A stretch of 64,000 nt of DNA from Microbispora corallina (lineage in GTDB: Bacteria > Actinomycetota > Actinomycetes > Streptosporangiales > Streptosporangiaceae), in NCBI RefSeq assembly GCF_016863035.1, contig NZ_BOOC01000007.1, forward strand, positions 124,001 to 188,000, in the 5' to 3' direction. A program made the translations under genes and the position numbers. Under the pieces are notes generated by a model that saw only the letters and a list, made by a program, of their open reading frames with translations, made no database searches and had not been told where the DNA came from. This document shows, piece by piece, positions 1 through 64,000 of the stretch (its first letter is position 1; each line of letters opens with the position of its first letter).

Positions 1-81
1 CAGGTAGAGAATAGAGGGTGCATGCCATGGGTGCCCCGGGCCTTCCCCGGCCCGGCTTCCCGACGACCCCGGAGTCCTTTC

Positions 82-1008
82 ATGACCGTCCGCATCGGCG
101 TCCACAACCACAACCCGTCGCTGTTCTTCCTCTCGCGGCTGGAGCACGTGCTCGACGACATCGGCGAGCCGGTCGAGCTGTACTTCTACGCCGACCCCGC
201 CCGCACCTGCGACCTGCTGGCCGAGGGGGCCGTGGACATCGGCGGCACGGGCTCCGTGCCACCCCTGGCGGGGCAGGCCGCCGGGCTGCCGATCGTGTAC
301 GCCGCGGTCTCCGCGCCGCGTCCGGGCCGGGCCGCGCTGCTGGTCGCCCCTGACGGGCCGGTCCGCTCGGTGGCCGACCTCCGCGACCGGCCGGTGGCGC
401 TGGTCGCCGGCTCCTGGCAGACGCACTTCCTGGCCGCGCTGCTCGACCGGCACGGCCTGTCGTACCAGGACATCGAGCCGCGCCCGGCCGGTCCCGAAGC
501 CCGCGAGTGGCTGCGGACGGGCGAGGTCGCGGCCTGGGTGGCCCAGGGGGCGGACCTGGTCGAGGCCGAGGGCGGCCTCCGCACGCTGTCGGGCACCCTC
601 GGCGTGGTCGCCGACCGCTCGGTCTTCACCACCCGGCGCGACTTCGCCGAGGGACGCCCCGAGGCGGTGGCGGCCGTCGCGCGCGGGCTCCGGCAGGCCG
701 ACGCGTGGGCGCGGGCCAACCTCCGCGAGGCCGCCCACCTCACCGTGGAGGCCGTGGGGGGCTCGGTCGACTCCTGGGAGATGGCGCTCGCCAGGCTCCC
801 CTGGCGGCTGGAGCCGGTCACCCCCGTGTTCGTGGCCGAGCAGCAGGAGGCGGCCGACGTGCTCTACGCCGGGCGCGTCCTCGCCGACCGGGTGCGCGTG
901 CGGGCCGCCGTGGTCCCAAGCCTGGAGCCGTACGTCGGCGCGGCCCTTGCGGGAGACCCGGTCCCCGCCGCGGCCGCCCGCCCGCCCCGTCTCCGGTCCG
1001 CCGTGTGA
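82..1008 (+). CDS. SsuA/NMT1-type substrate-binding-fold protein without signal peptide
   Basis: Product of 308 residues with the type 2 periplasmic-binding fold typical of aliphatic sulfonate/nitrate/taurine ABC receptors: an early GEPVELYFYADPART segment, VDIGGTGSVPPLAGQAAGLP, and a second lobe with DLRDRPVALVAGSWQT. I chose the ATG at 82 because GGAG lies seven bases upstream; the longer frame back to 22 adds only a Pro/Arg-rich stretch. Neither start gives a signal peptide or lipobox, and no permease or ATPase gene lies nearby in the window, so a transport role is doubtful. The same fold is used by soluble enzymes such as DszB-type desulfinases, which is a possible alternative; I cannot assign catalytic residues. 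The next gene is a convergent LysR regulator. Family call is good, function is open. Confidence 0.75.
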   Translation: MTVRIGVHNHNPSLFFLSRLEHVLDDIGEPVELYFYADPARTCDLLAEGAVDIGGTGSVPPLAGQAAGLPIVYAAVSAPRPGRAALLVAPDGPVRSVADLRDRPVALVAGSWQTHFLAALLDRHGLSYQDIEPRPAGPEAREWLRTGEVAAWVAQGADLVEAEGGLRTLSGTLGVVADRSVFTTRRDFAEGRPEAVAAVARGLRQADAWARANLREAAHLTVEAVGGSVDSWEMALARLPWRLEPVTPVFVAEQQEAADVLYAGRVLADRVRVRAAVVPSLEPYVGAALAGDPVPAAAARPPRLRSAV

Positions 1009-1029
1009 CCGTCCCCCGCGCATGCGAGG

Positions 1030-1941
1030 TCAGCGGGCGGTGAGGGCGTGGACGACCCGCCGGGCCGGGCCGTCGGGCAGGGACCCGTGCAGCACCTCGA
1101 TCCGGTGGACCAGCCGGGGCCAGGCCAGCGGCACGGCGGCCCCGCAGGCCGCGGCCGAGCGGGGGAGCAGGGCGAGTCCGTGCCCGGCGGCCGCGAGGCG
1201 GGCCAGCGTCGCCACGTCGTGCCCCTCGTAGCGCAGCCCGGTCCGGAACCCGTCGATCCGCGCCACCGCGCGCAGCCGGTCGAGCGGCAGCACGCCCGGG
1301 GCGTCCACCCACAGCGCGTCGGCCAGCGCGTCCAGCCGCAGGCCGGGACGGCCGGCCAGCGGATGTCCCTCCGGGAGCACCACGACCAGCGGCTCCTCGC
1401 CGACTCCCGAGGAGGTGAGCGGGCCCACGTCCGGCAGTGCGAGGGGGTCGCTCGGCGCGGCGGGGCCGTCCACCAGGGCCAGGTCCGCCTCGCCCGACGC
1501 CGCCAGCGCCACCGCCGCGCCGGGATCGGCCGTCCGCACGGTGACCGTCCCCGCCGCGCCAGGGCTCCCCGCGGACGCCTCGGGGGCCGGGACGGCGGCC
1601 GCCCGCGCCAGGGCCGCGGCCGTGCCGGGGGTGACGGCCAGGGGTGAGGCGGCCACGGTGACGACGTGCGACTCGGCCACCACCCGGGCGACGTCGGCCC
1701 TGGCGGCCCGCAGGCGCAGCAGGAGCGGACCGGCGTGCTCGAGCAGCCGCTCGCCCGCCCGCGTCGGCCGCACCGGGCGGCGCAGCAGCAGGGGGACGCC
1801 GAGGTCGGCCTCCAGCGCCGCGATCTGCTGGGACACCGCCGGCTGCGTGTACCCGAGCCGGTCGGCGGCGGCGGAGAACGACCCCTCCCGGACCACGGTC
1901 ACGAACGTGCGCAGCAGATGCGGATCCACGCCCATCAGCAT
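1030..1941 (-). CDS. LysR-family transcriptional regulator
   Basis: 303 residues. The N-terminal winged helix-turn-helix is clear (LLRTFVTVVREGSFSAAADR followed by TQPAVSQQIAALEADLG), then a LysR substrate-binding domain to the C terminus (PLVVVLPEGHPLAGRPG, GLALLPRSAAACG). Length matches the family. ATG codons at 1941 and 1935 are both possible starts. It is divergent from the GATase-like gene at 1997 and convergent with the SBP-like gene at 82, so either could be its target; LysR proteins usually act on the divergent neighbour. The effector cannot be inferred. Confidence 0.92.
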   Translation of the reverse strand: MLMGVDPHLLRTFVTVVREGSFSAAADRLGYTQPAVSQQIAALEADLGVPLLLRRPVRPTRAGERLLEHAGPLLLRLRAARADVARVVAESHVVTVAASPLAVTPGTAAALARAAAVPAPEASAGSPGAAGTVTVRTADPGAAVALAASGEADLALVDGPAAPSDPLALPDVGPLTSSGVGEEPLVVVLPEGHPLAGRPGLRLDALADALWVDAPGVLPLDRLRAVARIDGFRTGLRYEGHDVATLARLAAAGHGLALLPRSAAACGAAVPLAWPRLVHRIEVLHGSLPDGPARRVVHALTAR

Positions 1942-1996
1942 CGCTTATCGACAGACCAGAAATCATCATTTGTGGTTACCTCGCCTCGTCGTCAGC
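1942..1996. promoter_or_regulatory. Divergent promoter region LysR / GATase-like gene
   Basis: This 55-bp spacer between two divergent starts is locally AT-rich compared with the window and holds an AAAT-N4-ATTT dyad around 1961-1972. That layout suits an autoregulating LysR protein, but the dyad is short and no -35/-10 pair is convincing. Confidence 0.4.
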
Positions 1997-2707
1997 ATGG
2001 ACGACATGGCACCGCGAATCGCCCTGGTCGGCGACAGATCGCCCAGCGTCCGCTCCCACACCCGGATCCCGCTGATCCTCGACGCCCTGCGCGAGCGGGA
2101 CGGCGTCACGCTCGACGCCTACTGGATCCCCACCGAGGAGGCGTCGGGGCTGAGCGGCTTCGACGGCGTGTGGATCCTGCCCGGCAGCCCGTACCGCAGT
2201 GAGCGGGGCGCCGTCGACGCGGCCCGCGCCGCCCGGGAGGGCGGGATCCCGCTCCTGGGCACGTGCGCGGGCTTCCAGCACGCGCTGCTGGAGTACGCCA
2301 GGAACGTGTGCGGCCTGGCCGCGGCGCACGCGGAGAACGACCCGGCCGCGCCCGACCCGCTGATCCAGCCGCTGAGCTGCTCGCTCGCAGGGCACGAGGC
2401 GGCCGTGCGGACGGTCCCCGGCTCGCTGTTCGAGCGACTCACGGGCGTGGACACGACCGTCGAGCGGTACTTCTGCTCCTTCGGCCCCAACCCGGCCTAC
2501 CTCGACGTCCTGGAGTCCCACGGCATGCGGTTCACGGGGCACGACGAGGCGGGCGAGGTGAGGGCGGCCGAGCTGCCCGGCCACCCCTTCTACCTGCTGA
2601 CGCTCTTCCAGCCGGAGCTGGCCGAGCGGCCGCCGCACCCGCTGGTCCGCGCCTTCGCGCGGGCCGCCCGCGCGCACGCGCAGAGCCGGGCGGATCGGGT
2701 CGCCTGA
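1997..2707 (+). CDS. CTP synthase C-terminal-like glutamine amidotransferase domain protein
   Basis: 236 residues from ATG 1997 (ATG 2006 is a possible internal start). The protein is a stand-alone class I glutamine-amidotransferase-like domain. The nucleophile loop GIPLLGTCAGFQHALLEYAR carries the Cys, and the C-terminal HPFYLLTLFQPEL holds a region like the GHPFFVATQFHPE segment of CTP synthases, but the usual catalytic His of that motif is Gln here (FQPEL instead of FHPE). The family is known as CTP synthase C-terminal region-related protein, of unknown role. The missing His suggests it may not hydrolyse glutamine. Divergent from the LysR gene; convergent, four bases apart, with the LLM oxidoreductase. 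Confidence 0.82.
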   Translation: MDDMAPRIALVGDRSPSVRSHTRIPLILDALRERDGVTLDAYWIPTEEASGLSGFDGVWILPGSPYRSERGAVDAARAAREGGIPLLGTCAGFQHALLEYARNVCGLAAAHAENDPAAPDPLIQPLSCSLAGHEAAVRTVPGSLFERLTGVDTTVERYFCSFGPNPAYLDVLESHGMRFTGHDEAGEVRAAELPGHPFYLLTLFQPELAERPPHPLVRAFARAARAHAQSRADRVA

Positions 2708-2711
2708 CGGC

Positions 2712-3725
2712 TCAGCCCAGCACGAGGTCGCGGATCACGGCGAGCGTCGGCTCGTCGCGCGGTCCCATGACCAGCAGGTTCGTCACGGGGCTCTTGCGCC
2801 ACAGGTCGAGCCGCTCGCGGATGCGGCCGATCGGGCCGAGGAGCGCGATGCCGTCGGCCAGTTCGTCCGGGATCGCGGCGAACGCCTCGTCACGGCGGCC
2901 GGCCAGGTAGAGGTCCTGGATCCGCTCCGCGGCCTCGGCGTACCCCATCCGGCCGACGATGTCGGCGTGGAAGTTCCGGGTGCGCGCGCCCATGCCGCCG
3001 ATGTACAGCGTGAGCATGGTCTTGACCGCGTCGAGCGCGGACCGCAGGTCGTCGGTGACCACGACCAGCACCATGGCCGCGATGTCGAAACCGGGACCGG
3101 CGCCCGCGAGGGCCTCGCCGTACATCGACCCGATCTTCTCGGGGTGCGCGAACAGCGGGAGCCAGCCCTGCGCGACCTCGGTGGCCAGCGCGACGTTCTT
3201 GGGTCCTTCGGCGCCCAGGTAGAGGGGGATCTCGGCGCGCAGGGGATGGGTGATGAGCTTGAGCGGCTTGCCGAGACCGCCGGGCAGCGGCAGCGGGTGG
3301 TGCGGGCCGGGGGAGGTGACCGGCTCCTCCCGCCGCCAGACCTTCCGCATGATCTCCACGTACTCCCGGGTCCGCGCGAGCGGCCGCCCGAACGGCTGGC
3401 CGTACCAGCCCTCGACGACCTGCGGCCCGGACGCGCCGATGCCGAGCAACAGCCGTCCGCCGGTGAGATGGTCGAGCGTCATCGCGGTCATCGCGGTGGT
3501 CACCGGCGGGCGGGCCGACATCTGGGCCACGCTGGTGCCGAGTTTGATCCTGCTGGTGCGGGCGCCGTACCAGGCGAGGGGGGTGAAGGCGTCGCTGCCG
3601 TACGCCTCGGCCGTCCAGACCGACTCGTAGCCCAGCCGCTCCGCGGTCCGGACGAGGTCGGTGGCGTCGACGGGGTCGCGCTGCCAGTACCCGAGGTTGA
3701 GCCCGAGTCTCAGATCGTCAGCCAC
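2712..3725 (-). CDS. LLM-class F420-dependent oxidoreductase, Rv3520c-like
   Basis: 337 residues, a luciferase-like TIM-barrel oxidoreductase. Visible hallmarks are the N-terminal LRLGLNLGYWQRDPVDATDL, GYESVWTAEAYGSDAFTPLA, GTSVAQMSARPPVTTAMTAM and LTGGRLLLGIGASGPQVVEG. This pattern fits actinobacterial F420-dependent members, in particular the Rv3520c-like group as I recall it. It presumably transfers hydride to or from coenzyme F420; the substrate is unknown. A 14-bp palindrome matching the mycobacterial KstR consensus sits 9-22 bases upstream of the ATG, which suggests control by a sterol-catabolism TetR repressor. Single-gene unit; the GntR gene upstream ends 19 bases before it on the same strand, so read-through is possible. 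Confidence 0.9.
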   Translation of the reverse strand: MADDLRLGLNLGYWQRDPVDATDLVRTAERLGYESVWTAEAYGSDAFTPLAWYGARTSRIKLGTSVAQMSARPPVTTAMTAMTLDHLTGGRLLLGIGASGPQVVEGWYGQPFGRPLARTREYVEIMRKVWRREEPVTSPGPHHPLPLPGGLGKPLKLITHPLRAEIPLYLGAEGPKNVALATEVAQGWLPLFAHPEKIGSMYGEALAGAGPGFDIAAMVLVVVTDDLRSALDAVKTMLTLYIGGMGARTRNFHADIVGRMGYAEAAERIQDLYLAGRRDEAFAAIPDELADGIALLGPIGRIRERLDLWRKSPVTNLLVMGPRDEPTLAVIRDLVLG

Positions 3726-3733
3726 ACCGAGAT

Positions 3734-3747
3734 TAGAACACGTTCTA
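3734..3747. promoter_or_regulatory. KstR-type palindromic operator candidate
   Basis: The 14-mer TAGAACACGTTCTA is a perfect match to TnnAACnnGTTnnA, the published consensus for the mycobacterial cholesterol-catabolism repressor KstR, and its arms (TAGAAC/GTTCTA) pair exactly. It lies in the 19-bp spacer before the LLM oxidoreductase start and overlaps the stop codon of the GntR gene. No kstR gene is in the window. Confidence 0.65.
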
Positions 3748-4458
3748 GCCAGACTGACCAGACTGACCAGGCTGGCCAGGCGGGTAGGCCCGGGCCAGGT
3801 GGTCGGCGATCGCGGCGGCCGCCCCGGCCGCGTCGCCGTCCCGGACGGCCGCGTGGATCCGCCGGTGGTCGGCCTGCAGGTCGCCGGTGTCGCCGAGCCG
3901 GACGACCGCGTCGACCGCGTAGCGGTGCACGGCCTCCCGGAGCGCGCGCATGATCGCGGCGGTCAGGCGGTTGCCCGACGCCTCGGTGATCGCCAGGTGG
4001 AACGCGACGTCGTGCTCGACGAACGCGCGGGGGCTCGCGGCGGCGTCCATCGCGGTGAGCGCGCGGTCCATCTCCTCCAGCCCGGCCCCCGAGCGCGCCG
4101 CCCGCGCGACGGACCACTGCTCGATCATCAGCCGGGTGTCGACCACCTCGCGCATCGAGAGCGCGGCGAGGCCGAGGTGCAGCCGGACCAGGTCGGTGAG
4201 CGCGCTGCCGGGCCGCGAGGTGAGCACGGCCCCGGCGTCCGGCCCCCGCCCCGCCTGCGACGAGACGACGCCCAGCGTCTCCAGCACGCGCAGCGCCTCG
4301 CGCACCGACGAGCGGCCGACCTTGAGCTGCTCGGCGAGCTGCCGCTCGCCTGGGAGGCGGTCGCCCGCGGTGAGCCCGTCGGCCAGGATGCGCTCCTCGA
4401 TGCGGGCCAGGACCTCCTCGAACGCGCGCGGGCGGCGCCCCCCGTCGCTGTCGGTCAT
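3745..4458 (-). CDS. GntR/FadR-family transcriptional regulator of the lut operon
   Basis: 237 residues from ATG 4458. The N-terminal GntR winged helix is clear (ILADGLTAGDRLPGERQLAE, then KVGRSSVREALRVLETLGVV), followed by an all-helical FCD ligand-binding domain with the metal/ligand residues expected of FadR/LldR proteins (VEHDVAFHLAITEASGN, DHRRIHAAVRDGD). The C-terminal tail is a short Gly-Gln-Ser/Pro repeat from a 9-bp DNA repeat. It is divergent from lutABC, and two FadR-type operators lie in the shared promoter, so repression of lutABC relieved by lactate or a related hydroxy acid is the likely role, as for LldR/LutR. Confidence 0.9.
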   Translation of the reverse strand: MTDSDGGRRPRAFEEVLARIEERILADGLTAGDRLPGERQLAEQLKVGRSSVREALRVLETLGVVSSQAGRGPDAGAVLTSRPGSALTDLVRLHLGLAALSMREVVDTRLMIEQWSVARAARSGAGLEEMDRALTAMDAAASPRAFVEHDVAFHLAITEASGNRLTAAIMRALREAVHRYAVDAVVRLGDTGDLQADHRRIHAAVRDGDAAGAAAAIADHLARAYPPGQPGQSGQSG

Positions 4459-4506
4459 CTGCTGCTCCTCCGGTGCCCCGTGGTGCGGGCGACGGCGCCC
4501 GTTGTA

Positions 4507-4532
4507 TGGTCTGACCATATTTGGTCTGACCA
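4507..4532. promoter_or_regulatory. Tandem FadR/LldR-type operators of lutABC
   Basis: Two identical copies of the 11-bp palindrome TGGTCTGACCA lie at 4507-4517 and 4522-4532, a centre-to-centre distance of 15 bp. The sequence fits TGGT-N3-ACCA, the core bound by FadR-subfamily GntR proteins. The second copy ends 17 bases before the lutA start, so bound repressor would block the promoter or the early transcript. Confidence 0.8.
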
Positions 4533-4549
4533 TACTCGCGGGAGGGCTC

Positions 4550-5341
4550 GTGCGGGTCGCCCTGTTCGTCACCTGTGTCAACGACACGTTGTTCCCCGGG
4601 ACCGGCCGGGCGGTCGTGACCCTGCTGCGCCGCCTGGGCGTCGACGTGGACTTCCCGATGGCCCAGACCTGCTGCGGGCAGATGCACGTCAACACGGGGT
4701 ACCGCGACGAGGGCGCCCGGCTCGCCCGCCGGACGGTGGCCGCCTTCCGCGGGTACGACGCCGTGGTGATGCCGTCGGGCTCCTGCGCGGCGATGGTGCG
4801 CGAGCAGTACCCCCGGCTGACGGGAGGGCCGCAGGCGCCGCCGGGCCTGCGGGCGGCGGTGGACGAGTTGACGCCCAGGACGTACGAGCTGACCGAGTTC
4901 CTCGTCGACGTGCTCGGCGTGACCGACGTGGGGGCGTACTTCCCGCACCGGGTCACCTACCACCCGACGTGCCACTCCCTGCGCGGGCTGCACCTCGGCG
5001 ACCGTCCGCTGGCCCTGCTGCGGCAGGTGAGGGGGCTGGAACTGGTCCCCCTGCCGAACGCCGAGGAGTGCTGCGGCTTCGGCGGCACGTTCGCGGTGAA
5101 GAACGCCGGCGTCTCGGCGGCCATGTGCGCCGACAAGGTGCGCAACGTGCTCGACACCGGCGCCGAGGTCCTCTGCGCCGCCGACAACTCCTGTCTCATG
5201 CACATCGGCGGGACGCTCGGCCGCCAGCGGACCGGCGTACGGGTGATGCACCTGGCCGAGATCCTGGCCGCCACAGAGGCCGCCACAGGGGACGGCGCCG
5301 AGCGGGCGGCGTCCGCCCGGCGTCCCGGAGCCGCCCGATGA
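4550..5341 (+). CDS. lutA: Lactate utilization protein A, (Fe-S)-binding subunit
   Basis: 263 residues from GTG 4550, preceded by GGAGGG three bases upstream. It is a two-CCG-domain protein (CCG = cysteine-rich domain of glycolate oxidase and heterodisulfide reductase): MAQTCCGQMHVNTGY, VMPSGSCAAMV, HPTCHSLRG and ECCGFGGTFAVKN bind an Fe-S cluster. LutA is a subunit of the LutABC complex, which oxidises L-lactate to pyruvate in the cytoplasm or at the membrane and allows growth on lactate. The stop overlaps the lutB start (ATGA), so the two are translationally coupled. Slightly longer at the C terminus than usual. Confidence 0.93.
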   Translation: MRVALFVTCVNDTLFPGTGRAVVTLLRRLGVDVDFPMAQTCCGQMHVNTGYRDEGARLARRTVAAFRGYDAVVMPSGSCAAMVREQYPRLTGGPQAPPGLRAAVDELTPRTYELTEFLVDVLGVTDVGAYFPHRVTYHPTCHSLRGLHLGDRPLALLRQVRGLELVPLPNAEECCGFGGTFAVKNAGVSAAMCADKVRNVLDTGAEVLCAADNSCLMHIGGTLGRQRTGVRVMHLAEILAATEAATGDGAERAASARRPGAAR

Positions 5342-6771
5342 GCCGGACCTTCCTCGGCATGCCGGGCGCCGCGCCCCGCTCCGGGGACGAGGGCTTCCCC
5401 GAGCGGGCGGCCAGGGCCCTGCGGGACTCGCAGCTGCGGTTCAACCTCCGCAAGGCCACCCGGACGATCCGGGCCAGGCGGGCGGGCGTGGTGGCCGAGC
5501 TGCCCGACTGGGCGGAGCTGCGCCGGGCGGGCAAGGAGATCAAGGACCACACGCTGCGGCACCTCGACACCTACCTGATCCAGCTGGAGGAGGCCGTCAC
5601 GAAGGCGGGCGGCCACGTCCACTGGGCCGCCGACGCGGCCGAGGCCAACCGGATCGTCGCGGGGATCGTCAAGGCGACCGGAGAGACCGAGGTCGTCAAG
5701 GTCAAGTCGATGGCGACCCAGGAGATCGGGCTCAACGAGGCCCTGCTCGCCGAGGGCGTCACCGCGTACGAGACCGACCTGGCCGAGCTGATCGTGCAGC
5801 TCGGGGACGACTGGCCGTCCCACATCCTGGTGCCGGCCATCCATCGCAACCGGTCGGAGATCCGGGAGATCTTCACCCGGAGGATGGCCGAATGGGGACG
5901 CCCGGCGCCGGAGGACCTGCCCGACGACCCGCCCGCGCTGGCCGAGGCGGCCCGCCTCCACCTGCGAGAGCGGTTCCTGTCGACCAAGGTCGCGATCTCC
6001 GGGGCCAACTTCGCGGTCGCCGAGACCGGCACGCTGGTGGTGCTGGAGTCGGAGGGCAACGGCCGGATGTGCCTCACGCTGCCCGAGACCCTGATCACGG
6101 TGCTGGGCATCGAGAAGCTCGTGCCCACCTGGCGCGACCTGGAGGTCTTCCTCCAGCTCCTGCCGCGGAGCTCGACGGGCGAGCGGATGAACCCGTACAC
6201 CTCGACGTGGACGGGGGCCACGGAGGGGCAGGAGTTCCATCTCGTCCTGCTCGACAACGGGCGGACCGGCGTGCTGGCCGACGAGGTCGGCCGTCAGGCC
6301 CTGCGCTGCATCCGCTGCTCGGCCTGCCTCAACGTCTGCCCCGTGTACGAGAGGGTGGGCGGCCACGCGTACGGCTCGGTCTACCCCGGGCCGATCGGGG
6401 CGATCCTCACCCCGCAGCTGCGCGGGATGGGGTCGGAGCTCGACCGCTCGCTGCCGTACGCCTCCTCGCTGTGCGGCGCCTGCTACGAGGTCTGCCCGGT
6501 GGCCATCGACATCCCCTCCGTCCTGGTCGAGCTGCGGGCGAAGGGCCGTCATCACCTGGCCGAGCGGACCGGCATGGCGGCGGCCGGATGGGTCCTGGAG
6601 CGATCGGGCCGGCTCGCCCGCATGCAGCGGCTCGGCGGCAGGCTCAGAAAGCTCGCCCCCGGGCGGCTGCCCGGCCCCCTGGGAGGCTGGACCGACACGC
6701 GGGACCTCCCGCCGATCCCCGAGGAGTCCTTCCGCGACTGGTGGAACCGGACGGACGGAGGCCGCCGATGA
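5338..6771 (+). CDS. lutB: Lactate utilization protein B, iron-sulfur subunit
   Basis: 477 residues. An N-terminal LUD domain (LRHLDTYLIQLEEAVTKAGG, VKVKSMATQEIGLNEALLAE, ANFAVAETGTLVVLESEGNG) is followed by two 4Fe-4S motifs: CIRCSACLNVCPVY near residue 322 and CGACYEVCPVAIDIP near residue 380. This is the electron-transferring subunit of the LutABC L-lactate oxidation complex. The start overlaps lutA by four bases and the stop overlaps lutC by four bases, so the three subunits should be made in balance. Length is normal for LutB/YkgF. Confidence 0.95.
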   Translation: MSRTFLGMPGAAPRSGDEGFPERAARALRDSQLRFNLRKATRTIRARRAGVVAELPDWAELRRAGKEIKDHTLRHLDTYLIQLEEAVTKAGGHVHWAADAAEANRIVAGIVKATGETEVVKVKSMATQEIGLNEALLAEGVTAYETDLAELIVQLGDDWPSHILVPAIHRNRSEIREIFTRRMAEWGRPAPEDLPDDPPALAEAARLHLRERFLSTKVAISGANFAVAETGTLVVLESEGNGRMCLTLPETLITVLGIEKLVPTWRDLEVFLQLLPRSSTGERMNPYTSTWTGATEGQEFHLVLLDNGRTGVLADEVGRQALRCIRCSACLNVCPVYERVGGHAYGSVYPGPIGAILTPQLRGMGSELDRSLPYASSLCGACYEVCPVAIDIPSVLVELRAKGRHHLAERTGMAAAGWVLERSGRLARMQRLGGRLRKLAPGRLPGPLGGWTDTRDLPPIPEESFRDWWNRTDGGRR

Positions 6772-7385
6772 GCTCCAGGGAACGCATCCTGGCCCGGGTG
6801 CGTGCGGCGGTCGCCGGCGCGCCCGACCCGGAGATCCCCCGCGGCTACCGGGGGCCCGGGGCCCTGCCGGCGGACGGCGTGGTCGACCTGTTCGCCGAGC
6901 GGGTGCGCGACTACCGCGCGGTCGTGCGCGTCCTGCCCGAGTCCGAGGCGGCGGAGCAGGTCGCCCGGTCCCTCGCCGAGCGCCGGGCCGGCCGGGTCGT
7001 CGTGCCCGGCGGCTTCCCCCGGGCGCTGCTCACCGCCCCGGACGTCCAGTGGGTCACCGACGACCCGCCCCTGACCGCGGCCGCGCTCGACGCGGTGGAC
7101 GGGGTGGTGACCACGTGCGCGGTCGCCGTGGCGGAGACCGGCACGATCGTGCTCGACGCAGGCCCCGGGCAGGGCCGCCGGGCGCTCACGCTCGTGCCGG
7201 ACTACCACCTGTGCCTGGTGCGGGCCGGCCAGATCGCGCCCGGCGTGCCGGACGCCCTCGCCCGGCTCGACCCGGTACGGCCGCAGACCTGGATCAGCGG
7301 CCCCTCGGCGACCAGCGACATCGAGCTGAACCGCGTCGAGGGCGTGCACGGCCCCCGGACGCTGGAGGTGCTGATCCTGACCTGA
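6768..7385 (+). CDS. lutC: Lactate utilization protein C (LUD domain)
   Basis: 205 residues, a single LUD domain without Fe-S cysteines: SSRERILARVRAAVAG at the N terminus, VDGVVTTCAVAVAETGTIVL in the core and a C-terminal SATSDIELNRVEGVHGPRTL, the signature end of LutC/YkgG. It is the third subunit of the lactate-oxidising complex and is coupled to lutB by an ATGA overlap. The operon ends at the hairpin directly after its stop. Confidence 0.93.
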   Translation: MSSRERILARVRAAVAGAPDPEIPRGYRGPGALPADGVVDLFAERVRDYRAVVRVLPESEAAEQVARSLAERRAGRVVVPGGFPRALLTAPDVQWVTDDPPLTAAALDAVDGVVTTCAVAVAETGTIVLDAGPGQGRRALTLVPDYHLCLVRAGQIAPGVPDALARLDPVRPQTWISGPSATSDIELNRVEGVHGPRTLEVLILT

Positions 7386-7403
7386 CGGCCCCGCGAGGGC
7401 CGT
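7385..7403. terminator. Bidirectional hairpin between lutC and the baeRF gene
   Basis: A 7-bp stem ACGGCCC/GGGCCGT with a five-base loop fills the 18-base gap between two convergent genes. There is no U-tract, as is common in high-GC actinomycetes; it could end transcription from both sides. Confidence 0.6.
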
Positions 7404-8471
7404 TCAGAAGCGGAGCAGGGCGCCCACGCCGTCCGGGGAGTCGATGTGGTCGACGAACCAGATCTCGGCGTCCGTCGCCGCGGCGGCCCGGGCCAGCGCG
7501 GCGTCGGCCCGCTCCTCGAAGGGCTCCGCGACCCCCCACGTCAGCAGGTCGGCCCGGTCGGTGGACAGGTGGGTGGGCTCCGGCCCGACCCACACGGTCG
7601 CCGTGGACGAGGGGTCGTCGCGCAGCAGCACGGTCCCCACCCGCCGTTCCCGCAGGGCCCGCGCCGTCTCCTGCAGCCCCGCGACGGAGTTCCCCCCGGC
7701 GTAGGTCTCCAGCAGCTCGTCCCGGCGCCGGTCGAGCCAGGCGGCGCACGCCCGCTCCACCTCGGCCTCGAACGGCCCGGGGGCGGCGCCCGGGGCCCGG
7801 CTGCCGTGCTCGGCCACCGCGAGCCGCCGCAGGGTGTCCTTGCTCAGGTGCTCGGCCACGAGACCGCGTGCCTTGGGGTCGCCGCCGAGCACCACGACCT
7901 CGGCGCCGGTGCCGTGGACCTCCTTGTCGACGGCCTCCGCGACCGTGGCCGCGTTGCGGCGCCGGATCTCCTCGACGTCGCGTTCCAGGCGCGCCTGCGA
8001 CCAGTCGCCGTGACCCGTCTCCTGCATCGGCCACTCGACGGCGCCCTCGACCGTCAGTTCGCGCCGCCCATCGGCCACGACCACGAGGTCGGCTCCCGCG
8101 TGGTCGGCCAGCACGCGGATGTGGGGCACCCGCTCCCCGCGCTGCGCGAGCAGCGGCACCACGTGGGGGAGCGGCGCCCACCGCGCGGTCTCCCGGCGCG
8201 GCGGCGCGGGCAGGGGCTCGGTCAGCAGGACCTGCCCGTCCCGGGCGAAGACCGCCCGCCCCGGCGCGGCCCGCGCCGGGTCGAGGACGATCTCGGCGAT
8301 GGCGTCGAGGACCTCGGAGGGCGCTCCGGCCGCGGCCAGCCGCTCGCCCAGATTGGCCCAGCGCCGCCGGACGACGTCGGCCGCCCCTTCGTGCGACCGG
8401 TCGCTGTCGAGGAACACCGAGGCGAACGGCCCGGGCCCGTCGTACAGCCCTCGGATGAAATCGAGTCTCAA
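7404..8471 (-). CDS. baeRF/Vms1-like protein (Rv2629 homologue)
   Basis: 355 residues. The start GPFASVFLDSDRSHEG, the middle VPHIRVLADHAGADLVVVAD and the end DSPDGVGALLRF match the Mycobacterium tuberculosis Rv2629 pattern as I recall it. These proteins belong to bacterial eRF1-like (baeRF) families related to Vms1/Ankzf1, which act on peptidyl-tRNA in stalled ribosomes in eukaryotes; in bacteria the role is predicted, not shown. A DUF2795 gene lies nine bases upstream on the same strand, so the two probably form one transcript. Rv2629 itself is in the DosR dormancy regulon; I see no obvious DosR box here. Confidence 0.82.
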   Translation of the reverse strand: MRLDFIRGLYDGPGPFASVFLDSDRSHEGAADVVRRRWANLGERLAAAGAPSEVLDAIAEIVLDPARAAPGRAVFARDGQVLLTEPLPAPPRRETARWAPLPHVVPLLAQRGERVPHIRVLADHAGADLVVVADGRRELTVEGAVEWPMQETGHGDWSQARLERDVEEIRRRNAATVAEAVDKEVHGTGAEVVVLGGDPKARGLVAEHLSKDTLRRLAVAEHGSRAPGAAPGPFEAEVERACAAWLDRRRDELLETYAGGNSVAGLQETARALRERRVGTVLLRDDPSSTATVWVGPEPTHLSTDRADLLTWGVAEPFEERADAALARAAAATDAEIWFVDHIDSPDGVGALLRF

Positions 8472-8480
8472 GGGCCCTCC

Positions 8481-8900
8481 CTACCAGCGCTGACGTTCCA
8501 TCCCCAGTCCGAGGGCCTCGGCGACCTCTCCGACGTTGCGGAAATCCCTGTCCGGGAGGCGGCGCACGGCGTCGATCACGGCGTCGGGGGCGTTGCGCTC
8601 CTCGGCGTGGGCGAGCAGCTTGCCGGGCCCGGCGGGGTAGCCGGCGTCGCTCAGCCACTTGGCCAGGTTGCTGCGGCGCTCCACGTCGGCGGGGGTGATC
8701 CCGGCGGGAGTGCCGGGCTCGCGGCCGGGCGGCTGCCGCCGGTGCGGGGTCAGGTCGTCCTCCGGCTGCTGGGTGGGCTCGGGCTCCCGCCACTCCTCGG
8801 CCCGGCTGCTGCCCGCGCCCTGCACGATGCCCTGGGTCTCGTGCTTCTGCTCCTCGTCCAGACGGGGGCCGTGCTTGTCGCTCCCGCGTTGGATGCTCAT
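8481..8900 (-). CDS. DUF2795 domain protein
   Basis: 139 residues. The first half is polar and probably disordered, starting MSIQRGSDKHGPRLDEEQKH; the second half has the DUF2795 fold (ERRSNLAKWLSDAGYPAGPG, DAVRRLPDRDFRNVGEVAEA). Members are common small actinobacterial proteins of unknown role. It precedes the baeRF gene by nine bases, suggesting an operon, perhaps stress-related. Divergent from the tandem GNAT gene. Confidence 0.85.
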   Translation of the reverse strand: MSIQRGSDKHGPRLDEEQKHETQGIVQGAGSSRAEEWREPEPTQQPEDDLTPHRRQPPGREPGTPAGITPADVERRSNLAKWLSDAGYPAGPGKLLAHAEERNAPDAVIDAVRRLPDRDFRNVGEVAEALGLGMERQRW

Positions 8901-9036
8901 GACCTCACCTCCCGATTAGGGTCACTGTCGTGGCTCGTACCCGGCCCCTCTGCCCCAAACATGGACCCCGGCAGAAGGGCGTACGGTGCTCTACCGATGG
9001 CGGGCGACGGATCCGCCGAGTCCATGGAGTGATGCG

Positions 9037-10125
9037 GTGTTCGACGAGCAGCTGACGATCACCACGGAACGGCTGGTCCTGCGGCCGTTCGGCCCCCGCG
9101 ACGTCGCCGAGGTCCGGCAGGTGATCGCGGACGGCGCGCACACGACGGCGCTGCCGCCCGGCGCGCCCGGCCACGCCTCGGGGATCGGGCAGTGGCTGTC
9201 CCACGGCGTCCACGAGCTGTGGCGGTCCGGCCAGGGCATCCACCTCGCGATGTTCTCCAGCGAGGGCGTGGTCGGCTCGATCAGCCTGTTCAAGGCCCAG
9301 TGGGGCGCGGGCACGGCCGAAGTGGGCTACGGCGTCCACCCGGCGCACCGGCGGCGGGGGTACGCCACCGAGGCCGTTCGCGGGCTCACCTCCCGGCTGC
9401 TGGGCGAGGGCGTGCTGCGGCGGGTCGAGCTGCGGGCGAACGCCGACAACGTGGCGTCCGTCCGGGTGGCGGAGAAGGCGGGGTTCACCCGCGAGGGGCT
9501 GCTGCGCGGCGCCGGGTTCGAGGACGACGGCCCCCACGACCTGCTCGTCTTCGGCCTGCTGCAGGGCGACGGCCGCCCGGGGCTCCAGCGGCGCATCGAG
9601 AGCGACCGCCTCGTGCTGCGGCCCTTCGCCCGGCGCGACGCCTTCGACATCGTCGACGCCGTGCGCGACGACCCCGAGATCAACCGCTGGATGACGTGGG
9701 CCGCCGGCTACACCCTGGAGCGGGCGCTGGAGTGGTGCACGCGGCTCGCGCACTCGGCGGGGCCGGGCTATGGTGGCCACTTCGCGATCGAGCCGCGCGA
9801 CGGGGGGCGCCTGGCCGGGGCGATCGGGGTGCAGCGGGAGGACCACGAGCGTGGCGACGCCGAACTGGGGTACTGGCTCGCCCCGTGGGCCCGGGGGAAC
9901 GGGTATGCCGCCGAGGCCACGCGGATGGTCGCGGCCTACCTGTTCAGCCTCGGGTTCCACCGGGTGCACCTGCTGGTCGCGCGGGGGAACCTCGCCAGCC
10001 AGGCGGTCGCGCGGAGGGCCGGGTTCATCGAGGAGGGCATCCTGCGCCAGGCCCTCCCGGTCGCGGGCGGCCGGGCCGACGCGATCATCTATAGCGTCCT
10101 AAACGGGGAAATTTCATGGCAATAG
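9037..10125 (+). CDS. Tandem-GNAT (RimJ/RimL-type) N-acetyltransferase
   Basis: 362 residues with two complete RimJ/RimL-type acetyltransferase domains in a row. Domain 1 (residues ~8-185) begins TTERLVLRPFGPRDV and has the acetyl-CoA loop HPAHRRRGYATEA; domain 2 (~190-362) begins ESDRLVLRPFARRDA and has LAPWARGNGYAAEATRM. GTG 9037 is preferred since GGAG lies seven bases before it; the frame extends to 8986. The duplicated layout suggests an intramolecular dimer of a normally dimeric enzyme. The substrate (ribosomal protein N terminus, antibiotic or small amine) cannot be told. Single gene between divergent and downstream promoters. Confidence 0.88.
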   Translation: MFDEQLTITTERLVLRPFGPRDVAEVRQVIADGAHTTALPPGAPGHASGIGQWLSHGVHELWRSGQGIHLAMFSSEGVVGSISLFKAQWGAGTAEVGYGVHPAHRRRGYATEAVRGLTSRLLGEGVLRRVELRANADNVASVRVAEKAGFTREGLLRGAGFEDDGPHDLLVFGLLQGDGRPGLQRRIESDRLVLRPFARRDAFDIVDAVRDDPEINRWMTWAAGYTLERALEWCTRLAHSAGPGYGGHFAIEPRDGGRLAGAIGVQREDHERGDAELGYWLAPWARGNGYAAEATRMVAAYLFSLGFHRVHLLVARGNLASQAVARRAGFIEEGILRQALPVAGGRADAIIYSVLNGEISWQ

Positions 10126-10246
10126 GTAAAGAATTGCCCTTTCACCTGGGCTGGAGGGTCAAGGGACGCCCATGATTGGGCCTGCGGGGCTATCCTCGCC
10201 AAGCCGGATCAGGAACTCGCAGGTCAAGGCATGGGAGATCAGCTAG
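10126..10246 (+). promoter_or_regulatory. Promoter region of the cbiX-cobT-cysG-GTPase run
   Basis: This 121-bp gap holds a good -10 hexamer TATCCT at 10191-10196, 50 bases before the cbiX ATG, and a small GCCCA/TGGGC hairpin just before it. I do not see the long conserved B12 box of a cobalamin riboswitch, and the leader would be too short for one. Confidence 0.4.
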
Positions 10247-11293
10247 ATGAAACCGCCGCTGCTGCTCATCGGCCATGGAACCCACGATGAGACCGGCGTG
10301 GCCGAGTTCGGCCGGTTCGTGCACCGCCTCCGCTGCCGTCTCGACGGGCTTCCCGCCGAGGTGAGCGGCGGCTTCATCACGAACGCGCGCCCCCCGCTCG
10401 CCGACTCGATCGCCTCCCTCGTGGCCAGGGGGCATCACCACCTGATCGCGGTGCCGCTCAGCCTCACCGGCGACCGGAACGCGCTCGGGGACGTCCCCGG
10501 GACGATGGCGCTGGAGCAGGAGCGCCACCCCACGCTGGAGTACGACCTCGGCCGCTCGCTCGGCCCCGACCCCCGGGTGCTGCGGCTGCTCGCCGAGCGG
10601 CTCGCCGACGCCCGCGCTGAGATGCCCCGGTTCGTCACCGAGGAGCCGCCCGTCGAGATCGCCCCGAACGAGACCGCCGTGGTGCTCGTCGGCCACGGGT
10701 CCACCGACCCGGCCGTGAACGCCGAGGTCCACCGGGTCTCGCGGCTGTTCTGGGAGACCCACGTCCCCGACCTGCTCACGGTCGAGACGGCGTACGTCTC
10801 CCACGCCCGGCCCGGCGTGCCCGGCGGCCTGGAGCGCTGCCGCAGGCTCGGGGCCAAGCGCGTGATCGTCCTGCCGTACGTGCTGTTCGCCGGGGCCGTG
10901 CTGGAGCGCATCTGGGCCCAGGCCCTCGCGTACGGCGCCAACCACGAGGGGCTCGACATCCGCTGCGCCGAGGTCATCGGCGACTGCGAGGGCCTGGCCG
11001 ACGTGGTCATCGACCGGTACGAGGAGGCGCTGGCGGGCGCCGGCGTGTCCTCGGCTCCGGCCCGGGTCCGGCCGCGCCCGGCCGTCCGCGAGATCCGCAC
11101 GGGCGTCGCCGTGTCGCCGCGGGAGGCGGTCCCGGACCTCGACGGCGGCCTGGACGTCGACCCCGGCCTGGAGGCCGATCTCGAGGCCGTGGAGGCCGAG
11201 ATCGAAACGGAGATGGAGGCGAAGCTGGACAATGGGCCCGGCGGCGTGGGGACCGGCCCCCTCGCCCAGCCAGGAGTCCCCAGCGCCGTCTAA
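10247..11293 (+). CDS. cbiX: Sirohydrochlorin chelatase, CbiX family
   Basis: 348 residues with two ferrochelatase-like CbiX lobes: LLLIGHGTHDETGVAEFGRF near the N terminus and AVVLVGHGSTDPAVNAEVHR near residue 145, each with the metal-binding His. The second lobe ends around residue 265 and is followed by an acidic Glu/Asp-rich tail of about 80 residues not needed for catalysis. The enzyme inserts cobalt (or iron or nickel) into sirohydrochlorin in siroheme/cobalamin synthesis in the cytoplasm. It leads a rightward run with cobT ten bases downstream and the siroheme synthase gene after that. Confidence 0.92.
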   Translation: MKPPLLLIGHGTHDETGVAEFGRFVHRLRCRLDGLPAEVSGGFITNARPPLADSIASLVARGHHHLIAVPLSLTGDRNALGDVPGTMALEQERHPTLEYDLGRSLGPDPRVLRLLAERLADARAEMPRFVTEEPPVEIAPNETAVVLVGHGSTDPAVNAEVHRVSRLFWETHVPDLLTVETAYVSHARPGVPGGLERCRRLGAKRVIVLPYVLFAGAVLERIWAQALAYGANHEGLDIRCAEVIGDCEGLADVVIDRYEEALAGAGVSSAPARVRPRPAVREIRTGVAVSPREAVPDLDGGLDVDPGLEADLEAVEAEIETEMEAKLDNGPGGVGTGPLAQPGVPSAV

Positions 11294-11303
11294 GGAGTGA
11301 CCG

Positions 11304-12389
11304 ATGACCCCCCTCGATGAGGCGATCGACGCGATCCGGCCGATCGACGCCCGCGCGATCGCCGAGGCCCGCGCCCACCAGGACCGGCTGACCAAGCCGC
11401 GCGGCTCGCTCGGCGTCCTGGAGGACGTGGCGGTCCAGCTGTCGGGGATCGCAGGGGTCTGCCCGCCGCCGATGCCGGTCCCGGCGGCGCTCGCCATCTT
11501 CGCGGCCGACCACGGCGTGCACGCCCAGGGGGTGTCGCCCTGGCCGCAGGAGGTCACCGCGCAGATGGTGGCCAACTTCACCGCCGGAGGGGCGGTCGCC
11601 AACGCGTTCGCCGCGCAGGCCGGCGTCTCCGTCACGGTCGTCGACGTCGGCGTGGCGGCCGACCTGCCGCCCGCCCCCGGCCTGGTCTCCCGCAAGGTCG
11701 CGTACGGCACGGCCGACCTGTCCCAGGGCCCCGCGATGACGCCCGATCAGGCCGCCGAGGCGCTGGCCGTGGGCGTGCGGACGGCTCGCGACCTGGTCGC
11801 GGCCGGGAACCGCTGTCTCATCACCGGCGACATGGGCATCGCCAACACGACCGCCTCCGCGGCGCTGGTCTGCGCCTTCGCCGGCCGGGAGCCCGCCGGG
11901 GTCACCGGGCGCGGCACGGGCATCGACGACGAGACCCACCTTCGCAAGATCGAGGTCGTCCGGCGGGCCCTGCGCGTCAACGGCATCCCGGAGGCGGGAG
12001 CCGTACAGGAGGGGCGGGACGCGGCCCTGCGGGCACTCGCCGCGGTCGGCGGGCTGGAGCACGCGGCCATCGCCGGGTTCGTCCTCGGCGGGGCGGCGGC
12101 GCGGGTGCCGGTCGTCCTCGACGGCGTGATCGCCGGGTCGGCCGCGCTGGTGGCCGCCGCGCTCGCCCCCGACGCGGTGGGCCACTGCGTCGCCGGGCAC
12201 CGCTCCGCCGAGCCGGGCCACGCCGCCGCGCTCACGCATCTCGGGCTGCGCCCGCTCGTCGACCTCGAACTGCGCCTCGGCGAGGGGACCGGCGGCCTGC
12301 TCGCTCACCCCCTGGTCAGCGCCGCCGTCCGCGTCATGCACGACGTCGCCACTTTCGACTCCGCGGGCGTCGCCGACAAGGACGGCTGA
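11304..12389 (+). CDS. cobT: Nicotinate-nucleotide--dimethylbenzimidazole phosphoribosyltransferase
   Basis: 361 residues, normal length. KPRGSLGVLEDVAVQLSGIA at the start, AIFAADHGVHAQGVSPWPQE, the nucleotide loop ITGDMGIANTTASAA, VTGRGTGIDDETHLRKI, and near the C terminus LELRLGEGTGG with the catalytic Glu. CobT makes alpha-ribazole 5'-phosphate from nicotinate mononucleotide and dimethylbenzimidazole for the lower ligand of cobalamin. Placed between cbiX and cysG, so these genes serve corrinoid and siroheme synthesis together. Confidence 0.95.
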   Translation: MTPLDEAIDAIRPIDARAIAEARAHQDRLTKPRGSLGVLEDVAVQLSGIAGVCPPPMPVPAALAIFAADHGVHAQGVSPWPQEVTAQMVANFTAGGAVANAFAAQAGVSVTVVDVGVAADLPPAPGLVSRKVAYGTADLSQGPAMTPDQAAEALAVGVRTARDLVAAGNRCLITGDMGIANTTASAALVCAFAGREPAGVTGRGTGIDDETHLRKIEVVRRALRVNGIPEAGAVQEGRDAALRALAAVGGLEHAAIAGFVLGGAAARVPVVLDGVIAGSAALVAAALAPDAVGHCVAGHRSAEPGHAAALTHLGLRPLVDLELRLGEGTGGLLAHPLVSAAVRVMHDVATFDSAGVADKDG

Positions 12390-12493
12390 GCCGTCCCGGA
12401 CGGATAAGTCTCATCTGGTGAATGCCCCCGGAGAGCACCGGGTAGGTTTGCGTCCTAACAAGGCACGCTTGACGCATTAGGGAGACTGGGGTC
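12390..12493 (+). promoter_or_regulatory. cobT-cysG spacer with small hairpin
   Basis: Just after the cobT stop lies CCGTC-CCG-GACGG, a 5-bp stem with a three-base loop and no U-tract. The rest of the 104-bp gap probably includes a promoter for the siroheme synthase gene; CTAACA near 12455 and an A/T-richer patch around 12400-12420 are the only cues. Confidence 0.35.
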
Positions 12494-13726
12494 ATGGCGC
12501 CCTACCTGCTCGGCCTCCGCCTCGACGGGAGGCGTGTGCTCGTCGTCGGCGGCGGACGCGTCGCCCAGCGGCGCGTCCCCGCCCTGCTCGACGCCGGGGC
12601 CTCCGTCACCCTGATCTCGCCCGGCGTCACTCCGGCGCTTGACGACCTCATCGCCGACGGCCGGGTGACCTGGGAGCGCCGGCCGTACCAGGTGGGCGAC
12701 TGCGACGGCGCCTGGCTGGTGCACGCCTGCACCGACCAGCGGGAGGTCAACACCGCCGTCGCCGCCGAGGCCGACGCCAAGCGGATCTGGTGCGTACGGG
12801 CCGACGACAAGGACGCCAGCGCCGCGTGGACCCCGGCGAGCGGCAGGGTCGACGAGGTCGGCGTGGCCGTGACCGCCGGGGGCGACCCCCGGAGGGCCGC
12901 CGGCATCCGCGACGCGATCGTCGGGGCGCTCCGCGACGGCACCGTCGAGGCCCGGCGCCACCGCACCAAGCCCGTGGGGGTCGCGCTCGTCGGCGGAGGC
13001 CCCGGCGACCCGGGCCTGATCACCGTCCGGGGGCGCCAGCTGCTGGCCCAGGCCGACGTGGTCGTGGCCGACCGGCTCGCCCCCCGCGCCCTCCTCGACG
13101 AGCTGCCCGCGGACGTCGAGCTCATCGACGCCGCCAAGGTTCCGTACGGCCGGTCGCTGTCGCAGGAGCGGATCAACGAGCTGCTCGTCGAGCACGCCCG
13201 TCAGGGCAAGTTCGTGGTCCGGCTCAAGGGGGGCGACCCGTTCGTCTTCGGCCGGGGCGGCGAGGAGATGATCGCCTGCGCCCGCGCCGGCATCCCCGTC
13301 GTCGTGGTTCCCGGCATCACCAGCGCGGTCGCCGTCCCGGGCGCGGCCGGCGTCCCGGTGACCCATCGCGGGGTCAGCCAGGAGTTCCACGTGATCTCGG
13401 TCCACGTGGCGCCGGACGACCCGAGGTCGACGGTCGCCTGGCCGGGACTGGCGAGATCCAGGGGAACCCTGATACTTCTGATGGCGGTCGAACGCATCCG
13501 GGAGATCGCCGAGACCCTGCTCCGAGACGGACGTTCGCCGGAAACTCCCGTAATGGTGGTACAGGACGGTACTCTTCCCACCCAGCGAGCTGTTACCGCC
13601 ACGCTCTCCACGGTGGCGGAACGGGTGACCGCGGCCGGGGTTCGGCCCCCGGCGATCGTGATCGTCGGTGAGGTCGTCACAGTCGGCCAGGAGATCGAAA
13701 TGGTGCGAGCGGAGCGGGTCCCGTGA
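12494..13726 (+). CDS. cysG: Siroheme synthase: precorrin-2 dehydrogenase / uroporphyrinogen-III C-methyltransferase
   Basis: 410 residues and two fused enzymes. Residues 1-150 are a Met8-like NAD-dependent precorrin-2 dehydrogenase/ferrochelatase ([20 protein letters not shown]). Residues ~160-405 are the SAM-dependent uroporphyrinogen-III methyltransferase ([59 protein letters not shown]). The fusion converts uroporphyrinogen III to precorrin-2 and sirohydrochlorin, feeding CbiX upstream. Its stop overlaps the GTG of the dynamin-like gene by four bases, an unexpected coupling between tetrapyrrole synthesis and a membrane-remodelling GTPase. Confidence 0.93.
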
Positions 13727-16104
13727 AATCGGCAGCCAGGAAGACCCCCGACCACAAGCCCGCCAGGAAATCCGGCGACGCCGTGACCGAGGAGCCGGCC
13801 ATCGAGGAGCAGCCCGAGACGCCGGGGGAGCAGACGATCACGTTCCGCCCCATTCAGGACGGCGATCCGGCCCCCGATCCCGCCGGCTCCGGCGACGATT
13901 CCGCCTCGGTGGACGGCGACGACGGTGGAACGTCCCAGAGCCGCTCCGCGCCGAACGGGTCCGCCGCGGACGTCGTGGCGGAGGCTGGGGACGGGGACGT
14001 ACCGGAGGCCGGCCCCGGGGACGCCGCCGCGAGCGGCGGTGACCGCGGCGGAGGGGACGCCGGGAACGGCGCGGACACACCGGCCGCGGAGGAGACGGCG
14101 CCCGCCGCCGAGAGCGAGACCGCCGCGAGCAGCGGTGACGACGCCGCCGGAGACGCGGCCGCGCAGGCGGGCGACGGCGACGAGGGCGGCACGGGCCGCG
14201 ACGGCGACGACGAGGGCGGCACCGACGCCACGGGGATCGAGTCGGCCGGGATCGAGTCGGCTGAGAACGAGACGGCCGGGAACGAGACGGCCGGGAACGA
14301 GACGGCCGGGAACGAGACGGCCGGGGACGAGTCGGCTGGGAACGAGTCGGCTGGGAACGAGTCGGCTGGGAACGACGGTGGCGCCCCGGCAGGTCAGACG
14401 GGCGGGAGCACCGGCCGGGTGCGCGAGATGCCGCTGCCCGACCCCGTGTCCGAGGCGCTGACCAGGGCCCTCGACCAGCTCCGGGTCGCCGTCAAGGGCC
14501 TGCACTTCGGGCTGGACGTCCCCGGCTCCGACGAGGCGCGCAAGGCCCAGGCCGCCGTGCTGGCCCAGATCGACGACTATGTCATCCCCCGCGTCCACAT
14601 GAGCACGGCCCCCGCCCTGATCGTGGTGGCGGGCTCCACCGGCGCGGGCAAGTCCACCCTGGTCAACACGCTGGCCGCGCAGAAGGTCACGGCCACGGGC
14701 GTACGCCGGCCGACGACGTCGGTGCCCGTCCTGGCCTGCCACCCCGACGACCGCGACTGGTTCGCCAAGGGTGACCTGCTCGGCGGCCTGAACCGGCTCG
14801 ACGAGCCGGCGGACGGCGCCGGGACCGACAGCGTCGTGGTCGTCCCGACCCCCCGGCTGCCGCAGGGCGTGGCCCTGCTCGACACGCCCGACATCGACTC
14901 GGTGGTCGAGGCGCACCACGACTCCGCCCACCGCATGCTCGACGCGGCCGACCTGTGGGTGTTCGTCACCACCGCCTCCCGCTACGCCGACGCGCCCTCC
15001 TGGGGCCTGCTGCGGCGGGCCAAGGAGCGCGGCGCCCGGCTGGTGATCGTGCTGTCCCGGGTGCCGTCGAGGTCGCGCGACGTCATCGTTAAGCACTTCG
15101 GCCGGATGCTCGACGAGTACGGCATGGGTGAGGTCGAGCGCTTCGTCGTCAACGAGACGAGCGTGCGCGACGGCCGTCTGCCGGAGATCGAGATCACCGA
15201 GCTGCGGATGTGGCTGGCCGAGCTGTCCGTGGACGACGAGCGCCGTACGGCCGCTGTGCAGGCGACGCTGAACGGCGTGCTCAACAGCTTCCGGAGCCGC
15301 CTGCCGGCCCTGGCCCGGCACCTGGAGACCCAGGTGGCGCTGCGGGCCGACCTGCGCTCCGACGTCGACGCGGCGTACATGGGCGCGCTGGCGGAGATCG
15401 ACGAGGCCACCAGGAACGGCTCGCTGCTGCGCGGCGAGGTGCTGGCCCGCTGGCAGGACTTCGCCGGATCGGGCGACCTCATGCGCACCCTGCAGCTGCG
15501 TCGCGGGTCGAAGGGCTCGCACCAGGGACCGGAGCGCGTACGGGCGCTGAAGGCCTCCTTACGCGCCGGCCTGGAGTCCGTGATCACCTCGGCCGCCCAG
15601 CGGGCCGCGGAGGAGGTCGTCGCGCGGTGGCGGCAGCGGGCGGGCGCGGGCGACCGGCTCGCGGCGACGCCGGGCCTCGGCCGCCCCTCAGAGGAGGTCA
15701 TGCGCAGGACCTCCCGCACCATCACCTCCTGGCAGGACCACGTGACCGAGCTGATCCGCACGGAGGGCGTGACGAAGCGCTCGGTCGCCAAGATCATCTC
15801 GTTCGACGTGGAGTCGCTGTCCCTGATCTTCACGGTCGGCCTGCTCGGCTACGGCACGGCGGACGTGTCCGTCGGCTCGGGCACCAGCGCGCTGCCCCAG
15901 CGGCTGCTGCGCGGCCTGCTCGGCGCCGAGTCGCTGCGCAGCATCAGCGCCAAGGCCAGGAGCGACCTGCGCGCCCGGATCGGCCTGCTGTTCGACGAGG
16001 AGACGCTCCGGTACGTGGACGCCCTCGACAGCGCCGGCATCCCGGACGAGGCCGCCGCCACCCGCCTGTACCAGGCGACGTACAACCTCGAGGTCGCGCG
16101 ATGA
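13723..16104 (+). CDS. Dynamin-like GTPase with long disordered N terminus
   Basis: 793 residues. Residues 1-~235 are low-complexity and acidic (rich in Gly, Asp, Glu, Ala) with nine pentapeptide repeats at 171-215. The GTPase domain follows: P-loop GSTGAGKST at 304-312, switch region [13 protein letters not shown]3 [10 protein letters not shown], and a helical C-terminal part. It resembles the actinobacterial dynamin-family proteins (DynA/DynB in Streptomyces act in sporulation septation). A second GTPase gene and an SsbB-type gene follow, an order I recall from the Streptomyces dyn region. GTG 13723 overlaps the cysG stop. The GTPase family is certain; a septation role is inferred. Confidence 0.85.
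14233..14367 (+). repeat. 15-bp in-frame tandem repeat in the dynamin-like gene
   Basis: Nine consecutive 15-bp units encode Gly/Glu-Ile/Asn/Asp-Glu-Ser/Thr-Ala. Units 4-6 (14278-14322) are identical at DNA level. The run extends the acidic disordered segment and is a likely site of slippage between strains. Confidence 0.95.
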
Positions 16105-16157
16105 CGGAACCGGACCGTCGCGCGGGCACTCACGCAACGACGGTGGGGAATCGATGA
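16101..16157 (+). other. 18-codon bridging ORF between the two GTPase genes
   Basis: An ATG at 16101 overlaps the stop of the dynamin-like gene (ATGA), and the ORF ends in a TGA that overlaps the ATG of the next GTPase gene (again ATGA). The frame has only 12 of 18 G/C third positions, so it is probably not a selected peptide; it may carry ribosomes across the 49-base gap or be chance. Confidence 0.3.
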
Positions 16158-17785
16158 GCGCTGTCAGCACCGCCCAGGCGCAGTTCGGGCTGGGGTCCCG
16201 GCTCGCGGCCCTGTCCAGGATCGTCGAGCTCGGCCCCGGCCGGGTCGAGCCGGCTCTGCTCACGGAGGCCGCGCAGCTGCTCCTGCGGGCGGGCGACCGG
16301 CTGAAGCTGTCGCCCGAGCACACCGTGGTCGCCCTCGCCGGAGGCACCGGCAGCGGCAAGTCCTCGCTGTTCAACGCCGTGTCCGGGCTGGAGCTGTCGC
16401 CGATCGGGGTGCGCAGGCCCACCACCGCCCGTACGCACGCCTGCGTGTGGGGACTCGACGGCGCCGCGCCGCTGCTCGACTGGCTGCAGATCCAGTGGCG
16501 GCACCGGTTCGCCCGCGCGAGCGCGCTCGACAGGGGCGAGGGCCGGCTGCACGGGCTGATCCTGCTCGACCTGCCCGACCACGACTCGATCCGGGCGCTG
16601 ACCGACCCCGAGGCGCACCGGCTCATCCAGGTGGCCGACCTGGTGGTGTGGGTGCTCGACCCGCAGAAGTACGCCGACGCCTCGGTGCACCGGCGGTACG
16701 TCGCGGAGCTGACCGGCCACGACGACGTCACGGTCTTCGTGCTCAACCAGGCCGACCGGTTGACCCCGGAGGAGCAGGCCGAGTGCGTGGCCGACCTGGA
16801 GGACCTGCTGCGCCGGGAGGGCGTCGCCCACCCCCGGGTCGTCGCGACGTCCGCCACCACCGGCAAGGGGATAGACGGGCTCAAGGCGGTGCTGGCCGAC
16901 TCGGTCGCCGCCCGGCGGGCCGCCTACCAGCGGCTGGAGGCCGACCTCGACCGCCTGATGGCGCGGCTGGCCAAGGAGATGCCCGAGGTCCTGCACGTCG
17001 AGCCGACCGTGGACGGCGCCCGCCGCGCGGGGCTGACCGACGCGCTCTGCGACGCCGTCGGCGTCTCGGCGCTGGGCGAGGCCATGGAGAACGTGTACGG
17101 GGTGCGCTCGGTCGACTGGGTCGGCTGGCCGTACGCCCGCTGGGCCGCGAGGCTGCGGCCCGACCCGCTGAGCAGCCTGCGGCTCGGCGGGGTCAAGGAC
17201 GACATCCGCACCCTGGTCGGCAGCTCGGTCAGCGCGCAGCCCGCCGAGGTCGACAACGCCGTCCAGGCCCTGGGCGACGGGCTGTCCGCTGGGATGCCGG
17301 AGGTGTGGCAGAACGGCGTGCGCGAGGCCGCCCGGTCCCGCTCGCCGGAGCTGTCGGGGGCGCTGTCGAAGGAGCTCGCGGAGGTCGCCCCGCCGCTCGA
17401 CCGGGTGCCCGGCTGGTGGTGGCTGCTGAAGATCTGGCAGTACCTGCTCGTCGTCATGTTCGTCGCCGGGCTCGCCTGGGCCGGCTCGATCCTCGCGTAC
17501 GGCGTGTTCAAGGCGGGACGGCCCCCGGCCGAGATCCTCGGCGACGTGGCGGTGCTGCCGTGGGTGGGGCTGATGATGGTCAGCGTCCTCGGGCTCGGAC
17601 TGCTGTCCGCGGTGGCGAGCAGGAACTTCGTGGTGCTTGGGGCGGGCAAGGAGCGCGACCGGCTCGAACGCGACATGCGGCGCCGGGTGGGCGCGGTGGC
17701 CCAGGACATGGTGGTCACCCCGGTCGAACGCGAGCTGAACCGGTACAACGAGTTCTTCGGGGCCATGGCGGCCGCTCGCCGGTAG
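16154..17785 (+). CDS. YfjP/dynamin-like membrane GTPase
   Basis: 543 residues. P-loop GGTGSGKSS at 63-71, G3-like LLDLPDHDS, G4 VLNQADRL near residue 198 and TSATTGKGIDGL as G5. Two predicted membrane helices close the protein (YLLVVMFVAGLAWAGSILAY near 432 and PWVGLMMVSVLGLGLLSAVA near 470), so it sits in the cytoplasmic membrane with both ends inside. The gene starts after GGTGGGGA and lies 49 bases from its GTPase partner. It fits the second member of actinobacterial dynamin-like pairs, which work together on membranes at division septa; that role is inferred. Confidence 0.87.
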   Translation: MSAVSTAQAQFGLGSRLAALSRIVELGPGRVEPALLTEAAQLLLRAGDRLKLSPEHTVVALAGGTGSGKSSLFNAVSGLELSPIGVRRPTTARTHACVWGLDGAAPLLDWLQIQWRHRFARASALDRGEGRLHGLILLDLPDHDSIRALTDPEAHRLIQVADLVVWVLDPQKYADASVHRRYVAELTGHDDVTVFVLNQADRLTPEEQAECVADLEDLLRREGVAHPRVVATSATTGKGIDGLKAVLADSVAARRAAYQRLEADLDRLMARLAKEMPEVLHVEPTVDGARRAGLTDALCDAVGVSALGEAMENVYGVRSVDWVGWPYARWAARLRPDPLSSLRLGGVKDDIRTLVGSSVSAQPAEVDNAVQALGDGLSAGMPEVWQNGVREAARSRSPELSGALSKELAEVAPPLDRVPGWWWLLKIWQYLLVVMFVAGLAWAGSILAYGVFKAGRPPAEILGDVAVLPWVGLMMVSVLGLGLLSAVASRNFVVLGAGKERDRLERDMRRRVGAVAQDMVVTPVERELNRYNEFFGAMAAARR

Positions 17786-17883
17786 CTGTCCACAGAATCG
17801 CGTTCGGCGCCGTGGCGGTCGTGCCGCGGAGGCCAGTGTGTCGTCCGAGCCCGGCGAGTGTCCGGGCCGGGGAGGCACATGCG

Positions 17884-18633
17884 ATGAGCGACATCCACGT
17901 CACGTTGAGCGGGAACGTCACCGACGACCCCCGGCAGTACCAGTTCAGGGACGGATCCCGCGTCACCTCGCTGCGGATGGCCGTCAACAGGCGGGTCCTC
18001 GACCAGCAGACCAACACCTGGCAGACGAGGGACACGACGTACTACACGGTCCGCTGCTACCGGGGGCTGGGGGACAACGTCCACCAGTCGATCAGGAAGG
18101 GCCACCCCGTCGTCGTGTACGGCAAGCTGCGCATCAAGCAGTTCGAGCGTGACGGGGAGCAGCGGTTCTGGGCCGAGATCGAGGCGAGCTCGGTCGGCCA
18201 CGACCTCAAGTGGGGGATCACGAGCTTCGAGAAGCCCCTGAGGGCGTTCGCCGGGGCCGCGCCCACCGACGACGACCGCCAGGCCATGGAGGACGCGACG
18301 AAGGAGTGGGAGCTCGCCACTCCCGCCGCTCCCCGCTCGGTGGACGAGCTGCGCCTGCCTTTCGGCGTCCCCGGGGACGGCGTCCCGGGCGACGGCATGG
18401 CCGACGACGGCTTCGCCGACGGCGACGACGACCGGGACGGGCCGTCCGCGGGCGAGATCGCGGCGGCGGCCGGCCGGGCGCCCGGCGACCGGCGTGATGC
18501 GGACGGGGGCGAGGCGGGGGACGGGCCGGCGACCCCGGCGGGGACGGCCGGCACCGGGGAGGCGGCGGACGACGCCGAGGCCGACGCCGAGGACGACGGG
18601 GTTCCCTGGATTCCCCGCGCCCTGGCCGCCTGA
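17884..18633 (+). CDS. ssbB: Single-stranded DNA-binding protein, SsbB type
   Basis: 249 residues. The OB fold fills the first ~120 residues (HVTLSGNVTDDPRQYQFRDG, TYYTVRCYRGLGDNVHQSIR, HPVVVYGKLRIKQFERDGE). The rest is a long acidic linker rich in Asp, Gly and Ala. It does not end in the DDDIPF-type tail that recruits partners in canonical SSB; the closest match is DDGVPWI, eight residues before the C terminus. This fits a second, sporulation-type actinomycete SSB rather than the replicative one beside rpsF. Last gene of the rightward run; the next 49 bases form a large hairpin. Confidence 0.9.
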   Translation: MSDIHVTLSGNVTDDPRQYQFRDGSRVTSLRMAVNRRVLDQQTNTWQTRDTTYYTVRCYRGLGDNVHQSIRKGHPVVVYGKLRIKQFERDGEQRFWAEIEASSVGHDLKWGITSFEKPLRAFAGAAPTDDDRQAMEDATKEWELATPAAPRSVDELRLPFGVPGDGVPGDGMADDGFADGDDDRDGPSAGEIAAAAGRAPGDRRDADGGEAGDGPATPAGTAGTGEAADDAEADAEDDGVPWIPRALAA

Positions 18634-18682
18634 GGCGGCCCCTGGTTCTGGCGGGCGGCCGGGCCCGCCAGACCTGGCCGCC
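18634..18682 (+). terminator. Long hairpin terminator after ssbB
   Basis: An inner perfect 10-bp stem (TCTGGCGGGC at 18647-18656 with GCCCGCCAGA at 18663-18672, six-base loop) is extended by an outer GGCGGCC/GGCCGCC pair at 18634-18640 and 18676-18682. No U-tract. It starts one base after the stop codon. Confidence 0.8.
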
Positions 18683-19325
18683 CGCAACCCCATGGCTCGT
18701 CGGGCCCGGCAACGGCCCCTGGGCACGGGTGTGGCGTTCGAAGGAAGGGCCGCGGCGAGGGGGCGGGAAGGCCGGGGGAGTGGCGGTACCGGTGCGCGGC
18801 GAGGGCGGGAGGGCCCGAGGGGGCGGCAGGAAAAGGGCCGCGGCGAGGGGGCGGGAAGGCCGGGGGAGTGGCGGTAAGGGGGCGCTGCGAGCTTGCAGGA
18901 TCGCGGAGAGGCGGCAAGGGGGCGCTGCGAGAGGACGCGGAGGAACCCGGGGTGACGGGAGGCGCCGGTGCGGGTGCCGGGTGCGTGGGCGGGCACGCGG
19001 TGGAGGGGCACCGGCCGTCTGGTGCCGGCCTCCCGGGACGGGAGTCCGGGGTCGGCCGATGGCGAGGCCCGCGTCGTTACAAGAGCACCCTGATCAGGTC
19101 CAGATGATGCCCCGCACCATGGCTGCTCCTTTCCCAACGTCCCGCTCCGGGAAGCGGGTTCCCACCAGAGCAGGTCGCCGCGCAAATCGCCTTAGACCCG
19201 CTCGTAGGCCATCAGATCCAGATGGCCACCGTGTAAAGGTAGCGGTTCCCGTCGCGCGGCGCACACTCCGCAACTATTGTGTTACACATCGTGAGACGCT
19301 GTTTATGGTTGCGTTGGGGGACGGA
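18683..19325. other. Non-coding spacer ssbB - diguanylate cyclase
   Basis: About 640 bp without a supportable gene. The first half is purine-rich on the plus strand and made of direct repeats (listed separately). The second half is less GC-rich; it holds a CCCGCT/AGCGGG hairpin at 19141-19158 and ends with an A/T-rich stretch around 19262-19308 likely to contain the promoter of the diguanylate cyclase gene. Frames crossing it lack the third-position GC bias of real genes. Confidence 0.6.
18745..18876 (+). repeat. 44-bp direct repeat, two copies 88 bp apart
   Basis: An exact 44-bp purine-rich sequence starting AAGGGCCGCGGCGAGGGGGC occurs at 18745-18788 and 18833-18876. A second direct repeat, GGCGG(T/C)AAGGGGGCGCTGCG and flanks, overlaps its end at 18870-18891 and recurs at 18910-18931. 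The plus strand carries long G runs, so G-quadruplex formation is possible. Confidence 0.9.
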
Positions 19326-20627
19326 ATGACGGCGCCCAGTCAGACCTCGGCCAGAACGCGTGACCCGATCTACTCACGCGGCCGGTGGCCCCTGCTGGCC
19401 CAGCCGACCACCCTGGTCGTCTACCTCGGCGCCGTCGTGGCGCTCGCGATCGCGGTGATCGTGGTCCTCGCGCGCCAGACCCCCCTCGTCGTGCCGGATC
19501 TGGTCATGTTCGCCGCGCTCACGGGCTGCGGAGCGGTCTGCATCGAGGCCACCCGGCGTCTCGGCATGCCGGCCGGGGTGTCCCGCGACCTGTTGTCGGC
19601 GTGGTGGCTCCCGGCGGCGTTCCTGCTGCCGCCGCTCTACGCCGTCCTGGCCCCGATCCCGTTGCAGATCCTGCTGCAGCTGCGGGTCCGGGCGACCGTC
19701 GTGTACCGGCGGGTGTTCAGCGCCGCCGCGATCGGCCTGGCGGCGGGGGCGGCCTCGGCGGTGTTCCACCGCTGGGTCCACGACCCCGACGAGCTGTATG
19801 GCGGCAGCGGCGGGCCGATCGCCGTGGCCGCGGCCTGTGCGGTGCTGTTCACCGTGCTCAACACCGCGCTGATCGCGGTCGCCGCGCACGCGGCCGACCC
19901 CGAGGGCCGGTGGGGCGAGGTCCTGTGGGACCGCGAGCGGGTCCTGCTCGACGCCGTCGAGCTGTGCCTCGGCGTGGTCGTCGCGGTCGTGTGCGGGCTC
20001 AACCTGGCCCTGCTGCTGCTCGTCCTGCCCCCGGTCGTGCTGCTCCAGCGCAGCCTCCTCCACGCGCAGCTGCAGGCGGCGGCCCGCACCGACCCCAAGA
20101 CGGGCCTGCTCAACGCGGCGGCCTGGCAGCGCGAGGCCGACACGGAGATCATCCGGGCCCAGCGGACCGGGGTGCCGCTGGCGCTCGTCCTGGTGGACAT
20201 CGACCACTTCAAGCGGGTCAACGACACCTACGGCCACCTCGTCGGCGACCAGGTGCTGATCCAGGTGGCCACCACGCTGCGCAGCCAGCTCCGCGAGTAC
20301 GACGTCGTGGGCCGCTTCGGCGGGGAGGAGTTCGTCGTCCTCCTGCCGGGCGCCGACGTCACCGAGGCCCGCCGGGTGGCCGAGCGGCTCCGCCGGCGGG
20401 TCGGCCGGATGGCGGTCTCGGCGGAGCAGGCCATGGTCACGGTCACGGTCTCGGCCGGGGTCGCCATCATGAACGTGCACGGGGAGGACCTGATCGAGCT
20501 GCTCGCGGCGGCCGACCTCGCCCTCTACCGCGCCAAGGAACTGGGCAGGGATCGCATCTGCCTTCCGGCCGCGCCGGTCGCCCCGCCTCCCCGAAGCGCG
20601 GACGGCGCAACCGGCGCCATCCCCTAG
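19326..20627 (+). CDS. Membrane-bound GGDEF diguanylate cyclase
   Basis: 433 residues from ATG 19326, which has GGGGGACGGA directly upstream (ATG 19305 is an alternative). Six or so membrane helices fill residues 25-245 (a MASE-like sensor with no recognisable ligand site), then a GGDEF domain: TDPKTGLLNAAAWQREAD, LVDIDHFKRVNDTYGHLVGD and the active-site GGEEF. RxxD (REYD) five residues before GGEEF is an inhibitory I-site, so the enzyme should make cyclic di-GMP from GTP with product feedback. In actinomycetes c-di-GMP controls development through BldD. ettA follows ten bases downstream with its own promoter signal. Confidence 0.92.
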   Translation: MTAPSQTSARTRDPIYSRGRWPLLAQPTTLVVYLGAVVALAIAVIVVLARQTPLVVPDLVMFAALTGCGAVCIEATRRLGMPAGVSRDLLSAWWLPAAFLLPPLYAVLAPIPLQILLQLRVRATVVYRRVFSAAAIGLAAGAASAVFHRWVHDPDELYGGSGGPIAVAAACAVLFTVLNTALIAVAAHAADPEGRWGEVLWDRERVLLDAVELCLGVVVAVVCGLNLALLLLVLPPVVLLQRSLLHAQLQAAARTDPKTGLLNAAAWQREADTEIIRAQRTGVPLALVLVDIDHFKRVNDTYGHLVGDQVLIQVATTLRSQLREYDVVGRFGGEEFVVLLPGADVTEARRVAERLRRRVGRMAVSAEQAMVTVTVSAGVAIMNVHGEDLIELLAAADLALYRAKELGRDRICLPAAPVAPPPRSADGATGAIP

Positions 20628-20637
20628 GCTTGAGAGC
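20625..20637 (+). promoter_or_regulatory. Leaderless promoter of ettA
   Basis: A -10 box TAGGCT at 20625-20630 ends seven bases before the ettA ATG, so the transcript should start at or next to the A of the start codon. No Shine-Dalgarno sequence precedes the ATG, which supports leaderless translation. Confidence 0.55.
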
Positions 20638-22302
<1,665 letters not shown>

Positions 22303-22334
22303 CGACTCCGTCGCCCAGCGGCGCAAGCGGGCCT

Positions 22335-22376
22335 ACGAAGCCGGCCGGAACCCGAAGGGGTTTCGGCCGGCTTCGT
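22335..22376. terminator. Hairpin terminator after ettA
   Basis: A 19-bp stem (22335-22353 with 22358-22376, one G-U pair) closed by a GAAG tetraloop. The gene downstream runs towards it from the other strand, so it probably ends both transcripts. It recurs almost exactly at 25380. Confidence 0.85.
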
Positions 22377-22438
22377 CGTACCGCGGCGCCGCCACCCGTC
22401 GCCGGACCACCCGCCCACGCCCCCGCCTGCCCGTGCCT
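22336..22438 (+). repeat. ~100-bp hairpin repeat, copy 1
   Basis: The ettA terminator hairpin plus about 60 bases to its right (down to TGCCCGTGCCT) recur at 25380-25481 with roughly 80-85% identity and small indels. Direct orientation. The two copies enclose the response regulator, histidine kinase and small membrane-protein genes. Confidence 0.88.
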
Positions 22439-22592
22439 CTGCGCCAGGTCGGGAGCCCCGCGTGCCCACCAGCGGATGGGTGAGGCCGCCGCCCTTGCGG
22501 GTCCGGGTGACGACCCGCGGCGGTGGATGTCGCGGACACCTCGCGGGCTGATCCTCTTCGGCCCGGTGGCGGGGCCGGTGCACTGGCCGTGG

Positions 22593-23252
22593 TCAGCGGC
22601 CAGGATGGACGAGGCCGCATTCGTAGGCGAAGACCACAGCCTGGACTCGATCGCGCAGACCCAGCTTGGCGAGGATGCGGGTGACGTGGGTTTTGACCGT
22701 TGGCCCGCTGAGGTACAGTTCCGCGGCGATCTCTGCGTTGGAGCGGCCTCGGGCGATGAGCCTCAGTACCTCGAGTTCGCGCGGGGTCAGCGTCTCGAGC
22801 CCGGATGGGTGGTCGGAGCCCGGCCGGGGGCGGCGGACATAGTCCTCGATCATCCGCCGGGTGATCTCCGGGGCGAGTAGTGCCTCGCCCGCGGCGACCG
22901 TACGGACGGCTCCGGCCAGCTCACGCGGCGGCGCGCTCTTGAGCAGGAAGCCGCTCGCCCCGGCCCGCAGCGCCTGGTAGACGTACTCATCCTCATCGAA
23001 TGTCGTGAGCATGAGGATGCGCGCCCGGCAGGTGCCGCCGTTCAGAAGGTGGCGGGTCGCCTCGATGCCGTCCAGGCGCGGCATGCGGATGTCCATGAGG
23101 ATGACGTCGGGCTGCAGCACGGACCCACGGTCGATGGCCTCGACGCCGTCCACCGCCTCGCCAACGACCTCGATATCGTCCTGACCCTCCAGAATCGAGC
23201 GGAAACCGCCGCGTACGAGGGCCTGGTCGTCGACGAGCAAGACCCTGATCAT
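22593..23252 (-). CDS. NarL/LuxR-type response regulator
   Basis: 219 residues. An N-terminal receiver with acidic pair D8-D9, phospho-acceptor D54 (VILMDIRMPRLDG) and conserved Lys (GFLLKSAPP), then a LuxR helix-turn-helix (LTPRELEVLRLIARGRSNAE, VKTHVTRILAKLGLRDRVQA). The ATG overlaps the stop of the histidine kinase gene by four bases, so the pair is translationally coupled and certainly cognate. Target genes are unknown; the divergent membrane protein at 24675 is the nearest candidate. Confidence 0.95.
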   Translation of the reverse strand: MIRVLLVDDQALVRGGFRSILEGQDDIEVVGEAVDGVEAIDRGSVLQPDVILMDIRMPRLDGIEATRHLLNGGTCRARILMLTTFDEDEYVYQALRAGASGFLLKSAPPRELAGAVRTVAAGEALLAPEITRRMIEDYVRRPRPGSDHPSGLETLTPRELEVLRLIARGRSNAEIAAELYLSGPTVKTHVTRILAKLGLRDRVQAVVFAYECGLVHPGR

Positions 23253-24475
23253 CGCTGGCCCGCCTCCAGCGGCAACTGCGCGGTCACGGTGAAGCCGCCG
23301 CCGGGCGTGTCCGCTGTCTCGAGCGAGCCACCGTAGAGCCCGACCCGTTCGCGCATCCCGATCAGGCCGTGCCCGACCCGGTTGGTGTCGGCCCTGCCCG
23401 ACCCGCCTGTCCGCCCGGTGTCGCGGATGCTCACCCCTACGGACTGGTCGTCGTAGCGCAACCTGACGTGCGCGGTGGTCGGCGCGGCGTGTTTCAGCAC
23501 GTTGGTGAGCGCCTCCTGCACGATCCGGTACACGGTCAGGTCCACGCCGGGTGGCAGCGGGCGGCCCGAGCCCTCCACGGTGAGCTCGACCGGCAGGCCG
23601 ATCGCGGTCATGTGGTCGACCAGTTCGGCCAGGTCGGCCGTCCCCGGCTGCGGCTTGAGCGCGAGCCGGGCCCGTTCCCCGCGCAGCAGGCCGAGCATGC
23701 GCCCGAGTTCGCCGACGGCCTGCCGCCCGGTCTCCTGGACCGAGCGCAGCGGTGCTCGCGCCTTCTGCGGGTCGCGGTCCAGCAGGGCCTCTGCGGCGCC
23801 CGCCTGGACCACCATGACGCTGACGCAGTGGGCGACGATGTCGTGCAACTCGCGCGCGATGCGGGCGCGCTCGTCGGCGAGCGCGACCCGGATCGCTTCC
23901 TCGCGCTCGGCCTCCAGCCGCCGGGCCCGGGCGCGGTCGTCGGAGTGGCTGTGAGCGCGGGCACGCAGGACCCGGCCGGCGACGAAGCACACCGCCAGCG
24001 GCACCGCGACGAACGGGATGTTGCCGACGGTGCCGGACTCCGGGTTGCGCAGGAACACGACGACCAAGCCGGCGCCGACGGCCGCCACGCCGATGAAGGC
24101 CCGCGCCGGCACACTGTGCCGGGCCACCGAGTAGGTGGCGACCAGGATCGGCAGGAGGTCGCCCCACAGCGTGACCGTCAGCGGCGTCACCAGCATCGGC
24201 CCGGCGATCGCGACCGCGAGGATCACGGCGGTGGCGAGCGGCGTCACCCGGCGCAACGCAAGGATCACGGTCGCCACCAGCGTGGAGGCGACCACGGCCG
24301 GCATCGGGCCGTACGGCGTCGAGTTGTCGAGATGGAACGCGAGGTCGGCCTGGGCGAAGCCGGTGATCGCAAGGGCGAGCAGCGCGTCGGGGAGCAGCCC
24401 GGCCGCCCTGTGCCGCAGCCACGCACGCGCCGGCGACTCCACCCGGGCCTGGGCCGGGTTTATCACGTCCATCAC
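23249..24475 (-). CDS. Two-component sensor histidine kinase (HisKA_3)
   Basis: 408 residues. Four to six membrane helices lie between residues 25 and 175 with short loops, so sensing is probably within the membrane. The dimerisation/phospho-acceptor domain has ARIARELHDIVAHCVSVMVV with phospho-His at about 211. The HATPase follows (TVYRIVQEALTNVLKHA, HGLIGMRERVGLYGG). NarX/DesK-like class common in actinomycetes, coupled to the downstream regulator by ATGA. Members of this class near small membrane proteins often respond to envelope or lipid stress, but the signal here is not known. Confidence 0.94.
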   Translation of the reverse strand: MMDVINPAQARVESPARAWLRHRAAGLLPDALLALAITGFAQADLAFHLDNSTPYGPMPAVVASTLVATVILALRRVTPLATAVILAVAIAGPMLVTPLTVTLWGDLLPILVATYSVARHSVPARAFIGVAAVGAGLVVVFLRNPESGTVGNIPFVAVPLAVCFVAGRVLRARAHSHSDDRARARRLEAEREEAIRVALADERARIARELHDIVAHCVSVMVVQAGAAEALLDRDPQKARAPLRSVQETGRQAVGELGRMLGLLRGERARLALKPQPGTADLAELVDHMTAIGLPVELTVEGSGRPLPPGVDLTVYRIVQEALTNVLKHAAPTTAHVRLRYDDQSVGVSIRDTGRTGGSGRADTNRVGHGLIGMRERVGLYGGSLETADTPGGGFTVTAQLPLEAGQR

Positions 24476-24674
24476 ACCCGCAAGTTACCTACGGCGCGCT
24501 CGTGTGGCGTCATCCGCAGGTCGCATTTCCGGCGGCGTGGTTCGCGACCGAGGTATCGACCGGTGCCGACCCCGGTACGACGACGCCGCGGGTGCGCAGG
24601 GCCGACGCTGAGGACGCGCCGCCGACGGACGGCAGCGCGCACAGCGCCCGGCGCTGCGAACCATGGAGGAGACC
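24476..24674. promoter_or_regulatory. Divergent promoter region kinase / membrane protein
   Basis: The 199-bp gap between two outward-facing starts must contain both promoters. CAAGTTACCTA near 24480 is the only A/T-rich patch beside the kinase start. No clear dyad for the LuxR-type regulator was found. Confidence 0.35.
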
Positions 24675-25307
24675 ATGACCGTGAACGTGAGACGCCTCGC
24701 CGGATGGGCGCTCGTCGTCGGCACGATCGTCGCGTTGGCGGGTTACCTCGCCGCCAACCTGCTCGCGCCGGGCAGTGGCGACCAGGTGTTCCGGTACCAG
24801 AACTGGCCGCTGTTCGAGGGGATCGCGCTGGTCGGGGACGTCGTCATCGCGCTGGGGCTGCCGGTGATCCTGACCTTCGCCGGGCGTGCACCGAAGCTGC
24901 ACATCGTCGGCTATGCCGGCATATTCGCCGCGCTGGTGATGCTCAACGTCGGCGAGGGCACCACTGAGGCGTTCGTCAAGCCGTATCTGGTCGGCCACGG
25001 CGGCATCCCCGCAGAGGAACCGCCGGGTTTCGCGGTCTTCGAGGGTGTCGCGCTCCTGGCGCTGGTCGTCGGGTCGATCTGCCTCGGCATCGCTGTGCTG
25101 AGGGCGCGGACGCTGCCGTGGTGGATCGGAGTCGCGTTGATCGTCTCGTGCCTCCTCGGCGCTCTCGGGCTCCCCGGGGCCTTGTTCCTGCTGCCTGACG
25201 GCGTCTTCTTCGCGGCGCTGTTCGCCATCGGGGTCTTCGCCTTACGGGGACGGCCGGACCGTACTCCCGAGACGATCGGGCAGGCGGCTGTCAGCGCCCA
25301 GGGATGA
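24675..25307 (+). CDS. Six-helix membrane protein (DUF4386-like)
   Basis: 210 residues from ATG 24675, preceded by GGAGG with a five-base spacer (the ATG at 24663 contains this SD and is unlikely). About six hydrophobic helices: ALVVGTIVALAGYLAANLLA, GIALVGDVVIALGLPVILTF, GYAGIFAALVMLNVG, VALLALVVGSICLGIAVL, IGVALIVSCLLGALGLPGAL, VFFAALFAIGVFAL. The pattern is like DUF4386-type proteins of unknown function. It is divergent from the two-component system and inside the repeat-bounded block, so it is the most likely target or partner of that system. Confidence 0.7.
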   Translation: MTVNVRRLAGWALVVGTIVALAGYLAANLLAPGSGDQVFRYQNWPLFEGIALVGDVVIALGLPVILTFAGRAPKLHIVGYAGIFAALVMLNVGEGTTEAFVKPYLVGHGGIPAEEPPGFAVFEGVALLALVVGSICLGIAVLRARTLPWWIGVALIVSCLLGALGLPGALFLLPDGVFFAALFAIGVFALRGRPDRTPETIGQAAVSAQG

Positions 25308-25379
25308 TCTTTTCGCCTCCCGCATCGACGTCCAGCGCCACGGCCACCACCCGCCCCTCTGCGGCCGCCGGCGGACTCA

Positions 25380-25481
25380 CGAGGCCGGCCGGAACCCGAA
25401 GGGGTTCCGGCCGGCTTCGCCGTCACCGGGGCGTCATCCCGTCGTCGGACCACTCGCCCGCGCCCCCGCATGCCCGTGCCT
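25380..25481 (+). repeat. ~100-bp hairpin repeat, copy 2 (terminator)
   Basis: Second copy of the element at 22336-22438. The hairpin arms GGCCGGCCGGAACCC and GGGTTCCGGCCGGC pair perfectly here, whereas copy 1 has a G-U pair. It stands between the converging membrane-protein and glucosidase genes and can terminate both. Confidence 0.88.
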
Positions 25482-25526
25482 GGGCGAGCGACCCCTCATC
25501 CCGTCAGGAGGCGCTTGGCGGCGGGG

Positions 25527-27077
25527 TCATTCCTGGACGAGCCAGGCAGCGGTGTCGGGGGGGAGCGAGGTCCCGTCGAGCGGGCCGCTGGAGATCAGCA
25601 CCCGGTCGTGCGGGGGCAGCGGGACGGCCTCCTCACCGCAGTTGATCACACAGGTCAGCGGCCCCCGGTGGAAGAACAGGGCGTCGCCGGGGGCGTCCTG
25701 CCAGCTGATCGTGCCGGGCAGCGTCCCGCGGAGCTCACGCCGGGTGGAGAGGGCGTGACGGTAGAACCAGAGCGTCGAGGAGGGGTCGGCCGCCTGGCGC
25801 TCGGCCGTCAGGTCCGCCCAGTCGGCGGGCTGCGGCAGCCACGACCCGCCCGGCCCGAACCCGTACGGCGCCTCGGTGCCGGACCACGGGAGCGGCACCC
25901 GGCAGCCGTCGCGTCCGAGCACCTCGCCGTTGGAGCGGCTGAAGATGGGGTCCTGCCGCGCCTCTGGGGGAAGATTCTTCACCTCGGGCAGTCCGAGTTC
26001 CTCCCCTTGGTAGAGATATGCGGACCCGGGGAGGGCGAGCATGGCAAGGAGGGCGGCCCGTCCCCGCGCCACCCCGGCCGACGGGTTGAGCGACCCCTCC
26101 CCATATCGGGTGACATGGCGGACGACGTCGTGGTTGGACAGGACCCATGTCGGCGAGGACATCGAGCGGAGCGTGTCGTCGACCACCTTGCGGAACGCGG
26201 TGGCCGACCAGGGCGCCTCCAGCCAGGCGAAGTTGAAGCTCTGGTGCAGCTCGTCCGGCCGGACGTACAGGGCGAGATCCTCCGCCGAGTCGGTCCAGAC
26301 CTCGCCGACGGCCGAGCGTTCGCCGGGGTAGGAGTCGAGCACCCTGCGCCAGTCCCGGTAGATGTCGTGCACCTCAGGCTGGCTCCAGATGGGGGACCGG
26401 GAGCGGAACCCGGGATCGGTGTCCGGCAGGCCCTCCGCCTTGATGAGGCCCATGGCGACGTCGATGCGGAAGCCGTCCACGCCCCGTTCGAGCCAGAACC
26501 GCAGGATGTCGAGGAACTCCTCCCGGACCTCCGGGTTGCGCCAGTTGAAGTCGGGCTGCTGGGGCGCGAACAGATGGAGGTACCACTGCCCGTCGGGCAC
26601 CTGCGTCCACGCCGGGCCGCCGAAGGTGGACAGCCAGTTGTTCGGCTCCTTGCGGCCCGTCTGGGCGGCGGACGGGGAGGTGTCCCGGAACATGTAGCGG
26701 TCGCGCTCCTCCGAGCCCTTGGGGGACGCCAGGGCCTTCTGGAACCACGGGTGCGCGGACGAACTGTGGTTCGGCACGATGTCCACGATCAGCCGGAGGC
26801 CGTGCGCGTGCGTGTCGGACACCAGGGCGTCGAAGTCCGCCAGCGTGCCGAACAGGGGATCCACGTCGCGGTAGTCGGCCACGTCGTACCCGCCGTCCGC
26901 CATGGGGGAGGGGTAGAACGGGGTCAGCCAGATCGCGTCGATGCCGAGCTCCGCCAGGTAGGGCAACCGGCTCCGGATCCCGGCCAGGTCACCCGTACCG
27001 TCACCCGAGGCGTCGGCGAAACTGCGGACATAGATCTCGTAGACGACGGCGTCGCGCCACCAGGGGGTCGTTTCCAT
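25527..27077 (-). CDS. GH13 alpha-glucosidase / oligo-1,6-glucosidase
   Basis: 516 residues. All four GH13 blocks are visible: IVDIVPNHSSSAHPWF (region I), GVDGFRIDVAMGLIK with the nucleophile Asp (II), SAVGEVW with the acid/base Glu (III) and VLSNHDVVRH with the transition-state Asp (IV). N-terminal WWRDAVVYEIYVRSFADASG and GDGTGDLAGIRSRLPYLAEL are typical of intracellular exo-acting alpha-glucosidases that release glucose from malto- or isomalto-oligosaccharides. No signal peptide. The globin gene lies 30 bases upstream on the same strand. No ABC sugar transporter is in view. Confidence 0.93.
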   Translation of the reverse strand: METTPWWRDAVVYEIYVRSFADASGDGTGDLAGIRSRLPYLAELGIDAIWLTPFYPSPMADGGYDVADYRDVDPLFGTLADFDALVSDTHAHGLRLIVDIVPNHSSSAHPWFQKALASPKGSEERDRYMFRDTSPSAAQTGRKEPNNWLSTFGGPAWTQVPDGQWYLHLFAPQQPDFNWRNPEVREEFLDILRFWLERGVDGFRIDVAMGLIKAEGLPDTDPGFRSRSPIWSQPEVHDIYRDWRRVLDSYPGERSAVGEVWTDSAEDLALYVRPDELHQSFNFAWLEAPWSATAFRKVVDDTLRSMSSPTWVLSNHDVVRHVTRYGEGSLNPSAGVARGRAALLAMLALPGSAYLYQGEELGLPEVKNLPPEARQDPIFSRSNGEVLGRDGCRVPLPWSGTEAPYGFGPGGSWLPQPADWADLTAERQAADPSSTLWFYRHALSTRRELRGTLPGTISWQDAPGDALFFHRGPLTCVINCGEEAVPLPPHDRVLISSGPLDGTSLPPDTAAWLVQE

Positions 27078-27107
27078 GGGTTCTTGGCTGCCCGCTGAAA
27101 TCGTGAC

Positions 27108-27491
27108 TTATGCGTTTACCAGGCTGTGGGCGGCGTAAACCAGATACTTCCACAGCTGCTCCTCGCGCTCGGGAGGCAGCTCCAGCGACCGTACGGCGTC
27201 GCCCATGTGCCGCAGCCATGCGTCGCGCTCGGCCTCGCCGATGACGAACGGCGCGTGCCGCATACGCAGGCGGGGGTGGCCGCGCTGCTGGCTGTAGGTG
27301 TTGGGGCCGCCCCAGTACTGGATGAGGAACATGCGCAGCCGCTCCTCGGCGCCCGCCAGGTCCTCCTCCGGGTAGAGCGGACGCAGCAGCGGGTCCTCGG
27401 CGACGCCCTCGTAGAACCGGTGGACCAGCAGCCGGAAGCTCTCCTCGCCCCCGATCGCCTCGTAGAAGGACAGGGTCTCCTCGCTCGTCAC
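27108..27491 (-). CDS. glbO: Group II truncated hemoglobin (GlbO)
   Basis: 127 residues. [20 protein letters not shown] starts the 2-on-2 globin fold; the proximal His is in [30 protein letters not shown] carries the Tyr/Trp distal features of the group II type, and WLRHMGDAV gives Trp G8. Length and pattern match actinobacterial GlbO, which binds O2 and is linked to redox and nitric-oxide defence. It lies between the glucosidase and MscS genes, all leftward with gaps of about 30 bases, so a shared transcript is likely. Confidence 0.93.
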
Positions 27492-27525
27492 CGTTTCAGC
27501 CTAGGACAGTTACCGGACGGTAGGG

Positions 27526-28545
27526 TCAGGCCGCGAATGTGAGGCTTTTCTCGTCGAAGGCCCGCTTCACCCGCAGCCGCAGCTCGCGGGCGACCTCCAG
27601 ATGCCGGGCGGGGGCGGTCTTCACGCTGACCCGGAAGATGATCGAGGTGCCCGACACCTGCTCCAGGCCGTAGACCTGGGGCTCCTCCACGATCAGGACG
27701 TCCCGGTAGTCCGGGTCCTCCCACAGGTCCACGGCGATGCTCTTGAGCAGGTCACGCACGGTCGCGATGTCCGCCGCGTACGGAACGGGCACGTCGACCA
27801 GCGCCCGCGACCAGCCCTGGGACTCGTTGCCGACCCGGCTGATCGTCCCGTTGCGGACGTACCAGACCTTTCCGTCAGCATCCCGCAGCCGGGTGATCCG
27901 CAGCGTGACCGCCTCGACGGTGCCCGTCGCCACGCCCGTGTCGATGACGTCGCCCACGCCGTACTGGTCCTCCAGCAGCATGAACATGCCGGCGATGAAG
28001 TCCTTGACGAGCTCCTGCGCCCCGAAGCCGACCGCGACGCCGATGATGCCCACACTGGTCAGCAACGGCGCGAGCTCCACCCCGAGCCGGCCGAGGATCA
28101 TAAGCGCGGCGGTGCCGAAGATCATGACGGATGCGAGGCTCCGCAGCACCGACCCCATCGTCTCGGCCCGCTGCCGGCGGCGCTCGGTGAGGATCACATT
28201 GGCGGCGTCGCCGTTGCCGGCCAGGAGCGCCCTGTTGCGCAGCCGTTCCGGCAAAACGCCCTCGCTGGCCCTGAGAGTGAGCCGGGTGATCAGGCGGTGG
28301 GCCACGTTCCGCACGATGAGCGCGCCGGCCAGGATCAGGACCAGCACCAGCAGCACGTCGGCGAGCCCGGCGACCAGCGGCACCCAGGCCGGGAAATGGG
28401 CCTCCGGGAACGACGAGTTCAGCAGTGAGCAGAGGAAGCCCTTGTTGGTCTCGCATGCCTGCATCAGCGTCTCCGCCGTCCTGGTCGCATCAGGAAAGGT
28501 GGGCTCGGGCGCTGGGGTGGGTGTCGCGGGCGTCAGCGGCAACAC
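27526..28545 (-). CDS. MscS-family mechanosensitive channel
   Basis: 339 residues. An N-terminal Pro-rich segment precedes a hydrophobic helix (LVAGLADVLLVLVLILAGAL), a second (SLASVMIFGTAALMILG), and the pore helix TSVGIIGVAVGFGAQELVKD with the Gly/Ala packing pattern of MscS TM3. The beta domain follows (LLEDQYGVGDVIDTG, TLRITRLRDADGKVWYVRNG). It releases solutes under osmotic downshift. Upstream gene of the leftward run MscS-glbO-glucosidase. Confidence 0.93.
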   Translation of the reverse strand: MLPLTPATPTPAPEPTFPDATRTAETLMQACETNKGFLCSLLNSSFPEAHFPAWVPLVAGLADVLLVLVLILAGALIVRNVAHRLITRLTLRASEGVLPERLRNRALLAGNGDAANVILTERRRQRAETMGSVLRSLASVMIFGTAALMILGRLGVELAPLLTSVGIIGVAVGFGAQELVKDFIAGMFMLLEDQYGVGDVIDTGVATGTVEAVTLRITRLRDADGKVWYVRNGTISRVGNESQGWSRALVDVPVPYAADIATVRDLLKSIAVDLWEDPDYRDVLIVEEPQVYGLEQVSGTSIIFRVSVKTAPARHLEVARELRLRVKRAFDEKSLTFAA

Positions 28546-29329
28546 GAGGTGGATCCCCCTCGGATCGGCTCAGTGGGCGGGCAGGTGAGAAACCTAGCCC
28601 ATACTGCCGACTGAACCGGCCTCCGTCACATCGCCGGGGAAGACGGGAGCGCTTTCCGCCCGGGGCCGCGGAGGGCGGGCCGAGAGCGCTCCAGTGACGG
28701 GTGGCAGGGCCGGGGCACGCACCCGGAAGCGTGTCCCTGACCGTTCTCCGAGAGGGGAATCCCCCCGGTGCCCGCCCGGTGCCCGCCTGCGCGGCGGGCC
28801 CGGACGGAGTCCTTTCAGTACGCCCGTACGGGACCGTCGTCCCGCACGCGGCGGATCTCAGGCCGTACGGCGCGGACGGCGGGTCCGTGCGGCGTACGGC
28901 CTGCGGCCGGCGGGGCGAGGACGTGCCCGCGCCGTACGGCAGGTGGCGAACCGGTGCGGCGCGTGGGGTGCGCCGGTGCGGGTCCGCGGTGGAGGAGGGA
29001 GGCGGTGAGATGCCTGGCCGAGCCGTGCGAGGACGGCCGACCTGTCACGGCCGGCGGCTGAGGAGTGAGGTGGCGGGGTGCTTGGCCGAGCCGTGCGGAG
29101 GCGGCGGACCTGTGACGTCCGGCGGTGGAGGGGCGGCGCGGCGAGGACGTGCCCGCGCCGTAGGGTGCCCGGCCCGATCGCGGGGCCGGCGGGATGCCAC
29201 AGCGTTCCCGGCGGGCCGTGGCGGCACGGCCCCGGAACGCTCCGCACCGGGCATCCCACCGGCCCCGGAGGGCCGCGGTGGGTGCGGCGTTCCCGCGGTG
29301 ACTGCACTTCACCCGGTTCGCCGCCTTCC
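28546..29329. other. Repeat-rich non-coding region
   Basis: About 780 bp of very GC-rich DNA without a convincing gene; open frames here on both strands are made of shifted repeats and lack family similarity. The left ~60 bp next to the MscS start probably holds its promoter. The rest contains the repeats listed separately and many CCGTACGG/GCCGTACGGC palindromes (around 28826, 28862, 28893 and 28932). Confidence 0.6.
28914..29162 (+). repeat. Dispersed direct repeats (23 bp exact, 53 bp ~80%)
   Basis: An exact 23-bp sequence GGCGAGGACGTGCCCGCGCC(GTA) is at 28914-28936 and 29140-29162. Between them a 53-bp unit with GGCCGAGCCGTGCG occurs at 29011-29063 and 29079-29131, 68 bp apart. The pattern looks like a decayed duplication rather than a gene. 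Confidence 0.85.
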
Positions 29330-29608
29330 CTACTCGCTCACCGCGGCGAGCACACGGGCGACCTTGGTGGCGGCGCCGGCCGGGTCGTCCGCCCGGTGCA
29401 TGCGCTCACCCCAGGACCACCAGTAGTCGGACGACTGGCAGACCACGTTCTCCGTGAGGCTGGTCGCGTTCGGGTTGATCACGCGTACGTACGCCCGGCC
29501 CGACGGGGCGCGCACGACCCGCGCGATCAGGCCGCGGGCGTCGAGCTCGGCCACCAAACGCTCCAATCGCCGGAAATCGTCCTCCCCCACCTTGAGTTCC
29601 TCCTTCAT
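29330..29608 (-). CDS. Small hypothetical protein, 92 residues
   Basis: 92 residues. It starts MKEELKVGEDDFRRLERLVAEL and is a compact, charged alpha/beta protein with ARGLIARVVRAPSGRAYVRV and a Trp pair (SSDYWWSWGERM). No signal peptide or membrane helix. I do not recognise a named family. The reading frame has strong G/C third positions. It is divergent from the XRE/TPR regulator, an arrangement often seen for small effector genes and their regulators in actinomycetes, so the two may be functionally linked. Confidence 0.72.
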   Translation of the reverse strand: MKEELKVGEDDFRRLERLVAELDARGLIARVVRAPSGRAYVRVINPNATSLTENVVCQSSDYWWSWGERMHRADDPAGAATKVARVLAAVSE

Positions 29609-29926
29609 TTGCCTTGAGGCCTGAATGTCTGCTTTGGAACCCCTGCTCGTTCGTCCTGGTCCGCCAAAGATGACTCACCGAACTCATCAGGTCAACGCGG
29701 TGTGAACACCGGCCGGTGGAGGAAAACCCAAGTTGGTTGAAAGAAAACCCCTATCAGGAGACGATCCTTAGTCAGCACGTTCAAAGTGGGTACTTGGCCG
29801 GGCCAAGTGTGGTCCATCATTATGGTGTCGGCGGAGTGCGACGACAGAGTCACTCTCCGTCGCCGAATGGGACCGGTCGGGATACACGTGGGCTGCGAGT
29901 GCGGCCGGCTCGAGAGAGGGGCCGGA
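29609..29926. promoter_or_regulatory. Divergent intergenic region with 17-bp palindrome
   Basis: 318 bp, the lowest-GC stretch nearby (AAAACCC repeats around 29723-29755). It holds a perfect palindrome ACTTGGCC-G-GGCCAAGT at 29792-29808, 119 bases before the XRE start, a plausible operator. The plus frame of the regulator stays open back to 29786 but its codon use there is not gene-like, so I start the regulator at 29927. Confidence 0.55.
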
Positions 29927-31510
29927 ATGTCCGGCAGGCAACACAGGGAGACGGAGATCGCCCGGCGAGTCAGGGCGCGTGGACTCGCGGCCGGGCGGAG
30001 CCTGGCTCAGATCGCCGAAGAAATCCATGAAGTCTGCGAGACACAGTTCGGGACCACTAGGATCAAGGCCCATCGCCTCTCGAACGGCATCGCCCTCGCC
30101 GATGTCATCGAGCAGGTCCGTGCCCTCTTCGAGAGGGACGGAAAGCCCGTCCCCGGCATCGGGGAGACGCTACTGTCCGCTTACGAGTCGGGCATGAAGC
30201 GCCCCGGTCCGGAGTATCTCCACTACCTGTGTTCGGTCTACCGGGTCGAACCCTTGGCCCTTGGATTCGACGGTCCGTGCATCTGCGGCCGCGGACACGT
30301 GGTCACGGGCGTCCTGGGCGGCGGAGACCCACAAGACGACAGACCTGACACTTCCCCCGAACCGCGTGAAGCGCCGGTCCCACTGGGCAGCGGCTACCCC
30401 TCCGCGAACGGGGGAGAGGAGGACGAGAACGTGCTACGGAGGACGCTGCTGACGCTCCTCGCCGGCACCGCGGGGGCCGCGAGCCTGGACAGCCAGGTGC
30501 TCGGCGCGGTCGAGAACCTGCGGCGGCGGATGGACGACACCATGGTGACGGCCACCGTCTCACCGGCGATGCTCGACCAGTGGGAGCAGTCCACGAACGG
30601 CTTCGGCCGCCAGTACATGAACACCCCCCCTCTACGGCTCCTGTGCGACGTGATGCTGGAGTTCTCGGCCGTGCGCAAGGCCCTCGAACGCCGCCAGCCG
30701 ATCGACGTCCAGGAACGCCTGTGCCGGATGGCCGCCCAGTTGGCCGGCCTGTCCGGGATGATCATGATAGACCTCGGCGACCAGCGTCTGGCCCGGTCGT
30801 TCTTCCGCACCGGCCGCACCGCCGCCGACGAGACCGGCGATCGCGCGCTGCGCGCCTGGGTGACGGCACGTGAGGCCCTCGTCCCGCTCTACTACGGCGA
30901 CCCACGCGAGGCGCTCACGCTTGCCAAGAAGAGCCGCGACCTCGCCGGCCACACCCCGTGCGCCGCGCGGACCATGGCCCCCGTGGTCGAGGCCCGGGCT
31001 CTCGCCATGCTGGCGGGCAACAACGGCGCCCGACACGAGGTCGTGGAGCAGGCCAAACGGGCCCTCCATCGGGCCAGGGCCGCCTTCCAGCAGATGAGCG
31101 CGAACGACCAGGAGGACGCGGCCTTCGGCTACACCGAGCGGCAGTTGTACTTCTACCAAGGTGACGTCCTGGTGAAGCTCGGGCAGACACTTGAGGCCGA
31201 CGTGATATTGGAGCAGGCCCTCGGGAAGTACTCCAACGAGGACCTGCTCGACCAGACGCTCATCCGGTTCGACCGTGCCCGGTGCCGGCTCATCGAGGGC
31301 GACGTCGAGGCAGCCCTCCAGATGGGACAGGAGGCCCTGGACATGGTCGACAAGGAGTACCGGACCGAGCTGATCCTCAAGCCCGCGTACGAGCTCGCCA
31401 AGGACATCCACGCCAAGTACGGCGACACCCCTCGGCTGGAGGCCTTCCGTGAGGCGCTGCAGCCGGGCCCGCTGGCGGTGCCGCCGAAGCTGGGCGAGGA
31501 CATCGCGTGA
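29927..31510 (+). CDS. XRE-family regulator with C-terminal TPR-like domain
   Basis: 527 residues from ATG 29927 (GAGAGAGGGG upstream). Residues 1-125 form an extended Cro/CI-type helix-turn-helix (RSLAQIAEEIHEV, LSAYESGMKRPGPEYLHYLC) with a Cys/His segment (GPCICGRGHV). A linker leads to a large helical domain from ~170 with TPR-like pairs (RLARSFFRTGRTAADETGDR, GDVEAALQMGQEALDM). Such proteins are abundant in filamentous actinomycetes as developmental or antibiotic regulators that read a peptide or protein signal. A GNAT gene, a small peptide gene and a TPR protein gene follow on the same strand, so it is a likely regulator of that block. Confidence 0.85.
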   Translation: MSGRQHRETEIARRVRARGLAAGRSLAQIAEEIHEVCETQFGTTRIKAHRLSNGIALADVIEQVRALFERDGKPVPGIGETLLSAYESGMKRPGPEYLHYLCSVYRVEPLALGFDGPCICGRGHVVTGVLGGGDPQDDRPDTSPEPREAPVPLGSGYPSANGGEEDENVLRRTLLTLLAGTAGAASLDSQVLGAVENLRRRMDDTMVTATVSPAMLDQWEQSTNGFGRQYMNTPPLRLLCDVMLEFSAVRKALERRQPIDVQERLCRMAAQLAGLSGMIMIDLGDQRLARSFFRTGRTAADETGDRALRAWVTAREALVPLYYGDPREALTLAKKSRDLAGHTPCAARTMAPVVEARALAMLAGNNGARHEVVEQAKRALHRARAAFQQMSANDQEDAAFGYTERQLYFYQGDVLVKLGQTLEADVILEQALGKYSNEDLLDQTLIRFDRARCRLIEGDVEAALQMGQEALDMVDKEYRTELILKPAYELAKDIHAKYGDTPRLEAFREALQPGPLAVPPKLGEDIA

Positions 31511-31544
31511 GCCAGGGCGAGGAGAGCGGGTGCGAGGAGGATCC

Positions 31545-32162
31545 ATGGCGGGAGGCCCGGCGCCGGCGGCCACAGGCCCGGCGCCGGGCGGTCGCGTGCC
31601 GGCACAGGGAGACCCTGGCGGCGTCGTCCGCGCGGCCACAGGGAAAAGCGAGCCGGGCGTGACCCCGACGCTGCGGATCCGTCGATACCGGTGGTCCGAC
31701 CTCGACGCCGTGTGGTCCCTGCACCAGGTCGGCCTGGCGCAGGTCGGCATCTCCCCCGGTGACGGCGTCTACTACGACGACGACTTCCCGCGCATCACCG
31801 AGATCTACCTGGCCGCCCGCGGCGAGTTCCTCGTCGGCGAGCTGCCCGAGGCCGGAATCGTGGCCATGGGCGGACTGCGCAGGATCGACGACCGGACTGC
31901 CGAAATGTGCCGTCTGCGCGTCCACCCCGACCATCAGAGACGCGGCTACGGCGCGCAGATCATGCAGGTGCTGGAGGAACGGGCCCGGGAGCTCGGCTAC
32001 TCCCTGCTCTGCGGGGACACCACCCTGCGGCAGGTGGCGGCCCTGGAGCTGTACCGGAAATCGGGCTGGCGGGAGTTACGGCGCGAAGCTCGCGGGGACA
32101 TGGTCGTCCTTTATCTGGAGAAACCCCTAAATGGTGTAGTTTCACCGCTTTTCTCCCGATAG
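31545..32162 (+). CDS. GNAT N-acetyltransferase
   Basis: 205 residues from ATG 31545, with a strong AGGAGG four bases upstream. The first ~40 residues are Pro/Gly/Ala-rich and disordered; the acetyltransferase domain follows (LRIRRYRWSDLDAVWSLHQV, VHPDHQRRGYGAQIMQVLEE with the acetyl-CoA loop, ALELYRKSGWRELRREARGD). The substrate is unknown. It lies 34 bases after the XRE/TPR gene and 85 bases before the peptide gene, so it probably belongs to the same unit; a role in modifying the peptide's Lys residues or N terminus is possible but unproven. Confidence 0.85.
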   Translation: MAGGPAPAATGPAPGGRVPAQGDPGGVVRAATGKSEPGVTPTLRIRRYRWSDLDAVWSLHQVGLAQVGISPGDGVYYDDDFPRITEIYLAARGEFLVGELPEAGIVAMGGLRRIDDRTAEMCRLRVHPDHQRRGYGAQIMQVLEERARELGYSLLCGDTTLRQVAALELYRKSGWRELRREARGDMVVLYLEKPLNGVVSPLFSR

Positions 32163-32247
32163 ATAGTGCTTCCAGGCCTTGGCGGATAGCTGATCTGAAT
32201 CAATACTTGTGCCTTGTCCTGTTCGCCCGAGTGGGGGAAGAGCCGCA
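32163..32247 (+). promoter_or_regulatory. Upstream region of the peptide gene
   Basis: An 85-bp, A/T-richer gap. TTGGCG at 32179-32184 and AATACT at 32202-32207 stand 17 bases apart, a weak sigma-70-like pair. GGGGGAAG at 32232-32239 is a good ribosome-binding site for the ATG at 32248. Confidence 0.35.
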
Positions 32248-32322
32248 ATGAAGAAGATCATTATCCGCAAGCCCGGCACCGCGAAGCTCACCGGCGCCTC
32301 CAGCGTCATCCACAAGGGGTGA
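32248..32322 (+). CDS. 24-residue cationic peptide, RiPP-precursor-like, coupled to the TPR gene
   Basis: A 24-codon ORF with GGGGGAAG eight bases upstream. The peptide begins MKKIIIRKPG, contains LTGASS and ends in His-Lys-Gly; it has five Lys and one Arg, two Thr, two Ser, no Cys and no acidic residue. Third positions are G/C in 23 of 24 codons while first positions are not GC-rich (10 of 24), a strong sign of real coding. Its TGA overlaps the GTG of the 665-residue TPR protein by four bases, so both are made together. A basic leader-like N terminus and short Thr/Ser tail suit a ribosomally made, modified peptide or a small signal; a mere leader ORF is the alternative. I do not recognise the family with certainty. 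Confidence 0.7.
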   Translation: MKKIIIRKPGTAKLTGASSVIHKG

Positions 32323-34316
32323 GGGACCGGCCTCGTCACATCTGGGTCAGGGGGAGACTCTCCCGTGACCGCGTGGCGGCGCTCCGGACATTGGAGCTGC
32401 CTCCCCTCCTGACGTCCGTGGTGAACGGGCATCGGCGGCTGCGTGGTCCCTACACGGTGGGTGGAGCGATCCTGCGCGCGCTGGTTCCGGATGCGTTGGA
32501 GCGTTCCCCTGAGCTGGTGGCCACGCACGACATCGAGATCCGGTCCGCCGCGGCGGACCTGCGCCCGCTGGTCCCGGCCCGCCGCGAGACGATCGAGGCG
32601 GGTCTGCCGGAGGACGAGCGCATCCTGGTGCCCGCCCCGCGCCGCACGCTCCGTGTCGCCAACGGGATCGCCGAGTTCGTCCGCGACTGCCTCCCCGGGC
32701 CGCGCGCTCTGGTGGTGGACAACCTGCATGAGGCCGACGCCACCGACCGCGAGCTGCTGCGCGTGCTGAGCCGCCGGGTGAGCGATCTGACGCTGGTCGT
32801 CGGGTCGCCCGAGCCGCCCTGGGGGGCCGCGCGGCCGGTCGACGCGCCCGCCCGCGAGATGCCGGACGAGGACGCCGGTGATTACGTGGCCTTGGACGGC
32901 ACCGGCGACGACCCGGCGGCGTACGAGGCGTACCGGGCGCTGTCCGCCGGCGAGCGGGCGCGCCTGCACGACGCGCGGGCCGCGGAGCTGGGCCCGGAGT
33001 ACGACCTGGGCGCGCTGCCGTACCACCGCGAGCACGGCAGCGACCGGGCGGCCGCGCTGCGGTCGCTGTGGGCCGCCGTCGACCACTGCGTCGCCGAGGG
33101 CTTCCTGGAGGCCGTGGCCGACCTGGGCCTGCGCGGGCTGCGGCTCGCCGAGCCCGGCTCCGACCTGTGGTGGCGCTTCACCCAGCGCACGGCCACGGCG
33201 CTGGCGGGCCTCGGCCGCCGGGACCGGGCGCTGGAGCTGTACGAGCGGGCGCGGAGGGTGAGCGTGGACCCCGCGGTCCACGCCGCCTCGGCCTACGGCA
33301 CGGCGATGCTCGACGCGCGCAACCCGGTGCCGGCCGAGCGGGACCTCCCGAGGGCGCGCGGCTGGATCAACGAGGCCATCGCGATCTCGACCCTGCTGCC
33401 GGACCGGCGGCAGCGGGCGTTCAAGCTCGGGTTCGACCAGAACGGGCGGGCGCTGATCGAACTGCGCGAGGGCAGGGTCGCCCGGGCCCTCGACCTCGTG
33501 CAGTCGGCCATCGACCTGGCCGAGCGCGACCTGCCGCCGCAGGCGCACCCGGTGCACCGGATGGTGCTGTTCGCCAACCGGGCCCAGCTCCTCGCCAGGA
33601 CCGGCCGGCCCGCGGACGCCCTGCGCGACCTCGACCGGGCCATCGCGATCGACCCGGCCTTCCCGGACCACTACCTCGACCGGGGGAACCTGCTGTTCGA
33701 GCTGGGCCGGGCGGACGAGGCGCTGGCCGACTACGAGACCGCGATCCAGGTGAGCCCGCCACTGCCGGAGGCGTACTACAACCGGGCGGAGCTGCGCCTG
33801 GCCGAAGGCGACCTCGCCCAGGCCAGGGAGGACCTCGACCACGTGATCGAGCTGGACCCCGAGTACGTCAACGCGTACGTGAACCGGGCCGGGGTCCTGG
33901 AGATGCTCGGCGAGCACGACGCGGCCAGGGGGGACGTCGAGACAGGGCTCGGCCTCGACCCGGGCAACGCCCACCTGCTGGGCGTGCTCGGACAGCTGGA
34001 GACGGCCGCGGGGCGGTTCGCGGAGGCGCGGGCGGCGTTCGATGCGGCCCTGTCGGCCGACCCCGCGCTCGGCTCGGCCTGGGCGAACCGGGCCATTCTG
34101 CGGTTCGAGACCGACGACGCCGCCGGGGCGGTCGACGACCTGACCCGGGCCCTCGACCTCGGCGAGGACGCCGCGCTCTACTACAACCGGGCGACGGCCC
34201 TGGCGGTGCTGGGCCGGGACCTCGACGCGGAGCAGGACCTGCGCCGGGCCCACGAGCTCGCGCCCGACGACGCCGAGATCAGCCAGGCGCTCGAACGCCA
34301 CGACAAGGCTGGCTGA
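32319..34316 (+). CDS. TPR protein with degenerate STAND-like N-terminal domain
   Basis: 665 residues from GTG 32319, which overlaps the stop of the peptide gene. The N-terminal ~190 residues (LPPLLTSVVNGHRRLRGPYT, then LRVANGIAEFVRDCL and LVVDNLHEADATDRELLRVL) look like the Walker B part of a STAND/MalT-type ATPase, but no Walker A GxxxxGK[ST] exists in the protein. From ~330 to the end there are about seven TPR units (ALRDLDRAIAIDPAFPDHYL, ALADYETAIQVSPPLPEAYY, AFDAALSADPALGSAWANRA). It is therefore a protein- or peptide-binding scaffold. Tight coupling to the peptide gene suggests that the peptide is its ligand or substrate. Start choice is supported by the overlap. Confidence 0.8.
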   Translation: MRDRPRHIWVRGRLSRDRVAALRTLELPPLLTSVVNGHRRLRGPYTVGGAILRALVPDALERSPELVATHDIEIRSAAADLRPLVPARRETIEAGLPEDERILVPAPRRTLRVANGIAEFVRDCLPGPRALVVDNLHEADATDRELLRVLSRRVSDLTLVVGSPEPPWGAARPVDAPAREMPDEDAGDYVALDGTGDDPAAYEAYRALSAGERARLHDARAAELGPEYDLGALPYHREHGSDRAAALRSLWAAVDHCVAEGFLEAVADLGLRGLRLAEPGSDLWWRFTQRTATALAGLGRRDRALELYERARRVSVDPAVHAASAYGTAMLDARNPVPAERDLPRARGWINEAIAISTLLPDRRQRAFKLGFDQNGRALIELREGRVARALDLVQSAIDLAERDLPPQAHPVHRMVLFANRAQLLARTGRPADALRDLDRAIAIDPAFPDHYLDRGNLLFELGRADEALADYETAIQVSPPLPEAYYNRAELRLAEGDLAQAREDLDHVIELDPEYVNAYVNRAGVLEMLGEHDAARGDVETGLGLDPGNAHLLGVLGQLETAAGRFAEARAAFDAALSADPALGSAWANRAILRFETDDAAGAVDDLTRALDLGEDAALYYNRATALAVLGRDLDAEQDLRRAHELAPDDAEISQALERHDKAG

Positions 34317-34419
34317 CCCGACGACGGCCCGGCCGGACGTCACGACACGGCCGGCCGACCCTGGCCGGTCGAGCGCCACGACGCCGGCCGGCCCCAGGGG
34401 CGGCCTGGCCTGGAGGACG
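34317..34419. terminator. Convergent spacer TPR / NUDIX genes
   Basis: 103 bp of C/G-rich DNA between converging genes. CGACC-CTGGCC-GGTCG (near 34356-34371) is the best stem and several GGCCGG blocks allow alternative pairings. Probably a weak two-way terminator. Confidence 0.35.
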
Positions 34420-34881
34420 TCAGGACGCGCCGCGGAGCAGGACGTCGAGGACGCGGGGGAGGCCGGGAGGCTCGACGGGCTCGGGAAGGGTGGCGAGAAC
34501 CTCGCGCGGGTGCCAGGCGTGGCCCCGGTAGGTGCCGTGCTCGCCGGGCGTGAGCGCGGCCGACGCGACCGGCGGCGTGGCGTCGAAGCGGGCCAGGTAG
34601 AAGCGCTCGGTCTTCACGTAGTGCACCCCGAGCCAGTGGAAGTCCCGCGCGACCGGCGTCCAGAGGTCCTCGACGGCCTCGCCGGGCAGCCCGGTCTCCT
34701 CCCACAGCTCACGCCGGGCCGCGTCGAGATCCGTCTCGCCGGGCTCGATCCCGCCGCCCGGCGGCTCCCAGAATGTCCGGTCCGCGACCGGGTCATGCCA
34801 GCGCAGCAGCAGCACCCGGCCCTCGCCGTCCACACACAGCACCCGGGCCGCCGGACGGCCGTCCGCCATCATCGCCTCCAT
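34420..34881 (-). CDS. NUDIX hydrolase
   Basis: 153 residues. The NUDIX box GGIEPGETDLDAARRELWEE followed by TGL matches GX5EX7REUXEEXGU exactly, so a metal-dependent nucleoside-diphosphate-X pyrophosphatase is expected. The N-terminal strand ARVLCVDGEGRVLLLRWHD is typical. Met codons at 34881, 34872 and 34869 are possible starts. Substrate unknown. Divergent from purU with a 62-base gap. Confidence 0.92.
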   Translation of the reverse strand: MEAMMADGRPAARVLCVDGEGRVLLLRWHDPVADRTFWEPPGGGIEPGETDLDAARRELWEETGLPGEAVEDLWTPVARDFHWLGVHYVKTERFYLARFDATPPVASAALTPGEHGTYRGHAWHPREVLATLPEPVEPPGLPRVLDVLLRGAS

Positions 34882-34943
34882 TTCCCGCGGCCGGTGGCCC
34901 TACGCTTGGAGCGATAACGACACTCCCCGCTGAGGATCGACGC

Positions 34944-35792
34944 ATGAGCGCTGAGTATGTGCTGACCCTGTCCTGCCCCGACCGCCCCGGGGTGGTCGCC
35001 GCCGTCAGCGGGCTGCTGGCCCGGCACGGGTGCAACATCATCGAGAGCCAGCAGTTCGGCGACCCGGTCGCGGTGCGGTTCTTCATGCGCGTCCAGTTCG
35101 CGGCGGAACTGTCGCTGGACGAGTTGAGGGCGGCCTTCGCCGGGCTCGCCCCCGAGTTCGGCATGGAGTTCCAGCTCTTCGACCTCGCCGTACGGACGCG
35201 GGCGCTGGTGCTCGTCAGCAAATTCGACCACTGCCTGAACGACCTGCTCTACCGGGTGCGGTCCGGCCTGCTGCCCATCGAGATCACGGGCGTGGCGTCC
35301 AACCACCCGGACCTGCGGCCCCTCACCCAGTCGTACGGCGTGGAGTACCACCACCTGCCGGTCACGCCGGAGACCAAGCCGCGGCAGGAGGCGGAGATCC
35401 TCGCTCTGGTCGACCACTACCAGGCCGACCTGGTGGTGCTCGCGCGGTACATGCAGGTGCTCTCGGAGGACCTGTGCGCCAAGCTGGCGGGCCGGATGAT
35501 CAACATCCACCACTCGTTCCTGCCGTCCTTCAAGGGGGCCAAGCCGTACCACCAGGCGCACGCGCGCGGGGTGAAGCTCATCGGCGCGACCGCCCACTAC
35601 GTCACGGCCGACCTGGACGAGGGGCCGATCATCGAGCAGGAGGTCGCCCGGGTGAACCACACCCACTCGGCCGAGGACCTCGCCGCCATGGGCCGCGACG
35701 TGGAGTGCCAGGCGCTGGCCCGGGCCGTCCGCTGGCACGCCGAGCACCGGGTGCTGCTGGACGGCCACAAGACCGTCATCTTCCCCCGGTGA
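34944..35792 (+). CDS. purU: Formyltetrahydrofolate deformylase
   Basis: 282 residues. An N-terminal ACT domain (YVLTLSCPDRPGVVAAVSGL) is followed by a formyltransferase-fold hydrolase domain with VLVSKFDHCLNDLLYRVRSG, MINIHHSFLPSFKGAKPYHQ, HARGVKLIGATAHYVTADLD and DEGPIIEQEVARVNH, the signatures of PurU. It hydrolyses 10-formyl-THF to formate and THF, balancing one-carbon pools for purine synthesis; the ACT domain senses Met/Gly in E. coli. The last 17 bases overlap the 3' end of the convergent peptidase gene. Confidence 0.96.
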   Translation: MSAEYVLTLSCPDRPGVVAAVSGLLARHGCNIIESQQFGDPVAVRFFMRVQFAAELSLDELRAAFAGLAPEFGMEFQLFDLAVRTRALVLVSKFDHCLNDLLYRVRSGLLPIEITGVASNHPDLRPLTQSYGVEYHHLPVTPETKPRQEAEILALVDHYQADLVVLARYMQVLSEDLCAKLAGRMINIHHSFLPSFKGAKPYHQAHARGVKLIGATAHYVTADLDEGPIIEQEVARVNHTHSAEDLAAMGRDVECQALARAVRWHAEHRVLLDGHKTVIFPR

Positions 35793-37848
35793 CCCCGAGG
35801 CCCGTGTGCCGGGCCAGGAACGCCAGCTGGTCGGCCGCGAGCTCGATCGACTTGCTGACGGCCCGGGCGCCGTGGCCCACCTCGGTCTCGTTGCGGAGCA
35901 GGATCGGCCGGTCGCCCGCCTGCGCGTGCTGGAGGGCCGCCGCCATCTTCCACGCGTGCAGCGGGTGCACCCGGGTGTCGGAGGCGAAGACCGCGAACAG
36001 CGTGGCGGGATAGGAGACCCCCTCGCGGACGCGGTGGTACGGCGAGTAGCCCCACAGCCAGCCGAACTCCTCGGGCACGTCGGCCGATCCGTACTCCACG
36101 TTCCAGGTCGCGCCCAGGCCGAACTTCTCGTAGCGGATCATGTCGAGCAGGGGGGCCGTGCAGACGACGGCCGCGTACAGGTCGGGCCGCTGGGTGAGCG
36201 CCGACCCGACGAGGAGGCCGCCGTTGGAGCCGCCGGAGATGGCGAGCCGGTCCGGGCTGGTCACGCCGGTGGCGATGAGGTGCTCGGCTGCCGCGTGCAG
36301 GTCGTCGAAGACGTTCTGCTTGTGGCCGAGCATGCCGGCGCGGTGCCACTGCTCGCCCTGCTCGCCGCCGCCCCGCAGTTGCGCGACCGCGTAGACGCCG
36401 CCCGCCTCGACCCAGGCGAGCGCGGTCGCCGAGAAGCCGGGGGTCATCGAGATGCCGAAGCCGCCGTACCCGTAGAGGATCGTGGGCCGGGGGCCGGAGC
36501 CGTCGCGTGAGATGGCCAGCATGTGGACCTCGGTGCCGTCCTTCGAGCGGTAGACGATCTGCTCGGTCCGGGCCTCGGGCACCTCGATCGCCCCGGGAGG
36601 CGCCTCCCACAGCGTGGTCTCGCCGGTCAGCGCGTCGTAGCGGTAGACCGCGGTGGGGGTGATGGTGTCGGTGTAGCTGAACCAGGCCTCGTGGCCGCCC
36701 TCGGGACGCTCGACGATGCCGCCGACCGAGCCGAGGCCGGGCAGCGGAACCTCGCCGGTCCGCTCGCCCGTCTCCAGCGCATGGACGGTGATCTCGGAGA
36801 TGGCGTGACGGGTCCAGCCGGCGAGGATGATCGGCTCGGGCAGGTCGTCGAGGATCGCGAAGTCCGACAGGACGGCCTCATGGTCCTCCGGGATCAGGTC
36901 CCGCCAGCTGTCCGCGCCGGGCTCCGACGGCGACGTCACGCAGACGCGGCCGCGCGGCGCGTCGAGGTCGGTGAAGACGTAGAGCCGGCCGTCGCGGCCC
37001 ACGTGGAGCGCCGTCTGCGCGTCGACGCCCTCCTGCACCGTGACCAGGGCCGGCGCCTCGGGTGCGGACGCCGACAGGTCGCCCAGCCACAGGTCGTTGC
37101 GGGGGGCGGTGCCCCGGGCGGCGGAGATCCACACCCAGCGGCCGTCGCGGGAGACCGCCACCCCGTAGTAGTTGGTCTTCTCCAGCCCCTCGCCGAAGAT
37201 CAGCACGTCGTCGTCGGCCGGCGAGCCCACGCGGTGCAGGTAGACGCGGCGGTGGAACTGCTCCTCGCCGTCCGGGACCAGGGCAGGCGCCAGCCGGCGG
37301 ACGTAGTAGAACGCCTCGCCGCCCGGCAGCCAGGCGACGGGGGAGTAGCGGCACCGGTCGATCGGCCCCTCGACGACCTCGCCGCTCTCGACGTCGATGA
37401 CGTAGAGCTTCGACTCCTCGTCGCCGCCCACCGAGATCTGGTAGGCCAGCCGGTCGCCCTCCTTGCTCGGCTGGTAGGAGTCGAGCGTCGTCACCCCGGA
37501 CGGGTCGAGGGCCGTGGGGTCGAGCAGGACGCGCTCGCCGTCCTCGTCGGCGACGTACAGGACCGGGTGCTCCTGGTCCGGCGTACGGCGGGTGAAGAAG
37601 CGGCGCTCCCCCCGCCAGACCGGGGTGCCGACCGAGCCCGAGCGCAGCAGCTCGGCGACGCGGGCCCGGAAGTGCTCGCGGCCGTCGAGTTCGGCGCCGC
37701 GGAACAGCGCGTCCTGCGCGTCCAGCCACTCCTTGGTCTCCGGGGCGTCCGGATCCTCAAGCCACCGGTACGGGTCGGGGACGGGGGTCCCGTGCAGCAC
37801 GTCGACGATCTCGTCACGGCGGGCGGGCGGATACGGCAGTCGCGTCAT
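35776..37848 (-). CDS. Prolyl oligopeptidase family serine peptidase (S9A)
   Basis: 690 residues. The N-terminal start YPPARRDEIVDVLHGTPVPD and PYRWLEDPDAPETKEWLDAQ is the classic POP opening. A beta-propeller fills ~70-410. The alpha/beta-hydrolase domain holds ILYGYGGFGISMTPGFS, the nucleophile elbow ISGGSNGGLLVGSA, FASDTRVHPLHAWKM (Asp) and TEVGHGARAVSK (His). No signal peptide, so cytosolic cleavage after Pro in short peptides. Complete. Its 3' end overlaps purU by 17 bases. Confidence 0.95.
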   Translation of the reverse strand: MTRLPYPPARRDEIVDVLHGTPVPDPYRWLEDPDAPETKEWLDAQDALFRGAELDGREHFRARVAELLRSGSVGTPVWRGERRFFTRRTPDQEHPVLYVADEDGERVLLDPTALDPSGVTTLDSYQPSKEGDRLAYQISVGGDEESKLYVIDVESGEVVEGPIDRCRYSPVAWLPGGEAFYYVRRLAPALVPDGEEQFHRRVYLHRVGSPADDDVLIFGEGLEKTNYYGVAVSRDGRWVWISAARGTAPRNDLWLGDLSASAPEAPALVTVQEGVDAQTALHVGRDGRLYVFTDLDAPRGRVCVTSPSEPGADSWRDLIPEDHEAVLSDFAILDDLPEPIILAGWTRHAISEITVHALETGERTGEVPLPGLGSVGGIVERPEGGHEAWFSYTDTITPTAVYRYDALTGETTLWEAPPGAIEVPEARTEQIVYRSKDGTEVHMLAISRDGSGPRPTILYGYGGFGISMTPGFSATALAWVEAGGVYAVAQLRGGGEQGEQWHRAGMLGHKQNVFDDLHAAAEHLIATGVTSPDRLAISGGSNGGLLVGSALTQRPDLYAAVVCTAPLLDMIRYEKFGLGATWNVEYGSADVPEEFGWLWGYSPYHRVREGVSYPATLFAVFASDTRVHPLHAWKMAAALQHAQAGDRPILLRNETEVGHGARAVSKSIELAADQLAFLARHTGLGVTGGR

Positions 37849-38148
37849 GCTGGCACTTTAAATCAGCCGCGGCAGTGCGGCGTCCCTTCGGCCGTACCCG
37901 GCCAAGACGGGAGTAAACGGATGATCCCCTGGGCATAGAAGCACCAGGCGTCCCTGCTGCCCGCTCCATCGACCTCATTATGGGGTGGCGGACAGGCCGC
38001 TCAACAGGCCACACTTTGGTGAAGGGCGGTGCCGTGGTGACGATCCGCTGGGCCGTCCGGCGGAGGTCCCTGTGACGGAAGCATCCGGGTCCCAGCAGAC
38101 GGGACCACAACCGTGGCGCACAGCCGAGGCAGTTGTGGAGGCCGGCTG
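37849..38148. other. Divergent spacer peptidase / HNH gene
   Basis: 300 bp that carries the promoters of both flanking genes. CTTTAAATCAG beside the peptidase start and TCATTATGGGGTGG around 37977 are the only A/T-rich motifs; GGAGG at 38137-38141 is the ribosome-binding site of the HNH gene. No gene or strong repeat seen. Confidence 0.5.
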
Positions 38149-38655
38149 ATGCGCCAAGTCCTGCTATTGAACGCCACCTACGAGCCGCTGACCACGCTCT
38201 CCCTGCACCGGGCCGTGATCTTGGTCCTGAGAGAGAAAGCGGACGTCGTCCACCGCGACGGGCGCGGCGCGGTTCTGCGCTCGGCCACACGCACGCTGGA
38301 CGTGCCGTCGGTGATCAGGCTTCGCCGTTATGTCCGCATCCCCTACCGGACGCGCATCCCGCTCACCCGGGCCGCGCTGATGCGCCGGGACAACTTCCGC
38401 TGTGCCTACTGCGGACAGCGGGCGGAGACCATCGACCACGTCATTCCCCGGTCTCGGGGAGGCCCTCACACCTGGGAGAACTGCGTCGCCTCGTGCATGC
38501 CGTGCAACCACAGAAAGGCCGACCGTCTGCTGGAGGAGCTGGGGTGGACGCTGCACGTCCCCCTGGTGGTGCCACACGGCGCCCACTGGCGGCTCATCGG
38601 CGCGCAGCTCGACGGAGACCCTCAGTGGGCGCCCTACCTGGAACCCGCGGCCTGA
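38149..38655 (+). CDS. HNH endonuclease
   Basis: 168 residues from ATG 38149 (GGAGG seven bases upstream). N-terminal MRQVLLLNATYEPLTTLSLH and AVILVLREKADVVH are followed by the HNH core: RDNFRCAYCGQRAETIDHVI, PRSRGGPHTWENCVASCMPC, NHRKADR, with two CxxC zinc pairs around the catalytic His/Asn/His. This is the widely conserved actinobacterial single-domain HNH protein; its cellular role (repair or processing) is unknown. No phage or restriction gene is nearby. The following GNAT gene begins six bases after its stop. Confidence 0.93.
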   Translation: MRQVLLLNATYEPLTTLSLHRAVILVLREKADVVHRDGRGAVLRSATRTLDVPSVIRLRRYVRIPYRTRIPLTRAALMRRDNFRCAYCGQRAETIDHVIPRSRGGPHTWENCVASCMPCNHRKADRLLEELGWTLHVPLVVPHGAHWRLIGAQLDGDPQWAPYLEPAA

Positions 38656-38661
38656 TGTGAC

Positions 38662-39477
38662 ATGACCTGGAGGTTCACGTCGGACCCCGGCGAGTTCGCC
38701 GAGGTGGCCGAGCCCTGGCTGCTGCGCGATCCCGTGCGCAACACGGTCCCGCTGACCGTGTCACGCGGGATCCGCGGCGGCCAGTTCGTCGAGGACCCGC
38801 TGTTGGGGTGGCTGGAGGAGGGCGGCGACGTGGTGGCCGCCGTCCTCCACACGCCGCCCCGCCCGCTGCTCCTCGCCGACGTCCCGCTGGGGACGCTGCC
38901 GTCGCTGGCGGCCACGCTGATCGAACGGGACCAGGTGATCCCTGGGGTGAGCGGCCCGCTCGCCGCCGCCGAGGCGTTCGCGCGGGCCTGGTGGCGGCCC
39001 GTGCGCGGCCGGAGGTCCGAGCGGCTGTTCCGGCTCGGCACGCTGGAGGCGGCGACCGCGCCCGGAAAGGCACGGACCGTGCCGGCCGACGAGATCCCGC
39101 AGGCCGTCGACTGGTTCCGGGCCTTCCAGCAGGAGGCGCACGTCGAGGCGGGCGCCGACCCCACCCCCGTCGTCTCCGCACGCGTCAACCGCGAGGAACT
39201 GCTCTGGTGGGAGGACGAGGGCCGGCCCGTCTCGCTGGCCGGCGTCTCCGCGCCCATCGCCGCCATGTCCCGCGTCGGTCCCGTCTACACGCCGCCCGAC
39301 CTGCGCCGTCGCGGGTACGGCGCGGCCGTCACCCACGCGGCCACCCGTAAGGCGCTGGACGAGGGGGCGGACGAGGTGCTGCTGTTCACCGACCTCGCCA
39401 ACCCCACGTCGAACTCCATCTACCGCAAGCTCGGCTACCGCCCCATCGACGACTACGCCACGATCCACTTCGCCTGA
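38662..39477 (+). CDS. GNAT acetyltransferase (two-lobed)
   Basis: 271 residues. The N-terminal half is a poorly conserved GNAT-like lobe (FTSDPGEFAEVAEPWLLRDP); the C-terminal half is the active lobe with GPVYTPPDLRRRGYGAAVTH and TDLANPTSNSIYRKLGYRPI, the acetyl-CoA and product regions. This type is common in Streptomyces and relatives with unknown substrates. It lies six bases after the HNH gene and is co-transcribed. Confidence 0.9.
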   Translation: MTWRFTSDPGEFAEVAEPWLLRDPVRNTVPLTVSRGIRGGQFVEDPLLGWLEEGGDVVAAVLHTPPRPLLLADVPLGTLPSLAATLIERDQVIPGVSGPLAAAEAFARAWWRPVRGRRSERLFRLGTLEAATAPGKARTVPADEIPQAVDWFRAFQQEAHVEAGADPTPVVSARVNREELLWWEDEGRPVSLAGVSAPIAAMSRVGPVYTPPDLRRRGYGAAVTHAATRKALDEGADEVLLFTDLANPTSNSIYRKLGYRPIDDYATIHFA

Positions 39478-39654
39478 GAACCGCGGTCCGCCCGTACCGC
39501 GGCAGGCGGCACGGCCGGGCTGGGCCATCGGATCGCGGAACGTGAGGGGCGGGCCCGCCCTCGGTGGTGGCCGAGGTGTGAGTTGCGGCCGGCCACTGGT
39601 GATGGTGGGGAGGGGTCATGCGGCCGGCGGCGATCCGGCCGTACATTAGGGGGC

Positions 39655-39873
39655 ATGCCACGCTACGACTACCGGTGCCGCGCGTGCGGCTCGACCTTCG
39701 AGCTCAACCGGCCCATGGCCGAGGCCAACTCTCCCGCGACCTGTCCCTCCGGGCACGGCGACACGGTGAAGCTGCTGTCGACGGTCGCCGTCACCGGCAA
39801 GGCGGGCGCCGGCCCCGCCCCCCGCGGATCCTCAGGCGGCGGGTGCTGCGGCGGCGGCTGCTGCGCCGGTTGA
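39655..39873 (+). CDS. FmdB-type zinc-ribbon protein
   Basis: 72 residues from ATG 39655. The FmdB zinc ribbon is clear: MPRYDYRCRACGSTFELNRP with CxxC, then ATCPSGHGD as the second metal pair. The C-terminal tail is GGGCCGGGCCAG, a Cys-rich end seen in many actinobacterial homologues. Function unknown; often placed among putative regulatory proteins. A TACATT box at 39642-39647 suggests a very short leader. Confidence 0.85.
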   Translation: MPRYDYRCRACGSTFELNRPMAEANSPATCPSGHGDTVKLLSTVAVTGKAGAGPAPRGSSGGGCCGGGCCAG

Positions 39874-39903
39874 CCGCCCGGCACAGCCGATCCGGGAACG
39901 AGA

Positions 39904-40113
39904 CCCGGATGGCGCCGCCTCCCCCGTAGGGAGACGAGGGCGGGGCCCCGGGCCCCGGAGCCGCGACCCGGATGGCGCCGCCTTCCCGGTAGGGAGACGA
40001 GGGCGACGCCGACGACGGTAGCCCCGGGCCCCGGAAGGCGCCGCCTTCCCGGTAGGGGGACGAGGACGATGCCGAGGGCGGTGAGCCCGGCCCCGGATGG
40101 GCTGCTTCCCGGG
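39904..40113 (+). repeat. 63-bp tandem repeat, about 3.3 copies
   Basis: Units beginning CCCGGATGGCGCCGCC start at 39904, 39967, 40030 and 40092 (spacing 63, 63, 62). Each continues with a TAGGGNGACGAGG block and a CCCCGG block. The last copy is partial and ends beside the WYL gene. No ORF respects the period. Confidence 0.93.
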
Positions 40114-40129
40114 GCCGAGGCTCACCACG

Positions 40130-40657
40130 TCAGGCGACGGCGGGGGTGAAGTCGCCGCCGGAGCCCGGGCCGGAGGCGGCGCCGGGACGGGCCCGGCGCT
40201 GGAAGGGCAGGTAGCGCTGGGGGAGATGCGGCCGGCTCGGCAGGTCGGTCGGCTCGACCGCCACGATGCGGTCGAAGCGGAAGGCCCTGATTCCCCGGCG
40301 CATGCGGCACCAGCCCACCAGGTACCAGAACTCGCCGTGAACCAGGCAGGTCACCGGCTCGACGTCGCGGACCGTGAGACGGCCGTCGGCGTCGTGGTAC
40401 TGGATCCGGACGACGAGCCGGGCGGTGATGGCGTTGGCCACGGCGCGGGCGCGCCGGGCGACGTCGGTCGGCAGCGGTGTGGTCAGCGTTTGCAGGGTCG
40501 TGGCGATGACGTCGTCGTTGAGGTCGAGGTGCGCGAAGGCGTGGCGCAGCCCGCGGCGGGCCGTGACCGACTGCGGGCCCGCCCCGAGGTGGGCGAGCGA
40601 CAGCGCGAGGGCGGCGAGCTCCTCGGCCGTCAGCGAGTGCCGTGTGACGTTGGCCAT
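40130..40657 (-). CDS. WYL-domain protein lacking the helix-turn-helix
   Basis: 175 residues. It starts in the middle of a YafY/PafBC-type architecture (TRHSLTAEELAALALSLAHL) and carries the WYL core: VVRIQYHDADGRLTVRDVEP, HGEFWYLVGWCRMRRGIRAF, RFDRIVAVEPTD. The usual N-terminal DeoR/HTH_11 domain of ~320-residue homologues is absent and no frame upstream encodes one, so the protein probably senses a ligand or nucleic acid without binding a promoter on its own, or is a truncated regulator. An imperfect inverted repeat lies 30 bases upstream. Confidence 0.87.
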   Translation of the reverse strand: MANVTRHSLTAEELAALALSLAHLGAGPQSVTARRGLRHAFAHLDLNDDVIATTLQTLTTPLPTDVARRARAVANAITARLVVRIQYHDADGRLTVRDVEPVTCLVHGEFWYLVGWCRMRRGIRAFRFDRIVAVEPTDLPSRPHLPQRYLPFQRRARPGAASGPGSGGDFTPAVA

Positions 40658-40686
40658 ACCTCGACCATAACGACGAGGACCGACAT

Positions 40687-40710
40687 TTTTCCGAACGCGT
40701 TCTCGGAAAA
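40687..40710. promoter_or_regulatory. Inverted repeat upstream of the WYL gene
   Basis: TTTTCCGAACGCGTTCTCGGAAAA pairs TTTTCCGA with TCGGAAAA around an ACGCGT centre with two unpaired bases. It is the most A/T-rich motif locally and may be an operator or promoter element of the WYL gene. Confidence 0.45.
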
Positions 40711-40736
40711 GCGCCTGTCCTGACGGCCAGTTCTGC

Positions 40737-40763
40737 CTAACGGAACAGCCCGCTCAGGTCCCG
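40737..40763 (-). pseudogene. Remnant of an ilvD 3' end
   Basis: Nine codons read RDLSGLFR-stop, compared with RDLSQLSR-stop at the end of ilvD; 22 of 26 bases around them match, including the stop. It lies about 120 bases downstream of the ilvD stop on the same strand, a leftover of a tandem duplication or gene replacement. Confidence 0.6.
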
Positions 40764-40859
40764 CCGCCGCCACCCACCGGCGCGACCGGCCAGGCGCCGA
40801 CCGGGAGCCGGCGCCGAGGCGCCCGGCCCTCTACCGCAAGGGATACGGCCCAGCTCTCC

Positions 40860-42698
40860 CTACCGGGACAGCTGGCTCAGGTCCCGGGAGGCGCCGGTCG
40901 ACGCGGAGGTCGTGAGCGCGGCGTACGCCTGCAGCGCCGCGGAGACCGGGCGGCGCCGGTCGCGCGGCCGGTAGCCGCCGAGCTCCCGCACCACCTTCTC
41001 GCGGCGGGCGGCGAGCACGTCCTCGGGCACCTTGAGCTCGATCGAGCGGCCCGGGATGTCGATCTCGACGATGTCGCCGTCCTCGACCAGGCCGATGATC
41101 CCGCCCTCGGCGGCCTCGGGGGAGACGTGGCCGATGGACAGGCCCGACGTGCCGCCGGAGAACCGGCCGTCCGTGATCAGCGCGCACGCCTTGCCGAGCC
41201 CGCGGCCCTTCAGGAAGCTCGTCGGGTAGAGCATCTCCTGCATGCCCGGGCCGCCCTTGGGGCCCTCGTAGCGGATGACGACGACGTCGCCCTCCTTGAC
41301 CCGCTTCGCCAGGATGCCGTCGACGGCGTCCTCCTGCGACTCGAAGACCACGGCAGGGCCGGAGAACCGCCAGATCGACTCGTCCACGCCGGCGGTCTTC
41401 ACCACGCAGCCGTCCTGGGCGATGTTGCCGTACAGCACGGCGAGGCCGCCGTCGCGGGTGTAGGCGTGCTCCACGTCGCGGATGCAGCCCTCCGACCGGT
41501 CGAGGTCGAGGTCGTCCCACCGCGCGTCCTGCGAGTAGGCCTTGACGGTCCGGACGTTGCCCGGCGCGGCGTGCCACAGCTCCATGGCCTCGTCGGTGAC
41601 CTGCGGGGACTTCGGGTCCCAGGCGGCCAGGTGCTCCTGCAGGGAGGAGGCGTGGATGCTGTGGACGTCGCGGTGCAGCAGGCCGCCGCGGTCGAGCTCG
41701 CCCAGGATGGCGGGGATGCCGCCGGCGCGGTGCACGTCCTCGACGTGGTACTTCGCCGTGGCCGGGGCGACCTTGCACAGGCACGGCACCCGCAGCGACA
41801 GCTCGTTGATCTCCTTGAGCCCGAAGTCGACGCCGGCCTCGCGGGCGGCGGCGAGCAGGTGGAGGATCGTGTTGGTCGAGCCGCCCATCGCGACGTCGAG
41901 GGCCATGGCGTTCTCGAAGGCGTCGCGGGTGGCGATGCTGCGCGGCAGCACCGACTCGTCGTCCTGCTCGTAGTAGCGCCGGGTGATGTCGACGACCGCG
42001 CGGCCGGCGTCCTCGAACAGGGTCTTGCGGGCCTTGTGGGTGGCCAGGATCGTGCCGTTGCCGGGCAGCGCCAGCCCGATGGCCTCGGTGAGGCAGTTCA
42101 TCGAGTTGGCCGTGAACATGCCGCTGCAGGACCCGCAGGTCGGGCAAGCGTTCTCCTCGAGCTCCAGCAGCTCGGCGTCGGAGACGCTGTCGTCGGCCGC
42201 CGCGATCATCGGGTCGATGAGGTCGAGCTTCTTGCCCGGGATCTTGCCGGCCTCCATCGGGCCGCCGGACACGAAGACGGTGGGGATGTTGAGCCGGAAG
42301 GCCGCCAGCAGCATGCCGGGCGTGATCTTGTCGCAGTTGGAGACGCAGATCAGCGCGTCCGCGCAGTGGGCGTTGACCATGTACTCGACCGCGTCGGCGA
42401 TCAGCTCGCGGGACGGCAGCGAGTAGAGCATCCCGCCGTGGCCCATCGCGATGCCGTCGTCGACCGCGATCGTGTTGAACTCCCGCGGGATGGCCCCCGC
42501 CTCGCGCACGGCGGCCGAGACCACGTCGCCCACCTCGCGCAGGTGCACGTGACCGGGGACGAACTGCGTGTAGCTGTTGGCCACCGCGACGATCGGCTTG
42601 CCGAGGTCTCCGCCGGCTACGCCCGTGGCCCGGAGCAGGGCCCGGGCACCGGCCATGTTCCTGCCGTGCGTGACCGTACGAGACCTGAGGGCGGGCAT
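40860..42698 (-). CDS. ilvD: Dihydroxy-acid dehydratase
   Basis: 612 residues. [20 protein letters not shown] at the start, [40 protein letters not shown] and [16 protein letters not shown] with the Fe-S Cys residues, and a C-terminal [34 protein letters not shown] core in between. IlvD dehydrates 2,3-dihydroxy acids in isoleucine and valine synthesis. The long form of about 612 residues is the type found in enterobacteria and many actinomycetes. A 17-bp palindrome lies 17 bases before the ATG, probably in the 5' leader. Confidence 0.97.
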
Positions 42699-42714
42699 GG
42701 GCGGACTCCCATCC

Positions 42715-42731
42715 GAAGACTACGAGTCTTC
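42715..42731. promoter_or_regulatory. 17-bp palindrome in the ilvD leader
   Basis: GAAGACT-ACG-AGTCTTC is a perfect 7+3+7 dyad whose near edge is 17 bases upstream of the ilvD ATG. A TACCAT -10-like box lies just beyond it on the minus strand (near 42738), so the dyad would fall at or just after the transcription start: an operator or a leader hairpin. Confidence 0.6.
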
Positions 42732-42773
42732 AAATGGTACGACCACCGCCCGCCTGCCGAGACCGGCAGTCCA

Positions 42774-43616
42774 CTACTCGGGATAACGCGGCGGCAGCAC
42801 CCGCTCGGCGGCCCGGTGGATCGACTCGATCTCCGCCGTGGTGAGGGACCGCTCCCGCTTGGTGATCCACCTGCGGACCAGTCCGCCGGAGAACACGTCC
42901 ACGTCACGGATGTTGAGGATGCGCCAGGGGATCGCCGGGCCGTAGATCGCCAGCGACGGGACGACCGTGATCTCGCGCCCGAGGGCCTTGCTGATCAGGT
43001 CGCTGGCCTGGGCGGCCTCCCACCGGGCCTCGTCGAGCCGGGGCTTCTGGTTGAACGGCCCGTGGAACAGCTTGCGGTGCGACTGCACCCGCACGGGAAG
43101 CCGTTTGTCCCACTTCTCGGAGTCCACGGCGTATACGCCGGTGGGTCCGACGACGAGGTGGTCGATCTGCGCCTCGCTGCCCGGGATGGCCCGCGCGTGC
43201 AGCGTCCGGTACCCGCTGCGCTCCAGCTTGCGGAGCTGACCCTCGGTGCGCCGCTCGGCGGCCGAGGCGCGCCGCCAGGCCGGCACCGACGACACGGTCC
43301 GCGCGCGGTAGATCGCGTCGGCGATGAACGCGAGGACGCCCACCGTGAGGCCGAGCCGCCAGCTTCCCAGCAGCACGCCGAAGACGACGGCGGCCACGAC
43401 CGCGACCAGCATGCGGCGGCGCAGATGGCGATACCGCGGGTCTCTCAGCAGCGTGCGGAGGGACGCGCGTTCCACTGGCGCGTACGTCGTCGTAGACGCT
43501 GGGGCGTCAGCGGGCGTCGAGGGGCTCTCCGCCCGCTCCGACGTGTGGTCACTCACCCAGATTGGTGACGTATTGTGACCGTCTTCTGGCGCTAGACCGG
43601 TATCCACATCACTCAC
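42774..43616 (-). CDS. Membrane-anchored NERD-domain protein
   Basis: 280 residues. A Ser/Thr-rich disordered N terminus (1-60) is followed by two close hydrophobic segments (MLVAVVAAVVFGVLLGSW and LGLTVGVLAFIADAIYRA), then a nuclease-related domain: EGQLRKLERSGYRTLHAR, PGSEAQIDHLVVGPTGVYAV, VDSEKWDKRLPVR. The NERD core (GSEAQIDHLVV with Asp and Val-Asp-Ser-Glu-Lys) suggests a PD-(D/E)XK-like nuclease fold facing the cytoplasm. Function unknown. It precedes ilvD by 75 bases on the same strand. Confidence 0.88.
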   Translation of the reverse strand: MSDVDTGLAPEDGHNTSPIWVSDHTSERAESPSTPADAPASTTTYAPVERASLRTLLRDPRYRHLRRRMLVAVVAAVVFGVLLGSWRLGLTVGVLAFIADAIYRARTVSSVPAWRRASAAERRTEGQLRKLERSGYRTLHARAIPGSEAQIDHLVVGPTGVYAVDSEKWDKRLPVRVQSHRKLFHGPFNQKPRLDEARWEAAQASDLISKALGREITVVPSLAIYGPAIPWRILNIRDVDVFSGGLVRRWITKRERSLTTAEIESIHRAAERVLPPRYPE

Positions 43617-43751
43617 GGTAGTTGAGCCGTCAGTGCCTTGCCTAGTGTTGGATGGTTCATACTTTTGTGGCCTGCTTCTGCCGATTCGCAGGGCCCGGAC
43701 ACGGGTATCCTCTCTAGATATCTGCGTCCAGGGGGCCTACCGTTCAGTAGC

Positions 43752-45179
43752 GTGGCGCACATTCATGATCTTACCGCTCTCGAGCAGGCCCACGCCGTAC
43801 GAAAGCGGGAACTGTCCCCCGTAGAGATCACGCAGCACTACCTGGAGCGCATCGAGCGGCTCGGCTCCGGCCTCGGCGCGTTCGTCACCGTGACGGGCGA
43901 CCGGGCGCTGGCGCAGGCTCGCGAGCAGGAGGCCCGGCTCGCCGCCGCCGACCCCGGCGACCTGCCGCCGCTGCTCGGGGTGCCCGTCCCCATCAAGGAC
44001 CTCAACCTCGTCAAGGACGTGCCGATCTACTTCGGCTCGGCGACGTACGAGGGGTTCGTGGCGCCGGTGGACGACAGCGTGGTCGAGCGGCTGAGGGACG
44101 CCGGGACGATCATGCTGGGCAAGACGAGCACCCCCGAGTTCGGCCTGCCGTGCTACACCGAGACCTATGTGAACGAGCCCGCCCGCACGCCCTGGGACCC
44201 GTCCAGGTCCGCCGGCGGGTCGAGCGGCGGCGCCGCCGCGGCCGTGGCCGCCGGTCTCGCGCCCGCCGCGCAGGGGAGCGACGGCGCCGGGTCGATCCGC
44301 ATCCCCGCCTCCGTCTGCGGCCTGTACGGCATCAAGCCCACCCGCGGCCGGATCTCGTTCGCGCCGATCGTGCCCGACCTCGCCGGCCTGTCCACGAACG
44401 GGCCGATCACCCGGACCGTGGCCGACGCCGCCGCGCTGCTCGACGTCATGGCCCACAACAACCCCGGCGACCTCTACTGGGCGCCGCCTCCCGCGCTGGG
44501 CTCGTTCTCCGCCTACGTCGGCAGGGAGCCGGGCCGGATGCGGATCGCGCGGTACGCCACCCCCGTCGTCCCGGGTGCCGAGGTCCACCCCGACGTGCTG
44601 GCCGCGTACGAGAGCGCGTCGGCGGTGCTGGAGTCGCTCGGGCACGAGGTCGTGGAGATCTCCGCGCCGTTCGGCGCGGACATGGTGCCGGAGTTCGTGA
44701 AGCTGTGGTTCAGCTTCTCCTGCATGCATCCGGTCGCCCCGGAGCTGGAGCCGAAGTTGCGCCCGCTGACCGCCTGGCTGCGCGAGCGGGGCGACGCCGT
44801 CACGGCGCCCGAGTTCCTCCAGGCCCAGTCGGCCCTGCAGCTCGCCACCCGGTTCGCGATGCTCGTGACCGACGAGTACGACGCGGTGCTCACCCCGACC
44901 GTCACGCAGCCGCCGGTGCCGGTCGGCTGGTTCGAGGACGTCGACTCGCCTGAGGAGACGTTCGAGCGGATGAAGCGCTTCGCGCCGTTCGCGGCGATGT
45001 ACAACGTGAGCGGCCAGCCCGCGGTCAACCTGCCCCTCTACTGGACGCCCGACGGCCTGCCGATCGGGGTCATGCTGGCCGGCAGGTTCGGCGACGAGGG
45101 GACGCTGATCTCGCTGTCGTCGCAGGTGGAGCAGTCCGTGGGCGGGTTCTGGGGGGACCGCAGGCCGCCCGTGTGGTAG
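43752..45179 (+). CDS. Amidase (amidase signature family)
   Basis: 475 residues from GTG 43752 (the open frame extends to 43638 but that part is not protein-like). Catalytic Lys in VPVPIKDLNLVKDVPI, the Gly/Ser loop RSAGGSSGGAAAAVAAGLAP with the cis-Ser, and the nucleophile Ser in GSDGAGSIRIPASVCGLYG. The enzyme hydrolyses carboxylic acid amides; substrate choice cannot be told from sequence. It is not GatA, since no gatB/gatC is near and length and C-terminal part differ. No Shine-Dalgarno sequence stands before the GTG, which may be leaderless. Confidence 0.92.
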   Translation: MAHIHDLTALEQAHAVRKRELSPVEITQHYLERIERLGSGLGAFVTVTGDRALAQAREQEARLAAADPGDLPPLLGVPVPIKDLNLVKDVPIYFGSATYEGFVAPVDDSVVERLRDAGTIMLGKTSTPEFGLPCYTETYVNEPARTPWDPSRSAGGSSGGAAAAVAAGLAPAAQGSDGAGSIRIPASVCGLYGIKPTRGRISFAPIVPDLAGLSTNGPITRTVADAAALLDVMAHNNPGDLYWAPPPALGSFSAYVGREPGRMRIARYATPVVPGAEVHPDVLAAYESASAVLESLGHEVVEISAPFGADMVPEFVKLWFSFSCMHPVAPELEPKLRPLTAWLRERGDAVTAPEFLQAQSALQLATRFAMLVTDEYDAVLTPTVTQPPVPVGWFEDVDSPEETFERMKRFAPFAAMYNVSGQPAVNLPLYWTPDGLPIGVMLAGRFGDEGTLISLSSQVEQSVGGFWGDRRPPVW

Positions 45180-45192
45180 CCGGCTGACCCTG

Positions 45193-47028
45193 TCACGCCT
45201 CCGACAGCCGGGCGGCCGCCGTACGGGCCAGGTCGATGAGCGGGCCGGGCGGCGGCGGCCCGGAGGGGGACGAGACGGCGATGGCGAAGGTGCCCCTGCC
45301 CGTCTGGGCGGACACCAGGCCCGGGTACAGCATCGCGCCGGTGCCGACCCCGGGCACGGGCCGTCCCTGCGTCCGGGTCGCCAGGTGGCCGAGGACCATC
45401 AGGTAGCGGGACCGCAGCCCGGTGGCGGCGTGGACGTCGACCCGCACGCCCGCCCCGCACTCGTACCGGCACGACGCCACCTCCAGCCACGGCGGCGCGG
45501 GGGGCGGGCCGTCGTAGGACACGGGACCGGTCACGTCGATGCCCAGGGCCCGCTTGAGGTCGGCCGGCGTCACGAGGTCCGCGGGCCGCGGCAGGTCCCT
45601 CCCGCCCCGGCCCGTCCTGAGGCCGGGGAGGACCTTGACCTGGGCGAGGTTCTCCGGGGCGTCGACGAGGTGCTCGCCCGTGTCGTCGTAGCGCTCGGCC
45701 CCCGCCGTCCGCGACCGCTCCACGACCTCGATCTGCCTGATCCAGCCCAGCCGCCTGCCGGCGAGCGCCCGCACCCGGTCGCCCTCGTTCAGGCCGTGCC
45801 ACATCTCCTCGTCCAGGCCGAGGGCGCGCACCTCACGGGAGCGGCCCTCGTCGACGGCGCACCAGTACGTCCACTTCGGGTTGTCGTCGCCCTTCGTCCC
45901 CGACTGGAACCGGCGCAGCCGTACGACCTGGCCCTCGACGGTCGCCGGGGTGCCGAGGTCGGAGAGGGCGTAGACGATCGGCAGGCCGGCGATCGCGGCC
46001 CCCACGAGCAGCGCCCCAGGCGTCGCGAGCCCGTCGGGCCACAGGTCGAACGCGGAGGCGACGATCAGCAGGATCCAGGTCCAGAAGCCCGCGAAGAACC
46101 CGGCGGCCAGGCCCCGGCCGATCGTGGGCAGCGGCTTGCGGCCCCACAGCAGCCGCGACGGGTACCGCACCTCCACCACGTGCCACATGCCGCCGTAGTC
46201 GGACCAGGCCCGCCTGTCGTCGGCGGGCGTGCTGACCGGCAGGCTGGTCACGGCCCGCGGGGCGAGGCCGAGGGCCGCGGCGTACGCCAGGTGGCGGCCC
46301 CAGATCGTGACCGACGCCGCCGGCTGCTCGGCGAACCGCCCGGCCGACAGGTGCTCGCGCACGCCGAGCCAGTGGGCCGCCGCCCGGGCGCCGCGTTCGG
46401 TTCCGCGCTCGCCGTTCAGCCTGCTCATCAGGCTCACGAGCAGCGCGAACGACACGATGGCCGCGCCGAGGCCGCCCTCGTGCCTGCTGTCGGTGAAGGT
46501 CACCGCGGCCCCGGTCGCCGCGGCCGGCACGACGGCCGCCGCCGTCAGGAGCGCGGCGTGCGCCCTGCTCCACCGGGGCCGCGACAGGCCCTGCTCACGG
46601 GCGTCGACGATGACCTTCTTGCGGAAGCTCTTCCACCAGCGGCCGAGGTTGCGCGAGCCCTCGGCCAGCGCGCCGGTCGCCACCACGCCGTCGACGGCCA
46701 GTGAGCGGACGTGCTCGAGCACCAGCCGCTCGTACGGCCGCAGACCGGTGGGCTCGTCGCGGCGCAGCCGGACGAGGGACAGCTCCGGGCCGATCTCCTC
46801 GATCTGCACGGCGCCACGGGCGGCCAGATCCAGCAGGGTCGCCGACGGGGCCTCGTCGCACAGCCGCCAGCCGCCCGTGATCAGGTCGACCACGGCGGGG
46901 GACTGCTCGGCCAGCTCGCCCGTGGGCGGCCCGGCCTCGACCTCGGGGTTGCGCGTCGCGACGGCGAGCGCGAGAAGGAGCAGCAGCCACAGGCCGGCGG
47001 CGCCGGCGGCCGCGAACCACCAGGCCAT
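45193..47028 (-). CDS. DUF2207-like membrane protein
   Basis: 611 residues. An N-terminal helix (WWFAAAGAAGLWLLLLLALA) leads to a cytoplasmic domain (LTGGELAE-type GELAEQSPAVVDLITGGWRL, LRPYERLVLEHVRSLAVDGV) and then two to four more helices (LLTAAAVVPAAATGAAVTF, GLAAGFFAGFWTWILLIVAS). The latter half is soluble and ends with GTGAMLYPGLVSAQTGRGTF. The middle part resembles the C-terminal section of DUF2207/YciQ membrane proteins. It begins two bases after the lemA stop, and LemA-DUF2207 pairs are a recurring partnership of unknown function. The same frame stays open far upstream through pepN, but that part is an antisense shadow. Confidence 0.8.
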   Translation of the reverse strand: MAWWFAAAGAAGLWLLLLLALAVATRNPEVEAGPPTGELAEQSPAVVDLITGGWRLCDEAPSATLLDLAARGAVQIEEIGPELSLVRLRRDEPTGLRPYERLVLEHVRSLAVDGVVATGALAEGSRNLGRWWKSFRKKVIVDAREQGLSRPRWSRAHAALLTAAAVVPAAATGAAVTFTDSRHEGGLGAAIVSFALLVSLMSRLNGERGTERGARAAAHWLGVREHLSAGRFAEQPAASVTIWGRHLAYAAALGLAPRAVTSLPVSTPADDRRAWSDYGGMWHVVEVRYPSRLLWGRKPLPTIGRGLAAGFFAGFWTWILLIVASAFDLWPDGLATPGALLVGAAIAGLPIVYALSDLGTPATVEGQVVRLRRFQSGTKGDDNPKWTYWCAVDEGRSREVRALGLDEEMWHGLNEGDRVRALAGRRLGWIRQIEVVERSRTAGAERYDDTGEHLVDAPENLAQVKVLPGLRTGRGGRDLPRPADLVTPADLKRALGIDVTGPVSYDGPPPAPPWLEVASCRYECGAGVRVDVHAATGLRSRYLMVLGHLATRTQGRPVPGVGTGAMLYPGLVSAQTGRGTFAIAVSSPSGPPPPGPLIDLARTAAARLSEA

Positions 47029-47030
47029 CG

Positions 47031-47582
47031 CTAGAACCGGACCTGGACGGGGCCGCGCTCCTCGCCCGGCGCCTGGAAGTACTCGCGGGGGATGAACCCG
47101 GTCATGCCGGCGACGATGTTCGCCGGGACCGTCTGGATCGCGTTGTTGTAGGTCAGCACCGCGTCGTTGTAGTACTGCCGGGAGTAGGCGATCCGGTTCT
47201 CGGTCGCGGCGAGCTCCTCCTGGAGCTCGGAGAAGTTCCGGCTGGCCTTGAGGTCGGGGTAGGCCTCGGCGACGGCGAAGAGGCTCTTGAGCGCGCCCGA
47301 CAGCATGTTCTCCGCGGCGGCGCGGTCGGCCGGGCCGCGGGCGCCGATGGCCTGCGCGCGGGCCGCGATCACGGCGTCGAGGGTCTGCCGCTCGTGGGCC
47401 GCGTAGCCCTTCACGGTCTCGACCAGGTTGGGGATGAGGTCGTACCGCCGCTTGAGCTGGACGTCGATCTGCGCCCACGCGTTGTCCACGGCGTTGCGGC
47501 CGCGGACCAGGCGGTTGTAGACGGAGACGAGCATCACGGTCAGGGCGGCCACGACGGCGCCGGCGACGAGTGCTGAGATCAC
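47031..47582 (-). CDS. lemA: LemA family protein
   Basis: 183 residues from GTG 47582, preceded by CCAGGAGG. One N-terminal membrane helix (VISALVAGAVVAALTVMLVS) then the LemA helical bundle with the signature VRGRNAVDNAWAQIDVQLKR, RYDLIPNLVETVKGYAAHER, FSELQEELAATENRIAYSRQ and YYNDAVLTYNNAIQTVP. LemA proteins are membrane-anchored with the bundle outside the cell; function is unsettled. It is the first gene of a two-gene unit with the DUF2207-like gene. Confidence 0.95.
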   Translation of the reverse strand: MISALVAGAVVAALTVMLVSVYNRLVRGRNAVDNAWAQIDVQLKRRYDLIPNLVETVKGYAAHERQTLDAVIAARAQAIGARGPADRAAAENMLSGALKSLFAVAEAYPDLKASRNFSELQEELAATENRIAYSRQYYNDAVLTYNNAIQTVPANIVAGMTGFIPREYFQAPGEERGPVQVRF

Positions 47583-47714
47583 GGTGGCCTCCTGGGGGGA
47601 CGGCGGACCCGGGCGGCCCACGGTGTGAATGCCCGGCGTCCCCATCCCACCGCGAGGGGCTTGCACCGCGCTTGCGCAGTGCTTTCACCTGCCACAACAC
47701 CGTCAGAACAGGCG

Positions 47715-47780
47715 CCGGAGAGACACCGGAGAGACACCGGAGAGACGCCGCGAGGGCCCGGCGCGCAGGCCGGGCCCTCG
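47715..47780 (-). terminator. pepN terminator hairpin and 11-bp tandem repeat
   Basis: A perfect 12-bp stem CGAGGGCCCGGC/GCCGGGCCCTCG at 47751-47780 with a six-base loop lies 15 bases after the pepN stop. Beyond it are three head-to-tail copies of CCGGAGAGACA (47715-47747). The hairpin should end pepN transcription. Confidence 0.8.
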
Positions 47781-47795
47781 TCCAGGAGAAGCGGG

Positions 47796-50360
47796 TCAGG
47801 CAGTGGCGTCCTTCGCCTGGGCCCGCAGCGCGCGGCTCACGCCGTCCGCGCCCTCGAGGAGCAGCCGGCGCAGCGCGTGCGGCGGCTGGTCGGCGCTGAT
47901 GCGGTCCTGCGTGCGGGCCACCGTCTCGGGGCGGATCAGCAGGGCCGGGTAGCAGCCGATCGCGAAGTTCTGCGCGGAGTCGGAGGTCCACTCGCCCCAG
48001 ATGCGGCCGGCCTCGTCGAAGTACCTGTCGCCGTACGGCTCGAGCAGGTCGACGTGGTGCGGGTCCATGAAGCCGAGGATGGTCGAGCGCAGCAGCGCGC
48101 CGCTCAGCTTGCCGCCGACGATCGCGGCCCAGGTCTCGGCCTTGTTCTCCGGCGTCGGGATCGCGGCCCGGCTCATCGCGGCCGAGCGCTCGCCCGTGGC
48201 CGTGCGGTCGCGGGCGAGCTCCGCGTCGATGTCCGCGGCGCCGAGCACGCCGCCCGACACCAGCGCGTGGGTGAGCGTCCAGCGCAGGTCGGTGTCGACG
48301 GCCAGGCCCTCGGGAACCGACTCGCCGTCGAGGATCGCCTTGACGAACGCGAGGTCCTCCGGCGAGGTGGCGACGGCGGTGAACGCGTTGACGTAGGCGA
48401 GCTGGTGGTCGGAGCCCGGCTGGGCGCCCGCGACCAGGCCACGCAGCGCGGCGGACAGCTCGGCGAGGCCGGTCTCGCGCCACGCCGGGTCGGCGTACTG
48501 CTGGACGGCGAGGCGGGCCTGGCGCAGCACGGTCTGCAGGACCGTGATGTCGCGGACCGAGTCGATGCCGGAGGTCACCAGGCGGACGTAGTCGCGGGTG
48601 GCCATCTCGGCGTCGCGGGTCATGTCCCAGGCGGCCGACCACGACAGGGCGCGGGGGAGCGACTCCTGGAAGGCCGAGATGCCGCCGTTTACCAGCGTCT
48701 CCAGCGAGCGGCCGTCGAGCCGGATCTTGGCGTACGTCAGGTCGTCGTCGTTGAGGAGCACCAGGTCGGGCTGGACCTCGCCGACCAGCTCGGGGACGGC
48801 CGTGCGAGCGCCGACGATGTCGAGCTCGACCCGGCGGGTGCGGGCCAGCACGCCGTCGCGCAGCGAGTAGAGGCCGATCGCGATGCGGTGCGAGCGCAGC
48901 GTCGGGTGCTCGGCCGTGGCCTCCTGCAGCACCTCGAACGACAGGAAGCGGCCCTCGCCGTCGGTCGTGAACGACGGGCGCAGCGTGTTGACCCCGGAGG
49001 TCTCCAGCCACTCCTTCGACCAGGCGGACAGGTCGCGCCCGGACGTGCGCTCCAGCGCGGACAGCAGGTCCTGCAGGGTGGTGTTGCCCCAGGCGTGCTC
49101 GTTGAAGTAGTCGCGGACGCCGGCCAGGAAGTTGTCGAGGCCCACGTAGGCGACCAGCTGCTTGAGCACCGACGCGCCCTTGGCGTAGGTGATGCCGTCG
49201 AAGTTGACCTCGACGGCCTGCATGTCGGGGATGTCGGCCGCGATCGGGTGGGTCGAGGGCAGCTGGTCCTGCCGGTAGGCCCAGGCCTTCTCCACATTGG
49301 CGAACGTCGTCCAGGCGCCCTGTCCCCAGCGGGTGGCCTCGGCCTGGCACAACACCGACATGTAGGTGGCGAACGACTCGTTCAGCCACAGGTCGTCCCA
49401 CCACCGCATGGTGACGAGGTCGCCGAACCACATGTGGGCCATCTCGTGCAGGATCGTCTCGGCCCTGCGCTCGACCATGGCGTCGGTCACGCGCGAGCGG
49501 AAGACGTAGTCCTCCAGGAACGTGACGGCGCCCGCGTTCTCCATGGCGCCGGCGTTGAACTCGGGCACGAACAGCTGGTCGTACTTCGCGAACGGGTAGC
49601 GCAGGCCGAACACGCGGTGGAAGAAGTCGAAGCCCTGCTTGGTGACCTCGAAGATGTTGTCCGGGTCGAGGTGCTCGGCGAGCGAGCGGCGCACGTAGAT
49701 ACCCAGCGGAATGCCGTCGTGCTCGTCGCGGACCACGGCGTACGGCCCGGCGATCAGCGCGGTGATGTACGTCGACATGACCGGCGTGGGCGGGAAGTGC
49801 CAGCGCCGGGCCTCCTGGAGCGTCCCGTGGCGCCCGTGGTGCTCGTCCAGGTGTTCGACCGAGTCGGGGGCGGCGTTCGACACGACCTCCCAGCTCGCCG
49901 GCGCGAGGACGGTGAGCTCGAAGGTCGCCTTCAGGTCGGGCTGGTCGAAGCAGGCGTACATCCGGTGCGCGTCGGCCGTCTCGAACTGGCTGTGCAGGTA
50001 GACCTGCTGGTCGACCGGGTCGACGAAGCGGTGCAGGCCCTCGCCCGTGCGCATGTAGCTGGCGTCGGCGTCGATCCGCAGCTCGTTGCGCTCCGCGAGC
50101 CCCGGCAGCGGGAAGCGCCCCTTCTCGGCGTCGTAGGCGTCGACGTCGAGCTCACCGCCGTTCAGGACGACCTTCCGCACGTGCGCGCCGTGCAGGTCGA
50201 TGAAGGTGTCCGCCCCCGGCCGGCTGGAGGTGAAGTGGACCGTGGTGATGCTCTCGAAGCGCTCATCGCCCTCGGTCAGGTCGAGCTCGACCCGGTAGGA
50301 CTGGACCTCGAGCAGCCGGGCGCGCTCCCGAGCCTCGTCACGTGTGAGATTGCCTGCCAC
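47796..50360 (-). CDS. pepN: Aminopeptidase N (M1 family)
   Basis: 854 residues from GTG 50360. The substrate motif is NAGAMENAGAVTF and the zinc site is TILHEMAHMWFGDLVTMRWW followed by DDLWLNESFATYM (HExxH-x18-E). N-terminal RDEARERARLLEVQSYRVEL and the C-terminal ERAP1-like helical part are complete. The enzyme removes N-terminal residues from peptides in the cytosol. Length and start are typical of actinobacterial PepN. Transcribed alone, with a strong hairpin after the stop. Confidence 0.97.
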   Translation of the reverse strand: MAGNLTRDEARERARLLEVQSYRVELDLTEGDERFESITTVHFTSSRPGADTFIDLHGAHVRKVVLNGGELDVDAYDAEKGRFPLPGLAERNELRIDADASYMRTGEGLHRFVDPVDQQVYLHSQFETADAHRMYACFDQPDLKATFELTVLAPASWEVVSNAAPDSVEHLDEHHGRHGTLQEARRWHFPPTPVMSTYITALIAGPYAVVRDEHDGIPLGIYVRRSLAEHLDPDNIFEVTKQGFDFFHRVFGLRYPFAKYDQLFVPEFNAGAMENAGAVTFLEDYVFRSRVTDAMVERRAETILHEMAHMWFGDLVTMRWWDDLWLNESFATYMSVLCQAEATRWGQGAWTTFANVEKAWAYRQDQLPSTHPIAADIPDMQAVEVNFDGITYAKGASVLKQLVAYVGLDNFLAGVRDYFNEHAWGNTTLQDLLSALERTSGRDLSAWSKEWLETSGVNTLRPSFTTDGEGRFLSFEVLQEATAEHPTLRSHRIAIGLYSLRDGVLARTRRVELDIVGARTAVPELVGEVQPDLVLLNDDDLTYAKIRLDGRSLETLVNGGISAFQESLPRALSWSAAWDMTRDAEMATRDYVRLVTSGIDSVRDITVLQTVLRQARLAVQQYADPAWRETGLAELSAALRGLVAGAQPGSDHQLAYVNAFTAVATSPEDLAFVKAILDGESVPEGLAVDTDLRWTLTHALVSGGVLGAADIDAELARDRTATGERSAAMSRAAIPTPENKAETWAAIVGGKLSGALLRSTILGFMDPHHVDLLEPYGDRYFDEAGRIWGEWTSDSAQNFAIGCYPALLIRPETVARTQDRISADQPPHALRRLLLEGADGVSRALRAQAKDATA

Positions 50361-50541
50361 ACCTGCTCCTCATCGCGAATTCTCTCCCCCGATCCCCGCC
50401 GCCCCGTCGCGAAAGGGATTGCCTGAATCCTGCCATGTCACGGCGACAGTTCGGGATTCGAGATCTGCCCTACCTGGAATAGCAGGAAATGTCCCAGGGT
50501 TGACGATCGATGGAATCACATTCCGGTGAGAGGGTGGCACA

Positions 50542-51150
50542 GTGTCCGAGCGAACGCAGGTCGATTTCTGGTTCGACCCCGCCTGCCCCTGGGCGTGGAT
50601 CACGTCCCGCTGGGTCCTCGAGGTGGAGAAGGTCCGCCCCATCGACGTCCGGTGGCACATCATGAGCCTCGCCGTGCTGAACGAGGACAAGGACATCCCC
50701 GAGGAGTACCGCGAGCGCACCCGGAAGACGATCGGCCCGGTGCGCGTGCTCGCCGCCGCCGCGGACAAGTACGGCGAGCAGGTGCTCGGCGAGCTCTACA
50801 CGCAGATCGGCACGCGCTTCCACGACGAGGGCCGCGAGCGCGACCGGGCCACGATCGAGGACGCCCTGGCCGCCGCCGGCCTCGACCGGGAGCTGGCCGC
50901 CGCGCTGGAGTCGCACGAGTACGACGAGGCCGTCCGCCGCTCCCACGCCGAGGGCATCGACCTGGTGGGTCAGGAGGTCGGCACGCCGGTCGTCTCCGTC
51001 GAGGGGAACGCGTTCTTCGGGCCCGTGGTGTCGCCCATCCCGCGCGGCGAGGCCGCCGCCCGCCTGTGGGACGGCGTGCTGCTGGTCACCGGGACCGACG
51101 GGTTCTTCGAGCTGAAGCGCTCCCGGACCCGCGACCCGATCTTCACCTGA
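50542..51150 (+). CDS. DsbA-family mycothiol-dependent nitroreductase-like protein (Rv2466c type)
   Basis: 202 residues from GTG 50542. FWFDPACPWAWITSRWVLEV and KVRPIDVRWHIMSLAVLNED match mycobacterial Rv2466c closely, as do GTPVVSVEGNAFFGPVVSPI, PRGEAAARLWDG and FFELKRSRTRDPIF. Rv2466c reduces substrates with mycothiol and has a CPWC active site; here it is CPWA, so the resolving Cys is missing and a monothiol mechanism is implied. Streptomyces homologues also often have this form, from memory. Divergent from pepN with a 181-base gap. Confidence 0.92.
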   Translation: MSERTQVDFWFDPACPWAWITSRWVLEVEKVRPIDVRWHIMSLAVLNEDKDIPEEYRERTRKTIGPVRVLAAAADKYGEQVLGELYTQIGTRFHDEGRERDRATIEDALAAAGLDRELAAALESHEYDEAVRRSHAEGIDLVGQEVGTPVVSVEGNAFFGPVVSPIPRGEAAARLWDGVLLVTGTDGFFELKRSRTRDPIFT

Positions 51151-51232
51151 TCGGAACGTCTCCGTGTCCTCCTGACGGGAACCGAGATCGAGCGGGTGAG
51201 GCCGCTCGCCATATGACAGCTGACTTGCGAGG

Positions 51233-52648
<1,416 letters not shown>

Positions 52649-52651
52649 GGG

Positions 52652-53140
52652 TCAGGGCGCCTGGAGGAGGATCTTCCTGCGCTCGTCCTTGCCCAGCCGG
52701 TCGACGTACAGGCTGCCCTCGAGGTGGTCGAACTCGTGCTGGAAGCAGCGGGCGAGCATGCCCCGGGCCTTCACGCTCACCGGGCGGCCGAGCTTGTCGA
52801 CGCCGCGCAGCGTCACTCCGGCGGCCCGCGGGGTGGGGGCGTAGATCGGCTTGCCGGTCTGCCTCCCCGGCACCGACAGGCAGCCCTCCTCCTCGACGAC
52901 CTGCTCCGGGTCGTCGACGGTGAGCTCGGGGTTGATCACGTGCCCCTTGCGGTTGCTGATGTCGTAGACGAACAGCCGGCGGCCGACGCCGATCTGCGGA
53001 CCGGCGAGGCCGACGCCGTCGGCGGAGTACATGACCGCGAACATCTCGTCGATGAGGCGCCGCAGCTCCCTGTCGAAGTCCGTCACAGGCTCGGCGGGAG
53101 TGCGCAGGATGGGGTCGCCGACGTACCGGATCTCGCGCAT
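52652..53140 (-). CDS. def: Peptide deformylase
   Basis: 162 residues. All three deformylase motifs are present: GVGLAGPQIGV, EEGCLSVPG and the metal-binding HEFDHLEG (QHEFDHLEGSLYVDRL). The enzyme removes the formyl group from nascent N termini using Fe2+. Short N terminus, standard for the class. Convergent with the aldehyde dehydrogenase and divergent from rpiB. Confidence 0.96.
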   Translation of the reverse strand: MREIRYVGDPILRTPAEPVTDFDRELRRLIDEMFAVMYSADGVGLAGPQIGVGRRLFVYDISNRKGHVINPELTVDDPEQVVEEEGCLSVPGRQTGKPIYAPTPRAAGVTLRGVDKLGRPVSVKARGMLARCFQHEFDHLEGSLYVDRLGKDERRKILLQAP

Positions 53141-53268
53141 GACGCTTGTGGTCCTCCGGGAGAGGTGCCCTGGGAGGGCGGGATGTAAGGGCCTGATGGC
53201 ACCGTCGACACTTACTCTAGTGCAGCCCCGCGGTCGTGTCCGCTGCCGGGAACTGGGAAACTTGTGGG

Positions 53269-53736
53269 GTGCGCGTCTACATCGGTGCCGACCATGCCGG
53301 CTACGAGCTGAAGAACCACCTGGTCTCCTGGCTGAAGGACCAGGGCCACGACGTGGTGGACTGCGGGCCCTCCGTCTACGACGCGGAGGACGACTACCCC
53401 GCGTTCGTGCTGCGGGCCGCCGCGGGCGTGGCCGGGGACCCGGCCTCCCTGGGCGTCGTGATCGGCGGTTCGGGCAACGGCGAGCAGATCGCCGCCAACA
53501 AGGTGCGCGGGATCCGCGCCGCCCTCGCCTGGAGCGAGGACACGGCCCGCCTCTCCCGCGAGCACAACGACGCCAACGTCATCGGCGTGGGCGCCCGGAT
53601 GCACACGGCGGAGGAGGCGACCCGCTTCGTCGAGATCTTCCTGGCGACGCCGTTCTCCGGCGCCGAGCGGCACGCCCGCCGCATCCGGCAGCTGAGCGAC
53701 TACGAGACGACCGGCGAGCTGCCGCCGCTGCCCTGA
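53269..53736 (+). CDS. rpiB: Ribose-5-phosphate isomerase B
   Basis: 155 residues from GTG 53269; GTG 53236 would add eleven residues and lies 18 bases after a TACTCT -10 box. VRVYIGADHAGYELKNHLVS, VVIGGSGNGEQIAANKVRGI, LSREHNDANVIGVGARMHTA are the RpiB/LacAB signatures. The active-site Glu of the actinobacterial type sits in SGNGEQIAANK (in place of the Cys of E. coli). It interconverts ribose 5-phosphate and ribulose 5-phosphate. Confidence 0.95.
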   Translation: MRVYIGADHAGYELKNHLVSWLKDQGHDVVDCGPSVYDAEDDYPAFVLRAAAGVAGDPASLGVVIGGSGNGEQIAANKVRGIRAALAWSEDTARLSREHNDANVIGVGARMHTAEEATRFVEIFLATPFSGAERHARRIRQLSDYETTGELPPLP

Positions 53737-53760
53737 CGGGCGGGCCGACCAGGCGGCGTC

Positions 53761-53872
53761 CTCGCGGGACCGCCGCGAGCTGACGTCGCTCTGCGGACCT
53801 CTCCCGGGACGCCCGCGACCCGGCGTCGCCGTGCGGACTCCTCGCGGGACCGCCGCCACCTCACGTCGCGGC
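53761..53872 (+). repeat. ~39-bp tandem repeat, three copies
   Basis: Units at 53761-53798, 53799-53838 and 53839-53872 share CTCGCGGGACCGCCGC, a CGTCGC block and a TGCGGAC end, with some drift. They fill the gap between rpiB and the small leftward gene and overlap the last codons of the latter. Confidence 0.75.
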
Positions 53873-54040
53873 ATCCCGGTTCTCGCGGACGTCGCCGCGC
53901 CCCCGGCGGCCCTCCCGCCGGGGCGTCTCGTCGCGCAGCGGCCGCTCGTCGGCCGCCTCCTGCTGTTCGCGCGTGGGCCGCGACACGTCGCGCGCCCGCA
54001 TCGCGGTGATCGCCGTGATCTGCAAGCTCTGCAGCGCCAT
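53861..54040 (-). CDS. Small protein, 59 residues
   Basis: 59 residues beginning MALQSLQITAITAMRARDVS and ending in an Arg/Glu/Asp-rich tail (PRREGRRGRGDVRENRDAAT). 57 of 59 codons end in G or C, which strongly supports coding. A TAGTCT box nine bases before the ATG suggests a near-leaderless transcript. The amphipathic start followed by a charged tail could bind a membrane or nucleic acid, but I know no named family. It lies between rpiB and the eis-like gene, leftward like the latter. Confidence 0.65.
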   Translation of the reverse strand: MALQSLQITAITAMRARDVSRPTREQQEAADERPLRDETPRREGRRGRGDVRENRDAAT

Positions 54041-54108
54041 GCCTTCGAGACTACGCGATCTCCCGTCCGGCGCCGCGGGTCCGGGAGATCGTACGGCGGG
54101 AGGGGCGG

Positions 54109-55338
54109 TCAGAAGACCATGCCGGTCCACGGCTTCGGGTCCCACGCCATCGCGGCCGACAGCTCCTGCAGCGCGCCCTCGCGGTGCTCCCGCACGAGAC
54201 CCGCGTCGGCCAGCGCCCGCAGCGGGCGGCCGCCGAGGTAGGCCGCGCCCAGCGCGTCCACGGGCAGCGTGAGGTCGGCCGGGTCGCCGGTCCGCTCGCA
54301 CAGGCCCTTGGCGGTGGTGAGCCGCCAGCGGCCCGCGTTCCACGGGCACCGCTCGTCCGCCACCTCGATGACGAGGTCGGCCGGGGCGGCGTACGTCCGG
54401 GAGGTCAGCGCCCGGTCCACGTCGACGAGGCGGATCCACAGCTCGTCCAGCCATCCCGCGTTCAGGTGGCGCGGCTCGGCCAGCAGGTGGGCGAGCGGGT
54501 CGTCCACCGGGCGGTTCCAGGCGTACACGGACGAGCAGAGGTCCCGGTCGAGCACGCTGCGCCAGGCCAGGGCGTACGCCGCGGGGTCCGTGGCGAACAG
54601 CTCCTTCAGGAGCACCTCGCCGTCGGGCACGTCGTGGTCGGTCGTGCGGGACTTGACGCGGAAGAGCGCGTAGCCCCGCGGCCCCTCGGCGTCCTCCACG
54701 ATCATGCAGCGCAGCGGCCCGTTCCCGCCCCGGTCGCGCTCCTCGTCCGCGAGCACCTCGATACGCCAGAGCCTCTCCGACCGCGCGTACATGCCGGGAC
54801 GCCGCAGGCGGACGGCGTCGAACACCCGGCGGAGCTCGGGCAGCGCTTCGGCCGGCGCGGCCACCCGCAGGCGCAGCGCCGGGTCGGCGGGCGCGTGCGG
54901 GACGAAGGCCGACATCCGCGTGGGCACCCGGAAGAACAGGTTGTCGACGGCCCTGCCATACCCGAACCGGCCGTAGATCCCGGCCTCGGTGGCGTACAGC
55001 GCGGCCACCGCCTCGCGCCCGCTGTCGTGCAGCTCGCGCAGCTGGTGCGTCATCAGCGCCGACAGCACCCCGCGCCGCCGGTGCGAGGGCAGCACCCCGA
55101 CCGCGGTGACGCCGGCGACGGGGATCGGGCCGCCCGGGACCGTCATGGTCAGGCTGAGCGCCATGGCGCACCCCACCATCAGGTCGCCGTCGAACGCCGA
55201 CAGGGAGCGGTCGATCTCCGCGATCTCCCTCCAGCGTTCGGAGACCTCGGGCGGGTAGGAGGCGTTGAAGGCCTCGTAGTCGACGGCCACGAAGGCGGGC
55301 CATTCGGCCTCGGTGATGGGGCGAACCGTGACGCTCAC
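54109..55338 (-). CDS. eis: Eis-like GNAT acetyltransferase
   Basis: 409 residues from GTG 55338, which follows a TACCCT box by seven bases and has no Shine-Dalgarno, so it is probably leaderless. N-terminal GNAT lobe with GVTAVGVLPSHRRRGVLSAL, middle lobe with the catalytic Tyr in YATEAGIYGRFGYGRAVDN, and a SCP2-like C-terminal lobe that ends in Phe (TGMVF). In mycobacterial Eis the C-terminal carboxylate and that Tyr form the active site; both are conserved here. Eis proteins acetylate aminoglycosides at several amines and also histones or cyclic peptides. The natural substrate is unknown. Confidence 0.92.
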   Translation of the reverse strand: MSVTVRPITEAEWPAFVAVDYEAFNASYPPEVSERWREIAEIDRSLSAFDGDLMVGCAMALSLTMTVPGGPIPVAGVTAVGVLPSHRRRGVLSALMTHQLRELHDSGREAVAALYATEAGIYGRFGYGRAVDNLFFRVPTRMSAFVPHAPADPALRLRVAAPAEALPELRRVFDAVRLRRPGMYARSERLWRIEVLADEERDRGGNGPLRCMIVEDAEGPRGYALFRVKSRTTDHDVPDGEVLLKELFATDPAAYALAWRSVLDRDLCSSVYAWNRPVDDPLAHLLAEPRHLNAGWLDELWIRLVDVDRALTSRTYAAPADLVIEVADERCPWNAGRWRLTTAKGLCERTGDPADLTLPVDALGAAYLGGRPLRALADAGLVREHREGALQELSAAMAWDPKPWTGMVF

Positions 55339-55456
55339 CCGAGAAAGGGTAGGAGCGAACCGCCCGGCGGGGCGACCCAATATCCGTGCCCGACGATCAA
55401 GGTCTTGGTCAAGCGGGTGCCTTCAGCAGGGATGGGCGGATACAGTCGAGGTCATC

Positions 55457-56569
55457 ATGACTTCCCGCTCGGCGCCGCTGATCCCTCCCCGGTTGCGCGC
55501 GCTCCTGGTGCGCGTGCCGCTGCTGGTGCCATTGGTGCGACTCGTCCGGCGGGGCTGGTCGACGGACCGCAATCTCATGATGGCCCTGGTCGTTGTCACC
55601 CTGGGGATCGGGGTGCTCGACGCCGAGATCTCGGTGTACTGGTTCTCCCCGTCCCTCCTGATTCCGGTCATGCTGCTCGGCGGCCTCCGGCTGCGGCTGC
55701 GCAGCCTGGCCGTGCTGCTCTGCGCGGTGACGGCCTCGCTCATGTACATGGGCCCGATCAGGGGCGTCGTCAGTGTGGGCCCGGGTCTGCTCATCACGAT
55801 GGCCTTCACAGCGGCGCTCGCGTGGGCCATGTCGCGTACCCGCGGCAAGCTGGGGGTCCAGGGCCTGCGCGGGGACGCGATGCTGCTGGAGCTGCGCGAC
55901 CGCCTGAAGCGGCAGAGCGAGCTGCCGCCGCTGCCCAAGGACTGGGGCGGCAAGGTCGTGCTCAAGCAGGCCGGCGGCTCGTCGTTCGGCGGCGACTTCG
56001 TGGTGTCCCTGCGGGAGGGCGACCTCGTCCAAGTGGCGGTCGTCGACGTCTCAGGCAAGGGCGTCGACGCCGGGACCAGGGCGCTCATGCTCTCGGGCAC
56101 GTTCGGCGGCCTGCTCGGGTCGGTCGACGACTTCCTGGGCGCCTGCAACACCTACCTCCACCGCCAGCTCGGCGACGAGGGGTTCGTCACGGCCGTCCAC
56201 CTGAGCCTCGACCTGTCGACCGGGGAGTACACGATCACCTCGGCGGGGCATCCGCCCGTCGTCCGGTTCGACTCCGGGTCGGGCACCTGGCGGGTCTCCA
56301 CGGCCAAGGGCGTCGTGCTCGGGGTCGTCCCCGACCTGCACTGCGAGACCGACAGCGGCGTGCTCCGCAAGGGAGACGCGCTCATGCTGTTCACCGACGG
56401 GCTCATCGAGCAGCCCGGCCGCGACATCGACTCCGGCCTCGACCGGCTGCTGGGGGAGGCCGAGCGGCTGCTGCCGTCCGACTTCCGGGACCGGGCCCGT
56501 CAGCTCGTGCAGTCGATGACCTCGGGGCACAACGACGACTGCGCGCTCGTCCTGATCTGGCGCCCCTGA
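55457..56569 (+). CDS. SpoIIE-type PP2C phosphatase with membrane N terminus
   Basis: 370 residues from ATG 55457; a TACAGT box and GAGG stand just upstream. About four membrane helices (NLMMALVVVTLGIGVLDAEI, WFSPSLLIPVMLLGGLRL, LAVLLCAVTASLMYMG, GLLITMAFTAALAWA) are followed by a PP2C/SpoIIE domain: GSSFGGDFVVSLREGDLVQV, VVDVSGKGVDAGTRALMLSG, LSLDLSTGEYTITSAGHPPV and MLFTDGLIE with HNDDCALVL. The metal-binding Asp residues are intact. Such enzymes dephosphorylate anti-anti-sigma factors in the general stress or sporulation pathways. It precedes the LanKC gene by 171 bases. Confidence 0.93.
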   Translation: MTSRSAPLIPPRLRALLVRVPLLVPLVRLVRRGWSTDRNLMMALVVVTLGIGVLDAEISVYWFSPSLLIPVMLLGGLRLRLRSLAVLLCAVTASLMYMGPIRGVVSVGPGLLITMAFTAALAWAMSRTRGKLGVQGLRGDAMLLELRDRLKRQSELPPLPKDWGGKVVLKQAGGSSFGGDFVVSLREGDLVQVAVVDVSGKGVDAGTRALMLSGTFGGLLGSVDDFLGACNTYLHRQLGDEGFVTAVHLSLDLSTGEYTITSAGHPPVVRFDSGSGTWRVSTAKGVVLGVVPDLHCETDSGVLRKGDALMLFTDGLIEQPGRDIDSGLDRLLGEAERLLPSDFRDRARQLVQSMTSGHNDDCALVLIWRP

Positions 56570-56740
56570 CGCCCTCACCGCGCCCGGAAAGCGGTCGCGC
56601 CGGCTGATCCGCTGAGCCGTCACATTCTGTAACTGTTCATGTACCATTCGTTGACGAAGGTCGCCCGCCGATGGCCCGTCCCCCGGCCGCGACCGTCGGT
56701 ACGGCTGTCGCGGCGACGTCCGGAAAAGGGGCGAGAGATC

Positions 56741-59251
56741 GTGGAGATGCGATACGAGCTTTACTGCCGCGCCGACCCGGTCTTCTACGACGCCCCGCGG
56801 GCGGGTGAGGCCGCCGGGCCCGACTTCGAGGCGGCCGGCCGGCCGGTGCCCGCCGGATGGACGCGCACCCGGCAGGGCGACTGGGTCGTCTGCCGCCCGC
56901 CCGCCGTTTCCCCGCCCGACCAGGGCTGGAAGATCCACGTCTCCGCCCGCCTGGACGACGCCGCCGAGATCCTGGACCGGACGGCCGCCTACTGCTTCGG
57001 CCGGCGCCTCACGTTCAAGTTCCTCCGCTCCCCGGCCGTCCTCCACCTCCGCGACGGCAAGTACGCCGACCCGGCCGCGAGCGGGAAGTTCATCGCCGTC
57101 TACCCCGGCGACGAGCGCGAGCTGGAGGCCGTGATCGGCGGCCTGACGGAGGCCCTCGACGGGCTGCGCGGCCCCGACGTGCTCAGCGACCTGCGGTGCG
57201 GCCCGGCGCCCGTCCACGTGCGCTTCGGCGCCATCGCCGAACGCCAGTGCCCGTCGCCCGACGGCCGCCCGGTGCCGGCCCTCCGCGACCCCGACGGCGT
57301 CCTAGTGCCCGACGTTCGGGCCGCCTCCTTCACCCCGCCGCCCTGGGTGCCCCTGCCCGGCTTCCTGCGCCCGTACGCCGAGGAGGCGGAGCGGGCGGCC
57401 GCGGTCCTGCCGTACGTGCCGGAGGCCGTGCTGCACCTGACCAACGGCGGCGGCGTCCACCTGGCCAGGGACCCGCGGACGGGGGAGCAGGTGGTGCTCA
57501 AGGAGGCCCGCGCCCACGCCGGGCTCGACGCCCTCGGCGCGGACGCGACGGCCCGGCTGGAGCGCGAGCGCGCCGCCCTCGAACGGCTCGCGGGGCTGGG
57601 CGTGGCCCCGGCGCTCAGGGACGACGTCACGGCCGGCCGCCGGCGCGTCCTCGTGCTGGAGCGGGTGGCGGGCGAGCCGCTCGACCGCGCGTTCGCGGCC
57701 CGCTACCCGCTGGGCGGCGCCCGGCCCGGCGACCTCGCCGCGTACGTCGACTGGGTCACCGGGATCTGCGCCGCGGTCGAGGACGCGGTCACGGTGATCC
57801 ACGAGAACGGCCTGGTCCACGGCGGCCTCACGCCCGGCGACGTCATCGTCCGGCCCGACGGCGGGGTCACGCTCGTCGACTTCGAGCGGGCCGCGCCTGT
57901 GGGCGAGGCGGCCGACGTCGAGCCCCCGCTCGGCCTGCGTCCGGGGCTGAGCGGCCTCGACGCCGACCGGCACGCGCTGGCCTGCCTGCGCCTCGCCCTG
58001 TTCCTCCCGCTCACCGAGCTGTTCGCGCTCGACGCGGGCAAGGCGGCGGAGCTGGCCGACGTGATCCGCAGGCTCTTCCCGGTCCCGGAGGCGTTCGTGC
58101 GGCCCGCCGCCCGGGTGGCCGGGCGCGGCCCGCGCCGCAAGGCCCCCGAGACCACCGGCTGGCGGCAGATGCGGGCCTCGATGGCGGACGCCGTCCTCGC
58201 CTCCGCCACCCCCGGCCGTGACGACCGGCTCTTCCCCGGCGACCCGGCCCAGTTCGCCCGCCCCGGCGCCGGGCTCGGCCTCGCCCACGGCGCCGCCGGT
58301 GTGCTGTACGCGCTGCACGCCACGGGCGCGGAGGTCCGCCCCGAGCACGAGCGGTGGCTGGTGGAGCGGGCCCTGCGGGCCGGCGGCGACGTCCCGCCCG
58401 GCTTCTTCGACGGCCTGCACGGCGTGGCCCACACCCTCGCCCGCCTCGGGCACCGGGAGGACGCCCTGGAGGTCGTGGAGACCGTCGCCGCGCGGCCCTG
58501 GCGCGACCTCGGCCCCGGCCTGTACGGCGGGCTCTCGGGCATCGGGCTCAACCAGATCTGCCTCGGCGCACTGGACGACGCGCTGGAGACGGCCGACCTG
58601 GTGGCCGCGCGGCCGCCCAGGCCCGGCGCTCCCGCGGGGCTCATGCACGGCCCGTCGGGGGCGGCGCTGCTGTTCCTCCGGCTGTTCGAGAAGACGGGCG
58701 ACGCCCGGTGGCTCGACGAGGCGGAGCGGGCGATCCGCGACGACCTGCGCCGCTGCGTCCGCCAGGCCGACGGGTCGCTCCAGGTGAACGAGGGCTGGCG
58801 GACCTCGCCGTACCTCGGCGGCGGCGCCGTGGGGATCGCGTGGGTGCTCGGCGACCTGCTGCACTACCGGCCCGACCCGGACCTCGCCGCCGCGCGGGCG
58901 CGGCTCGACCTGGCCGCCCGGGCGCCCTTCTACCTCCAGCCCGGGCTGTTCGCCGGACGGGCCGGGATCATCGCGTACCTGTGCAGAGACCGGGCCGGCG
59001 GCTGGGGCAGGGAGGACCCGGAGGCGGCCCGGCAGCTCGCGGCCCTGTCCTGGCACGCCGTCGGCCACGAGGGCCACCTCGCGTTCCCCGGGGAGCGGCT
59101 GCTGCGCCTCTCGATGGACCTGGCGACCGGGACGGCCGGCGTGCTGCTGGCCGCGGGGGCGGCGCTGCACGGCGAGCCGGCCGGGCTGCCGTTCCTCGGC
59201 GGGGCGATGCCCGCCCACCCGCTGCGCAGGCCCTCCACGACGGTGGCCTGA
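56741..59251 (+). CDS. Class III lanthipeptide synthetase (LanKC) homologue with defective kinase loop
   Basis: 836 residues from GTG 56741 (AAAAGGGG upstream; ATG 56747 is possible). Three domains in LanKC order: lyase (RYELYCRADPVFYDAPRAGE, GWKIHVSARLDDAAEILDR, LTFKFLRSPAVLHL, ASGKFIAVYP), kinase (~215-500, LTNGGGVHLARD, ATP-Lys K254 in VVLKEARAHAG, LVDFERA) and a LanC-like cyclase without zinc Cys/His (LAHGAAGVLYALHATG, GLYGGLSGIGL, LFAGRAGIIAYL), as in RamC/AmfT. The kinase catalytic loop reads HGGLTPGDV: the catalytic Asp is Gly362 and the Mg-binding Asn is Asp367, so Ser/Thr phosphorylation is probably lost. No RamS-like precursor gene is nearby. A LuxR-type regulator converges nine bases downstream. 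Confidence 0.88.
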   Translation: MEMRYELYCRADPVFYDAPRAGEAAGPDFEAAGRPVPAGWTRTRQGDWVVCRPPAVSPPDQGWKIHVSARLDDAAEILDRTAAYCFGRRLTFKFLRSPAVLHLRDGKYADPAASGKFIAVYPGDERELEAVIGGLTEALDGLRGPDVLSDLRCGPAPVHVRFGAIAERQCPSPDGRPVPALRDPDGVLVPDVRAASFTPPPWVPLPGFLRPYAEEAERAAAVLPYVPEAVLHLTNGGGVHLARDPRTGEQVVLKEARAHAGLDALGADATARLERERAALERLAGLGVAPALRDDVTAGRRRVLVLERVAGEPLDRAFAARYPLGGARPGDLAAYVDWVTGICAAVEDAVTVIHENGLVHGGLTPGDVIVRPDGGVTLVDFERAAPVGEAADVEPPLGLRPGLSGLDADRHALACLRLALFLPLTELFALDAGKAAELADVIRRLFPVPEAFVRPAARVAGRGPRRKAPETTGWRQMRASMADAVLASATPGRDDRLFPGDPAQFARPGAGLGLAHGAAGVLYALHATGAEVRPEHERWLVERALRAGGDVPPGFFDGLHGVAHTLARLGHREDALEVVETVAARPWRDLGPGLYGGLSGIGLNQICLGALDDALETADLVAARPPRPGAPAGLMHGPSGAALLFLRLFEKTGDARWLDEAERAIRDDLRRCVRQADGSLQVNEGWRTSPYLGGGAVGIAWVLGDLLHYRPDPDLAAARARLDLAARAPFYLQPGLFAGRAGIIAYLCRDRAGGWGREDPEAARQLAALSWHAVGHEGHLAFPGERLLRLSMDLATGTAGVLLAAGAALHGEPAGLPFLGGAMPAHPLRRPSTTVA

Positions 59252-59259
59252 CCGGGCTC

Positions 59260-59865
59260 TCAGATCCAGCCGGAGTCGGTGGCGATGCGGACGGCGTCGA
59301 CGCGGTTGCGGGCGCCGGTCTTGTACAGCACCCGGGTCAGGTGGTTGCGGACGGTGCCGACCGACAGCGACAGCTCCGCCGCGATCTCCTTCGAGCGGGC
59401 GCCGGCCGCGGCGAGCCTGAGCACGTCGAGCTCGCGCCGCGTCAGGGGGTTGTCGGCGGCCTCCAGCGCCGCGACCGCGAGGTCGGAGTCGACCACCCTG
59501 CGGCCGCTCGTGATGCGCCGGATGCCGTCGGCGAGCTGTTCGGGACCGACCTGGATGCTCATGTAACCGAGCACGCCGGCGGCGAAGGCCCGCTTCACGT
59601 GCCCCGGGTTCGGCTGGCCGGACAGCACCATCACCCGGCAGCGGGGGACCTTCTCGCCGAGCCGGGCGGCGGCGCTCAGGCCGTCCACGCCGGGCAGGTC
59701 CGTGTCGATCACGGCGGCGTCGGGCCGGACGTCGAGGGCGGCGGGCACGATGTCCTCACCCGAGCCGACGTCGGCCACCACCTCCAGGTCGCTCTCGCCG
59801 TCGAGCGACGCCACCAGGCCGCGCCGAACCAGCGGAAGGTGTGCGGCCACCAGGATCCGGATCAA
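59260..59865 (-). CDS. Atypical LuxR-type response regulator beside LanKC
   Basis: 201 residues from TTG 59865, which follows GAGGGGAGA; ATG 59889 would add eight residues. The receiver keeps the phospho-acceptor Asp54 (AVIDTDLPGVDG), but the usual acidic pair is Ala8-His9 and the conserved Lys is missing (GYMSIQV), so phosphorylation is unlikely. The LuxR helix-turn-helix is normal (LTRRELDVLRLAAAGARSKE, VGTVRNHLTRVLYKTGARNR). No kinase partner is adjacent. Position next to a LanKC gene recalls RamR/AmfR, the regulators of SapB-type clusters, and the nine-base convergent spacing supports a joint history. Confidence 0.88.
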   Translation of the reverse strand: MIRILVAAHLPLVRRGLVASLDGESDLEVVADVGSGEDIVPAALDVRPDAAVIDTDLPGVDGLSAAARLGEKVPRCRVMVLSGQPNPGHVKRAFAAGVLGYMSIQVGPEQLADGIRRITSGRRVVDSDLAVAALEAADNPLTRRELDVLRLAAAGARSKEIAAELSLSVGTVRNHLTRVLYKTGARNRVDAVRIATDSGWI

Positions 59866-60000
59866 GATTCTCCCCTCGGGGCGGTCCATCAAAGGGTGAT
59901 CGACTGGATGCGCAGTGTCAACGAAGTGTCCTGTTTCGGTCACGGCCGCGCAACCCGAACCGGCTTCGGGACCGGCCCCCCGCGGGTATGGTGGGCTACT

Positions 60001-60025
60001 CTCGAAAGGTGCGAGGTCTTTCGAG
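60001..60025 (+). promoter_or_regulatory. Hairpin in the rip1 leader
   Basis: CTCGAAAG (60001-60008) pairs exactly with CTTTCGAG (60018-60025) around a nine-base loop, 30 bases before the rip1 ATG. TATGGT at 59987-59992 and TACTCT at 59997-60002 are -10-like boxes, so the hairpin is at the transcript start or is an operator. Confidence 0.5.
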
Positions 60026-60055
60026 GCACCTTCTCCGTCCCGGGGGTACGCCCTG

Positions 60056-61360
60056 ATGAGCTGGCTCTTCGCAGCCGGGTTCGTTGTCCTGTTCGTCGGC
60101 CTGCTGGTCTCCATCGCGCTGCACGAGATCGGGCACCTCGTCCCGGCCAAGCTCTTCAACGTGCGCGTGACGCAGTACATGGTCGGCTTCGGGCCCACGC
60201 TGTGGTCGCGCAGGCGCGGTGAGACCGAGTACGGCGTGAAGTGGATCCCGCTCGGCGGCTACATCCGGATGGTGGGGATGCTGCCGCCCCGCCCGTCCGA
60301 CGACCCCAACACGCTCCGCAGCGTCTCCACCGGCCCCTGGCAGGGCCTCATCGAGAACGCGCGCGCGGTCGCGTCCGAGGAGATCCGGCCGGGCGACGAG
60401 ATGCGCGTCTTCTACCGGAAGCCGTGGTGGCAGAAGGTCATCATCATGTTCGGCGGCCCGGCGATGAACTTCGTGCTGGCCTTCGTGCTGTTCGCGATCG
60501 TGATGATGGGCTTCGGCGTCCAGGTGCTGAAGCCCACGGTGTCCTCGGTGTCCAAGTGCGTCATCCCGGCGGCGGAGGCGGACAGCCGCGACTGCCGGGC
60601 CAACGACCCGCTCACCCCCGCCGCCAAGGCCGGCCTGCGGCCCGGCGACCGCATCACCTCCGTGGGCGGCACCTCCGTCTCCAGCTGGGAGGCGGCCACC
60701 AAGCTGATCCGCGCCCACGGCGCGGGGACGACCACGCTCGGCGTCGAGCGCGCAGGGCAGGCCCTCACGCTGAACGTCGACCTGATCGCCCAGGACCGGC
60801 CGTCGCTCGACGACCCGGAGAAGATCGACAAGAACGTCGGTTTCCTCGGCGTCGCGCCCACGGCCGTCGTGGAGCGCCAGGGCCCCGGGTACGTCATCGG
60901 CCAGATGTGGGACCTCACCGAGCGGACCGCGGTCTCCATGGTCAACATCCCCAAGAAGATGGTCGGGGTGTGGGACGCCGCGTTCTCCGGTGAGAAGCGC
61001 GATCCGAACGGCCCGATCGGCATCGTGGGCGCCGGCCGCATCGGCGGTGAGATCGCGGCCTCGCAGATCTCCCTCGAGAACAAGATCGTCGTCTTCATCA
61101 ACCTGCTCGCCGGGCTGAACCTCGCCGTCGGCATGTTCAACCTCATCCCGCTGCTGCCGCTCGACGGCGGCCACATCGCGGGCGGCCTGTGGGAGGGCGT
61201 CAAGCGCGTCTTCGCCCGCGTGCGCCGCCGGCCGATGCCGGGGTACGTCGACGTGGCGAAGGCCCTCCCGCTCACGTACGTCATGGCGGCCCTGCTGGTC
61301 GTCATGGGCGGCCTGCTGATCTACGCGGACCTGGTCAACCCGGTCCGCATCGCGGGCTGA
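60056..61360 (+). CDS. rip1: Site-2 intramembrane metalloprotease (RIP, M50)
   Basis: 434 residues. HEIGH in the first membrane helix (ALHEIGHLVPAKLFNVRVTQ) and LDGGHIAGGLWEGVK in the last but one bind zinc; a PDZ domain lies between (GLRPGDRITSVGGTSVSSWE). It cuts anti-sigma factors within the membrane, as Rip1 does in mycobacteria. The gene normally stands between dxr and ispG in actinobacteria; here its neighbours are an atypical response regulator and a DinB-like gene, so it has been moved or the isoprenoid genes have. Confidence 0.95.
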   Translation: MSWLFAAGFVVLFVGLLVSIALHEIGHLVPAKLFNVRVTQYMVGFGPTLWSRRRGETEYGVKWIPLGGYIRMVGMLPPRPSDDPNTLRSVSTGPWQGLIENARAVASEEIRPGDEMRVFYRKPWWQKVIIMFGGPAMNFVLAFVLFAIVMMGFGVQVLKPTVSSVSKCVIPAAEADSRDCRANDPLTPAAKAGLRPGDRITSVGGTSVSSWEAATKLIRAHGAGTTTLGVERAGQALTLNVDLIAQDRPSLDDPEKIDKNVGFLGVAPTAVVERQGPGYVIGQMWDLTERTAVSMVNIPKKMVGVWDAAFSGEKRDPNGPIGIVGAGRIGGEIAASQISLENKIVVFINLLAGLNLAVGMFNLIPLLPLDGGHIAGGLWEGVKRVFARVRRRPMPGYVDVAKALPLTYVMAALLVVMGGLLIYADLVNPVRIAG

Positions 61361-61375
61361 CGGTCCGCGGCCGCG

Positions 61376-61885
61376 CTACTCGCCCGTGACGCCGTCGAGG
61401 CGCTCGCGCAGCAGGTCGGCGTGGCCGTTGTGCCGGGCGTACTCCTCGATCATGTGAATGAGGATCCAGCGCAGCGAGCGGCGCTCGCCGTTCCGGCCGC
61501 GCGCGGCGAGCACGTCGAGGTCCGGGTGTGCCGCCTCGGCGGCCCGCGCGTGCCCGACCTCCGAACGCCAGGTGGCGAACGCCTCCTCCGCCGAGGCGGT
61601 GTCCACGTTGTCGAACTCGCCGTCGACATCGGTGTCGTCGAAGTAGAGGGGCGGCACGTCCTCGCCGTTCAGCCTCCGCCGGAACCAGGTCCGCTCCACG
61701 TCGGCGAGGTGGCGGACGAGGCCGAGCAACGAGAGCGTGGACGGCGGCACCGACCGGGTCCGCAACTGCTCCTCGGTCAGGCCCTCGCACTTGTACGCCA
61801 GGGTCTCGCGGTGCCAGTCGAGCCAGGCGCGCAGCATCTCGCGCTCGCCGCCCGTGGGGCCGGGGTGGGTCCGTGTGTCAGCCAT
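61376..61885 (-). CDS. DinB/DUF664 family protein
   Basis: 169 residues from ATG 61885 (ATG 61906 adds seven residues). The helical DinB fold is seen in MLRAWLDWHRETLAYKCEGL, SLLGLVRHLADVERTWFRRR with the first metal His, and WILIHMIEEYARHNGHADLL with the other metal-binding His residues. Members bind Ni/Zn and many are thiol (mycothiol or bacillithiol) transferases; the specific substrate is not known. Convergent with rip1, 15 bases away. Confidence 0.92.
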   Translation of the reverse strand: MADTRTHPGPTGGEREMLRAWLDWHRETLAYKCEGLTEEQLRTRSVPPSTLSLLGLVRHLADVERTWFRRRLNGEDVPPLYFDDTDVDGEFDNVDTASAEEAFATWRSEVGHARAAEAAHPDLDVLAARGRNGERRSLRWILIHMIEEYARHNGHADLLRERLDGVTGE

Positions 61886-61931
61886 CCCCGAATCCTGCCC
61901 GAACAACTGATCGATGTCATATCGTCGGAGC

Positions 61932-62303
61932 GTGGACCAGCTGGAACGGCTGCGCGCCCGGTGCCTCGCACTGCCCGAGACGACCGAGCGGCTCAGCCAC
62001 GGAGAGCCGACCTGGTTCGTCCGGGGGAAGAAGTCGTTCGTGATGTTCGCCGACCATCACCACGACGACCGGCTCGCGTTCTGGTGCGCCGCGCCCCCCG
62101 GTGTGCAGCGGGAACTCGTGGAGACCGAGCCGGACCGGTTCTTCCGGCCGCCGTACGTCGGTCATCGGGGGTGGCTCGGCGTCTACCTGGACGTTCCGCT
62201 GGACTGGGACGAGATCGGGGAGATCGTCGCGGACGCCTTCCGCCAGGTCGCCCCCAAGACGCTCGCCGCGGGGGTCCCGGCACGACGGGAGGAGACCCGA
62301 TGA
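61932..62303 (+). CDS. MmcQ/YjbR family DNA-binding-like protein
   Basis: 123 residues from GTG 61932, eight bases after a TATCGT box, which suggests a leaderless start; ATG 61914 is the alternative. ERLSHGEPTWFVRGKKSFVM, FWCAAPPGVQRELVETEPDR and FFRPPYVGHRGWLGVYLDVP are the signatures of the MmcQ/YjbR (CyaY-like fold) family. Function is unproven; a nucleic-acid-binding role has been suggested. The stop overlaps the start of the remnant gene by four bases (ATGA). Confidence 0.9.
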   Translation: MDQLERLRARCLALPETTERLSHGEPTWFVRGKKSFVMFADHHHDDRLAFWCAAPPGVQRELVETEPDRFFRPPYVGHRGWLGVYLDVPLDWDEIGEIVADAFRQVAPKTLAAGVPARREETR

Positions 62304-62459
62304 CGGCCGCCGGGGTCCTGCTGATCGCGGCGCCGTTGGTCAGGTGGGGCATGGTGGCCGCGATCTCCCTGATCGAGGCGCCGCTCAAGTTCCAGGCTCC
62401 CGGCGTCACGCTCGGTGCTCGCCCTTCCCGTGCTCGGGGTGCTGCTCGCCCTCAGGTGA
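62300..62459 (+). pseudogene. Frameshifted, shortened membrane-protein gene
   Basis: The ATG overlaps the MmcQ stop. The first ~38 codons encode a hydrophobic start with ISLIEAPLKFQAPGVTL, a motif of a family of ~150-residue integral membrane proteins. From about 62410 G/C third positions move to the +1 frame, which encodes VLALPVLGVLLALR-stop, a membrane helix. So a frameshift, plus an internal deletion removing most of the protein, has left the two ends joined. Confidence 0.65.
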
Positions 62460-62808
62460 CCATGCCCCCGCCGGACGCCACCGTGGTGAGCGCCCTCGCC
62501 GGTACGGCGAGAACCTCACGGCCCCCGATGACCCACGGTCGAAGAGTGCCGGACGATCGTGACGTGTTCCTGAGACGGGCGACGCGCTCGCGTCCCACCG
62601 CGTAGCGGCAACAAGCCTGGGATGCCGGGATCCATTGGTGTTCATTCAGGGCGCCGATCGTGCGCCACGCACGCGGCTGCCACCTGACCGCCTCTGGCAT
62701 AGCCAATGGTTCGGCCCGCAGGCCTCGGGCGCGAGGGAGGGGGTGGTCACGCGGGCGCCCGCCGGGGGGAGGCGCGCGCCCGCGTGACCGTGGGGTGGGG
62801 CGGATGGC
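62460..62808. other. Gene-free spacer
   Basis: About 350 bp between the remnant gene and the leftward secreted-protein gene. The G/C-rich patch GCGGGCGCCCGCC near 62751-62764 continues into GCGCGCCCGCGTGACCG and can form a hairpin that would serve as terminator for the secreted-protein gene. TTGGTGTTCATTCAGG around 62634 is locally A/T-rich. Frames here lack codon bias. Confidence 0.5.
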
Positions 62809-63735
62809 TCAGTACATCGAGATGTGGACGTGGTCGTAGTGGTTGGCCGTGATCCCGCCCCGGTCGGCCATGGGGCGCCACCCCGGCCGGCCCAGGTTGT
62901 AGATCCGCTGCTGCCAGATGATGTACATCACGCCGAGCTTCGGGCCGTTCTTGATGGCCCAGGCGGCGATGCTGTCGCCGAGGGCCTTCATATCCGGGGC
63001 CGGCATCGTGCCGCCCGAGCTCATCATGAAGTCGCAGGCGCGGCCGAGGGGGTGCTCCCCGCTCGTCTCGGCCCGGTAGCAGCCGACGGGGAAGCGCAGC
63101 TGGAAGTGCTGTTCGACCTCCGACCGCATGAACCGCATCCGGGGCGTGATGTTGTCGGCGCCGCTCGGCAACTCCGGCGCCCACGCGCCGCCGGGGCGGC
63201 GGCCGGGGGCGATCGGGATGAGCTTGTCGAGCTTGTCCTTGATCTCGTCGATCAGCCGCTCCGCGTCCGACCGCTGCTCCGCGACGTCCGCCGACTGCGT
63301 CTTGAGCTGCGCGGTCAGCGCCTTCGCGGCGTCGGCCGCCCGCTGCCGCTCGGTCCGAACCTGGTCGAACTGGGTCATCCGGGCGGCCTGCTCCTCCTGG
63401 AGCTGGTACGCCACGGTCGAGCCGTTCAGGTCGACCAGCGGCACGGGGCTGCCGGCGATCGCGCTGTCGGTCTGGTAACGCAAACCGGCCATGTCACGCA
63501 GCGCCTGCTGCGCCGCGTCGTAGTCGGACTGGGCGGCCCCCAGCCGGTCGCGGGCGGCCTTCTCCGACACCTTCGCCTTGGCGAGCGCCACGCGCTTGGC
63601 GTTGTAGTCGGCGATCAGGCCGTCGACCTTCTTCTCCAGCGCGGCGAGCTGTTTCCTGAGGCCGCTCTCCGTCGGCTTGGGGTCGGCGTTTCCCGCGGTG
63701 GCCGTGCCGAACACGAGCACGACGGTGGCGAGCAC
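62809..63735 (-). CDS. Secreted coiled-coil protein with peptidoglycan-hydrolase-like C terminus
   Basis: 308 residues from GTG 63735. The start has a hydrophobic signal core (VVLVFGTATAGNADP with AGNA cleavage) but no basic n-region; a CTG at 63765, ten codons upstream and eight bases after GGAGAGGAG, would supply Pro-Arg before the core. Residues ~25-165 form a long coiled coil (LRKQLAALEKKVDGLIADYN, QFDQVRTERQRAADAAKALT). The C-terminal ~130 residues (ITPRMRFMRSEVEQHFQLRF, EHPLGRACDFMMSSGGTMPA, ITANHYDHVHISMY) match a domain found in secreted actinobacterial hydrolase-like proteins with His/Asp metal residues. Likely acts at the cell wall. Confidence 0.85.
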   Translation of the reverse strand: MLATVVLVFGTATAGNADPKPTESGLRKQLAALEKKVDGLIADYNAKRVALAKAKVSEKAARDRLGAAQSDYDAAQQALRDMAGLRYQTDSAIAGSPVPLVDLNGSTVAYQLQEEQAARMTQFDQVRTERQRAADAAKALTAQLKTQSADVAEQRSDAERLIDEIKDKLDKLIPIAPGRRPGGAWAPELPSGADNITPRMRFMRSEVEQHFQLRFPVGCYRAETSGEHPLGRACDFMMSSGGTMPAPDMKALGDSIAAWAIKNGPKLGVMYIIWQQRIYNLGRPGWRPMADRGGITANHYDHVHISMY

Positions 63736-63765
63736 GCCCGCGGCCAGGGGGAATGCGCGGGGCAG

Positions 63766-64000
63766 AGCCCACTCCTCTCCATCTCGCCGACCGGGTTAGC
63801 TGACGGGTGCGGGCGGGAGCAGCCCGGGCGCGAGGCCTTAACCCCAGGGTCGTGTGTGGGTCCCCGGCTCCCGGGCGAGGCGCCCGGGATTAGGCGATCC
63901 GGCTGTGGCTGCCGGTGCGATGGATACTAGTGGGAAGGAAACGGTCAGTGCCAGCCCAAGTCGCAATCAATCGGAGATCAAGCCGTTACCGCGACTCGCG
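63766..64000. other. Promoter region and window edge
   Basis: The left part holds the promoter of the leftward secreted-protein gene. On the right, GATACT at 63923-63928 and GGGAAGGA at 63932-63939 precede a GTG at 63948 whose frame is open to the window end, so a rightward gene might begin here; only 17 codons are visible and their third positions are not GC-rich. Confidence 0.4.

Follow-up and report, generated by a model that had tools for sequence, protein, structure and literature searches.

A conserved 24-codon gene paired with a TPR gene in Microbispora corallina, and its relatives beside M50-like proteases

Introduction

A gene of 24 codons that runs into the start of a much larger gene raises two questions, namely whether it encodes a peptide at all and, if so, what this peptide does beside the protein of its neighbour. 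The case is met in Microbispora corallina, in a stretch of 64,000 nucleotides (contig NZ_BOOC01000007.1, positions 124,001 to 188,000) that is called the window throughout. The initial annotation had seen there a basic peptide encoded together with a peptide-binding-type TPR scaffold, behind a GNAT gene and an XRE/TPR regulator, and had taken the whole for a compact peptide-signal, toxin or modified-peptide system.

The two genes in the window

The coordinates of both genes and their 4-nt overlap were re-read from the sequence and agree with the earlier description of a 24-codon gene overlapping the GTG of a 665-residue TPR gene (Table 1). The peptide gene is preceded by the ribosome-binding site GGGGGAAGAG and has G or C at 23 of its 24 third codon positions, while its product lacks Cys, Asp and Glu and ends in SVIHKG; what had been said of its composition, including the basic N terminus and the Thr/Ser tail, was correct. 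The GTGA overlap is fit for translational coupling, which probably takes place here.

Table 1. Features of the peptide-TPR pair in the window (positions of the window; residues where so marked)
Feature	Position	Strand	Description
Weak terminator-like hairpin	32132..32147	+	overlaps end of GNAT frame
Conserved stretch 5' of peptide	32177..32217	+	mostly preserved in an alignment of 14 class A loci; promoter-like by eye only
24-aa peptide gene	32248..32322	+	ATG 32248, TGA 32320-32322; product MKKIIIRKPGTAKLTGASSVIHKG
Peptide halves	residues 1-15 and 16-24		1-15 leader-like; 16-24 near-constant C-terminal half in class A
GTGA overlap, peptide stop / TPR start	32319..32322	+	4 nt; same in 73/79 named loci
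TPR gene	32319..34316	+	GTG start, 665 aa; putative N-terminal degenerate STAND/AAA_16-like domain, then TPR repeats

The peptide gene of the window is confirmed as real, conserved and protein-coding. Against the earlier alternative of equal variation at synonymous and non-synonymous sites, a pN/pS of 0.27 was found (pS 0.49, pN 0.13; non-independent pairs among 67 distinct class A coding sequences, the window's included). Class A comprises the peptides that end in ...IHKG or ...LHKG, with locus L183 counted among them. Codon choice within this class is varied, with four codons each for Gly16, Pro9 and Gly10 and five for Leu14, and Gly24 is written GGG in 65 of 66 distinct genes, in keeping with the overlapping GTG. 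An RNA element at the peptide gene was set aside, as Rfam gave no match at E 1 within 31500-32800. Upstream, AATACTTGTGCCTTGT lies at 32202-32217 within the conserved stretch between GNAT and the peptide, and a scan for the sigma-70 consensus 5' of the peptide found no promoter; the hairpin scan returned one hairpin, against a mean of 0.2 (sd 0.6) in shuffles.

The TPR repeats of the larger protein occupy residues ~410-650 (Pfam). AAA_16 matches weakly and below the cut-off (E 2.6e-4), over profile positions 72-161 of 167 only, so that the P-loop part is absent; the query used for the Pfam, NCBIfam, PADLOC and 297-genome searches began at 32322, one residue short. The place expected for Walker A is occupied by HRRLRGPYTxGGxLLRAL, and invariant residues are kept across relatives in the Walker-B-like region LVVDNLHEAD. 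Walker A itself, GxxxxGK[ST], is missing from the first 260 residues of all 58 relatives and from all 21 N-domain segments, which upholds the earlier observation of a Walker-B-like segment without Walker A. The N-terminal part is probably a degenerate STAND-type domain, to judge from these motifs. Pfam matched TPR families and the weak AAA_16 only, with no helix-turn-helix among its matches, and PADLOC matched the protein only through the repeats (PrimPol, 1.7e-5) and its neighbours not at all.

Conservation and pairing across genomes

The best 80 of 236 related TPR places in named genomes were taken, which are the nearest relatives (75 class A, 5 class B). Each of these has one family peptide upstream of the TPR gene, caught by script in 79 and by eye in L183, and the same 4-nt overlap recurs in 73 of the 79 script-caught loci. 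Closest to the window, the 18 loci L009-L026, from this genus and from genera near it, carry a 24-codon peptide upstream of the TPR gene. Class B is arranged differently: in 9 of 11 loci 25-168 nt separate the peptide from the first usable TPR start downstream, and TTG stands in the overlap in the other 2. At L191 (Streptosporangium sp. KLBMP 9127), about 4851-4960, the peptide and the TPR N-terminus lie in one frame and are parted by a stop only, unlike the usual other-frame overlap, which is possibly due to an indel or an assembly error.

The sampled family genomes, 297 in number, carry the TPR N-domain in 140 cases. The peptide profile (E 1e-3) matches 137 genomes in all, namely 136 of the 140 that are TPR-positive vs 1 of the 157 that are TPR-negative (G247). 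The TPR-positive genomes that it misses are G150, which has a divergent 25-residue peptide (locus L089), G069 and G027, which have precursors of the class C described below, and G199, which is 67% complete. Such recurrence upstream supports the earlier claim of a peptide encoded together with a peptide-binding-type scaffold. The TPR tree (52 of 59 intended rows, 7 having been dropped by a motif filter; LG+G4, quick method, unrooted) requires two changes for classes A, B and C, the least possible, and places A and B together on one side of a branch marked 99*. On this tree the peptide class follows the TPR clade, and by sequence comparison the pair recurs at several chromosomal places, with one chromosomal context kept across genera by the class A pairs.

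The pairing is strong, not absolute. That the peptide would always precede the TPR gene is true of each of the best 80 of 236 named loci, yet the word is too strong, because no family peptide lies near the TPR gene at L048 (genome G030, 46% to the window) or at the divergent relatives L044 and L314 (about 40%). The sole peptide of G030, MKKILIHRPGTVGLRGAASAKHSG, is on another contig than L048.

Peptides also occur without an adjacent partner. Twenty loci without a listed TPR match were inspected, and eight had none. Intact peptides without a TPR gene stand behind NsdA-GNAT at L129, L132, L133, L134, L139, L142 and L143, all of one genus, while at L130 a peptide gene in the same place has lost its stop; in G247, whose TPR N-domain match is partial (48 columns), L274 holds an intact class B-like peptide without an adjacent TPR gene. 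These make nine such peptide genes among the loci inspected, a figure that is no census. All 8 genomes with an orphan in the NsdA place have a TPR gene elsewhere, and in 5 of 5 that were re-searched a peptide belonging to this distant gene lies no more than 250 nt from it. Among six orphan peptides pN/pS is 0.26, and L129 and L134 have GGC at the overlap codon, which removes the overlapping start. The peptide thus persists away from its partner gene, which argues against a pure leader-ORF role, and the pairing is weakened but unbroken. TPR relics behind the orphans were considered and set aside: a match lies directly downstream in 1 of 8 loci (L139, E 6e-4), and it is weak because the same search gives matches in senseless places down to 0.009.

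Surroundings of the pair

The gene order around the pair is MscS, NsdA-family, GNAT, peptide and TPR, with NUDIX and PurU beyond, and this outline is kept across genera. An S9 peptidase gene of the prolyl-oligopeptidase type lies 3' of the window pair at 35776-37848 and is also found in some relatives. The supposed XRE/TPR regulator is instead an NsdA-family protein (NCBIfam NF053720, 3e-43). Neither this regulator nor the GNAT, both of which had been counted as parts of the system, is needed: class B pairs, which join the TPR family to a 24-residue peptide, adjoin SMC-like and FtsY-like genes in 10 of 17 loci and an agmatine-deiminase-like gene in 3 of 17, and these loci have no NsdA and no GNAT. 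The NsdA-GNAT pair is ruled out as a necessary part, and the unit is the peptide with its TPR gene, since this pair recurs in other contexts without both. A local role of NsdA and GNAT in class A may still exist, because the TPR-less peptides persist exactly behind these genes.

The class B neighbours were rejected as partners and are read as places only (SMC called by eye, FtsY from SRP54, agmatine deiminase from PAD_porph). Among neighbours that were mostly clustered and partly annotated, class A and class B pairs had no cluster in common. The class B TPR gene has an MFS-type transporter gene beside it in L084, L137, L140 and L144, and an MFS-like gene, identified by eye, adjoins the orphan peptide L274 in G247.

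Relatives beside M50-like proteases

Distant members of the TPR family, on the far side of the tree and here called class C, follow an M50-like membrane-type protein of ~400 residues. An M50-type gene is present in 13 of 13 class C loci; HExxH is found in 12 of 12 of the M50-like proteins, and Pfam Peptidase_M50 matches only 3 of 12, at best with 4.4e-4. Upstream of the M50-like gene stands a small gene in 12 of 12 loci (for example MKKIKIRKAGPVRLTAAACSIYKNVS and MKKIVVRKPGTVRLTAMACYCYGCCCCGGRAAI), and the thirteenth locus, L313, has the precursor MKKITVRRTGDVRLTSATCACPYPQAN. A peptide of 46-58 aa with a single membrane span, which had seemed to precede distant TPR genes, was discarded, since it proved to be an internal-start reading of the C-terminal end of the M50-type gene.

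The class C peptides have the N-terminal half MKKIxIRKxGxVRLT in common and vary behind it, which is the RiPP pattern of a conserved leader and a variable core. Mean identity falls from 0.82 in the first half to 0.43 in the second, whereas in class A it rises from 0.70 to 0.87, a contrast that is inflated because the class C set spans more divergence; class A thus departs from the RiPP leader/core pattern, and class B has 0.70 vs 0.61. Among 769 small ORFs, a profile of the first 15 residues of the A/B peptides gives the top ranks to the 12 precursors from 12 class C loci, the best non-precursor having E 0.39, and hhalign joins the A/B and C peptides at 97.9% (E 3e-13). In the opposite direction, the class C leader profile places 5 of 5 class A and 2 of 4 class B peptides above the best of 2000 shuffles; the L089-type peptide does not exceed it. 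At the level of these profiles, the first half of the window peptide is shown to be homologous to the class C precursors, and the earlier idea of a modified-peptide system receives partial support from these relatives, which resemble RiPP precursors beside an M50-like protease.

At L302, on the plasmid NZ_CP109482.1 of Streptomyces sp. NBC_01450, a 4-nt overlap joins the M50-type gene and the TPR gene, and the TPR protein belongs to the same family as that of the window (37.7% over 93%); its precursor was not recovered by the A/B leader profile, though MRKISVRRTEPIKVTSAPFSHQPAIVPV is in place. Sixteen annotated features around L302 include no radical SAM, LanB-like or MNIO gene. Four families of the class sample have class C, as does this Streptomyces plasmid, while A and B were seen only in the family of the window; class C is taken as the older form owing to this wider spread, the tree being unrooted.

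The N-terminus of the M50-like protein appears weakly RRE-like in sequence. Against PDB sequences TfuB1, which we take to be a lasso RRE, came second at E 0.13, behind a DARPin. PqqD gave no match among 12 class C members at E 1; below the cut-off it lies at the right place in class C genomes G390 (0.65) and G528 (0.68), and in other M50-type genes of G019 (0.0071), the window's genome (0.017) and L306 (0.037), with the model also matching 13 of 14 control genomes at that threshold.

No M50-like protease gene adjoins the window pair, and the window genome has two further M50-type genes. Of the 16 in-family TPR-positive genomes in the class sample, 6 have no M50-type match at 1e-5 (G095, G131, G029, G081 and G070 are listed with none, and G105 is not among the 17 positives), so that maturation in trans by this type cannot be general, and the A/B peptide is probably not matured by an M50-type protease.

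Several M50-type genes stand apart from the pair. In the window's genome, L306 (G000:C77:1-7470) holds a stand-alone gene at about 1814-3266 (Peptidase_M50 3e-4), with a candidate precursor ending ISIRKLDKIETTGFDSNSHGQ just upstream, and L305 (G000:C21:56000-73000) holds one at contig positions 63847-64944, for which the candidate precursor ends in RISIRLLDKIETTNTYSGNSNS. On a plasmid of Streptomyces sp. NBC_00376 (L303, 3779-9191) BTAD regulator, ThiF-family and M50-type genes lie in a row, and 21 Streptomyces plasmid records contain M50-type matches. At L304, L309, L310 and L311, where ThiF genes are guessed from the ORF order, small upstream ORFs contain an IRKLEKIETT-like stretch. Homology of these peptides to the window peptide is suggested by their look, but a profile of the class C leader cannot tell them from shuffles, and they were not accepted as homologues.

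Proposed explanation and alternatives

We propose that the pair is a dedicated two-gene module, in which a precursor-like peptide has become the dedicated ligand of a degenerate STAND-type TPR protein, and we give this a probability of somewhat under one half (about 0.47). The window module would be a reduced class C cluster without its protease. Its peptide would no longer be matured into a variable product; left unprocessed, or at most trimmed, it would serve as an unvarying ligand or subunit. Through the overlap it would be made beside its TPR partner, which probably binds it, the peptide being held by the TPR groove together with the STAND-like domain that lacks Walker A, and the complex might act as an intracellular switch or adaptor. 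The fuller version is tentative and rather doubtful as a whole: a RiPP-type precursor family would have given rise to an intracellular ligand of 24 residues, constant and unmodified, that is translated together with a STAND/TPR protein whose ATP site has been lost and is tuned to it, and this peptide-controlled switch, with a peptide-processing cluster as its ancestor, would work without secretion, import, modification or DNA binding. The main complication for the ligand model is the persistence of peptides without an adjacent TPR gene.

These same orphans, kept behind NsdA-GNAT, suit the view that the peptide is a genuine RiPP precursor whose maturation enzymes are encoded elsewhere (or, in class A, are the nearby GNAT or S9 peptidase), with SSVIHKG as the core of one fixed product and the TPR protein as chaperone or immunity factor. 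The first half that the peptide has in common with precursors beside an M50-like protease, the two M50-type genes elsewhere in the window genome, and the GNAT and S9 genes near the pair agree with it as well. However, the second half of class A is more conserved than the first, the six in-family TPR-positive genomes without M50 type speak against it, and class A and class B pairs share no recurring enzyme cluster beside them, most neighbours having been clustered without annotation; this view is considered unlikely.

It is improbable that the peptide acts as a regulatory leader or an arrest peptide, with its translation governing the TPR gene via the overlap. The frequency of the 4-nt overlap among the best 80 of 236 loci and the nearly invariant GGG for Gly24 are what such a role would predict, but the class B peptide is still conserved where the TPR start lies well behind it, orphan peptides remain intact where no TPR gene follows, including two in which the overlapping start is removed, and Rfam gave nothing around the gene. 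An RRNPP-like quorum-sensing propeptide with its receptor would account for the adjacency of the two genes and is very improbable, as the Pfam matches of the TPR protein include no helix-turn-helix and no secretion signal is seen by eye in the peptide. A peptide toxin with a TPR antitoxin, or the reverse, is the least credible, for beyond the overlap of two genes, one of them for a small basic peptide, the toxin reading finds no evidence pointing its way, while intact orphan peptides exist, PADLOC touches only the repeats of the TPR protein, and the chromosomal context of class A pairs stays the same from genus to genus.

Comparison with known systems and significance

Neither the peptide family nor the cluster of precursor, M50-like protease and TPR protein is described in the searched portions of the open-access literature (including PMC7470986, PMC8068269, PMC12710340 and PMC10885120), and PMC12250964 holds no match for the searched terms; the peptide-processing cluster is apparently undescribed. 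What emerges is an overlooked family of 24-codon genes with a tie to a cluster of RiPP-like kind. Should the pair be a reduced cluster of this kind, it would show a natural-product precursor becoming an internal signal, and it would furnish a peptide-protein pair that is small and open to testing. A target for mining is the wider M50-type family, which has precursor candidates of its own.

Among known systems, STAND NTPases (AAA_16 or NB-ARC plus TPR) resemble the TPR protein in domain order, in the Walker-B-like segment and through the weak AAA_16 match, and differ from it by Walker A, which is absent in 58 of 58 relatives. RRNPP pairs likewise have adjacent genes for a peptide and a TPR protein, but Pfam shows no DNA-binding domain in the window TPR protein, and the peptide has no secretion signal by eye. 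The FxSxx-COOH system consists of the FxsA peptide and the TPR protein FxsT, and is thus also an actinomycete combination of a small peptide with a TPR/STAND-type protein; the window peptide, however, ends in SVIHKG and not in FxSxx, and no FxSxx-COOH/FxsT model is among the NCBIfam matches of the TPR protein at E 0.1.

Membrane M50 proteases are known in RiPP pathways, and PMC10885120 names those of the pearlins (TglG, TmoG) and the epipeptides (EpeP). Like these, the class C relatives combine a small precursor with an M50-like protease; the points of difference are that the annotated features around L302 include no enzyme of the radical SAM, LanB-like or MNIO kinds and that no M50 gene lies beside the window pair. 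Class C clusters themselves differ from the window pair in their adjoining protease and in a second half that is variable where that of the window is constant, and they share with it the same TPR family and, in 13 of 13 loci, a homologous first half of the peptide.
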